DNA of 64,000 bases from contig CAMYMR010000002.1 in the NCBI GenBank assembly GCA_947259285.1, forward strand, positions 1-64,000, read 5' to 3'. Source of the DNA: an uncultured Woeseiaceae bacterium (GTDB taxonomy: Bacteria; Pseudomonadota; Gammaproteobacteria; Steroidobacterales; Woeseiaceae). This document shows positions 1-64,000 of the stretch, one piece after another; the stretch's first letter is position 1, and each line of letters starts with the position of its first letter. A program made the translations under genes and the position numbers. The notes beneath the pieces are model-generated. The model made no database searches. It was not told the origin of the DNA and saw nothing but the letters and a program-made list of their open reading frames with translations.

Positions 1-305
1 ATCTGGCCCGATTTCAGCAAAACGAACCAGCGCGGGTTTGCTGTCGGCTCCATCAGCAGCTTGGTGGGTCCTGCGAAAGTGAGGCCCGGGAACGCCTCTT
101 CGACGGCGACGCCGGTTATCGGCCCGGGACGCGGCGGCGCGACGCAGGTCTGATTGTCGGGCCTATTATCCAGCGCGAACAGCGCGGGAGGATCTTGGGC
201 GGGTGGATCTTGCGGCGGCGCAGATTGCGGGTCGCCTCCGCCGCTCGAGCAGGCGGCACAAGAGAATGCGATAAGTGACGTCGGGATAAGTAGTCGGGCC
301 CGCAT
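1..305 (-). CDS. Putative secreted lipoprotein, N-terminal part (gene runs off the left edge)
   Basis: Minus-strand reading from ATG at 305: MRARLLIPTSLIAFSCAACSSGGGDPQSAPPQDPPAQDPPALFALDNRPDNQTCVAPPRPGPITGVAVEEAFPGLTFAGPTKLL...; signal peptide with lipobox-like CAAC; open to the window edge. Confidence 0.6.
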   Translation of the reverse strand, partial: MRARLLIPTSLIAFSCAACSSGGGDPQSAPPQDPPAQDPPALFALDNRPDNQTCVAPPRPGPITGVAVEEAFPGLTFAGPTKLLMEPTANPRWFVLLKSGQ

Positions 306-445
306 TGAATCAAACTCCAGGAAGACCGATCAACAGACTATACGACGAGTAATCGCAGGGCGTGTTCCCGACTTCACATTACGCCGAATGTGTCGCCGCA
401 TTGCGACAGTGTCGCGAATCCTGAACCTGCGCCAGCCGAGAGACG

Positions 446-1519
446 TTACAGCATGGCGAGGAGTTCATTGCCGATGACGTCGAGCCGCCAGCCGGAAAAT
501 ACACGTGACCGATCGCTCCGGGACAGAATGATTGTCGCGAGCTCCCGCCTCGGTGCTACGGTCTCGGCTGCAATGCCTAACGCTTCGGCGCATTTCTTTA
601 CGCGAGCCTGCATTTCTTTCAACAACGCCTTTTGTGCTTCGCTGGGCGGCCGCGGCGGGCTGTAGTTTTCTTCGTCAGACGCGGATGCCGCGATTTCTTG
701 CAGCAATTCCTGCCCAACCCGGGCGACGAGTTTAGCCGGCACGCCGTCGATTGCCGCCAGCTGTCTTGCCGAGGTAGGGAGTTGACCAACGATATCCAGG
801 AGCGCGCTGTCGCGGAGAATCCACTGTCGCGGTCGATTTCGAGCGATGGCCTCGCGTTCTCGCCAGGCGGCCAGCCGCGCCGCGGCCGCTCGTTTGCGAC
901 CACGAAAGTTTCTCGCGCCTTTCAGCCGATCGAGCGCCTGCTCTGCGCCTGTATCGTACAGCTTGGGATCGAGCAGCAGGCGCGAATCCTCGCGAGCCCA
1001 TTGTAGCCTGCCTTTGGCCTCCAGACGCTCGCGCAGACGCTCAAAGCCTGGCAACAGGTACTCCACATCTTCAGCGGCGTATTCAAGAAACGCGTCCCGT
1101 AACGGTCGTTTTGTCCAATCCGCCCTTGTATGCGATTTGTCCATATCGACGCCGAACAATTCCTTGACCAGTCCGGCATATCCCATCTGTGCCGGGTAGC
1201 CGAGCAGCGCTGCCGCGATCTGGGTATCGAAGACGGACGTCGGCATCGAGCCCGTGGTGTGCAGGATGACCTCGATATCCTGTCGCGCAGAGTGAACGAT
1301 CCAGTCGCGTGCGAGGAGGGCTTTCCAGAAAGCATCCTGGCTGCTGTCAGTCAGCGGATCCACGCAGTAGATCTCGTCGCCGGCTGCAATTTGCACCAGG
1401 CAAAGCTGTGCAAAGTAGGTCTTCTCCCGCATGAATTCGGTATCCACGCCCAAATGGGCCTGGCCCGTTAAGGCAGAAGCCAGGGTATCGGGTTCATCGA
1501 CGAATCGGTAATTAGGCAT
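446..1519 (-). CDS. rnd: Ribonuclease D
   Basis: 357 aa; DEDD exonuclease motifs (GVDTEFMREKTY, YAAEDVEYLLPGFERLRERL) and HRDC-like C-terminus. Confidence 0.93.
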   Translation of the reverse strand: MPNYRFVDEPDTLASALTGQAHLGVDTEFMREKTYFAQLCLVQIAAGDEIYCVDPLTDSSQDAFWKALLARDWIVHSARQDIEVILHTTGSMPTSVFDTQIAAALLGYPAQMGYAGLVKELFGVDMDKSHTRADWTKRPLRDAFLEYAAEDVEYLLPGFERLRERLEAKGRLQWAREDSRLLLDPKLYDTGAEQALDRLKGARNFRGRKRAAAARLAAWREREAIARNRPRQWILRDSALLDIVGQLPTSARQLAAIDGVPAKLVARVGQELLQEIAASASDEENYSPPRPPSEAQKALLKEMQARVKKCAEALGIAAETVAPRRELATIILSRSDRSRVFSGWRLDVIGNELLAML

Positions 1520-1601
1520 TGTCCAGCCGAAAGCGATCTACAGAATCGCAGGTTAACATGCGATCATCGCGCTACCGCAGTCAGGGACCCAGAATGCGAC
1601 C

Positions 1602-2117
1602 GTGCTAGCGTTAATCCAAACACTGTTTGACATCGTTTGCCTTCGCAAAGGCCCCGACGCGATTCCGCATTCGACGTTCCTGTTAGTGATTATTGCTGCA
1701 ATGTGGGTGATCGCGGGTGCGGTGATGACGCTGATGACCGCGGAGCTTGATCAAAGAGACTTTTTCATTGGAACGTTGACCGGCATCGCGGGATTGCTGG
1801 TCTACGCTACTATCGTCGTTCTGTCGGGCAGACGTGCTCGCCTCATGCAGGCAATTATGGCTTTCCTGGGCTGCGGTGCTTTGCTGAGTTTGCTGTTCGT
1901 CGCCGGCAACGTTTTCCTTACGCCGTTCCTGAGCGAGAATATAAGCAGTCTGGTAATGACACTGGTACTGTTATGGACCGTACCGGTGGAGGGCCATATC
2001 ATTTCGCGAACGATCGAGAGGCACTGGTACGTTGGCGTCGTAATCGCGGTGGCGGTATTCGCGTTTCAAATGATGCTCTACTCTGCCATGGATCCTGCGA
2101 CGACTTCGGCAATCTGA
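1602..2117 (+). CDS. Uncharacterised multi-pass membrane protein
   Basis: 171 aa with about 5 hydrophobic segments; directly upstream of and co-oriented with mpl. Confidence 0.75.
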   Translation: MLALIQTLFDIVCLRKGPDAIPHSTFLLVIIAAMWVIAGAVMTLMTAELDQRDFFIGTLTGIAGLLVYATIVVLSGRRARLMQAIMAFLGCGALLSLLFVAGNVFLTPFLSENISSLVMTLVLLWTVPVEGHIISRTIERHWYVGVVIAVAVFAFQMMLYSAMDPATTSAI

Positions 2118-2123
2118 GGCGGC

Positions 2124-3494
2124 ATGCACATACACATACTCGGAATCTGCGGGACCTTCATGGGCGGCGTTGCGGCGCTGGCGCGCGCTGCGGGCCATCG
2201 GGTGACCGGCTGTGATCGCGGCGTTTATCCGCCAATGAGCACGCAGCTGAAAAATCTCGGTATCGAAATCCACGAGGGCGTCGACGCCGGGCAGCTGGAC
2301 GTCGAGCCCGACTGCGTCGTGGTGGGTAACGTTATGAGCCGCGGCGTCGAGGTCGTCGAGGCCATGCTGGACCGGGGTCTCCCGTACAAGTCCGGACCCC
2401 ACTGGCTCGCAGAGAATGTCCTCAAGGATCGGCACGTTCTTGCGGTAGCGGGAACTCATGGCAAAACGACAGCGGCAAGTATGCTGGCATGGATACTTCA
2501 TGATGCCGGTCGCGCTCCTGGTTTCCTTGTTGGCGGCATACCGGCGAATTTCGGCGAATCCGCCCGATTCGGCGAGTCGAACTATTTCGTGGTCGAGGCC
2601 GACGAGTACGATACGGCGTTTTTCGACAAGCGGGCCAAGTTCGTCCACTATCGGCCGCGCACCGTCGTATTGAATAACCTCGAGTACGACCATGCAGATA
2701 TCTACCCCGATATCGACGCGATCCTCTGGCAGTTCCACCAGCTCTTGCGCACCGTGCCAGGCTGCGGTCGCATTATCAAAAACGTTGCTGACGAGAATCT
2801 CGTCCGGCTTATTGACATGGGCTGCTGGACACCAGTTCAGACGTTTGGCCTCGACGACGAAGGCGACTGGACGGCGAGTTTTGCCGATAAAGTCGAGCGT
2901 CGCATAAGCATGCAAGGCCCGCGGGGCGGGTCGGCGGATACCCGCTGGCAGATCGGTGGCCGATACAATCTCGAGAACGCGATTGCGGCGGTCGCCGCCG
3001 CCGCGTCGGCCGGCGTGTCGCTTGAACAGGCTGTCGATGCACTGTCGCGTTTCGAAGGCGTCAAGCGTCGTATGGAGCGCACGGCGACCGTTGCGGACAT
3101 CGCGATTTATGATGATTTCGCCCATCACCCCACTGCCATCAAGAGGACGCTGGCATCGGTCAGGCGTCGCTATCCTGGTCACCGTGTAGTCGTCGCCATC
3201 GAGCCCCGATCGAACACGATGAAGCTCGGAATCCACAACGATACAATTGCCGACGCGCTCGCGGGCGCGGATCTTGTCTGGATGTATCGTCCCAAAGAGA
3301 TGGGCAAGGAATTCGAAGCGGCATTATCGGAACTGGGGTCCAAGATTCGCCTGTTCGGTGACTATGATCAGCTGGTCGCCGACATGTCCACGCGAGTACT
3401 ATCGGGCGATCAGGTGGTTTTCATGAGTAACGGCGGCTTCGGCTCGGCGCGACAGACCTTGACTGCCATGCTGCAGCGCACACGCAGCAGCTAA
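2124..3494 (+). CDS. mpl: UDP-N-acetylmuramate:L-alanyl-gamma-D-glutamyl-meso-diaminopimelate ligase
   Basis: 456 aa; MHIHILGICGTFMGGVAALARAAGHRVTGCD start and Mur-ligase [15 protein letters not shown] motif. Confidence 0.95.
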   Translation: MHIHILGICGTFMGGVAALARAAGHRVTGCDRGVYPPMSTQLKNLGIEIHEGVDAGQLDVEPDCVVVGNVMSRGVEVVEAMLDRGLPYKSGPHWLAENVLKDRHVLAVAGTHGKTTAASMLAWILHDAGRAPGFLVGGIPANFGESARFGESNYFVVEADEYDTAFFDKRAKFVHYRPRTVVLNNLEYDHADIYPDIDAILWQFHQLLRTVPGCGRIIKNVADENLVRLIDMGCWTPVQTFGLDDEGDWTASFADKVERRISMQGPRGGSADTRWQIGGRYNLENAIAAVAAAASAGVSLEQAVDALSRFEGVKRRMERTATVADIAIYDDFAHHPTAIKRTLASVRRRYPGHRVVVAIEPRSNTMKLGIHNDTIADALAGADLVWMYRPKEMGKEFEAALSELGSKIRLFGDYDQLVADMSTRVLSGDQVVFMSNGGFGSARQTLTAMLQRTRSS

Positions 3495-3590
3495 CAGTTG
3501 CGGCTATTGCGGCTCTATAAAGAGCGGCTTCCCCGTATCCTGGCCAGATTACCGCTCCTCAGATACGTGACTGGCGGGAAAAGTTGGCAG

Positions 3591-3614
3591 ATCGCGGCTG
3601 GGAGCCGCTCCTAC
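3591..3614. repeat. REP-like palindrome (ATCGCGGCTGGGAGCCGCTCCTAC)
   Basis: GCGGCT-GGG-AGCCGC hairpin followed by TCCTAC; reverse complement begins GTAGGAGCGGCTCCCAGCCGCGAT, the typical gammaproteobacterial REP pattern. Confidence 0.7.
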
Positions 3615-3627
3615 TATACTGGACGTA

Positions 3628-4212
3628 ATGGAGGCACCCCTTTTTCCGCTGCGAACCGTACTCTTCCCGGGTGGGCCGTTGCCACTGCGCATATTCGAGT
3701 CACGTTACATCGACATGATCAGCAGGTGCATGAAAAACGACCTGCCGTTCGGCGTACTCCTGATAAAGAAAGGGCGCGAGGATGGACTTGCGACCACTCA
3801 CGAAGTGGGGACGTTGGCGAAGATAACGGACTGGTATCAGGGCAGCGACGGTTTGCTCGGGGTCACAGCGGCCGGTACTGATCGTTTTCGGCTGCTCTCT
3901 GTACGCCAGCAATCCGATGGACTGAATATCGGTACGATCGAGATGATAACGGCCGAAGCCGATATGGCGCTTCCCGACGAATATAAATCGTTAAAGAAGA
4001 TCCTGGAAAGTGTTCTCGACGATCTGGGGCGTTTGTACGATTCGCTCGATCGGCGCTTCGACGATGCCGTCTGGGTTACCTATCGCCTGATCGAGATCTT
4101 GCCGATCGACCTCGAGGAAAAGCAGCGCTTTCTCGAGAGTAGCGATACGCTGGCTCGACTCAAGCTTATCGATCAATTGATGAACAGCGTCAGAGGTTCG
4201 ACCCCAGAGTAG
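3628..4212 (+). CDS. LON peptidase substrate-binding domain protein
   Basis: 194 aa; [31 protein letters not shown]... LON N-terminal domain signature. Confidence 0.88.
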
Positions 4213-5470
4213 CGAACACTTTTTCTGCTGCGGTGATCGTGGCATCAATCTCGTCGACGCCATGCGCGGCCGAGACAAACCCTGCTTCAAATGCCGACGG
4301 CGCCAGGTAGACGCCTTCGTCGAGCATACCGCGGAAGAATTTCTGAAACCGCCCGATATCGGCGGCCGCCACCTGGTCGAAACTCCTCACCGGTCCGCTA
4401 TCTGTAAAGACGAAACCAAACATTCCGCCTTCGTTTTCGGTCGACATCGCGATTCCGGCAGCATCTGCGGCCGCTGCAAGGCCGTCCGTCAGACGGCGGG
4501 TCGAGGCGCTCAACGACTCATAGAATCCGGGCATATCGAGATGTTCGAGCGTGGCGAGGCCGGCGGCCATCGCCACCGGGTTGCCCGATAGGGTGCCCGC
4601 CTGATAAACCGGACCGTCCGGCGCAATGCTCTCCATAACATCCGCGCGGCCGCCGAATGCGGCCGCGGGCATGCCGCCGCCGACGATCTTCCCGAGCGTG
4701 GTCAGGTCCGGTTCGATGCCGTACATCGCCTGCGCGCCACCCTTGGCGACGCGAAATCCAGTCATGACTTCATCGAATATCAGCAGCGCGCCGAATTCGG
4801 CGGTTGCCTCGCGCAGTGACTCGAGAAAGCCGGGTACCGGCGGTACCATGTTCATGTTGCCGGCGATCGGCTCGACGATGATGCAGGCGATTTGCTCGCC
4901 GAGTTCGGCAAATGCCGTGTTCACCGCGTTGATGTCGTTGAAAGGCAGAGTGATCGTGTGTTCGGCGAGACCGGCTGGCACGCCCGGCGAACTTGGCACA
5001 CCCAATGTCAGCGCGCCCGAGCCGGCTTTGATCAGCAGCGAGTCGGAGTGGCCATGATAGCAACCCTCAAACTTGATGATCTTGTCACGGCCTGTATGGC
5101 CGCGCGCCAGTCGTATCGCGCTCATCGTCGCTTCAGTACCCGAACTGACCATTCGGACACGTTCGATTGACGGCATGATTTCGCAGATCTTTTCCGCCAT
5201 TCGCGTCTCGAGGACGCAGGGCGCGCCAAAGCTCAGGCCGTTCTCGGCGGCGTCCGAGACAGCCGAAACGACAGCAGGATGACAATGTCCGAGGATCATG
5301 GGTCCCCAGGAGCCGATGTAGTCGATGTATCGTCGGTCGTCTTCGGCCGTAAGCCATGCACCCTTCGCACTCTTGAAGAAGATCGGATCACCGCCGACAG
5401 CGGCGAAAGCCCTGACCGGCGAGTTGACGCCGCCAGCAATGACGCGCTGCGCGTTTGTAAACAAGCTCAT
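4190..5470 (-). CDS. hemL: Glutamate-1-semialdehyde 2,1-aminomutase
   Basis: 426 aa; class III aminotransferase signature [46 protein letters not shown]. Confidence 0.96.
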
Positions 5471-5497
5471 GATTTTTCTCCCAGGTCGTCGCGCATG

Positions 5498-6394
5498 CTA
5501 TCGAACGGACGCCGGCTCACTCAACTGGATAATCTCGATACCCTTTTTCGCCAGAAGCTTGGGTACGCCCTGTTCGCCAACGAGGTGGAGGGCACCCACA
5601 ATAATGAGGTAGTCGTCACGGTCATCAAGCAGCTCATTGATCTGCGAGACCCACCGCCGGTTGCGGTTCGTTACCAGCGCATCGCTGAGTTCCTCGTGTC
5701 CTTGAAAGCTGTCAAGCAGTTCGGCTTCGAGAAACGCAATGTCTCCGTAGCGCCAGGCGTCGATCACCCCGTCAATGAACTCCCGCATCCCGGCACTCTC
5801 CTCGAGCGTTTGAATCAACATATCTCGCTGCGCCGGCAAAGACAGACCGTCGAGAAAGGCCAGCTGCTCCTCGATGAGCTCGAGTCCTTCAATCGGCTTG
5901 CCGTCTGCCACGGCGCGGGCGGTCATGTGCATTTCAACCCCGAGTGCCGGATTAAAGCCAATGCGGTACAGCGACATCATCTCGACGGTAATCGCAGCCA
6001 GCCAGGGCTCACTCTTGTCCAGCATGTCGATCGGTATATCGCTCGCCTCGGCCGCCGCCGCGGCGCGCCGGTACAGATCCTCGCCCATCAGGTCGCGCAG
6101 CGTCGTGCCGTCGCGCAGCACGCCATTTTGATTGAATAGTTGTTGCGTTGCCGTGGCGTCAAGATCGTCCATGTCCAGTTCCATGATGAGAACTTCCGCG
6201 TCCTCGTAAGCTTCGTTAATGACGCTGGGCAGCGGATGATCTTCCTCGCGCAACAGGTGGATCGAGCCGAGCAGGTAAATAGAGTTGCTAATACCCTGGG
6301 CACGCCAGAGCGTCACGGGATGCGCAGGCGTATCTGCCCGGACGGAGCATGCCGTCACCAGTAGAAGCAAGATGCAGGATGCAACCCTAGTCAT
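5498..6394 (-). CDS. TraB/GumN family protein, probable lipoprotein
   Basis: Start placed at ATG 6394 (MTRVASCILLLLVTACSVRADTP...), inside the longer supplied ORF; LWRAQGISNSIYLLGSIHLL and GALHLVGEQGVPKLL motifs typical of TraB/GumN. Confidence 0.85.
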   Translation of the reverse strand: MTRVASCILLLLVTACSVRADTPAHPVTLWRAQGISNSIYLLGSIHLLREEDHPLPSVINEAYEDAEVLIMELDMDDLDATATQQLFNQNGVLRDGTTLRDLMGEDLYRRAAAAAEASDIPIDMLDKSEPWLAAITVEMMSLYRIGFNPALGVEMHMTARAVADGKPIEGLELIEEQLAFLDGLSLPAQRDMLIQTLEESAGMREFIDGVIDAWRYGDIAFLEAELLDSFQGHEELSDALVTNRNRRWVSQINELLDDRDDYLIIVGALHLVGEQGVPKLLAKKGIEIIQLSEPASVR

Positions 6395-7139
6395 CGTCCA
6401 GCCAGACCAGTTCAGCGTCGTTACCACCGTCGCCCCGCAACGTGATGCGACGATACGCGGGCGGGCGATCGTCGAGGGCGAAATCATCGCTGCCAGGCAG
6501 GAACTGGCGGCAGGTCGACGGTGTCGCGATAATCCGAATGCCCTCATGTTCTTCATCGTACGCCTGGTGCACGTGTCCGAAAACCACGAGGCGAACGCGG
6601 CCGAGCGAGGATAGTGTTTGCAGAAACTCAGCTCCATTTTCGAGTCCCACCGTATCCAGCCAGGCACTGCCCATCGATACCGGCGGATGATGCAGGCAGA
6701 CCATCACGTGCTTTGCGTCACTATTGCCCACGATGTCTGCAAGACGATTCAGCTCCTCAGTCTCCAGGAACCCGAACGCTTCATCGGCCTTACAGCTATC
6801 GAGGCCCACGAGCAGCCAGTCGCCCACCTCTTCATATGCGCAGTACGAAAACGGTGGCACACAACAAACGCGCCGCATCAGCGCCCGCACGTCGTGATTG
6901 CCCGGCACACAGTGCATACGAAGATTCAGCGGCAGCATCAATTCTCGAAATCGATCGTACGCCTCCGCCGAATCATCCTGGATCAGATCGCCGGTGATAA
7001 CGACGCGATCGGCAATCCAGTCGCCTGCCTGGTAGTGGTCGAGAACCCGCTGCAACGATGCTTGCGTCTCGGTACCGCGCAGGGCCCCGTCAGCAGCAGC
7101 GAACAGATGCGGATCCGTAAGGTGCAGGATCCGAATCAA
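6387..7139 (-). CDS. cpdA: Calcineurin-like phosphodiesterase, CpdA-like (3',5'-cAMP phosphodiesterase)
   Basis: 250 aa; metallophosphoesterase motifs TDPHLF, GDLIQD, GNHD, FGHVHQ. Confidence 0.85.
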   Translation of the reverse strand: MIRILHLTDPHLFAAADGALRGTETQASLQRVLDHYQAGDWIADRVVITGDLIQDDSAEAYDRFRELMLPLNLRMHCVPGNHDVRALMRRVCCVPPFSYCAYEEVGDWLLVGLDSCKADEAFGFLETEELNRLADIVGNSDAKHVMVCLHHPPVSMGSAWLDTVGLENGAEFLQTLSSLGRVRLVVFGHVHQAYDEEHEGIRIIATPSTCRQFLPGSDDFALDDRPPAYRRITLRGDGGNDAELVWLDDD

Positions 7140-7183
7140 TTCGCTGTTCGCGGCGTCAGGGTTCGTTCGGATAGGAAGAATCC

Positions 7184-8497
7184 TTAGTAGCGGTAAATCT
7201 CCGCTTTGTACGGACCCTCTTTGTCGACGCCAATGTATTTGGCCTGTTCATCCGTCAGCGTCGTGAGCTTCGCACCAACGCGGTCCAGGTGAAGGCGGGC
7301 GACTTTTTCATCGAGATGCTTGGGCAGGACATAGACTGAATTGTCGTACTTGTCGTGGTTATGCCAAAGCTCGATCTGCGCCAGCACCTGGTTCGTAAAC
7401 GAGTTGGACATTACGAAGCTAGGATGCCCGGTGCCGCAGCCCAGGTTCACGAGTCGGCCCTCAGCCAGCAAAATAAGGCGCTTGCCGTCCGGAAAAATGA
7501 CGTGGTCAACCTGCGGCTTGATGTTCTCCCACTGGTACTTCTTGAGGTAGGCGACGTCGATCTCGTTGTCGAAGTGACCAATGTTGCAGACAATGGCCTG
7601 ATCGCGCATACGATCCATCTGTGGGCCGGTAACGACGTGATAATTGCCGGTCGCCGTGACCACGATGTCGACCTGATCGCAGACTTCGTCGAAATCCACA
7701 ACGCGGTAGCCTTCCATCGAGGCCTGCAACGCGCAGATCGGATCGATCTCGGTTACCCATACGTTTGCGCCGAGCGCTCTCAGGGACTGCGCGGAACCCT
7801 TGCCGACATCGCCAAAGCCGCAGACGACAGCGATCTTGCCGGCGACCATGACATCGGTGGCCCGTTTGATGCTGTCGACCAGCGATTCACGACAGCCGTA
7901 GAGGTTGTCGAACTTGGATTTGGTAACGGAATCATTGACGTTGAAGGCCGGGCACATCAGGGAGCCCTCCGCCATCATTTCGTAAAGGCGCTTGACACCC
8001 GTCGTCGTCTCCTCCGACAGGCCCTTGACCTCTTTCATGATCGCCGGGTACTTCTCGTGCATTAGTCCGGTCAGGTCTCCGCCATCGTCGAGGATCATGT
8101 TCGGCGTCCAGCCATCGGGGCCGTTGATTGTCTGCTCCACGCACCACCAGTATTCGTCCTCCGTTTCGCCTTTCCACGCAAAAACGGGGATTCCGCCGGC
8201 CGCAATCGCCGCTGCCGCATGGTCCTGGGTCGAAAAGATGTTGCACGAGGACCAGCGAATCTCCGCGCCGAGCTGGCTGAGTGTCTCAATCAGTACGGCT
8301 GTCTGGATGGTCATGTGCAGGCAGCCGGTCAGGCGAACGCCTTTCAATGGCTGCTGGTCTTTATATTCCTCGCGTATCGCCATGAGGCCCGGCATTTCGG
8401 TTTCGGCGATCGCGATTTCCTTGCGGCCGAAGTCGGCGAGCGAAATGTCGGCAACCTTGTAGTCATTCTTCTGAAGGGCAACGGCTTCGCTGCTCAT
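7184..8497 (-). CDS. ahcY: Adenosylhomocysteinase
   Basis: Start placed at ATG 8497 ([28 protein letters not shown]); [39 protein letters not shown]-term PYKAEIYRY. Confidence 0.97.
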
Positions 8498-8535
8498 GGT
8501 GGTTCTCCTGGTCAATTGATGGTTATGCGTCCGGT

Positions 8536-9693
8536 TTATGCGGCGGCGTCTCTCAACATCTCGGCCTTGTCGGTCTTTTCCCAACTAACGTCGATATCAT
8601 CCCGGCCAAAATGACCGTAGGCGGCGGTCTGCTTATAGATGGGTCTGATGAGATCAAGCATGCCCAGAATACCGTACGGCCTTAGATCGAAATGTTCGCG
8701 GATCAGTTCCGTCAGCTTTGTATCTGGATGTTTCCCTGTGCCAAATGTGCTGACGCTGATTGACGTCGGCTCGGCAACGCCGATGGCATAAGAGACCTGT
8801 ATCTCGCAGCGGTCCGCGAGACCGGCCGCGACAATGTTCTTCGCGACATAGCGCGCCGCGTAAGCGGCCGACCGGTCGACTTTCGATGGGTCTTTGCCGG
8901 AAAATGCCCCACCGCCGTGACGTGCCGAGCCTCCGTAGGTATCGACGATGATCTTTCGCCCCGTCAGTCCGCAGTCGCCCATCGGCCCGCCGATCTCGAA
9001 ACGGCCCGTCGGGTTGATATGGTACTTGGTGTCTGCGTTTACGAGCTCAGCCGGGATGATCGGCTTGATGATCTCTTCCATTACGCCTTCTTGGAGGTCG
9101 GCCATCGACACGTCGGGAGCATGCTGCGACGACAGTACGATCGCGTCGATGGCAACCGGTTTTCCTCCGTCGTAAACGAATGTCACCTGGCTCTTGGCGT
9201 CCGGACGCAAGTAGGGCAGGGTGCCGTTCTTTCGTACCTCGGCCTGACGACGAACCAGCCGATGCGAGTAGGTGATAGGCGCCGGCATGAGGACTTCGGT
9301 CTCGTTGGTGGCGTAGCCGAACATGAGGCCCTGGTCTCCGGCACCCTGCATTTCGGCAGATTCACGGTCGACACCTTGCGCAATATCCGGCGACTGCTTG
9401 CCAATCGCATTGAGTACCGAGCACGATGCTCCGTCGAAGCCCATTTCGGAGCTGTTGTAGCCAATCTCGAGTACCGTCGCACGCACGATGTCCTCGATAT
9501 CGACCCACGCAGACGTCGTAATCTCGCCCGCGACGATCGCGACACCGGTCTTGACCATAGTTTCACAGGCCACGCGCGCTTTTGGATCCTGCTCGATTAT
9601 GGCGTCCAGAATCGCGTCTGAAATCTGGTCGGCAATCTTGTCGGGATGACCCTCGGAAACGGATTCCGAGGTAAAAAGGAAGGCATCACTCAT
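8536..9693 (-). CDS. metK: S-adenosylmethionine synthetase
   Basis: Start at ATG 9693 ([30 protein letters not shown]); signature [12 protein letters not shown] and [23 protein letters not shown]. Confidence 0.97.
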
Positions 9694-9718
9694 GGTTTTA
9701 AAGGTTCTCGAATGGATT

Positions 9719-9771
9719 GGCGGGGCATTGTACCCTTGATGCGGCTCCTCATAACAGGGAAAATGCCCGCC
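9719..9771. promoter_or_regulatory. Nested palindrome in the metK/tkt divergent intergenic region
   Basis: GGCGGGGCATT (9719-9729) pairs with AATGCCCGCC (9762-9771) over 10 bp with one bulged base; inner CCCT (9733-9736)/AGGG (9756-9759). The minus strand carries a TACAAT -10-like box at 9727-9732. Confidence 0.55.
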
Positions 9772-9834
9772 TCGCGAAATTCCGATTCGCACCCACAACA
9801 AAAGGCCGAGAGGCCAATAAACAGAAAGGGTCTG

Positions 9835-11862
9835 ATGCAACATAAGACAGCAGCCGCCGGCCAGCCTGACCGGCGAGATCTCGCGAATGCGATCAGGGCT
9901 TTGAGCATGGATGCCGTACAGGCGGCAAATTCCGGGCATCCAGGCGCGCCGATGGGCATGGCGGATATCGCCGAAGTGCTCTGGAACGATTTCCTGCGAC
10001 ACAATCCGGCGAATCCCGAGTGGGCGAATCGCGATCGCTTCGTACTGTCGAATGGCCACGGCTCGATGCTGCTTTACAGCTTGCTGCACCTGACCGGCTA
10101 TGAGGCTTTCGGGATTGATCAGTTAAGAAACTTTCGCCAGCTGGGGTATCGGACCGCCGGCCATCCGGAATTCGAGCGCGGGGGGCCGGTCGAGACGACA
10201 ACGGGGCCGCTGGGCCAGGGCGTCACCAATGCGGTCGGCATGGCGATCGCAGAGAAGATGCTCGCGGCCGAATTCAACCGGCCCGGGCACGCGATCGTCG
10301 ACCACAGGACCTGGGTCTTTCTGGGCGACGGCTGCCTCATGGAAGGCATCTCCCATGAGGCCTGTTCGCTGGCGGGCACGCTCAAGCTCGGAAAGCTGAT
10401 CTGTCTCTACGACGACAACAATATTTCGATTGATGGCGAAGTCGACGCGTGGTTTACCGATGACACAGCGCAGCGCTTCGAGTCATACGGTTGGCAGGTG
10501 ATCGATAATGTCGATGGCCACGACAGCAGCGCGATAACGGCCGCAATAGAGCGGGCGATCGCGGACGACGACAGGCCAACGATGATCTGCTGCAAGACGA
10601 TCATAGGATTTGGCGCGCCGAACAAGCAGGGTACCGCGTCGACGCACGGTGCGCCGTTGGGTGAGGAAGAAGTCGCGGCGGCGCGCAAGACCCTGCGCTG
10701 GGATGCCGCGCCGTTCGAAATACCCACCGCTATTGCGTCGGCATGGGACGGCAGAGAGCAGGGCGCGGCTTATGAAGCCGGCTGGAATCGGGCTTTCGCC
10801 GACTATAATGCCGCGCACCCCGAGCTGGCGGCGGAATTCGCGCGCCGCATGGCCGGTAAACTACCCCGGGACTGGCACGCCATTGCCGACAAGGCGATTG
10901 CCGAGATCAGCGCGTCCGGCGACAGCATGGCAACGCGCAAGGCGTCGCTGGTAGCCCTGAACGCCTTCGCGCCCGCCCTGTCCGAACTGGTCGGCGGCTC
11001 GGCAGACCTGACCGGCTCAAACCTCACGAAGCACAGCGGTTCGACGCCGATCTCTGCTGAGGCCGCGCCCGGCAACTATGTCTGGTTCGGCGTGCGCGAG
11101 TTCGGCATGACAGCAATCTGCAACGGTATGGCGTTGCACGGCGGCTTAATTCCGTATGCCGGCACCTTCCTCACATTCTCTGATTACGCACGCAACGCGC
11201 TGCGCATGGCTGCCCTGATGCGCGTGCAAAATATCCTTGTCTATACACATGATTCCATTGGGCTTGGGGAAGACGGCCCCACGCACCAGCCGGTCGAACA
11301 CACGGCGTCGCTGCGCCTGATGCCGAACATGAGCGTCTGGCGCCCGTGCGACACGCTCGAGACCGCGATTGCCTGGCGTTACGCGATCGAGCGCAAGGAC
11401 GGTCCGACCAGCCTGGTCCTGACGCGGCAGGGTCTGCCGCATCAGCAGCGTTCCGCGGAGCAGGTAGCTGACGCGGCGCGTGGCGGATACGTATTGCAAG
11501 ACACTGACGGAAAGCCCGATATTATCCTGATCGCGACGGGTTCCGAGGTGGCGCTGGCGATGTCGACGGCGGCCGTACTTCTCGACGAAGGTGTTAAAGC
11601 TCGCGTCGTATCGATGCCATCGACGGATGTATTCGATGTACAGGATGAGGCCTACCGGGAGTCTGTCCTGCCGGCCGCGATCGCGAAGCGAGTCGCAATC
11701 GAGGCGGGCGTTACCGACGGTTGGTGGCGATACGTAGGGCACGAGGGGCGCGTTGTCGGGCTCGATCGCTTCGGCGAGTCGGCGCCGGCAGGCGATCTAT
11801 TTGAGCACTTTGGCTTTACTATCGAAAACACTGTAACGGTTGTGAAACAACTATTGGCTTAA
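9835..11862 (+). CDS. tkt: Transketolase
   Basis: Start taken at ATG 9835 ([50 protein letters not shown]); TPP-binding [13 protein letters not shown]. Confidence 0.97.
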
Positions 11863-11912
11863 CATTCTCGGCCGGCATAGCCGGTCAACCCCATGAATCT
11901 GGAGAAACATAA

Positions 11913-12926
11913 ATGGCGATCAACATAGGCATCAACGGTTATGGGCGTATCGGACGGAATGTCGTGCGCGCTATTCAAGAACTGGATCGCGCCGCCGAAT
12001 TCAACGTTGTCGCACTCAACGATTTGGGCGACGCGAATACTAACGCCCACCTGACGCGCCGTGATACGGCTCATGGACGCTTTCCAGGCACGGTCGAAGT
12101 TGACGGCGACGATATCATTGTCAACGGCGATCGTATCAAGGTGTTCGCGGAGCGGGATCCCGCCAAGCTGCCATGGGGCGAGCTCGGGGTCGACGTCGTG
12201 TTTGAGTGCACAGGCTTGTTCCGTACCCGTGAAACAGCCGGCAAACACATAGACGGCGGCGCGAAAAAAGTGATTATTTCGGCGCCCGGCGGCGCGGACA
12301 TCGACGGTACGGTTGTCTACGGCGTTAACCACGATACGCTGACGTCGGACCACACGATCATCTCAAATGCCTCGTGCACAACGAACTGCCTGGCACCGCT
12401 GGTCAAACCGCTTCATGAGAAGATCGGTGTCAAGCACGGCATCATGACGACCATTCACGCGTATACCAACGACCAGGTGCTGACCGACGTTTACCACAAG
12501 GACCTGCGGCGCGCCCGTTCCGGCACGATGTCACAGATACCGACCAGCACAGGGGCTGCCAAAGCGGTTGGCCTCGTCCTGCCGGAACTGAACGGCAAGC
12601 TTGACGGTTTCTCGATGCGTGTGCCGACCATCAACGTATCCTGCGTGGACCTGACCTTCGTCGCTGAACGCGCAACCAGTGTTGACGAGATCAACGCCAT
12701 CATGAAGGACGCCAGCGACGGAGAGCTCAAAGGCGTTCTTGCCTACAATGATGAACCGCTGGTATCGATCGATTTCAACCACGATCCGGCTTCGTCCACT
12801 TATGACGCGGGACTGACCAAGGTCATGGAAGGCACGCTCGTCAAGGTGCTGTCCTGGTACGACAACGAGTGGGGTTTCTCGTGTCGCATGCTGGATACTG
12901 CTACCGCGTTGATGAACGCTAAATAA
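11913..12926 (+). CDS. gap: Glyceraldehyde-3-phosphate dehydrogenase, type I
   Basis: 337 aa; [14 protein letters not shown], active-site [12 protein letters not shown]. Confidence 0.96.
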
Positions 12927-12946
12927 CCGGCAGATCAGGAGCAAAC

Positions 12947-14119
12947 ATGTCCATCATGAAGATGGCCGACGTTGACCTGTCGGGCAAGCGTGTCCTTATT
13001 CGCGAGGACCTGAATGTTCCGGTCGCGGACGGCGCCGTGACCAGCGACGTACGCATCCGCGCGGCATTGCCAACCATCGAGGCAGCGCTCGACGCAAATG
13101 CGGCCGTCATGCTGGTGTCGCATCTCGGTCGTCCTACCGAGGGCCAGCCGGACGAGAGGTTTTCGTTGCGGCCCGTGGCCGAGCATCTGTCGACGCTGTT
13201 GGGCCGCGAGGTCCCGTTGGTCAAGGACTGGATCGACGGCGTCGAGGTCGAGGCCGGCGACGTCGTAATTCTCGAAAACGTGCGTTTCCTTGCCGGCGAA
13301 AAGCGCTGCGACGAAGGGCTGGCAAAGCAGATGGCGGCGCTCTGCGACGTGTTCGTAATGGACGCATTCGGTACCGCCCATCGCGCCCAGGCGAGTACGT
13401 ACGGCGTCGCCGAGCATGCGCCAGTCGCCTGCGCCGGGCCACTGTTGGCAGCGGAACTTGACGCGCTGTCTAAGGCGCTGGATAGCCCGGCACGTCCCTT
13501 CGTCGCGATTGTCGGCGGTTCGAAGGTATCCACAAAGTTGACGGTGCTGGACGCACTGGCCGAGGTTGTCGATTGCCTGATCGTCGGCGGCGGAATTGCG
13601 AATACGTTTATCGCCGCCGCCGGTCACGACGTCGGCAAGTCGCTATACGAGGCCGACATGCTCCATGTGGCGCGCGAACTAGCCGCCGACCGCAGCGATC
13701 GAGCGGAGATTCCGGTGCCGTCAGACGTAGTCGTTGCCGACGAGTTTTCAGAGAATGCCACGGCAACCACGAAAGACATTCAATCGGTTGCGGCGAACGA
13801 ACTGATTCTGGATATTGGGCCTGAGACAGCCAGACGATTTGCCGAAATACTGGCGGGTGCAGGCACGATAATTTGGAACGGGCCGGTGGGCGTCTTTGAA
13901 TTCGACAGCTTTGCCGCAGGTACCAAAGCGCTTGCCGAGGCGATCGCGGCCAGTGACGCGTTTTCTGTCGCGGGCGGCGGCGATACGCTTGCCGCGATCG
14001 ACAAGTACGGCGTTGCTGACAAGATCTCGTACATTTCGACCGGCGGCGGTGCGTTCCTCGAGTTTGTCGAAGGCAAGAAGCTCCCCGCCGTGGCTATTCT
14101 AGAGAAACGCGCCGCGTAA
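12947..14119 (+). CDS. pgk: Phosphoglycerate kinase
   Basis: 390 aa; [42 protein letters not shown]. Confidence 0.97.
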
Positions 14120-14172
14120 ACTTGCGACCCACCGTCCAAGCAGTATCCTCGGCGCGCAATCGGCCGACAAGC

Positions 14173-14200
14173 TTTGCTGGCGAACTGTCTCGCCAGCAAA
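14173..14200. repeat. Perfect 11-bp inverted repeat, possible pgk terminator
   Basis: TTTGCTGGCGA-actgtc-TCGCCAGCAAA. Confidence 0.8.
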
Positions 14201-14257
14201 CATCCCACGTGCCCCGGGGGTATCGTCCGCTTGCGCCAACCGACGAGATCGGAAAAA

Positions 14258-14336
14258 GGCGGTGACCGCAGGGTGTCTCACAAAGCGAGTTTGCGGAGCA
14301 CTGTCCGAGCGACTGAGAGATCCTGCGGTCACCGCC
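14258..14336. repeat. Long intergenic palindrome (15-bp perfect arms plus inner 5-bp arms)
   Basis: GGCGGTGACCGCAGG (14258-14272) and CCTGCGGTCACCGCC (14322-14336); inner TCTCA (14276-14280)/TGAGA (14314-14318). Confidence 0.85.
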
Positions 14337-14360
14337 GAATAGTGGGCAACGATTAGTCGG

Positions 14361-15731
14361 TCAGCTCGGCCACGGCCCGGTAATCGCCAGCGTCATTCCG
14401 GGGTACTGGATGTTGAGAAACAGCGTCTCGCCGTCGGGCGAGAAGCAGACGCCGGCGAGTTCCGAGTTCGAATACGCATTGTCGGCAATCGGGTACTGAC
14501 TGCCGTCCGGCCGCATCCCAACCAGACCGCAATGTTCCGGCGTATCTTCGCAGACAATCAGGTCGCCCCACGGCGCCATCGTCAGGTTGTCGCAATTCCG
14601 AAGCAGTGAGTCTTCGCCGGCCTCGGCAATGAGGGTCAGCGTGCCCGGCTTATCCGGCTCATCCGACGTTCCCTCAAACGGGCTCGGCGTGTAGGTGAAT
14701 ACCTGGCCAAGTCGGGCCCGACCCCCGTTGGTGCAGGTGAATGCAAAGCGATCCCCGGCGACGCAGAGGCCTTCTCCGCGCGCAAAGGTCGCGGCTCCGA
14801 GGGCTGTGCCACGCAATCTCAAGTCATTCTTGACCGGATCGACATCATCGAGATCAATCCAGCGTGTCGTCAAAGGCGTGTTCAATGGTGTTTCCGGGAT
14901 TGACGCCCAGTTATGGGTCATCAGCGATGAATCGCCGACAATTGCGAGCGCCTGGAGACGGCCACCTTCGCTGAGCTTGCCGGGTACCCTGGGCAGGTAA
15001 CGGTAGAAGAGGCTGTGAAAGCGGTCCTCGGTCATGTAGACGATGCCGGTCGGCTCGTGCACCGCGCAGGCTTCGTGTTCGAAACGCCCCATCGCAACAA
15101 TGGGTTCGGCCTTGACCAACGCCGCGGCCTTGGCGGGAACCTCGAACACGTAGCCATGACGCTTGTCCCGCGTGATCATTCGACCTGCATCGATGGACTT
15201 GCCCGGCGCTTCGAAGCACTCTTCGCAGCTCAGCCACGTACCCCACGGAGTGGGTCCACCGGCGCAGTTGATCTCGGTACCCGCCAGGCTCAGGAACTGT
15301 TTCTCGGTCTCGGCGGTCGCCGGATTGTAGAGGGTCGTCGTTGTGCCACCCAGCGCCGGCGTCTTGTCGCTGCCCCTGTCGTACAGCAGCGATTTGGTCG
15401 ACTCGGGCAGTTCGCTGTAGCCGCCCGCAAACGCACTGCCGGCGAACCAGTGGGTCTTCATTTCATGATTGCATATCAGGATGACGCGGCCATCGCCGCC
15501 GTCAAACGTCGCCATGCCGTCATGGGCTGCGGGAACGCGCAGGCCGTCGCTCATCAGGTCGCCCGCGCGAGAAACCACCCGATATTGGAAGTCAGACGGA
15601 AGATCGAGGATTCGGCGGGGATCCGATCGAAGTTCTCCGAGTATACGATCGCTGGCGCGGCAGGCTTGAGTCGCAGCAGGGCCAAGCGCAGCGGCCGCGA
15701 CGCTTTGCAAAAAACGACGTCTATTCAGCAT
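14361..15731 (-). CDS. PhoX/DUF839-family secreted protein with Tat-type signal
   Basis: 456 aa; MLNRRRFLQSVAAAALG Tat-like leader; GGPTPWGTWLSCEECFE and FSPDGETLFLNIQYPGMTLAITGPW typical of the PhoX family. Confidence 0.85.
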   Translation of the reverse strand: MLNRRRFLQSVAAAALGPAATQACRASDRILGELRSDPRRILDLPSDFQYRVVSRAGDLMSDGLRVPAAHDGMATFDGGDGRVILICNHEMKTHWFAGSAFAGGYSELPESTKSLLYDRGSDKTPALGGTTTTLYNPATAETEKQFLSLAGTEINCAGGPTPWGTWLSCEECFEAPGKSIDAGRMITRDKRHGYVFEVPAKAAALVKAEPIVAMGRFEHEACAVHEPTGIVYMTEDRFHSLFYRYLPRVPGKLSEGGRLQALAIVGDSSLMTHNWASIPETPLNTPLTTRWIDLDDVDPVKNDLRLRGTALGAATFARGEGLCVAGDRFAFTCTNGGRARLGQVFTYTPSPFEGTSDEPDKPGTLTLIAEAGEDSLLRNCDNLTMAPWGDLIVCEDTPEHCGLVGMRPDGSQYPIADNAYSNSELAGVCFSPDGETLFLNIQYPGMTLAITGPWPS

Positions 15732-15844
15732 GTTGACTGTGATAGCGGAGATCAGCGACTACAGTAGCTAGTCTATATGACGTTCGGAAGACATGTCGCG
15801 ATTTCGTCATACCCGTCCAAACAAGCTGTGCAATAATCCTCGCA

Positions 15845-17281
15845 ATGCAAAGACGTACCAAAATAGTTGCGACGCTGGGTCCGGCCTCCGATGACCCTGA
15901 AGTACTGGGCCGGATGATCGAAGCCGGCATGACCGTAGCGCGCCTGAACTTTTCTCACGGAGACGCCGATGAGCATCGGCGCCGCGCTGCCGCGCTGCGC
16001 GAAGCCGCAAGAACTGCCGGCCGTGATGTCGGCTTGCTGGGCGATCTGCAGGGACCAAAGATACGGGTCCTGCGTTTTGCGGATCACAGCGTCGCGCTAA
16101 AGGACGGCGCTTCGTTCTTCCTGGACAGCTCGCTTGGACTGATGGACGGCAATGAACATGGTGTCGGCGTTGCGCTGCAGACTCTGCACGAAGACCTGAA
16201 GGCCGACGATGTACTGTTGCTAAACGACGGGATGATTACGCTCAAAGTCGACAGCATCGAGGGTACGCGAGTTCATACGACGGTCGTCAACGGCGGCATC
16301 CTGTCGGACCACAAAGGCATTAATCTGAAAGGCGGCGGCTTGTCGGCTCGGGCATTGACACCTGCCGACACGGAGCACATCAAGCTTGCGGCTGAGCTCG
16401 GGGCCGATTTCCTCGCCGTCTCGTTTGTGCGCAACGCCGAGGACGTGCACGAGGCCCGCAGGCTTTTCGGGGAGGCCGGCGGAAAAGGGCTGATCGTCGC
16501 AAAAATTGAGCGCACCGAGGCAGTGAGGGACATCGACCCGATCATCGAAGCTGCCGACGTCATCATGGTGGCGCGCGGCGATCTCGGCGTCGAGATGGGT
16601 TACGCGGAGCTTACTGGCATCCAGAAAAACCTGATTCGCAAGACCCGCAAGAAGCACAAGATCGTGATCACCGCCACGCAGATGATGGAGTCCATGATTC
16701 AGAATCCGATTCCCACGCGCGCCGAGGTTTCTGATGTAGCCAATGCGGTAATCGACGGAACCGATGCCGTGATGTTGTCGGGTGAAACCGCGGTCGGCAA
16801 ATACCCGGTTGAAGCGATCAGCGCGATGGCAGAGGTCTGTCTCGGCGCGGAAAAGTTCCCGCTTGCAACCGCCGCCACGACCCATCGTATCGACGACCGC
16901 TTCGAGTTCGTCGACGAAGCGATCGCCATGGCGACGATGTACACGGCAAATCACATGTCGGTCAAGGCAATCATCGCGCTGACCGAGTCCGGGAACACAG
17001 CGCGCTGGATGTCGCGCATTCGTTCCGATATCCCGATCTACGCATTTACGCCGCACAAAGCAACCAGCCGACGAGTCGCTCTTTACAGGGGCGTCTACCC
17101 GGTTTCGTTCGCGATCAATCTCGATCTTCCCAAGAGGCTTTATCAGGATATCTTCAACACCCTGCTGTACTACAGACTTGTCGAGGTCGACGATCTGGTC
17201 ATTTTCACCAAAGGTGACCTCGATAACGTCTCGGGCAATACCAACGCCATGAAAGTGCTGAAAGTCAAAAGAGAAGAATGA
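15845..17281 (+). CDS. pyk: Pyruvate kinase
   Basis: 478 aa; MQRRTKIVATLGPASDDPEVLGRMIEAGMTVARLNFSHG; MVARGDLGVEMGYAELTGIQKNLI. Confidence 0.97.
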   Translation: MQRRTKIVATLGPASDDPEVLGRMIEAGMTVARLNFSHGDADEHRRRAAALREAARTAGRDVGLLGDLQGPKIRVLRFADHSVALKDGASFFLDSSLGLMDGNEHGVGVALQTLHEDLKADDVLLLNDGMITLKVDSIEGTRVHTTVVNGGILSDHKGINLKGGGLSARALTPADTEHIKLAAELGADFLAVSFVRNAEDVHEARRLFGEAGGKGLIVAKIERTEAVRDIDPIIEAADVIMVARGDLGVEMGYAELTGIQKNLIRKTRKKHKIVITATQMMESMIQNPIPTRAEVSDVANAVIDGTDAVMLSGETAVGKYPVEAISAMAEVCLGAEKFPLATAATTHRIDDRFEFVDEAIAMATMYTANHMSVKAIIALTESGNTARWMSRIRSDIPIYAFTPHKATSRRVALYRGVYPVSFAINLDLPKRLYQDIFNTLLYYRLVEVDDLVIFTKGDLDNVSGNTNAMKVLKVKREE

Positions 17282-19650
17282 AACGGGCGTTGCTTCGCCT
17301 CGTAGCCGCAGCCTGCCTGCTGGTCGTTATCGTTCTAACTCTGGCAATGTTGGCGCTGCGCGCCAGCCTGCCGGATCTCGAGGGCGAATTCCCGGTCGAC
17401 GGTATCGTCGCTGCCGTCAGCATTGAACGTGATGCCAACGGCATACCTGTTATTTCGGCGTCCAATCGTGCCGACCTCGCATTCGCTACCGGATTCGCGC
17501 ACGGTCAGGATCGATTTTTTCAAATGGACCTTATTCGTCGGGAGGCGGCCGGCGAACTCGCGGAAATCGTTGGCAGCGCCGCGGTTGACAGAGACAGGCG
17601 CAACCGTTTTCACCGCTTCCGCAGCAGGGCCGAGGCGGTCATAGCAAATGCGGCGGAGGCCGACCGAGCTATTCTGGTGGCCTATGCGAATGGGGTTAAC
17701 GCCGGACTGCGGTCACTCGATGCGCGACCTTTTGAATACTTTGTACTGGGCAGCGAACCTCAGCTGTGGGCACCTGAGGACTCGGTATTGGTCGTGTTCG
17801 CCATGTATTTAAAGCTAAACGACGAGCGTGCGATCAAGGATGTTCGTCGCGGCCTCGCTAATCGGGTCCTCCCGGAACAAGTGTATAAATGGCTTTATCC
17901 ACAGGGATCGCCGTGGGATGCGCCTTTGATGGGGGAGCCGCGCTCTGTTCTGGCTATTCCGGACGCCGACACCTATTCGATCCGCGGTGTGCGAGATGAC
18001 GCGCCGCCGGCCAACGAACAGGGGCGCTATCCGCTTCGAGGTAGCAACAACTGGGCGGTCTCCGGAGCCTTGACCGCCGATGGTCGAGCGATTGTATCCA
18101 ATGACATGCATCTCGGATTGAACACGCCAAATATTTACTATCAGGCGCGGCTCGTGATTGATGATGTCGAGGGCGTTGACGTGGCTGGCGTAACGCTACC
18201 CGGCACGCCGTTTGTCATTGCCGGCAGCAACACGCGCGTCGCCTGGGGTTTCACGAACAGCTATGGCGATTGGAGCGATGCCGTCGTGCTAAAGCCGGGG
18301 GCGACGCCAAACACCTACAAAACACCCGAAGGCGATAGAGAGTTCGTGGTGCATCGCGAACTGATACAGGTAAAGGACAGCGATCCGGTGCCTTACCAGA
18401 TCCGGGAAACGATCTGGGGCCCGGTGCTTGACGACGTTGAATATCCGGACGGCGAGGTGGCGGTGAGTTGGATCGCACACCGGCCCGAGGGAATCAACCT
18501 GCGTCTTACCGATCTGGAAAAGGCTGAATCGGTCGCCGATGCGATCGGCATCGCAAACTCACTGTCAATGCCGCCGCAGAACTTTGTCGTCGGCGATGCC
18601 GCCGGCAATATAGGCTGGACGATCGCCGGCAAGATCCCGAGAAAAACCGACTTCGATGCCATGTTGCCGGCGGATTGGAGCACGGAGCACGGCTGGCAGG
18701 GATGGCTCGAACCGTCCGAGTATCCACGCATCATGAACCCTGCGAGTGGTCGAATATGGACGGCAAATGCACGCGTTACGGATGCCGAAGCGTTACGGTT
18801 GGTCGGTGACGGCGGATATGATCTGGGGGCCCGAGCGCGACAGATTCGCGACAGCCTGTTCGCCGCTGATCGGTTCGAGCCGGAGGATATGCTCGCCATC
18901 CAGTATGACGATCGCGCATTGTTTCTCGCGCGCTGGCAAGATCTGTTATTAGAAGTACTCGACGAATCGGTCGTTGGCGATGACGCCGAGCTTACAGAAT
19001 ATCGTCGACTCGTGTCGGAGTGGATTCCGCGAGCAGCGCCCGAGTCGGTTGGCTATCGACTTGTTCGCACGTTTCGGCTCGAGGTGGAAAGACGGCTCTT
19101 TCACGCGCTGATGGCGCCAGCGCGCGAGGCCTACGGTGACGATGTCAAGCTGCGACAGAGCAACCAGTTCGAAGCGCCGCTGTGGTCGCTGGTTAGCGCG
19201 CAGCCGCTACACCTGCTGCCTGATGACTATGAGAGCTGGAACGAGTTCATGTTGGCTGTCATCCACCAGAATATCGACTACTTCAAGACGAACTTCGAAG
19301 GCCCGTTGTCGCAGCGCAGCTGGGGAGAAAAGAACACGGCGGCGATTCGACACCCCTTGAGTCGCAGCCTGCCGCTGGTCGCTGACTTCCTTGACATGCC
19401 GGCGGACGCGCTGAATGGCGATCTCGATATGCCCAAGGCTCAGGGACCGGAATTTGGCGCATCCGAACGATTCTCGGTGTCCCCGGGGGCCGAGTCCGAC
19501 AGCATCCTGCACATGCCGACCGGCCAGAGCGGGCATCCGCTGTCCGAGTATTACAGTCGCGGGCATGAAGACTGGCTCAAGGGCCGTCCAAGCCCGTTTC
19601 TACCCGGTGGGGCGATGCACGTCCTTACGCTCATCCCGACCGAGCGGTAA
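17278..19650 (+). CDS. Penicillin acylase family protein (Ntn hydrolase)
   Basis: 790 aa; internal nucleophile motif RYPLRGSNNWAVSGALTADGRAIVSNDMHLGL. Confidence 0.92.
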   Translation: MKRALLRLVAAACLLVVIVLTLAMLALRASLPDLEGEFPVDGIVAAVSIERDANGIPVISASNRADLAFATGFAHGQDRFFQMDLIRREAAGELAEIVGSAAVDRDRRNRFHRFRSRAEAVIANAAEADRAILVAYANGVNAGLRSLDARPFEYFVLGSEPQLWAPEDSVLVVFAMYLKLNDERAIKDVRRGLANRVLPEQVYKWLYPQGSPWDAPLMGEPRSVLAIPDADTYSIRGVRDDAPPANEQGRYPLRGSNNWAVSGALTADGRAIVSNDMHLGLNTPNIYYQARLVIDDVEGVDVAGVTLPGTPFVIAGSNTRVAWGFTNSYGDWSDAVVLKPGATPNTYKTPEGDREFVVHRELIQVKDSDPVPYQIRETIWGPVLDDVEYPDGEVAVSWIAHRPEGINLRLTDLEKAESVADAIGIANSLSMPPQNFVVGDAAGNIGWTIAGKIPRKTDFDAMLPADWSTEHGWQGWLEPSEYPRIMNPASGRIWTANARVTDAEALRLVGDGGYDLGARARQIRDSLFAADRFEPEDMLAIQYDDRALFLARWQDLLLEVLDESVVGDDAELTEYRRLVSEWIPRAAPESVGYRLVRTFRLEVERRLFHALMAPAREAYGDDVKLRQSNQFEAPLWSLVSAQPLHLLPDDYESWNEFMLAVIHQNIDYFKTNFEGPLSQRSWGEKNTAAIRHPLSRSLPLVADFLDMPADALNGDLDMPKAQGPEFGASERFSVSPGAESDSILHMPTGQSGHPLSEYYSRGHEDWLKGRPSPFLPGGAMHVLTLIPTER

Positions 19651-19682
19651 GATAGTCGGTCAGGCTCAATACGGAACTACTA

Positions 19683-20540
19683 ATGGCAGATAACAGATTC
19701 ACAGGGACCAGCTCCTATATCGCAACCGACGACCTGATGATGGCGGTCAACGCCGCGGTAACGCTGGAACGGCCGATCCTGGTCAAGGGCGAGCCTGGCA
19801 CCGGTAAGACGCAGCTTGCGATCGAGGTGGCGAGATCGCTCGGAAGGCCGCTGCACGAGTGGCATATCAAGTCGACGACCAAGGCGCAGCAGGGGCTGTA
19901 CGAATACGATGCGGTCGCGCGCCTGCGCGATTCGCAGCTGGGTGATGATCGTGTACATGACATCGGCAACTACATCGTGCGCGGCAAGGTGTGGGAGGCC
20001 TTCGAGTCGGAGCAGCAGCCGGTACTTCTAATCGATGAGATTGACAAAGCGGATATCGAGTTTCCCAACGATTTGCTTCGAGAACTTGATCGCATGGAGT
20101 TTTATGTCTACGAAACCAAGAAACTGATCAAAGCGCGACATCGGCCGATCATCGTCATTACGAGTAACAACGAAAAGGAATTGCCGGACGCATTTCTGCG
20201 ACGCTGCTTCTTTCACTACATCAAGTTTCCGGACAAAGCCACGATGGCAGAAATCGTCGACGTTCACTATCCCGATCTTAAGAAGGACCTGCTTCGCGAA
20301 GCGCTGGATGCGTTCTACAAGGTGCGAGACGTGCGCGGATTGAAAAAGAAGCCATCGACATCGGAACTACTTGACTGGATCAAGCTGCTGCTCGCCGAAG
20401 ACATACCGCCTGAGGTCCTTAGGGGCGGCGATTCGCGCAAAGCGATTCCGCCGCTATACGGTGCTTTGCTGAAGAACGAGCAGGATGTGCACCTGTTCGA
20501 GCAACTGGTATTCCTCGACAGGCGGACCAACCCCCAGTAA
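19683..20540 (+). CDS. MoxR-family AAA+ ATPase
   Basis: 285 aa; Walker A VKGEPGTGKTQLA, Walker B VLLIDEIDKAD, FLRRCFFHYIKFPD. Confidence 0.92.
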   Translation: MADNRFTGTSSYIATDDLMMAVNAAVTLERPILVKGEPGTGKTQLAIEVARSLGRPLHEWHIKSTTKAQQGLYEYDAVARLRDSQLGDDRVHDIGNYIVRGKVWEAFESEQQPVLLIDEIDKADIEFPNDLLRELDRMEFYVYETKKLIKARHRPIIVITSNNEKELPDAFLRRCFFHYIKFPDKATMAEIVDVHYPDLKKDLLREALDAFYKVRDVRGLKKKPSTSELLDWIKLLLAEDIPPEVLRGGDSRKAIPPLYGALLKNEQDVHLFEQLVFLDRRTNPQ

Positions 20541-20546
20541 GCAATC

Positions 20547-21722
20547 ATGCTGATCCCGTTTTTCTACATGCTTCGCGAAGGCGGAATGAAAACGTCAATT
20601 ACCGAATTATTGACGTTGCTCGAGGCGATGAAGAACGGTCTGGCGGGCCAGAGCGTGGACGACTTCTACTACCTGGCACGTGCGAGCCTAGTCAAGAACG
20701 AAGCACACCTCGACCGGTTTGATCGAATCTTTGGCGCCTATTTCAAGGGCGTTGAAGACTCTCTGGCAGACCTGATGCAGGACATTCCGGATGACTGGCT
20801 GCGCCACCAGGCAGAGTTGATGCTATCCGAGGAGGAACGCCAGCAAATTGAAGCGCTCGGTGGATTCGATGAGCTGATGAAGGCGTTGCAGGAACGCCTC
20901 GACGAACAGGACGAAAGACACGAGGGCGGTAATCGATGGATCGGTACCGCGGGAACTTCCCCGTTTGGAGCCTATGGGTATAACCCCGAAGGTGTGCGTA
21001 TGGGGCAGCAGGGTTCACGCAACCGCAGCGCGGTAAAGGTCTGGGACAAACGCGACTATCGCAACCTCGACGATTCTATCGAACTAGGCACGCGCAACAT
21101 CAAGGTCGCGCTTCGTAGACTTCGCAAGTTTGCGCGTGAGGGTGCGGCCGACCAGCTGGATCTCGATGACACGATCGACAAGACGGCACGTAATGCCGGC
21201 CTGCTCGATATACGCATGGTGCCCGAACGGCACAACGCCGTTAAGGTCCTTTTGTGTCTCGATATCGGCGGCTCAATGGACGACCACGTACGTATTTGCG
21301 AGGAAATGTTTTCGGCGGCACGCAGTGAATTCAAGCACCTCGAGTATTTCTATTTTCACAATTTCATATACGAGAGCCTGTGGAAAGACAATCGGCGCCG
21401 GCACTCGGAAAAGACACCGACAATGGACATCGCACATAAGTATGGCTCGGACTACAAACTGATATTCGTCGGCGACGCGACGATGAGCCCCTACGAAATC
21501 GTGTATGCCGGCGGCAGCGTCGAACACTGGAATGAGGAGCCGGGCGCCGTCTGGATCAAGCGTTTGCTCAATACCTATCCGAAGGCGGTCTGGCTAAACC
21601 CGGAGCCGAAGGCGCGCTGGGATTACACGCCCTCGACCAAGCTCGTGCGGGAGATAATGGATGATCGCATGTACCCGTTGACCATTGCCGGCCTCGATGA
21701 CGCGATCAAGGCGCTGCACTAG
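20547..21722 (+). CDS. CoxE-like VWA-domain protein
   Basis: 391 aa; MIDAS-like LLCLDIGGSMDDHVR; adjacent to the MoxR ATPase. Confidence 0.88.
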   Translation: MLIPFFYMLREGGMKTSITELLTLLEAMKNGLAGQSVDDFYYLARASLVKNEAHLDRFDRIFGAYFKGVEDSLADLMQDIPDDWLRHQAELMLSEEERQQIEALGGFDELMKALQERLDEQDERHEGGNRWIGTAGTSPFGAYGYNPEGVRMGQQGSRNRSAVKVWDKRDYRNLDDSIELGTRNIKVALRRLRKFAREGAADQLDLDDTIDKTARNAGLLDIRMVPERHNAVKVLLCLDIGGSMDDHVRICEEMFSAARSEFKHLEYFYFHNFIYESLWKDNRRRHSEKTPTMDIAHKYGSDYKLIFVGDATMSPYEIVYAGGSVEHWNEEPGAVWIKRLLNTYPKAVWLNPEPKARWDYTPSTKLVREIMDDRMYPLTIAGLDDAIKALH

Positions 21723-22294
21723 TCGGCTTGCTCTTCGACGGCAGCGCTGAGCACCTCATCGCTAAGCACTTCCAGATCGGCGATCACTTCGGCCGCATGC
21801 TCGCCGGGATCAACGTCATCATAATGCTTGGCGATAATGCCATTGGGGTTGATGATGAACGTTTGCCGACGGGCGACTGTCATACCGAACATTCGCGTCT
21901 TCACGCCGTAGGCATCCGACGTGCGCCCATCCGCATCCGAAAGCAATGGAAACGGAAGCGAATGATTCTCCGCGAATTCCCGGTGCGATTCGACGTCGTC
22001 CAGGCTGACGCCGAGAATCTGTGCATTCAAATCCCGAAATGCAAAGATGTTATCGCGGAACTCGCAGGCCTCCCTGGTGCAGCCTGGTGTCTCATCTTTC
22101 GGATAGAAGTAAAGTACGACCCACTGCTCGCGGTAGTCCTCCAGAGAATGAAGTTGCCCCGTCTGGTCGGCCAACTCGAACTCCGGCGCAAGGCCCCCAA
22201 CCGCGGGTTGGTCAGTAGCGGCGCCGCTGGGCGCCAGAGCAAGCAAAAGGACGCCAGCTGCGGCCGCAATGATTGCTGTGATAACACGTTTCAT
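21719..22294 (-). CDS. Peroxiredoxin (Bcp/PrxQ-like) with signal sequence
   Basis: Start placed at ATG 22294 (MKRVITAIIAAAAGVLLLALAPSG...); FYPKDETPGCTREACEFRDN. Confidence 0.88.
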   Translation of the reverse strand: MKRVITAIIAAAAGVLLLALAPSGAATDQPAVGGLAPEFELADQTGQLHSLEDYREQWVVLYFYPKDETPGCTREACEFRDNIFAFRDLNAQILGVSLDDVESHREFAENHSLPFPLLSDADGRTSDAYGVKTRMFGMTVARRQTFIINPNGIIAKHYDDVDPGEHAAEVIADLEVLSDEVLSAAVEEQAD

Positions 22295-22396
22295 GTAGGT
22301 GAATCTCAAATTGTAATAATGAGCCGCAGGTCTTGGTTGCGGAGAGGCCACTATAATACTCTGTAACGGTGTCTGCGCGAAGGCGCGCCAGAAAAC

Positions 22397-23650
22397 GTGT
22401 GTATTGATTCGATGAATTCGGTCACAACAGGACGGCTGAACTCAATGTCAACAGGCCCCCGAACGGCCCTCGTGCTGCCGGGCGGCGGCGCTCGCGGGGC
22501 GTTTCAGGTCGGCGTGTTGAAAGCCGTGGCCGAGCTGTTGCCACGGAAAAGTCCGAATCCTTTTTCCATCATCAGCGGCACCTCGGCGGGTGCGGTCAAT
22601 GCGGTGGTGCTGGCGTCGCGCGCACAGCACCTGCGCACAGCAGTGGCGGAACTGGAGCAGGTTTGGGGCCATTTTCGCTGCCACCATGTTTACAAGACCG
22701 ATAACCTCACGATGCTGAAGAGTAGCCTGCACTGGCTCTTGTCAATCGTGCTCGGGGGCTGGCTGGTGGGAGCGCCAAGGTCGCTCCTTGATAACTCCCC
22801 GCTGCGTTCATTGTTGAGTCAGAATATTCACTTTCCGCGCATTCAGGATGCGATCGAATCAGGTAACCTCGACGCGGTCGCGGTGACGGCGGCCGGCTAC
22901 GGCTCGGCGCGTTCAACGTCTTTTTTCGACGCCTTCGAGGAACAGGCCAGCTGGCAACGCACGCGACGCCTGGGTCGTCGCAGCGATCTGAATATCGAGC
23001 ATATTATGGCCAGCATCGCGGTGCCGATGGTGTTCCCTCCGGTCAGGATTGGCGATGAATATTTCGGAGACGGCGCGATGCGCCAGGCGACGCCGTTGAG
23101 TCCGGCGGTCCACCTGGGCGCCGATAGAATCCTGGTCATCGGCATCCGCGACGAAACGGGCGACCAGTCGCCGGATACCGGGCCGGAACCGCCGAGTTTC
23201 GCGCAGATTGCCGGCTACATGCTCGATACCTTGTTCATGGACGGTCTGTATTCCGATCTGGAACGGATTACGCGCATCAACCAACTGATCGATGCGGTAC
23301 CGTCTGAACAACGGCCCGAGTCTGTATCCCAGATGAGAGCTATCGATACGATGCTGATTGTGCCGAGCGAAGATCTGCGCGTCATTGCACATCGACATCG
23401 CGCCGAATTACCCTTCGCAATTCGCGCGCTGTTGCGTGGGGTCGGCGGCAGCAACCCGGGCGAAAATCGGCTGCTGAGCTTTCTGCTGTTTGAAAAAGCG
23501 TACACCAGGGAACTGATCAAGCTCGGCTATCACGATGCCATGAAGGTCAAGGACGAGTTGCTGGATTTCGTGACGGGCGACGAGGTTTCAAGACTATTCG
23601 CGCCGGGTTGGATCAAGAAGGATCTCAGTGCCTTCCACCGAGACCGGTAG
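22397..23650 (+). CDS. Patatin-like phospholipase family protein
   Basis: LPGGGARGAFQVGVLKA oxyanion motif and GTSAGAVNA nucleophile elbow; translation start uncertain. Confidence 0.88.
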   Translation: MCIDSMNSVTTGRLNSMSTGPRTALVLPGGGARGAFQVGVLKAVAELLPRKSPNPFSIISGTSAGAVNAVVLASRAQHLRTAVAELEQVWGHFRCHHVYKTDNLTMLKSSLHWLLSIVLGGWLVGAPRSLLDNSPLRSLLSQNIHFPRIQDAIESGNLDAVAVTAAGYGSARSTSFFDAFEEQASWQRTRRLGRRSDLNIEHIMASIAVPMVFPPVRIGDEYFGDGAMRQATPLSPAVHLGADRILVIGIRDETGDQSPDTGPEPPSFAQIAGYMLDTLFMDGLYSDLERITRINQLIDAVPSEQRPESVSQMRAIDTMLIVPSEDLRVIAHRHRAELPFAIRALLRGVGGSNPGENRLLSFLLFEKAYTRELIKLGYHDAMKVKDELLDFVTGDEVSRLFAPGWIKKDLSAFHRDR

Positions 23651-23728
23651 GAGGCCGCCCCGGTGGGCGACATCACGAAGCAGCCTGGCGGCTGCCGCTT
23701 CGCTTCGGCCGCTGGGGCGGCCTCCTAC
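23647..23728. repeat. Inverted REP doublet (BIME/REPIN-like) with 15-bp perfect arms
   Basis: GTAGGAGGCCGCCCC (23647-23661) and GGGGCGGCCTCCTAC (23714-23728); nested GAAGC...GCTTC interior hairpin. Confidence 0.85.
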
Positions 23729-25074
23729 AGCAGGAACAGGGCGCCCAGGCCAAGAAAGGCCATGTAGCCGACGACGTCCGTAACGGTTGTAAGAACGACT
23801 CCGCCAGCCAGCGCCGGATCAACGTGCAGCTTTCTCAGTATTAACGGAATGCTGTATCCGGCACCGGCGGCAATGACGAGATTGATGATCATCGCAGCGC
23901 CAATAATGCTGCCGATTCGCCAGTCGCCGAACCAAAGATAGGTCAGGGTTGCGACTACAACGGCCCAGCCGCAGCCATTGAGAACGCCGACCAGCACTTC
24001 CTTGCGCAGGATGCGGCGCGCGTTCGCTCGATTGATCTGACCCAGCGCAATCGCGCGTGTGATGATGGTAAGCGACTGGCTTCCGGCCACGCCACCCATG
24101 CTGGGAACGACCGGCATAAGGACTGCGAGCAAAACGATCTTGTCGATCGTCGTCTGGAACAGGTCGACGACGGCCGCCGCCAGGAACGCCGTGGCCAGGT
24201 TTACGCCGAGCCACAGGGCCCGGCGGGTCGCGCTCTTGACGACCGGCGCGAACATATCATCTTCTTCGTCAAGGCCCGCCGCGCTCATCAGGGAGTGCTC
24301 TGCCTCATCTCGAATGACATCAACAACGTCATCTACCGTGATTCGTCCAAGAACCCGGAAATCGTCGTCCACGACCGGCGCCGATAGCAGATCGCGGTTC
24401 TCGAATTCCCAGACGACCTGCGCCGATGGCGTATGCGCCGGGATCGGCATAACGTCGGTCGACATCACATTGGCGACCATTTCGTCCGGATCTTGCGTGA
24501 CCAGACGCGACAGAAACAATGAGCCGATGTAGCTGTTGTCGCGACTGACGACAAAGATTGAATCCGTGCCGTCGGACATTTCGCCGACGGCGCGCAAGTA
24601 GCGGGAAACAACTTCGAGTGTGACATCGGGGCGAACCGTAACGATGTCGACATTCATCAAGCCGCCGGCGCTTTCCTCATCGTAGGCAAGCACCTGTTGC
24701 AGGCGTTCGTGATCCTGCTTGTCGAGGGATTGCAGGACCTCCTGTGTCACGGTCTCCGGCAGATCTGCCAGAAGGTCGGCGAGGTCATCGACCTCCATGC
24801 CATCGGCAGCGGCAACCAGTTCCGCAGTCCCCATTCCCTCGATCAGACCGTCACGGACGTCCTCGGCAAGTTCTACCAGGACGTCGCCGCCGATCTCGGA
24901 GTCCACAATTTCCCACAGCATCGCGCGCTCTTTGAGCGGCAGCGATTCAAGCAAACGAGCAACTTCGGACGGGTACAGGCTATTGACCATTATCCTGGCC
25001 GACCGCATTCGGCCACTATCGAGACGCTCTTGCAGCAGCTCGAGGTTGGCCTTGGTGTGCTCTCTCGCTTCCAT
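23725..25074 (-). CDS. mgtE: Magnesium transporter MgtE
   Basis: 449 aa; N domain, CBS pair and C-terminal TM region (MPVVPSMGGVAGSQSLTIITRAIALG). Confidence 0.94.
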   Translation of the reverse strand: MEAREHTKANLELLQERLDSGRMRSARIMVNSLYPSEVARLLESLPLKERAMLWEIVDSEIGGDVLVELAEDVRDGLIEGMGTAELVAAADGMEVDDLADLLADLPETVTQEVLQSLDKQDHERLQQVLAYDEESAGGLMNVDIVTVRPDVTLEVVSRYLRAVGEMSDGTDSIFVVSRDNSYIGSLFLSRLVTQDPDEMVANVMSTDVMPIPAHTPSAQVVWEFENRDLLSAPVVDDDFRVLGRITVDDVVDVIRDEAEHSLMSAAGLDEEDDMFAPVVKSATRRALWLGVNLATAFLAAAVVDLFQTTIDKIVLLAVLMPVVPSMGGVAGSQSLTIITRAIALGQINRANARRILRKEVLVGVLNGCGWAVVVATLTYLWFGDWRIGSIIGAAMIINLVIAAGAGYSIPLILRKLHVDPALAGGVVLTTVTDVVGYMAFLGLGALFLL

Positions 25075-25093
25075 TGCGGCGGAGTTTAGCAGC

Positions 25094-25984
25094 TTAGTTC
25101 GGGCTTAGACGATGCGCTGTCAGGCTGTTGTGCCGAATAAGAACTGGATCATGCTTTTGCCGCAGGCCGGCCGCGAGTTTCTCGGTCATGCAAACGGAAC
25201 GGTGTTGGCCACCCGTGCAGCCGATTGCGACGGTCAGGTAGCCGCGGTGTGCTTGCTGGTAATGTGGTATCCAATGTTCGAGAAAGCCGAGTATGTCTTC
25301 ATACATTCGGACAAATGTGGGCTGCTCGTTCAGGAAATCGGAAACTTCGTCGTCCAGCCCGGTGAGTCCTCGCAGCTTGAGTGTCCAATAAGGGTTTGGC
25401 AGACACCGCAAATCGAAGACGAAGTCGGCATCGGCCGGAATACCGTATTTGAATCCGAATGATTGAATCAGGACCGATAGTGAGTCCGAATTACGCTGGT
25501 CAACGCGCTCACGAATTACGTCGGCGAGCTCGTAAATACTGATAAGGGAGGTGTCAATGACGAGATCGGCGCTGTCGTGAATCTCCGCCAGAATATCGCG
25601 CTCCGATTGGATTGCAGCATGTAGTTCGCCGCCTTGTTCGGCAAGCGGGTGGCGCCGACGGGATTCACTGTAGCGCTGTAACAAGATCTCTTCGCTGGCC
25701 CGCAAGAAGATAATCTCGGCCTTTACATTTTCTTCACGCAGTTCACGCAAGAGTTCCGGCAGAGACCTTATGTCCTCTGCGCGCGCGCGCGCGTCGACGC
25801 CAACGGCCAGCAAACGCGCAGCTTTCTTGCTCCTCGAACGCACCTCGTCGACGGCGGCTTTCAGCAGGTTTGCCGGAAGATTGTCAATGCAGTAGTAGCC
25901 CAGATCCTCGAGCACGTGCAGTGCCACGGTTTTGCCAGACCCCGACAGGCCGCTGACAATGATCAGGCGGAGTTCGTTCGACAT
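25094..25984 (-). CDS. rapZ: RNase adapter protein RapZ
   Basis: IIVSGLSGSGKTVALHVLEDLGYYCIDNLP; C-term VAIGCTGGQHRSV. Confidence 0.96.
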   Translation of the reverse strand: MSNELRLIIVSGLSGSGKTVALHVLEDLGYYCIDNLPANLLKAAVDEVRSRSKKAARLLAVGVDARARAEDIRSLPELLRELREENVKAEIIFLRASEEILLQRYSESRRRHPLAEQGGELHAAIQSERDILAEIHDSADLVIDTSLISIYELADVIRERVDQRNSDSLSVLIQSFGFKYGIPADADFVFDLRCLPNPYWTLKLRGLTGLDDEVSDFLNEQPTFVRMYEDILGFLEHWIPHYQQAHRGYLTVAIGCTGGQHRSVCMTEKLAAGLRQKHDPVLIRHNSLTAHRLSPN

Positions 25985-26457
25985 GAATCGTCGGGTTGAG
26001 AGAGCGATGCCCCGTCGATTAATGCGCGGTACAGATCACTACTACTATTAATACCGCGCAGGCGGGCCCGCAGGCCTTGATCGGCCAACATACTTGTTAC
26101 TAGCTTGATATCCGCGTGATGCCGGTCGCCCAGTTCGAGCGGTACCATCATACCGAATACGAGGTCGACCGGTTCGCCGTCCGCGGCGTCGAAATCAACC
26201 GGCTCCGATAGTTTCATCAACGCCGCATTACTCGAGTCGATGCCGGCGACACGGCAATGCGGGAACGCAGCGCCTTTGTCGAGGCTCGTGCAACCCAGGC
26301 GCTCTCGCTCGATCAGGCTCTCAAATATCACCTCGCTGGCGATGTCGGGAGTCGAGCGCACCAACAGTTCACTAAGTATCTCAAGACAATGTTTCTTGCT
26401 TCGCGCGGTGGCATTGCACAACACACCATCGGGTTTGATTATGTTTTCGAGCGACAT
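25963..26457 (-). CDS. ptsN: PTS IIA-like nitrogen regulatory protein
   Basis: 164 aa; EIIA-Ntr signature with GAAFPHCRVAGI phosphorylation-site context. Confidence 0.92.
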   Translation of the reverse strand: MSLENIIKPDGVLCNATARSKKHCLEILSELLVRSTPDIASEVIFESLIERERLGCTSLDKGAAFPHCRVAGIDSSNAALMKLSEPVDFDAADGEPVDLVFGMMVPLELGDRHHADIKLVTSMLADQGLRARLRGINSSSDLYRALIDGASLSQPDDSCRTNSA

Positions 26458-26518
26458 GACGCGGGGTTCAATTGCCTAAAAGCCGCGCGGCACAGAACCG
26501 CGCAGCTTGGATGCAGTG

Positions 26519-26839
26519 TCAGGCGTACCTGGATTTCTGATTGTCTCTTTTATGGTGGTCGACGAGCTTTTCCTTGTACTTGCGCACGCGTCGCTCGAGT
26601 TTGTCGACCAGTCCATCGATTGCAGCGTACATGTCTTCTTCCGTGTGTTCGCAATGAATGGTGCCGCCATTTACCTTCGCAGTTGCTTCGGCTTTATGGC
26701 GCAGTTTCTCGACGGTCAGGATACATTGGACGTCAGACACGAGGTCAAAGTGTCGTGCAATTTTCTCAACTTTGGTTCCGACATACTGTCTTAGCGAATC
26801 GGTGACTTCGACGTGATGGCCTGAAACATTCAATTGCAT
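26519..26839 (-). CDS. hpf: Ribosome hibernation promoting factor
   Basis: Start at ATG 26839 (MQLNVSGHHVEVTDSLRQYVGTKVEKIARHFD); short HPF/YfiA type. Confidence 0.93.
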   Translation of the reverse strand: MQLNVSGHHVEVTDSLRQYVGTKVEKIARHFDLVSDVQCILTVEKLRHKAEATAKVNGGTIHCEHTEEDMYAAIDGLVDKLERRVRKYKEKLVDHHKRDNQKSRYA

Positions 26840-26980
26840 AATGGTCTCCAGTGTTTTCGTATTTCCGTCCTGCCGTAACACCCCGCCAGGCGGCGGCCAG
26901 GACATTCCTTCTTCTCTTGGCAGTTCAGTATGGCAGCCTTTTCGGACCTCCCTCTGGTCTTGTGTTTCCGGCCTGACGAA

Positions 26981-28381
26981 CTATCTTGACTCTCTGCTCC
27001 TGCGATCGCTGGACGACGGGATGTTCATTGCTTCACGGTACTTCGCGACCGTCCTTCTGGCAACTGAAATACCGTCCTCCTTCAGTAAGTTCGTGATCTT
27101 GCTATCGCTCAGCGGTTTTTTCGGGTTCTCGGCGCCAATCAGTTTTCGGATTTTCGCGCGAACCGAGGTCGAGGATTGACCCTCACCGCTTGCCGACGCC
27201 AGATGACTCGAGAAGAAATACTTGAATTCGAACACGCCCCGGGGGGTGTGCATGTATTTGTTCGTGGTGACGCGCGAAATAGTCGATTCATGCATGCCGA
27301 TTTCTTCCGCAATATCGCGCAGCACCATCGGTTTCATCGACTCATCGCCATGCTCCAGGAATTCCGTCTGCCGCGCCACAATACTCGTTGCGACCTTGAG
27401 CAAGGTTTCGTTGCGTATCTCGAGGCTGCGTATCAGCCAGCGAGCTTCCTGTAGCTGTGATTTCAATACCGAGTGCTCGCCGCTGCCCCGCAGGAGCCTT
27501 GCGTATTGTTGATTTACGGACAGACGTGGTACGCCCGTCGGGCTGATCTCTACCTGCCAGCGATTGTCGATCTTGCGAACGAATACATCCGGAATCACAT
27601 ACTCGGTAGAGGGCGGGCTGACCGCTAACCCGGGTTTGGGATTGCAGCCGCGAACCAGCGCGAGCGCCTCGTGCAAATCGTCCTCCGAAGTTTGCAGGCC
27701 GCGGCGCAGTTCTCCGTAGTCTCGGTTAGCAACCAGGTCCAGATGATCGGTAGCGATCTCGATTGCCAGCTGCAAACCAGGCGTCTTCCATTCCAGCTGA
27801 CTTAGCTGCAGGATGATGCATTCGGATATTGACCGGGCGCCAACACCCACCGGATCGAGGCGCTGTATCTTGGTCAGCGTGCGCTCGATCTCGGATTCAA
27901 GCACTGCGGATTCCTGGTCCAGGCTCGCGTGTATTTCGTCCAGATCGGCGATCAGGTAGCCATCATCATTGATCGAATCGATGATCGCTTCGCCAATTAT
28001 GACTTCTCGCGGCGCGAAGTGCTCCATCTCCAGCTGCCAGAGCAGGTGCTCGCGCAGGGTCTGCCCCGATTCGTCCGCAAAATCGCTGACGGGACGGCCT
28101 TCGCCGTTCCAACCGCCGTCCTGCGTACGCTCTGCTGTCCGGGTTTGCCAGAAGTCTTCGGACTTCAGCGTTTCGATTTCCGCGGTCGAATCCGCGCTGG
28201 TCTGAGGAACGTCCGGAAGATCCTCCATCTCCAACATGATGTTCTCTTCCAGCGCTTCCTGGATTTCCGCATTCAGATCGAGTACCGGCAGCTGCAAGAG
28301 TCGAATCGCCTGCTGCAATTGCGGCGTCATCGTCAGTGATTGACCTAGTTTTAGCTGCAGCGAGGGTTTCAACATGTGCAA
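26981..28381 (-). CDS. rpoN: RNA polymerase sigma-54 factor
   Basis: MLKPSLQLKLGQSLTMTPQLQQAIRLLQLP; RpoN box VARRTVAKYRE. Confidence 0.97.
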   Translation of the reverse strand: MHMLKPSLQLKLGQSLTMTPQLQQAIRLLQLPVLDLNAEIQEALEENIMLEMEDLPDVPQTSADSTAEIETLKSEDFWQTRTAERTQDGGWNGEGRPVSDFADESGQTLREHLLWQLEMEHFAPREVIIGEAIIDSINDDGYLIADLDEIHASLDQESAVLESEIERTLTKIQRLDPVGVGARSISECIILQLSQLEWKTPGLQLAIEIATDHLDLVANRDYGELRRGLQTSEDDLHEALALVRGCNPKPGLAVSPPSTEYVIPDVFVRKIDNRWQVEISPTGVPRLSVNQQYARLLRGSGEHSVLKSQLQEARWLIRSLEIRNETLLKVATSIVARQTEFLEHGDESMKPMVLRDIAEEIGMHESTISRVTTNKYMHTPRGVFEFKYFFSSHLASASGEGQSSTSVRAKIRKLIGAENPKKPLSDSKITNLLKEDGISVARRTVAKYREAMNIPSSSDRRSRESR

Positions 28382-28436
28382 TGGTTACTCTATGGGCAAA
28401 TTGCGCCAAGGCAAGGCTTTATGGGTGTAGTTTGCC

Positions 28437-29162
28437 TCAGAGTTTGAACTCCTGTCCGAGATACACTTCTCGAACGTGCTGATTTTCGAGGATTTCTTCG
28501 GGCGAACCCGCGGCGATCAGAATACCGTCACTCAGTATATAGGCATGAACGCAGATTCCGAGCGTTTCGCGGACATTATGGTCAGTAATAAGTACTCCAA
28601 TATCGCGCTCGCAAAGGTGCCGAATGATGCGCTGGATATCGAGTACCGAGATCGGATCGACTCCCGCGAACGGTTCGTCCAGAAGCACGAATAGGGGATT
28701 GGCGGCGAGGGCCCGGGCGATTTCGACGCGCCGCCGCTCACCGCCAGACAGGCTGATGCCAAGGCTGCTGCGCACATGACCGACATGCAGTTCGTCCAGA
28801 AGGTTTTCCAGCTCCTGCTCTCGACCCGCGCGGTCGAGGTCATCTCGATTTTCAAGAATCGCGAGAATGTTTTGTTCAACCGTGAGCTTGCGAAAGATGG
28901 ATGCTTCCTGGGGCAGATATCCCAGGCCCAGTTTTGCCCGCCGATGCATTGGCTGCGCCGTCAGGTCCTTGCCATCCAGGAGTATCTTGCCGTGATCCGC
29001 GGCAATCAGGCCCACGATCATATAGAAAGCGGTCGTCTTCCCGGCACCGTTTGGCCCAAGCAGCCCGACCACCTCGCCGCTCTTTATTTCGAGCGAGATG
29101 TTTTTGACGACTTTGCGGAGCTTGTAGCTCTTCGAAATATCCTGAACGCTAAGAATGCTCAT
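28437..29162 (-). CDS. lptB: LPS export ABC transporter ATP-binding protein
   Basis: Walker [36 protein letters not shown]. Confidence 0.96.
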
Positions 29163-29824
29163 GGACTCTCGTCTTCAGGCTCCGGATTTTCGGCAGCGTC
29201 ATCAGCTTGGACACCGTTGCCGTTAGTCGGCGTATAGGTGATTCGAACTCTGTCGTCCTCGGCGCCCGACGAGTCCGCGTTAATTCGCTGCTCTGCGATG
29301 TTGTAGACCAGAAAGTTTGAAGAAATCTGGTTTCCGGCCTCCGTGATCATGGCTTGCTCCGAGAATTCGACGATACCCTTGTCGACGTCATAGGATAGCC
29401 TGCCGGCTTCGGCGTAGGTGGCCTCCTCCGTGCCCGGGCGCTTCAACTCAAATGTCGCCGGAGAACCCGTAACGACAGCTTGTCGGAGCTGATATTGTGC
29501 AAATGTAAGCCGCGCCGAATCGCACTCGATGCGTCCGTTCTCTATGTCGATGATGACGTTACCGGTGAACCGCCAGGATCCTTCTTCACCCTCCGTGCTG
29601 GTGGCACGACCCTCATCGGCTTCAATGGCAATACGGCCCTGAGACAAGCGCAGCCCCCTGAAGACGATCATCGACGTTTTGCCGTCAAATGATGTCGATT
29701 CGGCGTCGATATCCCATGGCAGTCGAAGATCGAGGTCGCTTACCTGTGCCATTGCGGCCAGTGGGAGGAGCGCCATGAGCAGCAACGCTGCCGAGCGGCT
29801 TGATTGGCGTGCTGGGGTCGTCAT
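29159..29824 (-). CDS. lptA: LPS transport periplasmic protein LptA
   Basis: 221 aa with signal peptide, OstA-like repeats; position between lptB and lptC. Confidence 0.88.
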
Positions 29825-30385
29825 TCAGGGTGCAATTTTTCCACGAACATTGGATTTGAGTTCGATTCTGTCATCGTTCAGCGATGCTAGCATGCCCGTC
29901 GCCGTCAGGCTGCGCGCGCCGACGCGGATTTGCACCCTTTCGTCAGTCTCCGCCACGAACCGGTCAGGATCCAGTTCAAGATACTGTGTCCGGATTTCGG
30001 TCTCTTCCTCAGAGATCCGTCCGGTGCTGATCGCGCGGACATGGCCGCGCAGGGAGATGCGGGGACTATCCTCACGGAGCGTGGCCGCGTCGGCATGCAC
30101 CGTCCAGGGTATTTCGCTTTCCGGCGAATAGCGGATATGAACATCCGTGAATTCGATACTCTTATCCGTCCGCTGCTCGGCCCGATCGGCCTCGATCTCA
30201 TACAGCAGCTTGCCGCTCTCGCCAGTGCCCAGGATGCGGGCAGATTTAAGGTAGTAGCCGCGGTGGAGAGACTCATAAGGCAAAGTCTCGGGCGCGCCCG
30301 ACTTATCCGGCCGTGCCAGGTACCAGCTGCCAAGCGCGCCAGCCGTGAGGACAACCAACAGTGTAGCGTGACGCGGATCAATCAA
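29825..30385 (-). CDS. lptC: LPS export system protein LptC
   Basis: 186 aa, single N-terminal TM, LptC-like; synteny. Confidence 0.87.
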   Translation of the reverse strand: MIDPRHATLLVVLTAGALGSWYLARPDKSGAPETLPYESLHRGYYLKSARILGTGESGKLLYEIEADRAEQRTDKSIEFTDVHIRYSPESEIPWTVHADAATLREDSPRISLRGHVRAISTGRISEEETEIRTQYLELDPDRFVAETDERVQIRVGARSLTATGMLASLNDDRIELKSNVRGKIAP

Positions 30386-30882
30386 TTCGCGTCGCCCCGT
30401 GCAGAAATCAGCAGGTCGCAGACCTCACGGACCGCGCCGCACCCACCCATTGCGGCGGTAGTGTAGTCGCAGATGTCGCGCACCTGCGCGACGGCATTCC
30501 GAACCGCAACGGCAACGCCGACATGCTGCAGCAGCGGTAAATCCGGAATGTCGTCGCCGACGTAGATACACTCCTCTGCGGAGATGCCCAGTGCTTCGAT
30601 GATGCCGTCGAGCGCGGCGACCTTGTCTTGGCATCCCTGCACGACGTGCTGCACCTCGAGTTCAGCCATACGGCGTTTAACAGCTTCCGACTTTCTGCCA
30701 CTGATGACTGCCACCGAGATACCCGATCGAATGAGCTGCCGAATGCCAAAACCATCCTGCGTGTTAAAGGCTTTGCTCTCGATGCCATCATCGGACAGGT
30801 AGAAGCGCCCGTCAGTAAACACGCCGTCTACGTCGAAGGCGACAAGCCGAATATCGGCGAGCTTGTGCGCGATGCTGGTCAC
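30382..30882 (-). CDS. kdsC: KDO-8-phosphate phosphatase
   Basis: 166 aa HAD: LVAFDVDGVFTDGRFYLSDDGIE; YVGDDIPDLPLL. Confidence 0.95.
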   Translation of the reverse strand: MTSIAHKLADIRLVAFDVDGVFTDGRFYLSDDGIESKAFNTQDGFGIRQLIRSGISVAVISGRKSEAVKRRMAELEVQHVVQGCQDKVAALDGIIEALGISAEECIYVGDDIPDLPLLQHVGVAVAVRNAVAQVRDICDYTTAAMGGCGAVREVCDLLISARGDAN

Positions 30883-31862
30883 ATCAGCCCTTCGCGAAAA
30901 AGATCATGAATGTTGAGTGCGCCAATCAGCGTATTGGACTCGTCGGCGACGAGCAGGGAGGTAATCTTGTTCTTTTCGAGCAGGTGCAGCGCCTCAGCCG
31001 CAAGCGTGTCGGCCGAAGTCGTCTTGCAGCCGGTATGCATCACATCACGAATGATGGTTGTGCGCACATCGGCGCCGCCGTCCAGCGTGCGACGCAGGTC
31101 GCCGTCCGTATAGATGCCGAGAATCTTTCGGTCGGGATCGACGATAGCCGTCATACCGAGCCCCTTGTCGGTCATCTCGAACAACGCATCGCGCAACGAG
31201 ACGTCGGGACTTACGGCGGGTACGCGATCGCCAACACGCATCACGTCCGAGACGCGCAATAACAATCGCTTTCCAAGATTGCCGCTTGGATGTGATCGGG
31301 CGAAGTCTTCTGCAGTGAAGCCGCGATTCTTGAGCAGCGCTACGGCCAGCGCATCACCCATCGCCAGCGTAGCGGTCGTGCTGGCGGTTGGCGCGAGGTT
31401 CAGCGGGCAAGCCTCCTCCGCAACGCTGATATCGAGATGAACGTCCGCAGTCCTGGCCATCGTTGAGTTCGAATTACCGGTCATCGACAGGACTCGCGCG
31501 CCTATGCGTTTGACGATCGGCAGTATCGTGATGACCTCCTTGGTTTCGCCGGAATAAGAGATCGCGAGCAGCAGATCATTCTCGGTAATCATGCCGACGT
31601 CGCCGTGACTGGCTTCGGCGGGATGCATGAAAAAAGCCGGCGTCCCGGTCGAGGCCAGTGTGGCAGCGATCTTGTTGCTGACGTGTCCCGACTTGCCCAT
31701 ACCGGTAACGACAACGCGGCCGCGCGTGTTCATGCAAAGCTCGCAGGCCGCGATAAAGTCGTTATTCAAACGCGACTTGAGGTGCTCGACCGCTCGAGCT
31801 TCGATGTCCAACACCTCGGTGGCTAGCGCGAGCAGTTCGTCCTTTGTGAGCGTATCAGGCAA
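30879..31862 (-). CDS. kdsD: Arabinose-5-phosphate isomerase
   Basis: SIS domain (VVTGMGKSGHVSNKIAATLASTGTPAFFMHPAEASHGD) plus CBS pair. Confidence 0.95.
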   Translation of the reverse strand: MPDTLTKDELLALATEVLDIEARAVEHLKSRLNNDFIAACELCMNTRGRVVVTGMGKSGHVSNKIAATLASTGTPAFFMHPAEASHGDVGMITENDLLLAISYSGETKEVITILPIVKRIGARVLSMTGNSNSTMARTADVHLDISVAEEACPLNLAPTASTTATLAMGDALAVALLKNRGFTAEDFARSHPSGNLGKRLLLRVSDVMRVGDRVPAVSPDVSLRDALFEMTDKGLGMTAIVDPDRKILGIYTDGDLRRTLDGGADVRTTIIRDVMHTGCKTTSADTLAAEALHLLEKNKITSLLVADESNTLIGALNIHDLFREGLM

Positions 31863-31893
31863 GAGCGGCCCTCAGCGGTTTCCCGACCACATT

Positions 31894-32859
31894 CTATACG
31901 TTTTGCATGATGACATAGGAATCGTAGGCAACAAACGCGCCCAGCAGTGCCAGGCCCTCGAGTCGGGACAGGTCCGAGTGGTCGTTATAATCATAGGTCA
32001 TGGCGAACAACACCAGCGTGAACGCCACCATGACAAAGATATGCAGTGATAAGACGGTTGGCGGGAGAGCGGTCGGCTCGATTGTGGCCGCAACCCCAAT
32101 AACCGCGAGCAGATTGAAGATATTCGAACCAACAATGTTGCCAATCGCGAGGCCATACTCGCCTTTTAATGCGCTGGCCAGCGACACCGCGAGCTCGGGC
32201 AGGCTCGTCCCCAGCGCGACGACCAATATGCCGATGACAACCTCACTGACGCCAATCAGCGTGGCAATGCCGATCGCACCGTTCACCAACAGCTCCGCCC
32301 CTACGAGCAGCGTGCCGAGTCCAACGATCAGCCAAATGATCGCCATCTTCATGCTGACGTCGGTCGGAATTTCCGCTTCGAAGTCCCGGCTGATCGGGTC
32401 GCTGGCCGACGAGCGCATTCCGAGCCGGGCAAGCCAGACCATTACGATAACCAGCGCGGTCAGCATGACCATCCCATCCATCCGGCTCAGGTAAGTATCA
32501 AGGAATAGCGACACCGTTAGCAAAGTGACGGCAAGCAGGGCAGGCATCTCTCGCCGCAAGGTCTCAGACTCGATCTGAATAGGTCGGATGACCGCCGTCA
32601 GTCCCAGCACCAGACCAACGTTAACGATGTTTGATCCGATCGCGTTGCCGATCGCGAGGCCCGGCTGTTTTTCAACGGCAGCAACGACAGAGACGAGGAT
32701 CTCCGGTGCCGATGTTGCAAACGCGACAATGGTCAGGCCGATCATCAGCGGTGCAACGCCAAGGTTGCGCGCCGAGGCTGCCGCACCATGAACGAACCGG
32801 TCCGCCCCCCACATGAGTAGGGCGAGACCGGCGATGACCAAGAGAATATTGCCTAGCAT
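31894..32859 (-). CDS. Calcium/sodium antiporter (YrbG-like)
   Basis: 321 aa; duplicated alpha-repeats AFATSAPEILVSVVAA and ALGTSLPELAVSLASA. Confidence 0.93.
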   Translation of the reverse strand: MLGNILLVIAGLALLMWGADRFVHGAAASARNLGVAPLMIGLTIVAFATSAPEILVSVVAAVEKQPGLAIGNAIGSNIVNVGLVLGLTAVIRPIQIESETLRREMPALLAVTLLTVSLFLDTYLSRMDGMVMLTALVIVMVWLARLGMRSSASDPISRDFEAEIPTDVSMKMAIIWLIVGLGTLLVGAELLVNGAIGIATLIGVSEVVIGILVVALGTSLPELAVSLASALKGEYGLAIGNIVGSNIFNLLAVIGVAATIEPTALPPTVLSLHIFVMVAFTLVLFAMTYDYNDHSDLSRLEGLALLGAFVAYDSYVIMQNV

Positions 32860-33023
32860 AGCCTGTTATTGTTGCTGCTTGACAGCCCCCGAAGCAGCGT
32901 TCGCTGCGATCGCACGGATTACCTCCGGCCGGCCATAATACACAATCATGAACGGGCGTTGGGGCTGAGCCTGATTTATGGTTAAACTGCGCCCCCGAGC
33001 ATTATGGACGAAAGACAGCCAAC

Positions 33024-34536
<1,513 letters not shown>

Positions 34537-34538
34537 CA

Positions 34539-34591
34539 GCGCGCCGGGGCGCGCGAGGTGAAGCGGGGCGCCGCAAAGCCACTTTCGCGGC
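34539..34591. terminator. Two hairpins between convergent murA and the DegS-like gene
   Basis: GCGCGCC-gg-GGCGCGC (34539-34554) and GCCGCAAAG-cca-CTTTcGCGGC (34570-34591). Confidence 0.5.
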
Positions 34592-34626
34592 TGGTCACGG
34601 TGGACCTCCCCTGAGGAACGCAGCCC

Positions 34627-35700
34627 CTATCTGGGATCTTCCGGTCGCTCGCCCGCCGTTACGGTCGTCGTGAACCGCTCGCCGTCCCGAATCCCGGTTA
34701 TTTCCACGGTGTCGCCCGGGATAGTGCTTGCCGATATCAACAGTGCTTGCCGCTGGGAGAAGACCGGTTCGCCGTTCATTGTCAGAATGATATCGCCACG
34801 CTTGAGGTTGGCTGCCGCGGCCGGACCGTCTTGATAGACCTCCACCAGCAGAATGCCGCTGTCGCTCTCCAGGCCCATTGCGGCACGCTCGGCGTTGGTC
34901 AGGTCATCCGGTAGCAAGCCCATGTAGCCGCGAATGACGCGGCCATTCTGCTTGATTTGCTCAACGACGCCTCGCACCAGATCGACGGGAATCGCGAAGC
35001 CGATGCCTTCGGTCCCAGGGTCCTGAGCGAGTACGGCGGTATTGATGCCCACGAGTTCGCCCCGGCTGTTTACGAGGGCGCCTCCGGAGTTGCCGGCGTT
35101 TATCGCGGCATCCGTTTGAATGAAGTTCTCGAAAGTGACCAGGTTTAGCAGGCCACGTCCCGTTGCGCTCACGATTCCCTGGGTGACTGAAGTCTTGAGT
35201 CCGTAAGGATTGCCGATCGCCAGCACCACGTCACCGATGCGCAGCTGGGCCGAATTGCCCATTTTTATGGCGGGAAGGGTGCCAAGGTTAATGCGCAGCA
35301 CGGCCAGGTCGGTCTCGGCATCAACGCCGATGATCTCCGGTTCGGCGATGCGGCCATCGGCGAGCTGAACGCGGATCTCGGTCGCGTCCAGGATAACGTG
35401 GTAATTCGTCACAAGGTCTCCCTCGGGGTCGATAATCACCGCCGAGGCAAAGCTCGTGTCGACACGAAATCGTGTCGTGGCATCCGGCGTATCGCTGTCC
35501 TGGAAGAGCCGTTTCGTGTAGATGTTCGCGACCGACGCGGCGCTCAGGTCGACCGCATCTGCATAGCTCGCCGGCGCCGTGGCAGACTCCCTGAACCCGG
35601 GCATCAGGTCCGGTCGGACCAGGACCACGAGAAACGCGACTGCCAGGCCGACAAGGATTGACTGCAAAAGAAAGATGAGAACTGATCTTGAATCGGCCAC
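34627..35700 (-). CDS. DegS/AlgW-like trypsin-like serine protease with PDZ domain
   Basis: 357 aa; N-terminal TM, NYHVILDATEI, TDLAVLRI, INAGNSGGALVN, PDZ. Confidence 0.93.
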   Translation of the reverse strand: MADSRSVLIFLLQSILVGLAVAFLVVLVRPDLMPGFRESATAPASYADAVDLSAASVANIYTKRLFQDSDTPDATTRFRVDTSFASAVIIDPEGDLVTNYHVILDATEIRVQLADGRIAEPEIIGVDAETDLAVLRINLGTLPAIKMGNSAQLRIGDVVLAIGNPYGLKTSVTQGIVSATGRGLLNLVTFENFIQTDAAINAGNSGGALVNSRGELVGINTAVLAQDPGTEGIGFAIPVDLVRGVVEQIKQNGRVIRGYMGLLPDDLTNAERAAMGLESDSGILLVEVYQDGPAAAANLKRGDIILTMNGEPVFSQRQALLISASTIPGDTVEITGIRDGERFTTTVTAGERPEDPR

Positions 35701-35748
35701 GTGATGTTCCAGAATCCTCGTTTTTCCTCACTAGCCAACTTCGATATG

Positions 35749-35767
35749 CGCCGTGTATACTACGGCG
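35749..35767 (+). promoter_or_regulatory. Palindrome around a -10-like TATACT upstream of petA
   Basis: CGCCGT-GTATACT-ACGGCG; 6-bp arms flank a -10-like hexamer; no good -35 seen. Confidence 0.35.
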
Positions 35768-35903
35768 TGGTTCCGCACTTAGTTCCCGGAGAATCCGCCA
35801 TCCTGACGGCAAACTGGGCTTGCTGCAAATCTACCAGTTTCGAAATAAAGCAAAAACTCGCTGTTTAGGCGGCCGCCAAGAAGGCGGCGTATAGGAGTGC
35901 CTG

Positions 35904-36491
35904 ATGACCGAAGACGACCTTGATCGCAATAGGCGTCATTTCCTTACCATTGCTACCGCAGTAACCGGGGCCGCTGGCGTCGGACTGGCCGCAATTCCGT
36001 TTCTTTCCTCCCTGAAACCCAGCGCACGTGCGCAGGCGCTCGGCGCACCCGTGGAAGTCCCGCTGGCGTCGATGCAACCGGGAGAACTCGTGCGAGTACT
36101 TTGGCGCGGCAGACTGGTTTTCGTGTTGCGCCGCACCGAAGAGATGCTGGCCCGTCTGCCGCAGGTCGTCGATGATCTGCGAGACCCGAACTCCGAGGTC
36201 GCGGATCAGCAGCCGGAATACACCGTGAATGACACGCGCTCGGTCAAACCCGAATACCTGGTGGTGGAAGGTTCGTGTACGCATCTCGGGTGCGCGCCGC
36301 TCGAGGACTTCGAAGTCCGTCCGGCGGAGGGATGGGAAGGCGGCTTCTTCTGCCCTTGCCACGGCTCGAAGTTCGACCTTGCGGGACGCGTTTACAAAGG
36401 CGTGCCGGCCCCAACCAACCTTAGGGTTCCACCGCATCGATTCGTCAGGGATGACCTGATCCTGATCGGTCAGGACACGGGAGCAGCGTAA
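35904..36491 (+). CDS. petA: Ubiquinol-cytochrome c reductase iron-sulfur subunit
   Basis: Tat-like NRRHFL leader; Rieske motifs CTHLGC and CPCHGS. Confidence 0.96.
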
Positions 36492-37741
36492 TGGCGAGGA
36501 TTGAAGCAGAAGTCGGCAAGCCGCAGGGCGGGCTGGTGAAGTGGATCGACGATCGGTTCCCGATGACCGCGACACTGAAGTACCATATAACAGAGTACTA
36601 CGCGTCCAAGAATCTCAATCTGTGGTACGTGTTCGGCGTGCTCGCGTTCGTGGTGCTGGCCATTCAGCTGTTGACGGGCATCTTTCTGACGATGAATTAC
36701 AAGCCGTCGGCGACTGAGGCCTTCGCCTCGGTCGAGTACATAATGCGCGACGTCGAATGGGGCTGGCTGATTCGCTACATGCATTCAACCGGAGCATCGT
36801 TCTTCTTCATTGTGGTCTACCTGCACATGTACCGCGCGATGCTTTATGGCTCCTACAAGAAACCTCGCGAGCTGATCTGGCTCATCGGAATGTTAATTTT
36901 CTTCGTCCTGATGGCCGAAGCATTCGCCGGTTACCTGCTGCCCTGGGGCCAGATGTCCTACTGGGGGGCCCAGGTGATCATCTCCTTGTTCGGTGCTATC
37001 CCCTGGGTCGGCGAGGCGCTCGTGGAGATTATCCGTGGAGACTACTCAATCTCCGACATTACGCTGAACCGGTTCTTCGCGCTGCACGTGATTCTCCTGC
37101 CGCTGGTACTGGTTGGGCTGGTCTTCGTGCACATTGTGGCGCTGCACGAAGTCGGTTCCAACAATCCTGATGGCATCGAGATCAAGAAGAACAAGGATGC
37201 CAGCGGCAAGCCTCTGGACGGTATTACATTCCATCCCTATCACACGAGTAAGGACCTGGTTGTCATCATCGTTTTCCTGATGATCTTCTCGGCCGTCGTG
37301 TTCTTTGCGCCGGAGATGGGCGGCTATTTTCTGGAACACGCGAATTTCGAGCCGGCGAACGTTACGGCGACCCCGGAACACATCGCGCCCGTCTGGTATT
37401 TCACGCCGTTCTACGCGATTCTCCGGGCCGTACCCGACAAGCTATGGGGTTTCATCCTGTTCGGTCTGTCCGTCATCTTGCCGGTCTTCCTGCCCTGGCT
37501 GGATCGCTCGCGAGTCAAGTCGATTCGATATCGTGGCTGGATTTACAAGGGAGCGCTGGGCACGTTCACGGTCACTTTCCTGGTGCTTGGCTGGTTGGGC
37601 ACTCAGCCGGCCGAGGGCTTGTACGTGTTGATGGCCCGTGTCTTCTCTGTCCTGTACTTCGCATTCTTCTTGCTAATGCCTTATTACACGGCGATCGACA
37701 AAACCAAACCGGTGCCAGACAGGGTGACCTATCATGCTTAA
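36491..37741 (+). CDS. petB: Cytochrome b
   Basis: 416 aa; RYMHSTGASFFFIVVYLHMYRAMLYGSYKKPRELIW; multi-TM. Confidence 0.97.
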   Translation: MARIEAEVGKPQGGLVKWIDDRFPMTATLKYHITEYYASKNLNLWYVFGVLAFVVLAIQLLTGIFLTMNYKPSATEAFASVEYIMRDVEWGWLIRYMHSTGASFFFIVVYLHMYRAMLYGSYKKPRELIWLIGMLIFFVLMAEAFAGYLLPWGQMSYWGAQVIISLFGAIPWVGEALVEIIRGDYSISDITLNRFFALHVILLPLVLVGLVFVHIVALHEVGSNNPDGIEIKKNKDASGKPLDGITFHPYHTSKDLVVIIVFLMIFSAVVFFAPEMGGYFLEHANFEPANVTATPEHIAPVWYFTPFYAILRAVPDKLWGFILFGLSVILPVFLPWLDRSRVKSIRYRGWIYKGALGTFTVTFLVLGWLGTQPAEGLYVLMARVFSVLYFAFFLLMPYYTAIDKTKPVPDRVTYHA

Positions 37742-38489
37742 GCTGAGCAAAGGTGCCAGCGCGCTGGCACTGATTGCGGTGCTCGTGGCACCGAACGTGA
37801 TCGCGGCCGGGACCAAGGTGTCATTGGAGCCGGCGGAGATCGACCCCGACAACATTTCATCGCTGCAGCGCGGCGCGCGCAACTTCATGAACTACTGCTC
37901 GGGGTGTCACGGGGCGCAGTACGTGCGTTACAACACGATCGGCAAGGCCCTGGACTTGTCGGAAGAGCAGCTTATCGACAATCTGATGTTCAATGCAGAC
38001 AAGACCTTCGAGACGATCCAGTCGAGCATGCCGTCAGATGACGCCAAGCGCTGGTACGGCGTCGCTCCCCCGGATCTTTCGCTGGTGGCGCGGTCAAAAG
38101 GCGTCGACTATATCTATAACTTCCTGAGAGGCTTTTATATCGAAGAGCAAAGCCCGACAGGTGTCAACAACCTGGTGCTCGAGGGTACCAGCATGCCGCA
38201 CGTGCTTTGGGAATTGCAGGGATACCAGACGGCGAAATTCTCATCGCATAGCAATGAAGACGGTTCCGTTACGAAATCGTTCGAAGGCTTCGAAGCAATG
38301 AACGCCGGGGCGATGGATGCGGAGGACTATGACGAGTTTGTTCGTGATACCGTTAATTTTCTTGCCTATATATCGGAGCCCATACGTTCCGATCGGCGCA
38401 AGCTCGGCGTCTGGGTGCTGATGTTCCTGATCTTTTTCTACATCGTCGCCTCGATGCTCAAGAAACAAATATGGAAGGACGTGAAGTGA
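37734..38489 (+). CDS. petC: Cytochrome c1
   Basis: Heme motif NYCSGCHGAQYVRYN; C-terminal TM anchor. Confidence 0.95.
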   Translation: MLKLSKGASALALIAVLVAPNVIAAGTKVSLEPAEIDPDNISSLQRGARNFMNYCSGCHGAQYVRYNTIGKALDLSEEQLIDNLMFNADKTFETIQSSMPSDDAKRWYGVAPPDLSLVARSKGVDYIYNFLRGFYIEEQSPTGVNNLVLEGTSMPHVLWELQGYQTAKFSSHSNEDGSVTKSFEGFEAMNAGAMDAEDYDEFVRDTVNFLAYISEPIRSDRRKLGVWVLMFLIFFYIVASMLKKQIWKDVK

Positions 38490-39118
38490 TGGCAGTAGTT
38501 CCAAACAGGCGCTCGGTAATGACGCTGTTCTCCCGGCCGACAGACATCCACAGCCATCGCGCACGCCTCGTGCTCGCCGAGAAGAACATCAACATCGAAA
38601 TAGCAAATGTCGCCGGACCCGAATTACCGGAAGACCTGATGGATCTTAATCCATATCATACGGTTCCAACTCTGGTCGACCGCGACCTTACGCTTTATGA
38701 CTCACGCGTCATTATCGAGTACCTTGATGAGCGGTTTCCTCACCCCCCGCTGATGCCCGTCGATCCTGTCACGCGCGCCCAGTTTCGATTGGCTTTATTC
38801 CGCATAGAGACGGACTGGTATTCGATCGCCGAGGAAGCGGAATTGAGCAACGATGGCAGGTTGGGCACAAAGTCCCGCAAGTTACTGCGTGAGAGCATAT
38901 TGCAGAGCACCGAATTGTTCGGTGCCAGGCCGTTCTTCCTTAGCGAGGAGTTCTCGCTCGTCGACTGCACGATCGCGCCGCTGCTATGGCGCTTGCCAGT
39001 GTACGGCATCGAACTGGGTCCCAGCGCCGAGCCCATCGAAGGCTATATGAACCGCGTATTTGCGCGACGTTCTTTCCAACAGAGCCTTACCGAGTTGGAA
39101 CAGGAAATGCGTCTATAG
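38489..39118 (+). CDS. sspA: Stringent starvation protein A (GST-fold)
   Basis: MAVVPNRRSVMTLFSRPTDIHSHRARLVLAEKNINIEI; start at ATG 38489. Confidence 0.94.
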   Translation: MAVVPNRRSVMTLFSRPTDIHSHRARLVLAEKNINIEIANVAGPELPEDLMDLNPYHTVPTLVDRDLTLYDSRVIIEYLDERFPHPPLMPVDPVTRAQFRLALFRIETDWYSIAEEAELSNDGRLGTKSRKLLRESILQSTELFGARPFFLSEEFSLVDCTIAPLLWRLPVYGIELGPSAEPIEGYMNRVFARRSFQQSLTELEQEMRL

Positions 39119-39222
39119 ATCGCAGACCCCGACCGGGCCAGACAGCTTATGTTTAGTCGCCGGCAAGCCGCTGAATAGATGATAAGATATCGGGATAAAG
39201 CGGCAGATCAAGAATAATAGCA

Positions 39223-39621
39223 GTGAAGAATCCGAATCGATCAAAAAGACCGTATCTCATTCGGGCGATGCACGAGTGGATGATCGATAACCATCAGACT
39301 CCACACATCGTGGTTAGCGCAGTGTGCGATGGTGTCAGTGTGCCGAAAGAGCACATAAAAGACGGCAAAATAATCCTGAACATCAGTGATTCAGCGGCAC
39401 ATAACCTGAAGCTAGGCAATGAGGCTGTCAGTTTTCGTGCACGTTTTGGCGGCGTACCCTTCGATGTCTGGGCCCCGATTCGTTCCGTGCTGGGCATTTA
39501 CGCGCGGGAAACCGGGCAGGGCATGATCTTTTCTCATGACTCCGATACGGCCGCCACGCGGGAGTCCGAGCAGAACATCGACGACACGCGCTCGCGCCCG
39601 CACCTGACTATCGTTAAATAG
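39223..39621 (+). CDS. sspB: ClpXP protease specificity-enhancing factor
   Basis: RPYLIRAMHEWMIDNHQTPHIVV; SARFGGVPFDVWAP-type motif. Confidence 0.95.
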   Translation: MKNPNRSKRPYLIRAMHEWMIDNHQTPHIVVSAVCDGVSVPKEHIKDGKIILNISDSAAHNLKLGNEAVSFRARFGGVPFDVWAPIRSVLGIYARETGQGMIFSHDSDTAATRESEQNIDDTRSRPHLTIVK

Positions 39622-39667
39622 GAGCGCCTCCATCACAGGAGCTCGCCGAGGGGAATGTCGAAGCTGT

Positions 39668-40279
<612 letters not shown>

Positions 40280-40313
40280 TCAGGCAATTCTAGCAGCAGT
40301 CATCGTGCGTTGG

Positions 40314-40694
40314 TCAGAACGTTGAATCATTGGGTCGAAACGCATCCTGAATCCACTCGATATTCGCGCCGTCGCTGCCAGTTATCGATACTACGTCGAA
40401 TCGTGTCGAGTGCCGGGCGTAGTGCCGCTCGGTCGCCAGGTATTGTGCCGCGGTGCGTACAATCTTCTGTTGCTTTCGCTGGTCGACGGTCGCAGCGGCA
40501 GACCAGAAACGCGCGGAGCGTCGAAAGCGGACTTCGACAAAAGCCAGACAGTTGCCGTGCAGCATGATTAGATCGATTTCGCCGCCGCGACTGCGATAGT
40601 TCCGGGTGACGGGCTGTAATCCCTTGCTCAACAAAAAGCGAAACGCTGTTTGTTCTGCTCGTTTGCCTATTGTTCCTGTGTCGCTGGGTCCCAT
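40314..40694 (-). CDS. yraN: YraN/UPF0102 family endonuclease-like protein
   Basis: EQTAFRFLLSKGLQPVTRNYRSRGGEIDLIMLHGNCLAFVEVRFR. Confidence 0.93.
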   Translation of the reverse strand: MGPSDTGTIGKRAEQTAFRFLLSKGLQPVTRNYRSRGGEIDLIMLHGNCLAFVEVRFRRSARFWSAAATVDQRKQQKIVRTAAQYLATERHYARHSTRFDVVSITGSDGANIEWIQDAFRPNDSTF

Positions 40695-42643
40695 GGCGCA
40701 TCGTCGGCAGCATCGGGCATGATGGCTTCACCGTCGTCACTTATATTCTGTATCGGACCGCCAACTGCTTCGATCGGGGGCAGGGCTACCGCTTCCCCAT
40801 TCTGAAACTGCGCCCAGGCCAGACGCCTGTGCACCCGTCCATTCGCATCCAGGAACAACGTGCCTGAAGCGCCGTCCACCTCGGCCATTCCGCCGCCGCG
40901 CGACGCGAACAGTGCGCCGATCAGGTTGTACGCGTCGTAACCCATCGCGTGGAGGCGGGCCATGCGACGCTCGTTCGGCCAGTATTCGGCGAACTCGTTG
41001 GGCAGGTCAGCGATCCATGGCTGGGGATCGACGACCCAGGGCGTATCGGCAAACATAACCCCATTCAGGTCGGCGTTTGATCGACCGTCCAATGCATTGA
41101 CGGAGGATGTCGAATACACCGGCAAATCCCCGGAGTAATGAAACTTGAGCTGCGCCTTCATCAAGCGACCGACCGGTGCATTGGAGGCGAGAAAAATGAA
41201 TTCCGCGTCCTGTCGTCTGCGCGGATCGAACTGCAGGTTACCGCCTATGTTGGCGCGCATGCGCTGGTAGCGAGCGACACTGCCGCTCAGGCCCATCAGG
41301 TTTTCTATCTCGTTGGAAAAATCCTGAACACCCGGGTTGTAGCTACGATAGTCCAGCAGCGTGCCACCGAGACCCTCAAATTCCGTTGCAAAGCTCGTGA
41401 GGAGACGACGTCCCCAGTCGTTGCTCGGTACCAGTGCGACGGCGCGCGTGTGGCCATCACCCAGTGCTCGAACTGCGGCCGATATCGCCTCGTCCTCGGG
41501 CGACAGAGCAAACTGGTACAGGCCGGGCGGCGCCAGTGATTCCTCGGGCAGGTAGTTGAGCGTCAGTACGGGTACCGGCACCAAAATGTCGTTGGCGAGC
41601 TGTACGACGTTGTTCTTTAGCAGCGGGCCAACAACGAATTCGGCGCCAGCGTCAACGGCGGCAGCATACGCCGAGCTGCCGCCCCCTTCCGCATTTACGT
41701 CATAAATTAGGACACTTTGCCGGTCGTCGAGTCCGGCCGCTGCGGCGAAGTAAGCGCCCAGGAAACCGTTCTGTACGGCCTGGCCTGCGCCCGCTGCTCT
41801 GCCCGACAGAGGCAGCAGCAGCGCAATCTGGCGTGGATATTCGAGCAACAAGGTCTCGGGAAGCTGCAGGTCACCCAAAACCGTTGTGGCGGGGTGGCCT
41901 TCATTCAGCTGACGCCAACGCACGACGCCGTTACTCCAACCCACGCCTTGCTGCCCTGTCGATGCGGCCAGTGATCCGATGGTCAGCCAGCCGCGAACCA
42001 CAGGGTCCATTGCGCTGTCGGCGGCGCGTCGCAAGACCTGCGGACTACTGACGAGCAAACCCTGCCACAAGCGACTGCGATTTCGCTCGATCGCACGGGG
42101 ATCGCTTATCCAGGCTTCACGCTGCATCATCAGCTGCACCGCGCGCTCAGGGTCCTGTTTCTGTATCGATGCATCCGCACGCAGCGCCTCAACTCGAAGC
42201 CGGTCGCGGTCTGAAAGGGGCTGACGGCTCATCGGCTCCAGTATGTCGAGCGCTTCGTCCGCCCTGCCGGCATACAGTGACAGCGCCGCCGAGTTGGTCG
42301 ACCAGATGGCCAGGAGGGGCCCGGCAGCGGGTCTTCGCAGGTTGTTGAACGCATATCTAGCGCGGTCAACGTCGCCGGCGTCCAGCCATTGCTCAATTGC
42401 GAGCAGCGTCAGGCGGTCCCGTTCCAGTCCGACCGCCTCGCTGGCGAGGTAAATATAGGCGCCCGCGGCTTCGGCGTGTTCGCCGCCTTCGGCAAGTCGA
42501 CGGGCACGGTCTTCCTGGCTGCCGGAAAGACCGCCGAGCCCTGTCGTCTCACACCCGCCGAGCGAGATCAAAGCAAACAACAGGACGATGATGCTTGCGA
42601 AAAAGCGCACTTCGCGGGCAGGATGTCGGGGACTACTCATCAT
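40667..42643 (-). CDS. lpoA: LppC/LpoA-type penicillin-binding protein activator lipoprotein
   Basis: Lipobox LISLGGCETT; LppC-type solute-binding fold; neighbours rsmI and yraN. Start taken as ATG 42643 rather than the ORF-track 42688. Confidence 0.88.
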   Translation of the reverse strand: MMSSPRHPAREVRFFASIIVLLFALISLGGCETTGLGGLSGSQEDRARRLAEGGEHAEAAGAYIYLASEAVGLERDRLTLLAIEQWLDAGDVDRARYAFNNLRRPAAGPLLAIWSTNSAALSLYAGRADEALDILEPMSRQPLSDRDRLRVEALRADASIQKQDPERAVQLMMQREAWISDPRAIERNRSRLWQGLLVSSPQVLRRAADSAMDPVVRGWLTIGSLAASTGQQGVGWSNGVVRWRQLNEGHPATTVLGDLQLPETLLLEYPRQIALLLPLSGRAAGAGQAVQNGFLGAYFAAAAGLDDRQSVLIYDVNAEGGGSSAYAAAVDAGAEFVVGPLLKNNVVQLANDILVPVPVLTLNYLPEESLAPPGLYQFALSPEDEAISAAVRALGDGHTRAVALVPSNDWGRRLLTSFATEFEGLGGTLLDYRSYNPGVQDFSNEIENLMGLSGSVARYQRMRANIGGNLQFDPRRRQDAEFIFLASNAPVGRLMKAQLKFHYSGDLPVYSTSSVNALDGRSNADLNGVMFADTPWVVDPQPWIADLPNEFAEYWPNERRMARLHAMGYDAYNLIGALFASRGGGMAEVDGASGTLFLDANGRVHRRLAWAQFQNGEAVALPPIEAVGGPIQNISDDGEAIMPDAADDAPWDPATQEQ

Positions 42644-42675
42644 TATCTTGTAACCGGAAAAAGGCTGTGCGCTAA

Positions 42676-43521
42676 ATGAGCGGCACATTGTTTATCGTTG
42701 CGACGCCGATTGGCAATCTGGAAGATTTGACACCGCGAGCCCGCAAAACGTTCGCCGAGGTCGATCTCATTGCAGCCGAGGATACCCGCCACACCGGTCG
42801 ATTGCTATTCTCTATCGGCCTAAAAGCACGACTTTTGGCGCTGCATGACCACAACGAGGAGAAGGCAGTATCCGCTGTCATCGAGGCCCTCGAGTCGGGG
42901 CAATCAGTCGCACTGGTAAGCGACGCCGGAACGCCGCTTGTGAGCGACCCTGGCTATCGCCTCGTTCGAGCCGCACACGAGCGAGATATCAAGGTTTCTC
43001 CCGTACCGGGCCCCAGCGCGCTGACCGCCGTGCTTTCGGTAGCCGGGCTGCCAACCGACCGGTTTTGTTTCGAGGGATTCCTGCCGTCCAAAAGCGGGTC
43101 ACGACGGGCAGCGCTGGAGCGGCTGCGCAACGAATCGCGAACGCTGATCTTTTACGAGTCCGTGCATCGGATTGCCGATGCGCTGCACGATTTGTGTGAC
43201 GCGTTCGGTGACGAACGGCAGGCATTTATCGGTCGCGAACTGACGAAGCTCCATGAGCAGTGTGTGCAGGGATCGCTGCGTTCGCTAAGCGACAAAGTCG
43301 ATGACGAAACGATTGTCGGGAAAGGCGAGTTTGCGATCGTAGTGGGCGGTGCCGATGAACCGGTCGAAACGTCGCTCGACGTCGATCGCGTGCTCGCAGA
43401 ACTCAGCGCGCTGCTTCCCGCCAAAGATGCCGCCAGGGCATCTGCCGCGATCACAGGGCTCAAGAAGAATGCCTTATACCGACGCATTCTCGAACTGAAA
43501 GACGACCAAGGCCGGACGTAG
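42676..43521 (+). CDS. rsmI: 16S rRNA (cytidine(1402)-2'-O)-methyltransferase
   Basis: LFIVATPIGNLEDLTPRARKTFAEVDLIAAEDTRHTGRLL. Confidence 0.96.
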   Translation: MSGTLFIVATPIGNLEDLTPRARKTFAEVDLIAAEDTRHTGRLLFSIGLKARLLALHDHNEEKAVSAVIEALESGQSVALVSDAGTPLVSDPGYRLVRAAHERDIKVSPVPGPSALTAVLSVAGLPTDRFCFEGFLPSKSGSRRAALERLRNESRTLIFYESVHRIADALHDLCDAFGDERQAFIGRELTKLHEQCVQGSLRSLSDKVDDETIVGKGEFAIVVGGADEPVETSLDVDRVLAELSALLPAKDAARASAAITGLKKNALYRRILELKDDQGRT

Positions 43522-43539
43522 CGCAGTTTTTGCAGTATT

Positions 43540-43584
43540 CGGGGTCGAACCGCGGTTTTTGCAGAAAACCGCGGTTCGACCCCG
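43540..43584. repeat. 20-bp near-perfect hairpin between rsmI and rnpB
   Basis: CGGGGTCGAACCGCGGTTTT-tgcag-AAAACCGCGGTTCGACCCCG; flanking direct repeat GTTTTTGCAG at 43526-43535 and 43555-43564. Confidence 0.85.
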
Positions 43585-43605
43585 GTTAATCCGGTAAAAT
43601 CAGGG

Positions 43606-43972
43606 CTGAGAGAGCCGGAGTCGGCCAGACAATCGCTGCAGCAATGCAGAGGAAAGTCCGGGCTCCTTCGGACAGGGCGCCAGGTAACGCCTGGGGGGCG
43701 TGAGCCCATGGAAAGTGCCACAGAAAACAAACCGCCGGCATCGCCGGTAAGGGTGAAAAGGTGCGGTAAGAGCGCACCGCGCGACTGGTAACAGTTCGCG
43801 GCACGGTAAACCCCGCCCGGAGCAAGGCCAAATAGGGGAGTGCGAGCTCAAGGCTCACCGTCGGTTCCGAACGGACTCCCGGGTAGGTTGCTAGAGGCAG
43901 CTGGCGACAGCTGTCCCAGATGAATGGTTGTCGATGACAGAACCCGGCTTATTGCCGGCTCCGGCTCTCTCA
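43606..43972 (+). ncRNA. rnpB: RNase P RNA, bacterial type A
   Basis: Conserved GAGGAAAGTCCGGGCT near the 5' end, GGTAAGGGTGAAAAGGTGCGGTAAGAGCGCACC, and ACAGAACCCGGCTTATTGCCGGCTCC near the 3' end; termini approximate. Confidence 0.97.
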
Positions 43973-44237
43973 CCTCACACTTTTCCCCAGGAAAATCGTC
44001 AAATCTGCTCAGTCGATCGGGAGCGGGGAGACATTTCGTGCCGGTTGCGCAGACTCGCGCAAAATGACGAGAAAACGACCAACTGTCGGTGTTTGCCGAC
44101 TCATTTTTCACGTCTTGTCGAAGAAGCAGCTATAAGCAACTGATTTACTTAGCGCGAACTCCGCCATATTTCGCCCTTTTTCGGCCACCGGAAAGCCCCT
44201 AAGTCACTGTACAACAACAATTAATTGCTTTTGTTTG

Positions 44238-44267
44238 TTGACGGTCGCGTTGGCCGCCACCTATAGT
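44238..44267 (+). promoter_or_regulatory. Predicted sigma70 promoter of mraZ/dcw
   Basis: TTGACG (44238-44243), 17-18 nt spacer, CTATAG/TATAGT (44261-44267). Confidence 0.6.
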
Positions 44268-44275
44268 GTCGAAAA

Positions 44276-44300
44276 GTGGATAAAAGTGGGAGGAAAGGGG
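44276..44300 (+). promoter_or_regulatory. Candidate MraZ operator: three 10-bp phased repeats
   Basis: GTGGA (44276-44280), GTGGG (44286-44290), AGGGG (44296-44300) at exact 10-bp period just downstream of the promoter. Confidence 0.65.
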
Positions 44301-44355
44301 TTGCCCGCCCAGGATTCGCGCCAGAAGAGCGGAGCCCGGGGCCATCCCTGACACC

Positions 44356-44805
44356 GTGTTTCGAGGGGCTACCAAAGTCACGTTGGACGCCAAAGGGCGT
44401 ATGGCTATACCGACCCGTTATCGGGAGCGGCTGGGCGCCCGTTGTGATGGCCAGATCATCGTTACCGTCGATAAAGACCATTGTCTGCTCGTTTACCCCC
44501 TGCCGGATTGGGAAGAACTCGAACGCAAGCTCGTTCGACTGCCGAGCATGAACAAAGCCGCGCGCCGCATTGTGCGAATTATGGTGGGTTACGCGACTGA
44601 GGTCGAGATGGATGGCAGTGGCCGGATTCTCGTGTCGCGCGAGCTGCGCGATTTCGCGAGCCTGGAAAAGAACGGAATGCTAATCGGGCAAGGCAACAAA
44701 TTCGAACTTTGGGATGAACAAACCTGGAATGAAAAACGCGATGCGTGGCTTAGCGAGGAAGACGAGGGCGAAATGCCGGCCGACCTCGAGTCGATTTCTT
44801 TCTAG
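44356..44805 (+). CDS. mraZ: Transcriptional regulator MraZ (GTG start)
   Basis: MFRGATKVTLDAKGRMAIPTRYRERLG; two AbrB-like repeats. Confidence 0.95.
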   Translation: MFRGATKVTLDAKGRMAIPTRYRERLGARCDGQIIVTVDKDHCLLVYPLPDWEELERKLVRLPSMNKAARRIVRIMVGYATEVEMDGSGRILVSRELRDFASLEKNGMLIGQGNKFELWDEQTWNEKRDAWLSEEDEGEMPADLESISF

Positions 44806-44820
44806 TTTGTTTTCCAAACA

Positions 44821-45780
44821 ATGAGCAGCAGCGTGCATGTGCCGGTGCTGCTGGGGCCGGTCCTTCAGGGACTGAAAATAAAACCAGACGGCTGTTATGT
44901 CGACGCAACGTTCGGACGGGGTGGTCACAGCGGGGAGATTTTGAAGTGCCTGAATGCAGAGGGTCGACTGATTGGTATCGATCGCGATCCACAGGCGATT
45001 ACTTCGGCGGCAAGAACTCTTCGAGACGATCCGCGAGTTGAACTGATCAGAGGTGAATTTGCGCAACTTAAATACCTCATTGGCGAAAGAAAGAACGAAA
45101 TGGGCGGATCACTCATCGGCAAGGTGGATGGATTGCTGCTCGATCTGGGCGTTTCGTCCCCGCAATTGGATGAAGCGGATCGAGGATTCAGTTTCATGCG
45201 CGACGGGCCGCTCGACATGCGGATGGACCCGGACTCGGGCGTATCAGCCAGCCGATGGCTTACGTCGGTGGATGAAATAGAATTGCGTCGCACGCTTTCA
45301 AAATTCGGTGAAGAGCGACACGCTGCACGTATCGCGCGCGCAATCGTCGAAGCCCGTGATAAGGGGCCGATCGAGCGCACGTCGCAACTTGCCGCAATTG
45401 TCGATGCCGCGGTGCCCGCGCCACACGGTAAGCATCGTCCGAAGAAGCACGCGGCGACGAAGACTTTTCAGGCGATACGTATCGCAGTAAATGCGGAGCT
45501 TGAACAACTGGAAGCCGCGCTGAGCCAGGCGATCGACGTGCTGAGACAGGGCGGGCGTCTCTGTGTCATCAGCTTCCACTCGCTCGAAGATCGCATTGTG
45601 AAGCGATTCATGCGCGATATGTCCCGTGTGCCGGAACCCTATCGCGGTATGCCGTCGATTCCCGAGGTGTACCGGCCCAAATTGAAGCTCATCGGTAAAG
45701 CGATTGCGGCGACGAGCGAAGAAATCGCGGCCAATCGCCGGGCGCGAAGCGCGCGACTGCGAATAGCGGAGCGGACATGA
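44821..45780 (+). CDS. rsmH: 16S rRNA (cytosine(1402)-N4)-methyltransferase
   Basis: HVPVLLGPVLQGLKIKPDGCYVDATFGRGGHSGEIL. Confidence 0.97.
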   Translation: MSSSVHVPVLLGPVLQGLKIKPDGCYVDATFGRGGHSGEILKCLNAEGRLIGIDRDPQAITSAARTLRDDPRVELIRGEFAQLKYLIGERKNEMGGSLIGKVDGLLLDLGVSSPQLDEADRGFSFMRDGPLDMRMDPDSGVSASRWLTSVDEIELRRTLSKFGEERHAARIARAIVEARDKGPIERTSQLAAIVDAAVPAPHGKHRPKKHAATKTFQAIRIAVNAELEQLEAALSQAIDVLRQGGRLCVISFHSLEDRIVKRFMRDMSRVPEPYRGMPSIPEVYRPKLKLIGKAIAATSEEIAANRRARSARLRIAERT

Positions 45781-46067
45781 CGCCGACCGATAGGAATTCG
45801 CATCCGTTCTTGCTGGTGTTCGTATTCGCCGTGATCTGCGTACTGAGCGCCGTCGCTCTGGTCTACACCAAGCATGAGTCACGCAAGCTATTCGTTGAAC
45901 TTGAGGGACTGACGAACGAACGCGATGCGCTGAACATCGAGTGGGGTCAGCTTCAAATCGAGCAAAGCACCTGGGCCCAACATGCGCGAATCGAGCAGGT
46001 AGCGACAGAAGAGCTGTCCCTGGTGCGTCCGGACGCAACCGAAATCTTTGTGATTGAAAGTCGATGA
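45777..46067 (+). CDS. ftsL: Cell division protein FtsL
   Basis: 96 aa single-TM coiled-coil protein between rsmH and ftsI. Confidence 0.9.
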   Translation: MTPTDRNSHPFLLVFVFAVICVLSAVALVYTKHESRKLFVELEGLTNERDALNIEWGQLQIEQSTWAQHARIEQVATEELSLVRPDATEIFVIESR

Positions 46068-47806
46068 CGCGCGGCGCAGAAACCAAACAAAAAGCGGAAC
46101 GCCGCTTCGTTGGCAGAGTAACGCTAATACTCGGATTCTTCTGTCTGTTAGCGGGTTCGCTGGTTGCCCGTGCGGTTCACCTTCAGGTGCTCGATAAGGA
46201 TTTCCTGAACCAACAGGCAGACACGCGGCACCTGCGTACCGAAAAGATTTCAGCGCATCGCGGCACGATAACCGACCGCTACGGAGAGCCGCTCGCCATC
46301 AGTACGCCGGTCGACAGCATCTGGGCGAATCCGAAGGAGTTCGCGACGGCCGTCGACAACGTACCGCAGCTGGCAAAGGCACTTGGCGTAGACGCTCAGA
46401 CGCTGATGCGCCGCATAACGCGCAGCATGGATAAAGAATTCGTTTTCCTGAAACGTCACCTGAGCCCGGAGCAGGCAAGCCAGGTCCTCGCACTCAAGCT
46501 GCCCGGAATCAACGTGCAGCGAGAGTACCGCCGCTACTATCCGGCATCGGAGGTGACCGGCCACCTCGTGGGCTTCACCAATATTGACGATGAAGGCCAG
46601 GAGGGTCTCGAGCTTGCATTCAACCACTGGCTGGCGGGTGAGTCAGGAGCCAAGCGTGTTCTCAAAGACAGGCTGGGCCGATCGATCGAAAATGTCGAGA
46701 GTATACGTCCGGCACGTCACGGCAAGGATCTCAAGACCAGCGTCGATCTGCGGCTGCAATACCTTGCGTATCGCTCGCTCAAGACAGCGATCAGGACCTA
46801 TGGCGCACGCTCCGGTTCCATCGTCGTGCTCGATGTGAAAACAGGCGAAGTGCTGGCGATGGTCAACCAGCCGACTTACAACCCGAACGACCGCTCGCAG
46901 TTCTCGCCGGCGCGCTATCGCAACCGTGCCATAACGGACCTTTTCGAACCCGGCTCCAGCATTAAGCCTCTGATCATCGCCGCGGCACTTGAGTCCGGTG
47001 ACTATCGTCCCGGCAGTCTGGTCGACACCGCGCCCGGGTTTATTACCGTCGGGGCAAAGAAGATCGAGGACAGCGAAAATCTCGGTCGCGTAACCCTGAC
47101 AACAATACTGGCCCGCTCGAGCAACGTCGGCGTAACGAAACTGGCGATGACGCTTCAGCCGGATCAGCTCTGGGAGACGATGACGCAATTTGGATTCGGC
47201 GCATTGACGACCAGCGGATTTCCCGGAGAGTCCGCGGGCAGGCTCACCTATTTCAGTCACTGGAAGCCGATTAACCAGGCAACCCTTGCTTACGGTTACG
47301 GTGTCTCGGTAACGCCGCTGCAGCTCGCACAGGCCTATGCCGTACTCGGGAATGAGGGCAGCATGCAGTCGATTTCGCTGGTCGGAATCGATCAGCCGAG
47401 CGATACCCAGCGGGTTGTATCGCCAGATACGGCGGTCGCGGTACGGCGCATGCTCGAAGAAGTTGTTCGACCGGGCGGCACCGGGACCAAAGCCTCGGTC
47501 GACGGCTACCGCATTGCCGGAAAGACCGGTACAGCGTGGAAGGCGGCTGACGGCGGGTATTCAGAGGACAAGTACATCTCAATATTTGCAGGCCTCGCGC
47601 CGGCCAGTGATCCGCGACTGGCGACGGTTGTCGTGATCGATGAGCCAGGCGGTGAGCTCTACTATGGCAGTGACGTTGCTGCACCCGTGTTCGCCGACGT
47701 CATGGCTGAATCATTGCGGCTGCTGGCGGTGGCACCCGATGCGATGCCACCGCGCGAACCCGGTGCCGAGCTGCAGGCAATGGCGAAGCGGACGCCGAGT
47801 CGATGA
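46064..47806 (+). CDS. ftsI: Peptidoglycan transpeptidase FtsI (PBP3)
   Basis: 580 aa; EPGSSIKPL, SSNVG, KTGT motifs. Confidence 0.97.
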   Translation: MTRGAETKQKAERRFVGRVTLILGFFCLLAGSLVARAVHLQVLDKDFLNQQADTRHLRTEKISAHRGTITDRYGEPLAISTPVDSIWANPKEFATAVDNVPQLAKALGVDAQTLMRRITRSMDKEFVFLKRHLSPEQASQVLALKLPGINVQREYRRYYPASEVTGHLVGFTNIDDEGQEGLELAFNHWLAGESGAKRVLKDRLGRSIENVESIRPARHGKDLKTSVDLRLQYLAYRSLKTAIRTYGARSGSIVVLDVKTGEVLAMVNQPTYNPNDRSQFSPARYRNRAITDLFEPGSSIKPLIIAAALESGDYRPGSLVDTAPGFITVGAKKIEDSENLGRVTLTTILARSSNVGVTKLAMTLQPDQLWETMTQFGFGALTTSGFPGESAGRLTYFSHWKPINQATLAYGYGVSVTPLQLAQAYAVLGNEGSMQSISLVGIDQPSDTQRVVSPDTAVAVRRMLEEVVRPGGTGTKASVDGYRIAGKTGTAWKAADGGYSEDKYISIFAGLAPASDPRLATVVVIDEPGGELYYGSDVAAPVFADVMAESLRLLAVAPDAMPPREPGAELQAMAKRTPSR

Positions 47807-49311
47807 GCATGCCGGCTAAACATCTACCCGCCATGTTGACCCTCGCTGACCTGTTGCAGGGCTATGCGGATGCGCCGTCGCTGCCGGTGCAGGGTATCGC
47901 CAGCGACAGTCGCCGAGTTCGCGACGGCTATATTTTTCTTGCGTGTCAGGGCATCAGCAGCCACGGGCTCGATTACGCTGCGGAGGCAAAGGCGGCGGGC
48001 GCGAGCGCGGTCGTTTACGACGCATCAACTGCTGAGGTGCCGGATGACATCGGGCTGCCGATGGTCGCCGTCGAGGGGCTCGGCGAAAAGCTCGGCGATA
48101 TAGCCAGCCGATTCTACGATCATCCGTCCGAATCCCTGCGCGTCATTGGCGTCACCGGCACGAACGGCAAGACGACGGTTGCATGGCTCATTGCCGAATG
48201 CGCCCGATTCCTGGGTTTGCGGTGTGCGTATCTCGGTACCTTGGGATACGGCGTCGATGAACTTCAGATGACGGAGGGAATGACGACACCTGCGGCGATC
48301 GAATTGCAGGAGCGACTTGCCGAATTTGTCAAGCAGGGCGCGGATTTTGCCGCGATCGAGGTGTCATCTCACGCGCTGTCGCAGGGTCGTGTCGATGGTG
48401 TTCGCTTCGAAGCCACTCTGTTTACAAACCTGACTCGCGATCATCTCGATTATCACTCGGATATGCGGGCCTATTTTGAAACCAAGGCGCGGCTGTTCCT
48501 GGAATCCGACACCCATTGTCGAATCGTCAACATCGATTCGGAATTTGGCGGGGAGCTGGCCACCCGCTGCGGAAAGGGCGTTGTGCGTGTCTCGACCGAC
48601 TTCGATCGCGTCGGCGATGGCGGACCTTTCGTATTCGTACGCTCCGTTGTGCTACACGAGCTTGGATCCGACGTGTCGTTCACAAGCGCCTGGGGCGATG
48701 GCCGTTTCACATTGCAGCTAGCGGGCGACTTCAACGTCGCGAATGCGGCCATCGTTCTCGCATTGATGTTACAGCAGGGCGTCGCTATTGATGCGGCCTG
48801 TGATGCACTGTCAAAAGTGCAGGCACCGCCCGGGCGCATGCAGCGCGTCGTCGCCGAAGGCCCTGCCGTCTATGTGGACTATGCACATACGCCGAAGGCC
48901 ACCGAAGTCGTGCTGCGGGCGCTGCGACCACATTGCCGCGGCAAGCTCTGGTGTGTATTTGGCTGCGGCGGAGAACGCGATACGGGCAAGCGGCCGCTCA
49001 TGGCGAGGATCGCCGAGCAGCTGGCCGACCATATTGTCATTACGAGTGACAATCCACGCAACGAAGATTCCTGGCAGATCATCGACGACATCGTCGCAGG
49101 CCTTGCTCGGGCCGAGGCGGCGACGATCATCGAGGATCGTGCGGCGGCTATCGCCTGGGTGATTGACCATGCGGACGAGACGGACATCGTCCTGATAGCG
49201 GGCAAAGGCCATGAAGACCGCCAGCAAATTGGTGCGGAGAGTCGTCCGTTTTCCGACTACGGGGTGGCGCAGGCGGCTTTGGCCGCGGTCACCAAAAGGA
49301 GCGCGCAATGA
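47803..49311 (+). CDS. murE: UDP-MurNAc-L-Ala-D-Glu:meso-DAP ligase
   Basis: GVTGTNGKTTVAWLIAE; TSDNPRNEDSW (DNPR = meso-DAP specificity). Confidence 0.97.
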   Translation: MSMPAKHLPAMLTLADLLQGYADAPSLPVQGIASDSRRVRDGYIFLACQGISSHGLDYAAEAKAAGASAVVYDASTAEVPDDIGLPMVAVEGLGEKLGDIASRFYDHPSESLRVIGVTGTNGKTTVAWLIAECARFLGLRCAYLGTLGYGVDELQMTEGMTTPAAIELQERLAEFVKQGADFAAIEVSSHALSQGRVDGVRFEATLFTNLTRDHLDYHSDMRAYFETKARLFLESDTHCRIVNIDSEFGGELATRCGKGVVRVSTDFDRVGDGGPFVFVRSVVLHELGSDVSFTSAWGDGRFTLQLAGDFNVANAAIVLALMLQQGVAIDAACDALSKVQAPPGRMQRVVAEGPAVYVDYAHTPKATEVVLRALRPHCRGKLWCVFGCGGERDTGKRPLMARIAEQLADHIVITSDNPRNEDSWQIIDDIVAGLARAEAATIIEDRAAAIAWVIDHADETDIVLIAGKGHEDRQQIGAESRPFSDYGVAQAALAAVTKRSAQ

Positions 49312-50669
49312 TCGATTCATTGAGCGCTGCAGCCAACAGCATGGGCGGCGTTTTGAACGGCGAGGACCGCAACTTTGCCGGTATAAGCACCGATACTCGC
49401 ACGCTGCGTGACGGCGAACTGTTTTTCGCGCTGCGTGGCCCGAACTTCGACGGTTCCGATTACGTACAGACGGCGGCAGAAAATGGCGCCGCGGCAGCGG
49501 TGGTCGCTCGACGTTTGGTGGCCGATATCCCGCAGATCGAAGTGGACGACACGCGAGTAGCGCTGGGACGATTCGCTGCTTCGTGGCGTCGGCAGTTTGA
49601 CGTTACGGTCATAGCTATCACCGGCAGCAACGGCAAGACCAGCACCAAGGAACTGATCAGGGCTTGCCTCGCGCCGCAGGCTCCGACGCTGGCGACGCAC
49701 GGCAACCTCAACAATGAGATCGGCGTTCCTCTGATGTTGGCGCGGATTGCCAGCGAACATCGATTCGCTGTATTTGAGCTTGGCGCCAATCATGCCGGAG
49801 AAATCGCGTACCTCACGGCACTTGCGAGACCCGACGTCGTCGTCATCACGAATGCTGCCGAGGCACATCTCGAAGGGTTTGGCTCGGTCGAAGGGGTCGC
49901 GCGCGCGAAAGGCGAGATCCTGCAAAACGATGAGCGCCCGGAAGTTGCTGTTCTGAACGCCGACGATCCGTATTTCGACTACTGGTCTTCGCTGATCCAG
50001 GACGCACGCATGATTAGCTTTGGGCTGGGCGCCTCGGCGGATGTTCGCGCAACCGGAATTGACACCGGTATCGAGTATTCGCAATTCCAATTGCACTTTC
50101 CGGGCGAACAGGTCGCCGTAAGGCTGCCGCTTCCAGGTATCCATAACGTGCGCAACGCATGTGCGGCCGCAGCGGTCGCGCATGCGCTCGGGATTGATTC
50201 GGCGCAAGTAAAAATTGCACTCGAAGCCGTCAGTCCTATCAGTGGTCGGCTGCAGCCTATGCGTGGCACAAACGGTTGCACGCTGTTTGACGACAGCTAC
50301 AACGCCAATCCGCTATCGGTCGCGGCCGCCGCAGAATTCCTGGCGCAGCTGTCGGGCGAAAACTGGCTCGTGCTCGGTGATATGAAGGAGCTGGGAGACG
50401 ATGCGGCAGATCTGCACCGTGAGGTCGGTGAGAAAGCACGTGCCAGCGGGATCGATCGCCTGTTCGCTTTGGGCGCCCTGTCAAGTAACGCCGTCGAGGG
50501 ATTTGGCGAGCATGGGAGTTGGTATGGAAGTGTCGATGCACTGGTCGACGAGCTGACTCGTAGTCTCAATGATTCCACCAACGTTCTCGTAAAGGGATCG
50601 AGATCGATGCACATGGAGCGCGTCGTTGATGCGCTGCGCGAAGTCGAAGCAGCGAGAAAAGAGGCCTGA
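49308..50669 (+). CDS. murF: UDP-MurNAc-tripeptide D-alanyl-D-alanine ligase
   Basis: [29 protein letters not shown]. Confidence 0.97.
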
Positions 50670-50671
50670 TT

Positions 50672-51754
50672 ATGCTGCTCTATGTCACCAACTATCTCGC
50701 GCAATTCGAATCCGGCTTCAACGTATTCAATTACCTGACGATGCGCGCAATTCTCGGCGCATTAACCGCGCTCGTGCTGTCATTCATTATCGGGCCACGC
50801 ATGATCAAACGCCTGAGCGTGAACCAGCTCGGGCAACCCGTTCGCGAAGAAGGTCCCGAGACGCATCTGCTCAAGGCGGGCACGCCGACCATGGGCGGCG
50901 CCTTGATTCTGACCGCAATCGCATTCAGCACGGTGCTTTGGGCCGATCTCGAAAACATGTATGTCTGGATCGTGCTGTTCGTCACGCTGTCTTTCGGTGT
51001 CATCGGCTATGTCGATGATTACAAGAAACTCGTATTGCAAGATCCCGCCGGCATCTCGGCGGCGCAAAAGCTCTTCTGGCAGTCTAGTGCGGCCCTTGTT
51101 GCCGCCATTGCTCTGTACGTCACGGCAACTGATGAGGCGCAAACCTCATTGTTGATTCCGTATTTCAAGGATCTGGCTATCCCCCTGGGGCTTTTTCAGG
51201 TTGTCGTGACGTACTTTTTTATTGTCGGCTTCAGTAATGCGGTGAATCTTACTGATGGCCTTGACGGTCTCGCGATCATGCCGACCGTCCTTGTTGGTGG
51301 CGCGCTTGGCATCTTTGCCTACGTTACCGGAAACGTAAATTTCTCCGGGTACCTGGACATACCGTATGTCGCAGGCACTGGCGAAATACTGGTCTTTTGC
51401 ACGTCGCTTGCCGGGGCGGGCCTCGGTTTTCTCTGGTTCAACACCTACCCGGCACAGGTCTTTATGGGCGACATCGGTGCACTGTCACTCGGCGCCGCGC
51501 TCGGAGTCGTGGCGGTCGTGGTGCGGCAGGAGATCGTACTCGCGATTATGGGCGGCGTATTCGTCGTCGAGACGCTGTCGGTCATGATCCAGGTCGCGTC
51601 GTTCAAGCTGACCGGCAGGCGCGTATTTCGGATGGCGCCGTTGCACCATCATTTCGAGCTCAAAGGCTGGGCCGAGCCGAAGGTCATCGTTCGTTTCTGG
51701 ATTATCACAGTCATCCTCGTGCTGATCGGATTGGCGAGTCTCAAGATACGATGA
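50672..51754 (+). CDS. mraY: Phospho-MurNAc-pentapeptide transferase
   Basis: 360 aa multi-[40 protein letters not shown]. Confidence 0.98.
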
Positions 51755-53088
51755 ACGTCGCAAAAGAAACAGCCAGCAAAGACCTGGTCGTTGGACTCGG
51801 CGCAACCGGATTGTCCATCGCTCGCTATCTTCGCAGAGCCGAAATCGACGCCCTGTTTTTCGACAGCCGCGAAGCTCCGCCCGGGATACAGGAGCTCGAC
51901 GACATCTGGCCGAACGCAAAGGTACTGCTGGGAGACGCCAAGCTCCCGGTTCGCGTTGCGAGGATCATCGCGTCGCCGGGCATCTCGGACAGCCATCCCT
52001 TGTTGAAAAGGGCTCGGCAAGAGCATGTCGAAGTCATTTCCGATATTGAACTGTTTGCGCGAGAGGCGAAGGCACCCTTTGTCGCTATCACGGGCTCCAA
52101 TGGCAAGAGCACGGTTACGACGCTGCTTTATTACATGTGCGTCGCCGATGGTCGTGAAACGCTCGCCGGAGGTAATCTCGGGGAGCCGGCGCTTGACCTT
52201 CTCGAATTTCCGACACCGGATATCTATGTCCTGGAGTTGTCGAGCTTCCAGCTGCATCGAACCCAGAAATTGCCGGCTGCCGTTGCGGTCCTGCTAAATG
52301 TCTCGCCCGATCACCTCGACTGGCACCTGGACGAGGCGGAATACCGCGAATCGAAATACCGTATTTATCGCGAGGCTGAGGCCGCCGTGGTCAATCGAGC
52401 GGACGCGATGGCAGTCAAGCGCGCCCGGCACTGCCCACGCGTGATCAGTTTCGGCGTCGATGCTCCGGCGGAGAAGCAGTATGGACTGCGAGACGAGGAT
52501 GGCGAGACCTACCTTGCACGTGGCGAAGCATTGCTGATCTCGGTGCGGGACCTACCAATGTACGGCGTTCATAATCAGCTCAATGCGCTCGCCGCGCTGG
52601 CGGCAGGAGAGCTGGTCGGATTGGATATGTCGGCGATGCTACAGGTTCTCGCTGAATTCCCGGGCCTGCCGCATCGCATGCAGTCCGTCGCGCGAGTTGG
52701 CGCCGTCGACTATGTCAACGATTCCAAGGCGACCAACGTCGCGGCAGCCGTCGCCTCGATAAACTCCGTTGAAGGCATGCTGGTCTTGATTGCCGGGGGC
52801 GATGGCAAGGGCGGTGACTTCCGTGAGCTTGCCGAAGCGCTAGAAGGCAAGTTGCGTGGCGCGGTGCTGATTGGAAAAGACGCGGAGAAAATCGCTGCAG
52901 CACTGAATACGGCGATGCCGGTGACTTTCGCCAACGATATGTGGGAGGCCGTGAAGATGGCCGCTTCCTGCGCGGAGCCTGGGGATACGGTGCTGCTCGC
53001 GCCGGCGTGCGCGAGCCTGGACCAGTATGACAACTACATGGCCCGGGGCGACGCCTTTTCTACGGCTGCACGGGGGCTGAAGCGATGA
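51751..53088 (+). CDS. murD: UDP-MurNAc-L-alanine:D-glutamate ligase
   Basis: Start at ATG 51751 ([27 protein letters not shown]); [16 protein letters not shown]. Confidence 0.96.
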
Positions 53089-54275
53089 GGTGGAGCTCTC
53101 ACAGCGTAACGATGCCATTCCCGGCGCGACTCCGGACGTCGCTGCAGGTTGACCCGGTGCTTTTCACGCTGGTCCTCATGTTGCTGCTGGGCGGCCTGGT
53201 AATCCTCGCATCCGCTTCGATCTCCATATCGGAGAATGCCATAGGCAATCCGTTCTTCTATCTGCAGCGGCAGCTGATCGCGGCGGTGCTCGGCACCGTC
53301 GCGGGTGGCATCTGCCTTTTTGTCCCAATGCGGTTCTGGCAGAGCCTCGGGCCACTGCTGTTGCTCTGTGGCATCGCCCTGCTGGTGCTGGTGCTCGTGC
53401 CGGGGATTGGCTATGAAGTCAACGGCAGCACGCGATGGGTGCGAATCGGCTTTATGAATCTGCAGGTGTCGGAGCCGGCGCGCCTGTGCCTGTTGCTCTA
53501 CCTCGCCGGCTACCTGGTTCGTCGCAACAAGGCTTTGCGCGAGGGGTTCATGGGATTCCTCCGCCCTATGCTGGTCCTGACCGTGGCCTGCGTCCTGTTG
53601 TTGAGAGAACCGGATTTTGGCGCGGCGCTCGTGCTGCTCGCGACAGCGCTCGTCATGCTGTTTGTCGCCGGCGCACGCATCCGTGATTTTCTGCTGTTCT
53701 TCTCGATCGGCGTCATGGCTATGGCGACGCTGGCCATCACGGCCCCTTATCGCATGAAACGGCTCACGGGATTTCTCGATCCATGGGCCGATCCCTACAA
53801 CTCCGGGTTTCAGCTGACCCAGTCGCTGATCGCAATCGGCCGAGGCGAGTGGTTTGGCGTCGGCCTCGGCGACAGCGTGCAGAAGCTTTTCTACCTGCCC
53901 GAAGCGCATACCGATTTCGTATTCGCGGTGTTCGCCGAAGAATTTGGACTGGCCGGGTCGGTAGTCCTGATCGGGATATTCGTGGCGTTGCTCTGGCGTG
54001 TTTTCAAACTGGGGATGCGCGCCGCAAAAGCGGAGCGCTTTTTCGAAGCCTACATCGCGATCGGCCTTGGTACCTGGATTGGACTGCAGGCATTTATCAA
54101 CGTCGGCGTAAATATGGGCCTGTTACCGACCAAAGGTCTGACCTTGCCGCTGGTCAGTTACGGTCGCAGCAGCCTGATTATCACGATGATCTGCATTGGT
54201 TTATTGCTGAGGATCCATCACGAGCTCGCGGTTGACGCGAAACCGGTCAATCGAAAACGAGGCAAGCGAAAATGA
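53085..54275 (+). CDS. ftsW: Peptidoglycan glycosyltransferase FtsW
   Basis: 396 aa SEDS protein; LPEAHTDFVFAVFAEEFGL, GLTLPLVSYGRSSL. Confidence 0.97.
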   Translation: MRWSSHSVTMPFPARLRTSLQVDPVLFTLVLMLLLGGLVILASASISISENAIGNPFFYLQRQLIAAVLGTVAGGICLFVPMRFWQSLGPLLLLCGIALLVLVLVPGIGYEVNGSTRWVRIGFMNLQVSEPARLCLLLYLAGYLVRRNKALREGFMGFLRPMLVLTVACVLLLREPDFGAALVLLATALVMLFVAGARIRDFLLFFSIGVMAMATLAITAPYRMKRLTGFLDPWADPYNSGFQLTQSLIAIGRGEWFGVGLGDSVQKLFYLPEAHTDFVFAVFAEEFGLAGSVVLIGIFVALLWRVFKLGMRAAKAERFFEAYIAIGLGTWIGLQAFINVGVNMGLLPTKGLTLPLVSYGRSSLIITMICIGLLLRIHHELAVDAKPVNRKRGKRK

Positions 54276-55360
54276 GCGCCGGACCGATTTTAGTGATGGC
54301 TGGCGGCACGGGCGGCCACGTCTATCCCGCGTTGGCGGTTGCACGCCTCTTGCAGGCCAGGTCGCAGGAAATCGTCTGGCTCGGTACCCACCGCGGCCTC
54401 GAATCTCGCGTCGTTCCGGCCGCCGGTATCGATATGGAATGGATCAGCGTAAAGGGACTGCGGCGCAAGGGCGCACTCGCACTGCTGATTGCTCCGTTTC
54501 AAATTGGCTGGGCGTTGTTGCAGTCGCTCGGCGTTATCTTTCGTCGCCGCCCCGCAGCGGTGCTCGGCATGGGTGGATTCGTTAGCGGTCCCGGCGGCGT
54601 TGCCGCCTGGCTGACACGGCGACCGCTCGTGATTCACGAGCAAAACGCCGCAGCGGGCCTGACCAACCGTCTTCTGGCGCGTCTTGCCCGGGTTGTGCTG
54701 CAAGCCTTCCCGGGCAGTTTTAATTCTGCAGCCGACGTTGAAACCGTTGGCAACCCGGTTCGGGGAGAAATCATGGCGGTTCCACGACCCGCCGACCGCT
54801 ACAACAATCGACAGGGCCCACTTCGACTCCTGGTGCTCGGTGGCAGCCAGGGCTCGCTCGCTCTCAACAGTGCGGTGCCCGCAGCCCTGGCGGAGCTGGA
54901 CCCCGAGTCCCGGCCTATCGTGCGACATCAGTGTGGCGAGCGGACGCTGGACGTGGCGCAGGCCGCCTATGCGAAGCATGGTGTTGACGCCGATCTGTTG
55001 CCCTTTATCGAGGACATGGCTGCGGTTTACGCCTGGGCCGACCTGGTGATCTGCCGCGCCGGGGCGCTAACGGTTGCCGAACTGTGCGCCGCCGGGCTAC
55101 CCGCCATTTTCGTGCCGTATCCGTCGGCTGTGGACGACCATCAGACCGCCAATGCCGGGCCGCTGGTCAGCGCGGGGGCTGCAACGATAATACAGGAGTC
55201 CGAGCTGACTCCGGAGCGCCTCGCTGGCGTGTTGCGTGACTGGCTTCTGTCACGCGACCGGCTGCGAGATCGCGCCGAAAAAGCACGTTCGCTTGCCGCC
55301 CCGAATGCCGTTCGTCGAATCGCCGAGCATTGTCTCGTGCAAGCGGGGGCAGCGCTATGA
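54272..55360 (+). CDS. murG: UDP-GlcNAc:undecaprenyl-PP-MurNAc-pentapeptide transferase
   Basis: VMAGGTGGHVYPALAVARLLQ; GGFVSGPGGVAAWL; HEQNAAAGLTNR. Confidence 0.97.
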   Translation: MSAGPILVMAGGTGGHVYPALAVARLLQARSQEIVWLGTHRGLESRVVPAAGIDMEWISVKGLRRKGALALLIAPFQIGWALLQSLGVIFRRRPAAVLGMGGFVSGPGGVAAWLTRRPLVIHEQNAAAGLTNRLLARLARVVLQAFPGSFNSAADVETVGNPVRGEIMAVPRPADRYNNRQGPLRLLVLGGSQGSLALNSAVPAALAELDPESRPIVRHQCGERTLDVAQAAYAKHGVDADLLPFIEDMAAVYAWADLVICRAGALTVAELCAAGLPAIFVPYPSAVDDHQTANAGPLVSAGAATIIQESELTPERLAGVLRDWLLSRDRLRDRAEKARSLAAPNAVRRIAEHCLVQAGAAL

Positions 55361-55403
55361 ACCACCGTAAGGCGCTGATGCGGCATGGTACCGGGAGAGC
55401 GGC

Positions 55404-56873
55404 ATGATCAACCGCATGCGTCGAATTCACTGCGTGCATTTCGTCGGCATCGGCGGCTCGGGAATGTCCGGAATTGCCGAGGTGATGTTGAGCCTGGGTT
55501 ACGCGGTACAAGGTTCGGATCTGAAGCGCAACAAACAGACACGGCGCCTTGAGAGTCAGGGTGCCACCATCTTCATCGGCCACGCTGCCGACAATATTCG
55601 CGATGCTGACGCTGTCGTCGTCTCCAGCGCGGTCGATGAAACCAATGCCGAAGTGGCTGCGGCAAGAGGACTGCGCATGCCCGTTGTCAGTCGCGCCGAA
55701 ATGCTGGCCGAGCTGATGCGCTTCAGGTACTCGATCGCGGTTGCAGGGACGCACGGCAAGACGACGACGACAAGTCTTGTCGCAAGCGTGTTGGCCGAAG
55801 GCGGACTCGATCCCACCTTCGTGATCGGCGGACGACTGAAAAGCGCGGATGCTAATGCCCGGCTCGGGCAGGGCGATTACCTCGTGGCGGAGGCCGATGA
55901 AAGTGACGCCTCCTTCGTGCACCTGAAGCCGATGCTGGCCATCGTTACCAATATCGATGCCGACCATATGTCGACCTACGATGGCGATATCGAAAAGCTT
56001 AAAAGCGGCTTCATCGAGTTCTTGCACAACCTGCCGTTCTACGGACTGGCCGTCGTATGTGTGGATGACGCCGGCGTGAATGACGTGCTCGGCGACATCG
56101 GTCGTTCCGTCACGACTTACGGTGTCAGTGAAAGCGCAGATATCAGGGCGGTGAACGTCAGGTTCGATGAAGCCCATACGGAGTTCGACGTCATCCGGCA
56201 AAGTCGTTCGACCGAGGTGGACCCTTCGCGCGGGGACACAGCTAACGGTATGTCCCCAGCCCTGCGAGTACGTCTGCAGTTGCCTGGCATGCACAACGTG
56301 CGCAATGCGCTCGCCGCGATTGCGGTGGCGGACGAGTTGCAGATTGGCGACGAAGCCCTTGTCAACGCCCTGGAAAGCTTCGAAGGCATCGACCGCCGCT
56401 TCCAGAGCTTTGGCGAATTGCGAACCACCGCAGGGAAAGTCCTGCTGGTCGACGATTACGGCCATCATCCGACCGAAATTGCCGCGACCTTAGCGGCCGC
56501 AAAGTCCGGTTGGCCCAAAAAACGCGTGGTGCTTGTCTTTCAACCGCATCGCTACACCCGCACGCGTGACCTGATGGACGATTTCGCGAACGTACTGTCA
56601 GAGGCGGACGTGCTGGTGCTACTCGACGTCTACGCGGCCGGCGAAGAGCCGATCGCCGGAGCCGATGGTCGGTCAATGGCGCGGGCGATACGGATGCGTG
56701 GCGCGGTCGAACCCGTTTTTGTCGAGTCGCTCGACGAACTGCAGCCGGTGTTGGAAGGCCTGCTTGCCGACGGTGATCTGTTGCTCACGATGGGTGCGGG
56801 AGATATCGGTGCCTATGCAGCAGGACTGCCCGAACTGCTGTCCAACGGTCCGCCCCTGAAGGTTCACTCATGA
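55404..56873 (+). CDS. murC: UDP-MurNAc:L-alanine ligase
   Basis: [47 protein letters not shown]; contains the local insert [20 protein letters not shown]. Confidence 0.96.
56232..56257. repeat. Small palindrome inside the murC coding sequence
   Basis: GGGGACA-cagctaacggta-TGTCCCC; translated in frame as part of [11 protein letters not shown]. Confidence 0.7.
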
Positions 56874-57769
56874 TGACGGTGGCGAAAGATCTCAAGGTGC
56901 AGGGCGACATCCGCTTCAACGAGCCGATGAGCCGTCACACGTCGTGGCGTGTCGGTGGGCCGGCGGAAATATTCTTCGTCCCGTCCAGTATCGATGACCT
57001 CGCGTCCTTTCTGGCAGAGCTCGATGCGGACACGCCATTGTTCTGGCATGGCGTCGGCAGCAATTTGCTGGTGCGCGACGCGGGGCTCCCGGGCGTCGTT
57101 ATTTCAGCAAGCAAAATGCTGAAGCACATCGAACGCGTCGGCGATCGTCAGGTCAGAGCGGGCGCCGGCGTGCCGTGCACCTCGCTTGCGCGCCAATGCG
57201 TGCGCTGGCAACTCGGACCATCCGAGTTCTTCGCCGGCATACCCGGAACGGTCGGCGGCGCGCTGGCGATGAATGCCGGGGCACACGGTGGTGAGACCTG
57301 GGAGCGCGTTGCCAGCGTGCAGACAATCGATCGCAGCGGCGTCGTGAGGCAACGCGGCCCGGACGACTATACGGTCGGATACCGCAGCGTCGTGGGGCCC
57401 GCAAACGAGTGGTTCCTGGAAGCCGTTTTCGAGTTCGACCCGGCTATCAAGCCCAGCGTCCAGACGATGAAGTCGATGCTCGATCGTCGCAAAGAAACCC
57501 AGCCTCTGGGATTACCCAGCTGCGGCTCGGTGTTTCGCAATCCGCCAGGCGATTACTCGGCAAGGCTCATCGAGACGGCCGGCCTGAAAGGCTATCGCAT
57601 CGGGGGCGCGGAAGTTTCAACGAAGCACGCCAATTTCATTATCAACCGCGACGACGCAACCGCCAGCGATATCGAGGAATTGATCGAGCATGTCCGTAAG
57701 GCCGTGCTCGAAGCTCATGGCGTAGATCTGAAGCACGAAGTCCGCATCGTCGGTGAGGCGCCGTCATGA
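56870..57769 (+). CDS. murB: UDP-N-acetylenolpyruvoylglucosamine reductase
   Basis: [63 protein letters not shown]. Confidence 0.97.
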
Positions 57770-58767
57770 CTCACTCTGCCGCAATGCTGGATCAACGACG
57801 CGTCGTATCCGATGCCGGCGATTTTGGTCGGGTAGCGGTGATGCTGGGCGGGCGCTCGAGCGAGCGGGAAGTATCGCTGGACACGGGCACGGCCGTCCTC
57901 AACGCATTGCGCGCGCGTGGCGTCGATGCGCACGCATGGGACCCGGCGGAAAAGACCTTGTCGCAGTTTGCAACCGCGGGATTCGATCGCGCATGGATAG
58001 CCCTTCACGGCCCGGGTGGCGAGGACGGTGCGCTGCAAGGGGCACTTCAGTGGCTCGATATGCCGTACACCGGGAGCGGCGTAATGGCGTCGGCGCTGGC
58101 CATGGACAAGGTGCGCAGCAAGCACCTGTTTCGTGCTCGTGACATACCGACGCCGGATTACGCGGTGGTCCGTTCGCACGCGGACGCGTCGGTTGCGGCG
58201 GAGCAGCTTGGTTTGCCACTCATCGTCAAGCCGTCAGGGCAGGGCTCCAGTGTCGGGATGTCAAAAGTACTCGAGCGCGCCGATCTCGAGGAAGCCTTGG
58301 ATACAGCGCTGCAGTACGACGCTACCGTTTTGCTCGAACAATGCATAAGGGGCGACGAGCTCACCGTAGCCGTATTGCAGGGCAGCGCATTGCCGAGCAT
58401 TCGCATCGTTACGCCACGGGTTTTTTATGACTACCGCGCGAAATACGAATCAGACCGGACCGAGTACATCTGTCCCGGGGCCTCCAGCGATTCGCAAGAA
58501 CGGCTGTGTGCCGATCTCGCGATTAAGGCATTCGAGGAACTCGGTTGCACAGGCTGGGGCCGCGTCGATTTCATGGCGGACGACGAAGGTCAACCGCTAG
58601 TCCTCGAAGTCAACACGGTACCGGGTATGACCAGCCACAGCCTTGTGCCGATGGCCGCGAAGCAGGCGGGAATCGATTTCGAGACGCTTTGCTGGCGGAT
58701 TCTGGAAACCAGTTTCAAGGCAGATCAAGCAGACAACGTCATCGAGGTGGCAGCACATGGCGCGTAA
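57766..58767 (+). CDS. ddlB: D-alanine:D-alanine ligase
   Basis: VAVMLGGRSSEREVSLDTG; EVNTVPGMTSHSLVPMAAKQAG. Confidence 0.97.
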   Translation: MTHSAAMLDQRRVVSDAGDFGRVAVMLGGRSSEREVSLDTGTAVLNALRARGVDAHAWDPAEKTLSQFATAGFDRAWIALHGPGGEDGALQGALQWLDMPYTGSGVMASALAMDKVRSKHLFRARDIPTPDYAVVRSHADASVAAEQLGLPLIVKPSGQGSSVGMSKVLERADLEEALDTALQYDATVLLEQCIRGDELTVAVLQGSALPSIRIVTPRVFYDYRAKYESDRTEYICPGASSDSQERLCADLAIKAFEELGCTGWGRVDFMADDEGQPLVLEVNTVPGMTSHSLVPMAAKQAGIDFETLCWRILETSFKADQADNVIEVAAHGA

Positions 58768-59569
58768 ACAGGCCAGGCGTCGCAAGTCGAAGCCTGCGCA
58801 GCAAATAAAGATGCCAAGCGTTCGCATCGGTCGTGTCGTCAAACCGCTATTCGCGATTGGCATCGTGTTCGCGACGTACGAACTTAGCCTGACGATGCTG
58901 GATCGCACGATCTCATCGATCGAGATCAACGGCCCGTTTCAACGAGTTTCGGCGCTGCAAATTGAAGAAGCGATCAGCGACGAAATCGACGCCGGTTTTG
59001 TTGGCGCGGATCTCGATCGAATCCAGGAGCGCATTGTGGCGTTGCCATGGATCGATCAGGCGCGGGTTGCTCGCCGCTGGCCGAGCCGGCTTGCGATAAC
59101 GGTCACTGAACAGGTCCCGGCAGCCGTCTGGGGCGAGAGCGGCTTGTTGAACACGCGCGGCGAACTCTTCGTTGCAGAGTCCCGACATCCTCCGGCGGAA
59201 TTGCCGCGTCTTAGCGGGCCCGACGAGCGGTGTGCCGAGGTTGCAAAACGCTACCTGAAGGTGCGCGACAAACTGATACCCATCGGTCTCGACTTACAAA
59301 GTGTGCATCTCGATGCGCGAGGCTCCTGGGACATGACCCTGCAAAACGGTGTTCAGGTGAGGCTGGGTCGGCGCGACGTCGCCGACCGCACGACCCTGTT
59401 TCTGAATGTCGTCACCGACATCATTACGAGTCGAGCCAAAGAGATCGATTATATCGATATGCGTTACAGCAACGGTTTCACGATCGGCTGGAATGGCGAT
59501 GCAGCTGCGCCGATCGAGGATCCGGGGCAGAGCGAGCGCGAGATGCTGGCAGCAAGGGGCGCTAACTGA
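58757..59569 (+). CDS. ftsQ: Cell division protein FtsQ
   Basis: Start at ATG 58757 (MARKQARRRKSKPAQQIK...); POTRA-like IEINGPFQRVSALQIEEAI; WPSRLAITVTEQVPAAVWGESGLLNTRGELF. Confidence 0.93.
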   Translation: MARKQARRRKSKPAQQIKMPSVRIGRVVKPLFAIGIVFATYELSLTMLDRTISSIEINGPFQRVSALQIEEAISDEIDAGFVGADLDRIQERIVALPWIDQARVARRWPSRLAITVTEQVPAAVWGESGLLNTRGELFVAESRHPPAELPRLSGPDERCAEVAKRYLKVRDKLIPIGLDLQSVHLDARGSWDMTLQNGVQVRLGRRDVADRTTLFLNVVTDIITSRAKEIDYIDMRYSNGFTIGWNGDAAAPIEDPGQSEREMLAARGAN

Positions 59570-60808
59570 ATGTCAAAGCGTCCGGACATGAACCTTATTG
59601 TCGGACTCGACGTTGGCACGTCGAAGGTCGTGGCCATTGTTGGTGAATTCAATGACGACGGCAACATCGAGGTCGTGGGTATCGGCTCGCACCCCTCGCG
59701 CGGTCTGAAAAAGGGCGTAGTCGTCAACATCGAGTCGACGGTGCACTCGATTCAGCGTGCCGTCGAAGAAGCGGAGTTAATGGCGGGTTGCGATATTCAC
59801 TCGGTGTACACCGGGATCGCCGGCAGCCACGTACGCAGTCTGAACTCTCACGGCATCGTCGCGATTCGCGATAAAGAGGTGAGTGCAGGGGACGTAGACA
59901 GAGTGATCGATGCGGCACGCGCGGTAGCGATACCCGCCGATCAAAAGATTCTGCACATACTGCCGCAGGAATTTGTCATCGACAATCAGGAAGGCATTCG
60001 CGAACCGATCGGCATGTCAGGCGTCCGGCTCGAAGCGAAAGTGCACATGGTGACCGGTGCGGAAAGCGCCGCGCAGAATATCGTGAAGTGTGTGCAACGC
60101 TGCGGCCTGGAGGTCGACGACATCGTGCTGGAGCAACTTGCTTCGAGCTATGCGGTGCTGACCGACGATGAAAAGGAACTCGGTTCGTGCCTGGTCGATA
60201 TCGGCGGCGGCACTACCGACATAGCGGTGTTCCTCGGAGGCGCTATCCAGCACACGGCCGTTATTCCGATTGCTGGCGACCAGGTGACCAATGACATTGC
60301 GGTGTCGATGCGGACGCCGACGCAATATGCCGAGGAAATAAAGATCAAGTATGCCTGCGCGCTATCGCAGCTCGCGAATCCCGACGAGACGATCGAAGTA
60401 CCGAGCGTTGGTGACCGGCCGCCTCGACGGCTCGCTCGTCAAACGCTCGCCGAAATTGTCGAGCCGCGGTACGAGGAGCTGTTTGGCCTGGTTCGGGACG
60501 AACTACGACGCAGTGGTTTCGAAGAGTTGATCGCTGCAGGCATCGTAATTACGGGTGGCAGCGCCAAGATGGAAGGCGCCGTCGAGTTGGCCGAAGAGGT
60601 GTTTCACATACCGGTGCGGCTCGGTTCGCCGCAGTACGTCGAAGGCCTGATGGAAGTCATTCGCAATCCAATTCACGCAACGGGCGTTGGCTTGCTGCTG
60701 TACGGAAATGAAAATTTGTCGCGACGTGATCGGCGCAGCACGCCGATCGGCGGCAATCTGGGTGAGGTTTGGGAACGCATGAAGTCGTGGTTCCAGGGCC
60801 ATTTTTAA
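59570..60808 (+). CDS. ftsA: Cell division protein FtsA
   Basis: IVGLDVGTSKVVAIVGEF; VDIGGGTTDIAVF; GIVITGGSAKMEG. Confidence 0.97.
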   Translation: MSKRPDMNLIVGLDVGTSKVVAIVGEFNDDGNIEVVGIGSHPSRGLKKGVVVNIESTVHSIQRAVEEAELMAGCDIHSVYTGIAGSHVRSLNSHGIVAIRDKEVSAGDVDRVIDAARAVAIPADQKILHILPQEFVIDNQEGIREPIGMSGVRLEAKVHMVTGAESAAQNIVKCVQRCGLEVDDIVLEQLASSYAVLTDDEKELGSCLVDIGGGTTDIAVFLGGAIQHTAVIPIAGDQVTNDIAVSMRTPTQYAEEIKIKYACALSQLANPDETIEVPSVGDRPPRRLARQTLAEIVEPRYEELFGLVRDELRRSGFEELIAAGIVITGGSAKMEGAVELAEEVFHIPVRLGSPQYVEGLMEVIRNPIHATGVGLLLYGNENLSRRDRRSTPIGGNLGEVWERMKSWFQGHF

Positions 60809-60865
60809 TAGAACGGGGTTTGGTGAGTACCCCACAGGGAAAGTAAACAAGCGGAGGAAGACTTA

Positions 60866-62008
60866 ATGTTTGAATTAATGGATGCGCACAGTTCGACGGC
60901 GGTCATCAAGGTCATCGGTGTCGGTGGCGGCGGCGGTAACGCTGTCTCGCATATGGTGGATACCGGGATCGAAGGCGTCGATTTCATCTGTGCAAACACG
61001 GATTCGCAAGCTTTGAAAGGATCGCGCGTGCGAACATCGTTGCAGATCGGCTGCAACATCACGAAGGGCCTGGGTGCGGGTTCGGATCCGGATATCGGTC
61101 GTCAGGCCGCGATGGAGGATCGTGACCGCATCGTCGAAGTCATCGAGGGTGCGGACATGCTGTTCATCACGGCAGGAATGGGCGGTGGCACCGGCACGGG
61201 TGCCGCGCCGATCGTCGCGCAGGTTGCAAAAGAGCTCGGCATCCTCACGGTAGCCGTGGTGACCAAGCCGTTCATCATGGAGGGTGGCAAGCGAATGCAG
61301 ATTGCCGAGCATGGAATCGGTGAATTGGGCAAGCATGTCGATTCGCTGATTACGATTCCTAACGAGAAGCTGCTGACCGTACTTGGTGGCGATACCACGC
61401 TGCTGGATGCTTTTCGGTCGGCGAACCAGGTCCTGCAGGGGGCGGTACAGGGTATCGCAGAACTCATCACCAGGCCGGGTCTGATCAACGTCGATTTCGC
61501 AGATGTTCGCACCGTTATGGCCGAGATGGGCATGGCGATGATGGGCTCCGGTCTTTCGTCCGGTGAAGACCGTGCGCGAGAGGCTGCCGAAGCCGCTATT
61601 TCGAGCCCGCTGCTTGAAGATATCAACCTCGCGGGCGCCAACGGCATTCTCGTAAACGTAACCGCAGGTACGGACCTGTCGATTGGCGAGTTCCAGGAAG
61701 TCGGCGTAACAATCAAGGAATTCTCGTCGGAGGACGCGACTGTCGTTGTTGGTACCGTAATCGACCCCGAAATGACGGACAGAATACGCGTCACGGTGGT
61801 GGCGACGGGTCTCGGCCAGCAGGCGAAGAATGCAGAGTCGCCGATGCGAATCGTGCGTCGGTCAGCCTCACAGGCAGAGCCCAACTACCAGACACTCGAC
61901 AAGCCGACGGTGCAGCGCAAGCGCGCCGTAGGCGATGGCCTCGAGTCTGCGGGGATGCAGGAAGACTTACTGGATATCCCGGCCTTCCTTCGGCGTCAGG
62001 CTGACTAG
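60866..62008 (+). CDS. ftsZ: Cell division protein FtsZ
   Basis: [23 protein letters not shown]; conserved C-terminal peptide [11 protein letters not shown]. Confidence 0.98.
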
Positions 62009-62064
62009 GGAAGCGGGTTCGACCCGCTGGTGCTACTCACTCACCATCGGGGATTTTCCTCCGC

Positions 62065-62100
62065 CGCGCCGGTCCGGTGCTTACCGGGCCGGCGCGTTTT
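62065..62100 (+). terminator. Strong intrinsic terminator after ftsZ
   Basis: CGCGCCGGtCCGGT-gctt-ACCGGgCCGGCGCG followed by TTTT. Confidence 0.9.
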
Positions 62101-62201
62101 GAATTCACGAACTGCCAACTTGAACTATTGCTATCAGGAAACTCCATAAGGCACTGAATTATTGAAGAGTTTTTGCTGCATGTGATAGTCTTGCCGCCAC
62201 C

Positions 62202-63110
62202 ATGCTTCGACAACGCACCTTGAAAACCACGATTCGCGCGACCGGCGTTGGCCTGCATACAGGCGAAAAGGTCTATATGACCCTGCGTCCCTCGGCCGAG
62301 AACTCGGGAATAACGTTTCGTCGCATTGACCTCGATCAGCCTGTCGATGTACCGGCCGACCCGCGCCTTGTCGGGGAGACCATGCTTGGTACGACCTTGA
62401 TCAAAGACGGCGTCAAGGTGGCGACCGTCGAGCACCTGATGTCCGCCCTCGCTGGGCTGGGAATCGACAACCTTTACGTCGATCTGTCCGCGCCGGAAGT
62501 GCCGATTATGGACGGCAGTGCCGGGCCATTCGTGTTTTTGCTGCAGTCTGCCGGTATCGAGGAGCAGAATGCGCCAAAGAAGTTTATTCGCATCAGGAAG
62601 AAGATTCGGGTCGAGGATGGCGACAAGTGGGCGGAACTCGTTCCTTTCAACGGGTTCAAGGTCAACTTCGAAGTCTATTTCAATCATCCGGTCTTCAATA
62701 AGCTGTCGCAAGGCGCAACGATCGACTTCTCATCGACCTCTTTCCTTAAAGAAGTTAGCCGCGCGCGTACGTTTTGTTTCCTGCGCGACGTCGAAGCCCT
62801 GCGGGAACGCAACCTGACGCTCGGCGGCAGCATGGACAATGCGATTGTTCTTGATGACTATCGAATACTGAATGAGGATGGCCTGCGCTACGCCAACGAA
62901 TTTGTTATTCATAAGATTCTTGATGCGATCGGCGACGTCTACTTACTCGGACACGGGCTTATTGGCGAACTGCGCGCTTACAAATCAGGACACGATCTGA
63001 ACAACCAGCTGCTGCGTGCGTTGCTCAGCGACAAGTCGACCTATGAAGAAGTGACCTTCGCGGATCCGACCAAAGCCCCGATCTCTTACGCGACGCCTTC
63101 TTACGCCTAA
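62202..63110 (+). CDS. lpxC: UDP-3-O-acyl-N-acetylglucosamine deacetylase
   Basis: [31 protein letters not shown]-type start; [35 protein letters not shown]. Confidence 0.98.
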
Positions 63111-63269
63111 TAAACAAACCCTCGATTACTTTCTATTTGGGTCGCGGCGTCAATCGCCGGGATCTCCGTTGGAGAGCGGCCCAGGCCCGATTGCAATCGC
63201 GGTACGATGCCGCTCCTGCGTCGATGCGCATGCCCGCACTCACCGCCGCCGCTCGATCAAGTGACACGG

Positions 63270-63403
63270 GGGCTTCGGATTCGCAGTTTCAGGAGCGTCG
63301 TGCGAAGCGCAGCGATGCAGGACGCTTAAGCAAGTGGAGCCCGATGCGAGCGAGGCAGGAAGCCGAGCGAGCTTAAGTGCGAGAAACTCCGCAATCGGAG
63401 TCC
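63270..63403. repeat. Imperfect long inverted repeat between lpxC and the dciA-like gene
   Basis: GGGCTTCGGATTCGCAGTTTC (63270-63290) and GAAACTCCGCAATCGGAGTCC (63383-63403), about 80% complementary; inner GCTTAAGC and GCTTAAGT. Confidence 0.55.
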
Positions 63404-63429
63404 GCCTTCCGAAGGCAACCGGCAGTTGC

Positions 63430-63729
63430 TCAGCTCTGGCTGACACGCACTCGGCAGACGTGCGCCTCGACGCCTGACGCACGGGCCGCTTTGAGCAGCG
63501 CTTCGGTTTCATAACGAAGCCGGCTTGCCCAGGCCGGTGTCGCAGCAATCACGACGAGCTCGCCACTTTCCCGCACATTTGCGGCAACGATGCCCTGCGC
63601 CTCGTCCGGCGGCAAAGCGCGAGCCAATACCTCTGTGAGCTCGCCCATCTCGCGGGCGCGTCGAACTATGTCACCTAAATCCCCGTCATTACAGGGGTTT
63701 AGTAGATTTCCGAGCTGTTTTGTGGTCAT
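63430..63729 (-). CDS. DUF721/DciA-like protein
   Basis: 99 aa; GELVVIAATPAWASRLRYETEALLKAA, typical DUF721/DciA core; lies next to lpxC. Confidence 0.75.
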   Translation of the reverse strand: MTTKQLGNLLNPCNDGDLGDIVRRAREMGELTEVLARALPPDEAQGIVAANVRESGELVVIAATPAWASRLRYETEALLKAARASGVEAHVCRVRVSQS

Positions 63730-63799
63730 AAAAAATGTGACGTATTTAGCGCTTTTTCGTCAACCGAAGTGACTCGAGTCACCGTTCAGCGCGCCAACC

Positions 63800-63828
63800 T
63801 TGTAATAAAAACCATCATTATGCATATT
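63800..63828 (+). promoter_or_regulatory. Predicted sigma70 promoter of the riboswitch transcript
   Basis: TTGTAA (63800-63805), exactly 17 nt, CATATT (63823-63828), just upstream of the aptamer. Confidence 0.55.
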
Positions 63829-63836
63829 GCTGCATA

Positions 63837-63925
63837 CGAGAAGGGCAAACCCGCTGAAAAGCGGCGTCGCAAATCCACCGGTCTAAGGGATTCACTCCTA
63901 CGGCAGCGGGGCTACCGAAGTGAGA
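63837..63925 (+). ncRNA. Cyclic di-GMP-I (GEMM-I) riboswitch aptamer
   Basis: AAGGGCAAACCCGCTGAAAAGCGGCGTCGCAAATCCACCGGTCTAAGGGATTCACTCCTACGGCAGCGGGGCTACCG matches the GEMM-I pattern (AGGGCAAACC, GAAA-tetraloop stem, CGCAAA-CC-CCGG-CTAA, GGCAGC, GGGGCTACCG). Confidence 0.92.
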
Positions 63926-64000
63926 AGGTACAGCAAGTCGATAATAACGCGAATAAGCGGTTGCAGGGGGCCTGCCCGCAATTGCGCAACTTGGCTGACA

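Follow-up and report, generated by a model that had tools for sequence, protein, structure and literature searches.

The class I riboswitches for c-di-GMP (c-di-GMP-I or GEMM-I; RF01051) include the closest described systems to the locus analyzed here. In Vibrio cholerae, the 5′ UTRs of gbpA and tfoX-family genes contain the class I switches Vc1 and Vc2, while in C. difficile a class I riboswitch positioned before zmpI exerts OFF control over an extracytoplasmic metallopeptidase (PMC6366702). Binding of c-di-GMP can act in either direction, ON or OFF (PMC6366702). Here, we describe a riboswitch near the right edge of a 64,000-nt stretch of DNA from an uncultured Woeseiaceae bacterium (hereafter, the window). 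We propose that this riboswitch, transcribed from its own promoter, probably acts as an OFF switch of an M23 peptidase gene, and possibly of secA behind it, by way of a translated leader ORF that is coupled to the M23 start codon.

An earlier note on this DNA had recognized a GEMM-I aptamer, reading rightwards and divergent from a dciA-like gene, and had proposed a covariance-model search as its check. When we scanned the whole window (cmscan, Rfam 15), RF01051 matched at 63834–63919 on the plus strand over its full length (1–87), scoring 72.8 bits where the gathering threshold is 35 (E-value 2.3e-12). The dciA-like gene was found on the minus strand at 63430–63729 (PF05258 DciA, 43.1 bits; cut-off 24), and beyond it lies lpxC on the plus strand (62202–63110; TIGR00325, 401.5 bits; cut-off 187). 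Across 32 orthologues, the RF01051 helices covary: 90.9% of cells are paired and both sides change in 11 pairs, and no shuffle reached the real value on either cells or score. The pocket bases G20, A47 and C92 are present in the window's aptamer and invariant across 48 aligned sequences from the genus, in Vc2 numbering transferred to the RF01051 alignment. The aptamer occupies a 5′ UTR position on the same strand as the downstream M23 gene, and this position is kept in relatives. At the level of sequence, it is confirmed as a canonical c-di-GMP-I aptamer. The same genome contains five RF01051 matches above the cut-off. The same scan of the window also identified a bacterial RNase P RNA of class A at 43617–43966 (316 bits).

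The aptamer begins 5 nt past the −10 hexamer of a promoter sequence, TTGTAA-N17-CATATT, located at 63800–63828 on the plus strand (TTGTAA at 63800–63805, CATATT at 63823–63828). A generic sigma-70 scan did not flag this sequence. Its conservation in 48 aligned relatives nevertheless makes it more than a chance occurrence, in keeping with the earlier note, which had placed this promoter ahead of the aptamer. It is near-invariant across the 48 orthologous leaders: the GTA of the −35 hexamer and CATTATGCATA around the −10 hexamer do not vary, and the −10 hexamer is either CATATT or CATAGT. From the promoter's position, transcription is expected to start near the aptamer's first bases. At some M23 orthologues that do not have the aptamer (L173, L204 and L218), a similar promoter-like element, GCATAGTT, is found near the gene, as if an aptamer-leader cassette had been inserted behind an older promoter.

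The earlier note had also suggested that the target, immediately past the window, might be a gene for the cell wall or for secretion, and extending the sequence to the right revealed both kinds in succession. The first plus-strand gene past the window's edge encodes an M23 peptidase, with its ORF starting 120 nt after the aptamer, well inside the few hundred base pairs within which a plus-strand gene had been anticipated. Next come secA and a MutT-like gene, the latter assigned by eye, then zapD, which is encoded on the opposite strand, and genes for type IV pili. The M23 ORF begins with a membrane segment and a coiled coil, both recognized by eye, and this part has no Pfam match. In the window's genome, the Peptidase_M23 domain (PF01551, 99.4 bits) was matched on a C-terminal piece in another frame, as this assembly carries a 64-nt deletion, compared with the intact relative L041, that breaks the frame. 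The frameshifted gene spans L006:3040–3908 on the plus strand, equivalent to window positions 64039–64907. The deletion may be an assembly error or a real loss. In relatives, nearly all M23 genes are intact with 310 codons, and a gap-free alignment of 16 orthologues conserves the zinc motifs NHTGxDF and LHFEV, which supply the HxxxD and HxH ligands.

Matches of M23 to its nearest named relatives point to the Woeseiaceae as the family of the organism, and the arrangement of aptamer and M23 gene is conserved throughout the host genus. M23 orthologues are present in 70 of its 73 genomes; 69 of these 70 loci have an aptamer in the equivalent position, and the last (L107) has a decayed remnant. The distance from the aptamer to the M23 start is 94–152 nt in all loci but one of the 70. 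Rfam's c-di-GMP-I family matched the M23 site in 39 of 40 loci tested, and a covariance model that we built from 32 sites matched all 70, L107 as a remnant only (19 bits, in a 1.4-Mb genome). Among 37 named loci with an aptamer, dciA is divergent in every one, and in 36 of them M23 is followed by a secA of the same orientation. Nine families of the order have an aptamer ahead of M23 (f1, f2, f3, f4, f7, f9, f10, f11 and f15), although one genome of f4 (G063) holds only an 18-bit remnant there; we found no aptamer before M23 in families f5, f6, f8, f14 and f16. Of 274 genomes sampled evenly across the class, 155 carry an M23 orthologue; when coordinates were matched, only the two genomes of this genus in the sample showed an aptamer beside it. 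Together, these sequence comparisons support a link between the riboswitch and an M23 peptidoglycan peptidase, possibly extending to secA.

Three reduced genomes of the genus (1.4–1.5 Mb) each have one GGDEF gene, compared with 7 to 29 in four others, and their M23-linked aptamers (L107 in G050, L081 in G004 and L101 in G011) have decayed. Against Rfam, these three aptamers gave no match, 49.9 bits and 61.7 bits, and most intact ones score higher. Within this comparison of three related genomes, the pattern fits a decay of the aptamer where c-di-GMP signaling shrinks.

We now turn to the region between the aptamer and the M23 gene. In the window's genome, a leader ORF of 40 codons starts with GTG at the aptamer's edge and runs on the plus strand from 63920 to 64042, past the window's end at 64000; its TGA stop codon overlaps the M23 start codon as ATGA (64039–64042). 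The same design recurs among orthologues, generally with about 40 codons, an ATG, GTG or TTG start at the aptamer's edge, and usually an ATGA stop. In 93 of 96 loci, no stop codon interrupts the leader frame between aptamer and M23 start, compared with 31.0 (sd 4.3) expected from dinucleotide shuffles; the other frames are open less often (the M23 frame in 26 loci and the third frame in 7). A start codon lies within −1 to +4 of the aptamer's edge in 88 of 94 loci. At offset zero, the in-frame start codons are GTG (45), TTG (12) and ATG (4), and where the TG at this offset has been lost, an ATG is usually found at +2 or +3. The leader thus combines a start codon, an uninterrupted frame and a stop codon overlapping the next start, as in a translationally coupled leader ORF. 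M23 orthologues without the aptamer have no consistent open leader frame, and most of the other riboswitch sites examined do not combine a start codon at the edge with a coupled frame. At two other loci, a long ORF begins no more than 3 nt from the edge of a riboswitch aptamer (by eye, an FAD-oxidase-like gene at L008:5496–6920 and an ATPase-like gene at L038), and the aptamer itself may hold the gene's ribosome site there.

We next considered what selection has maintained in the leader. Mapped onto a maximum-likelihood M23 protein tree, leader length has changed at least 27 times and start type at least 24 times, and the frame is still open in 91 of 94 loci. Shared ancestry is therefore no explanation for the open frame. 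The pN/pS ratio of the leader is 0.96 in the largest group and 0.85, 0.83 and 0.78 in three others, with similar values in shifted frames; consequently, the open frame is kept and the peptide is not. We rejected the leader as a conserved peptide on this lack of amino-acid constraint, and as an N-terminal extension of M23 because it is in the wrong frame in nearly all loci. Separately, AAN-rich stretches in the leader may be Hfq sites.

The proposed mechanism builds on what the alignments establish, namely a c-di-GMP-I aptamer, its conserved place before M23 and secA, a leader frame reaching from the aptamer's edge to the M23 start codon, and freely varying leader amino acids. Ribosomes would load onto the leader ORF, for which a GGGG on the 3′ side of helix P2 in the aptamer would serve as the Shine–Dalgarno (SD) sequence. 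On reaching the overlapping stop and start codons, these ribosomes would drive the translation of M23. Binding of c-di-GMP would lock the aptamer, hide the GGGG site and stop leader translation, thereby lowering M23 expression, so that high c-di-GMP would mean less peptidoglycan cutting. The leader start lies 8 nt past this GGGG, whose use as an SD sequence may be coincidental because GGGG is found in nearly every GEMM-I aptamer. Imposing P2 in folding calculations lowers the probability that the leader SD is unpaired from 0.23 to 0.06, as predicted values, a change that partly restates the imposed helix; the corresponding value for the M23 SD remains at 0.41/0.42. No local influence of the aptamer on M23's own start is therefore visible, but the aptamer could control the start of the leader. 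The OFF direction is inferred from these predicted features.

Other expression platforms were sought and set aside. The earlier note had pointed to 63950–64000 as the place to look for one, and no intrinsic terminator was found there or elsewhere between the aptamer and M23. A helix P1 closing over the start codon was rejected, as the aptamer's own flanks pair no better than permuted ones (−4.58 versus −4.68 kcal/mol); the 5′ and 3′ flanks also show no covariation, which leaves sequestration of the start codon by a closing P1 unsupported. In one clade, the leader contains a conserved hairpin (GCAAGUU...AACUUGC) with two-sided changes in its inner helix, but another clade has no consensus for it, and we rejected it as a general platform.

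Among the possible mechanisms, we rank OFF control by translational coupling first, with two rivals that accept the same aptamer and target. An ON switch, in which the bound ligand would abolish an alternative fold and thereby increase translation of the leader and M23, has precedent in that riboswitches of both directions exist (PMC6366702), and the minimum-energy fold of the window's leader does differ from the native aptamer. However, this alternative fold is no stronger than those of shuffled sequences (z = 0.53), and the likely leader SD sits inside P2, where the bound fold should hide it; we consider the ON direction unlikely, though a serious contender. The output could instead be transcriptional, with ribosomes on the leader keeping Rho off the transcript until c-di-GMP blocks leader translation and Rho terminates before M23 and secA. 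Such polarity would explain an open ORF without amino-acid constraint equally well, and it agrees with the missing intrinsic terminator, but it does not need the stop codon to overlap the M23 start, as it does in nearly all loci, whereas coupling does. Sequence does not otherwise separate these two outputs, and we judge Rho polarity to be somewhat less probable than an ON switch. A third proposal, in which the leader peptide is itself a functional small protein and both genes form an operon under the riboswitch, draws on the conserved start, frame and stop, and on peptide sequences shared within some clades, such as those of f9. Against it, the pN/pS ratios of about 0.8–1.0 are not clearly below those of shifted frames, and the peptides vary widely among clades in both sequence and length (15–50 aa), making this proposal improbable.

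The identity of the ligand was weighed in the same way. The aptamer might sense 3′,3′-cGAMP or belong to the RF03167 'GGC' variant, as RF03167 obtains the best E-value at some orthologous sites and A20 replaces G20 at the sites of family f9. For the window itself, we consider this very improbable. The window and the 48 genus sequences have both G20 and A47; the A47 of the sites, which are of GACGCAAA type, differs from the G47 of the RF03167 consensus, GACGCGAA, so by that base they are not GGC variants. Likewise, the window's G20 sets it apart from the A20 of GEMM-Ib (cGAMP) riboswitches. We observed A20 in no family but f9 (the MnTg04 clade; L110, L111, L113, L170 and L171), at the M23-linked aptamer, while other sampled aptamers of f9 genomes with the common architecture keep G20. 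Position 20 is presumably the pocket base whose change has been described in c-AMP-GMP-responsive variants. A pocket-base change is common in these variants (PMC9481103), and a change of ligand at this one f9 site is possible on sequence grounds. A separate subfamily of c-di-GMP-I aptamers, distinguished by a long P3 and a length of about 113 nt, stands before small, probably secreted proteins (L004 and L005 in the window's genome, and L223–L228 and L232 in f9); in its f9 copies, the G21–C46 pair is swapped to C–G (GCCAAA...GACGGAAA).

The riboswitch class is already known; what appears new is a deeply conserved target and an unusual coupled relay ORF. In the open-access papers searched, we found no report of a secA-linked M23 target or of a leader ORF that begins where the aptamer ends and is coupled to the next gene, although the target may have been listed earlier. 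Via the OFF relay, the aptamer could act at a distance through a frame that must stay open but whose sequence is free. Other riboswitches can be screened for such a pattern, which would be overlooked by seeking only terminators or masked SD sequences. If true, M23 and perhaps secA would be under direct c-di-GMP control across an order, with a direct RNA link from c-di-GMP to peptidoglycan cutting inside a conserved division, envelope and secretion neighborhood of marine-sediment bacteria. More tentatively, and at slightly below even odds, we suggest a combined picture. The aptamer would itself contain the ribosome binding site of a relay ORF, about 40 codons long and free in sequence; ligand binding would act by letting ribosomes in or keeping them out, and those that pass would reinitiate at M23. 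Direct control of M23 and perhaps secA by c-di-GMP would then be order-wide, with an f9 site bearing the A20 typical of cGAMP sensing.

Compared with known systems, the locus shares with the RF01051 class its aptamer sequence, fold, pocket bases and place upstream of an envelope gene. The target shares its M23 domain with the LytM-type endopeptidases ShyA and MepM, and among solved sequences ShyA and other M23 peptidases resemble it most closely. It differs from them in an N-terminal transmembrane segment and coiled coil without a Pfam match and in its linkage to secA; its peptidase function is predicted. As at C. difficile zmpI, a c-di-GMP switch stands ahead of an extracytoplasmic metallopeptidase, but ZmpI cleaves surface proteins whereas M23 enzymes cut peptidoglycan, and the C. 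difficile class I switches act by transcription termination whereas no terminator was found here. Like Vc1 and Vc2, this is a gammaproteobacterial class I switch in a 5′ UTR, with different targets. In Vc2, the ribosome site that is masked to repress translation lies at a distance from the aptamer; in contrast, the site proposed here would lie inside the aptamer and act through the leader ORF.
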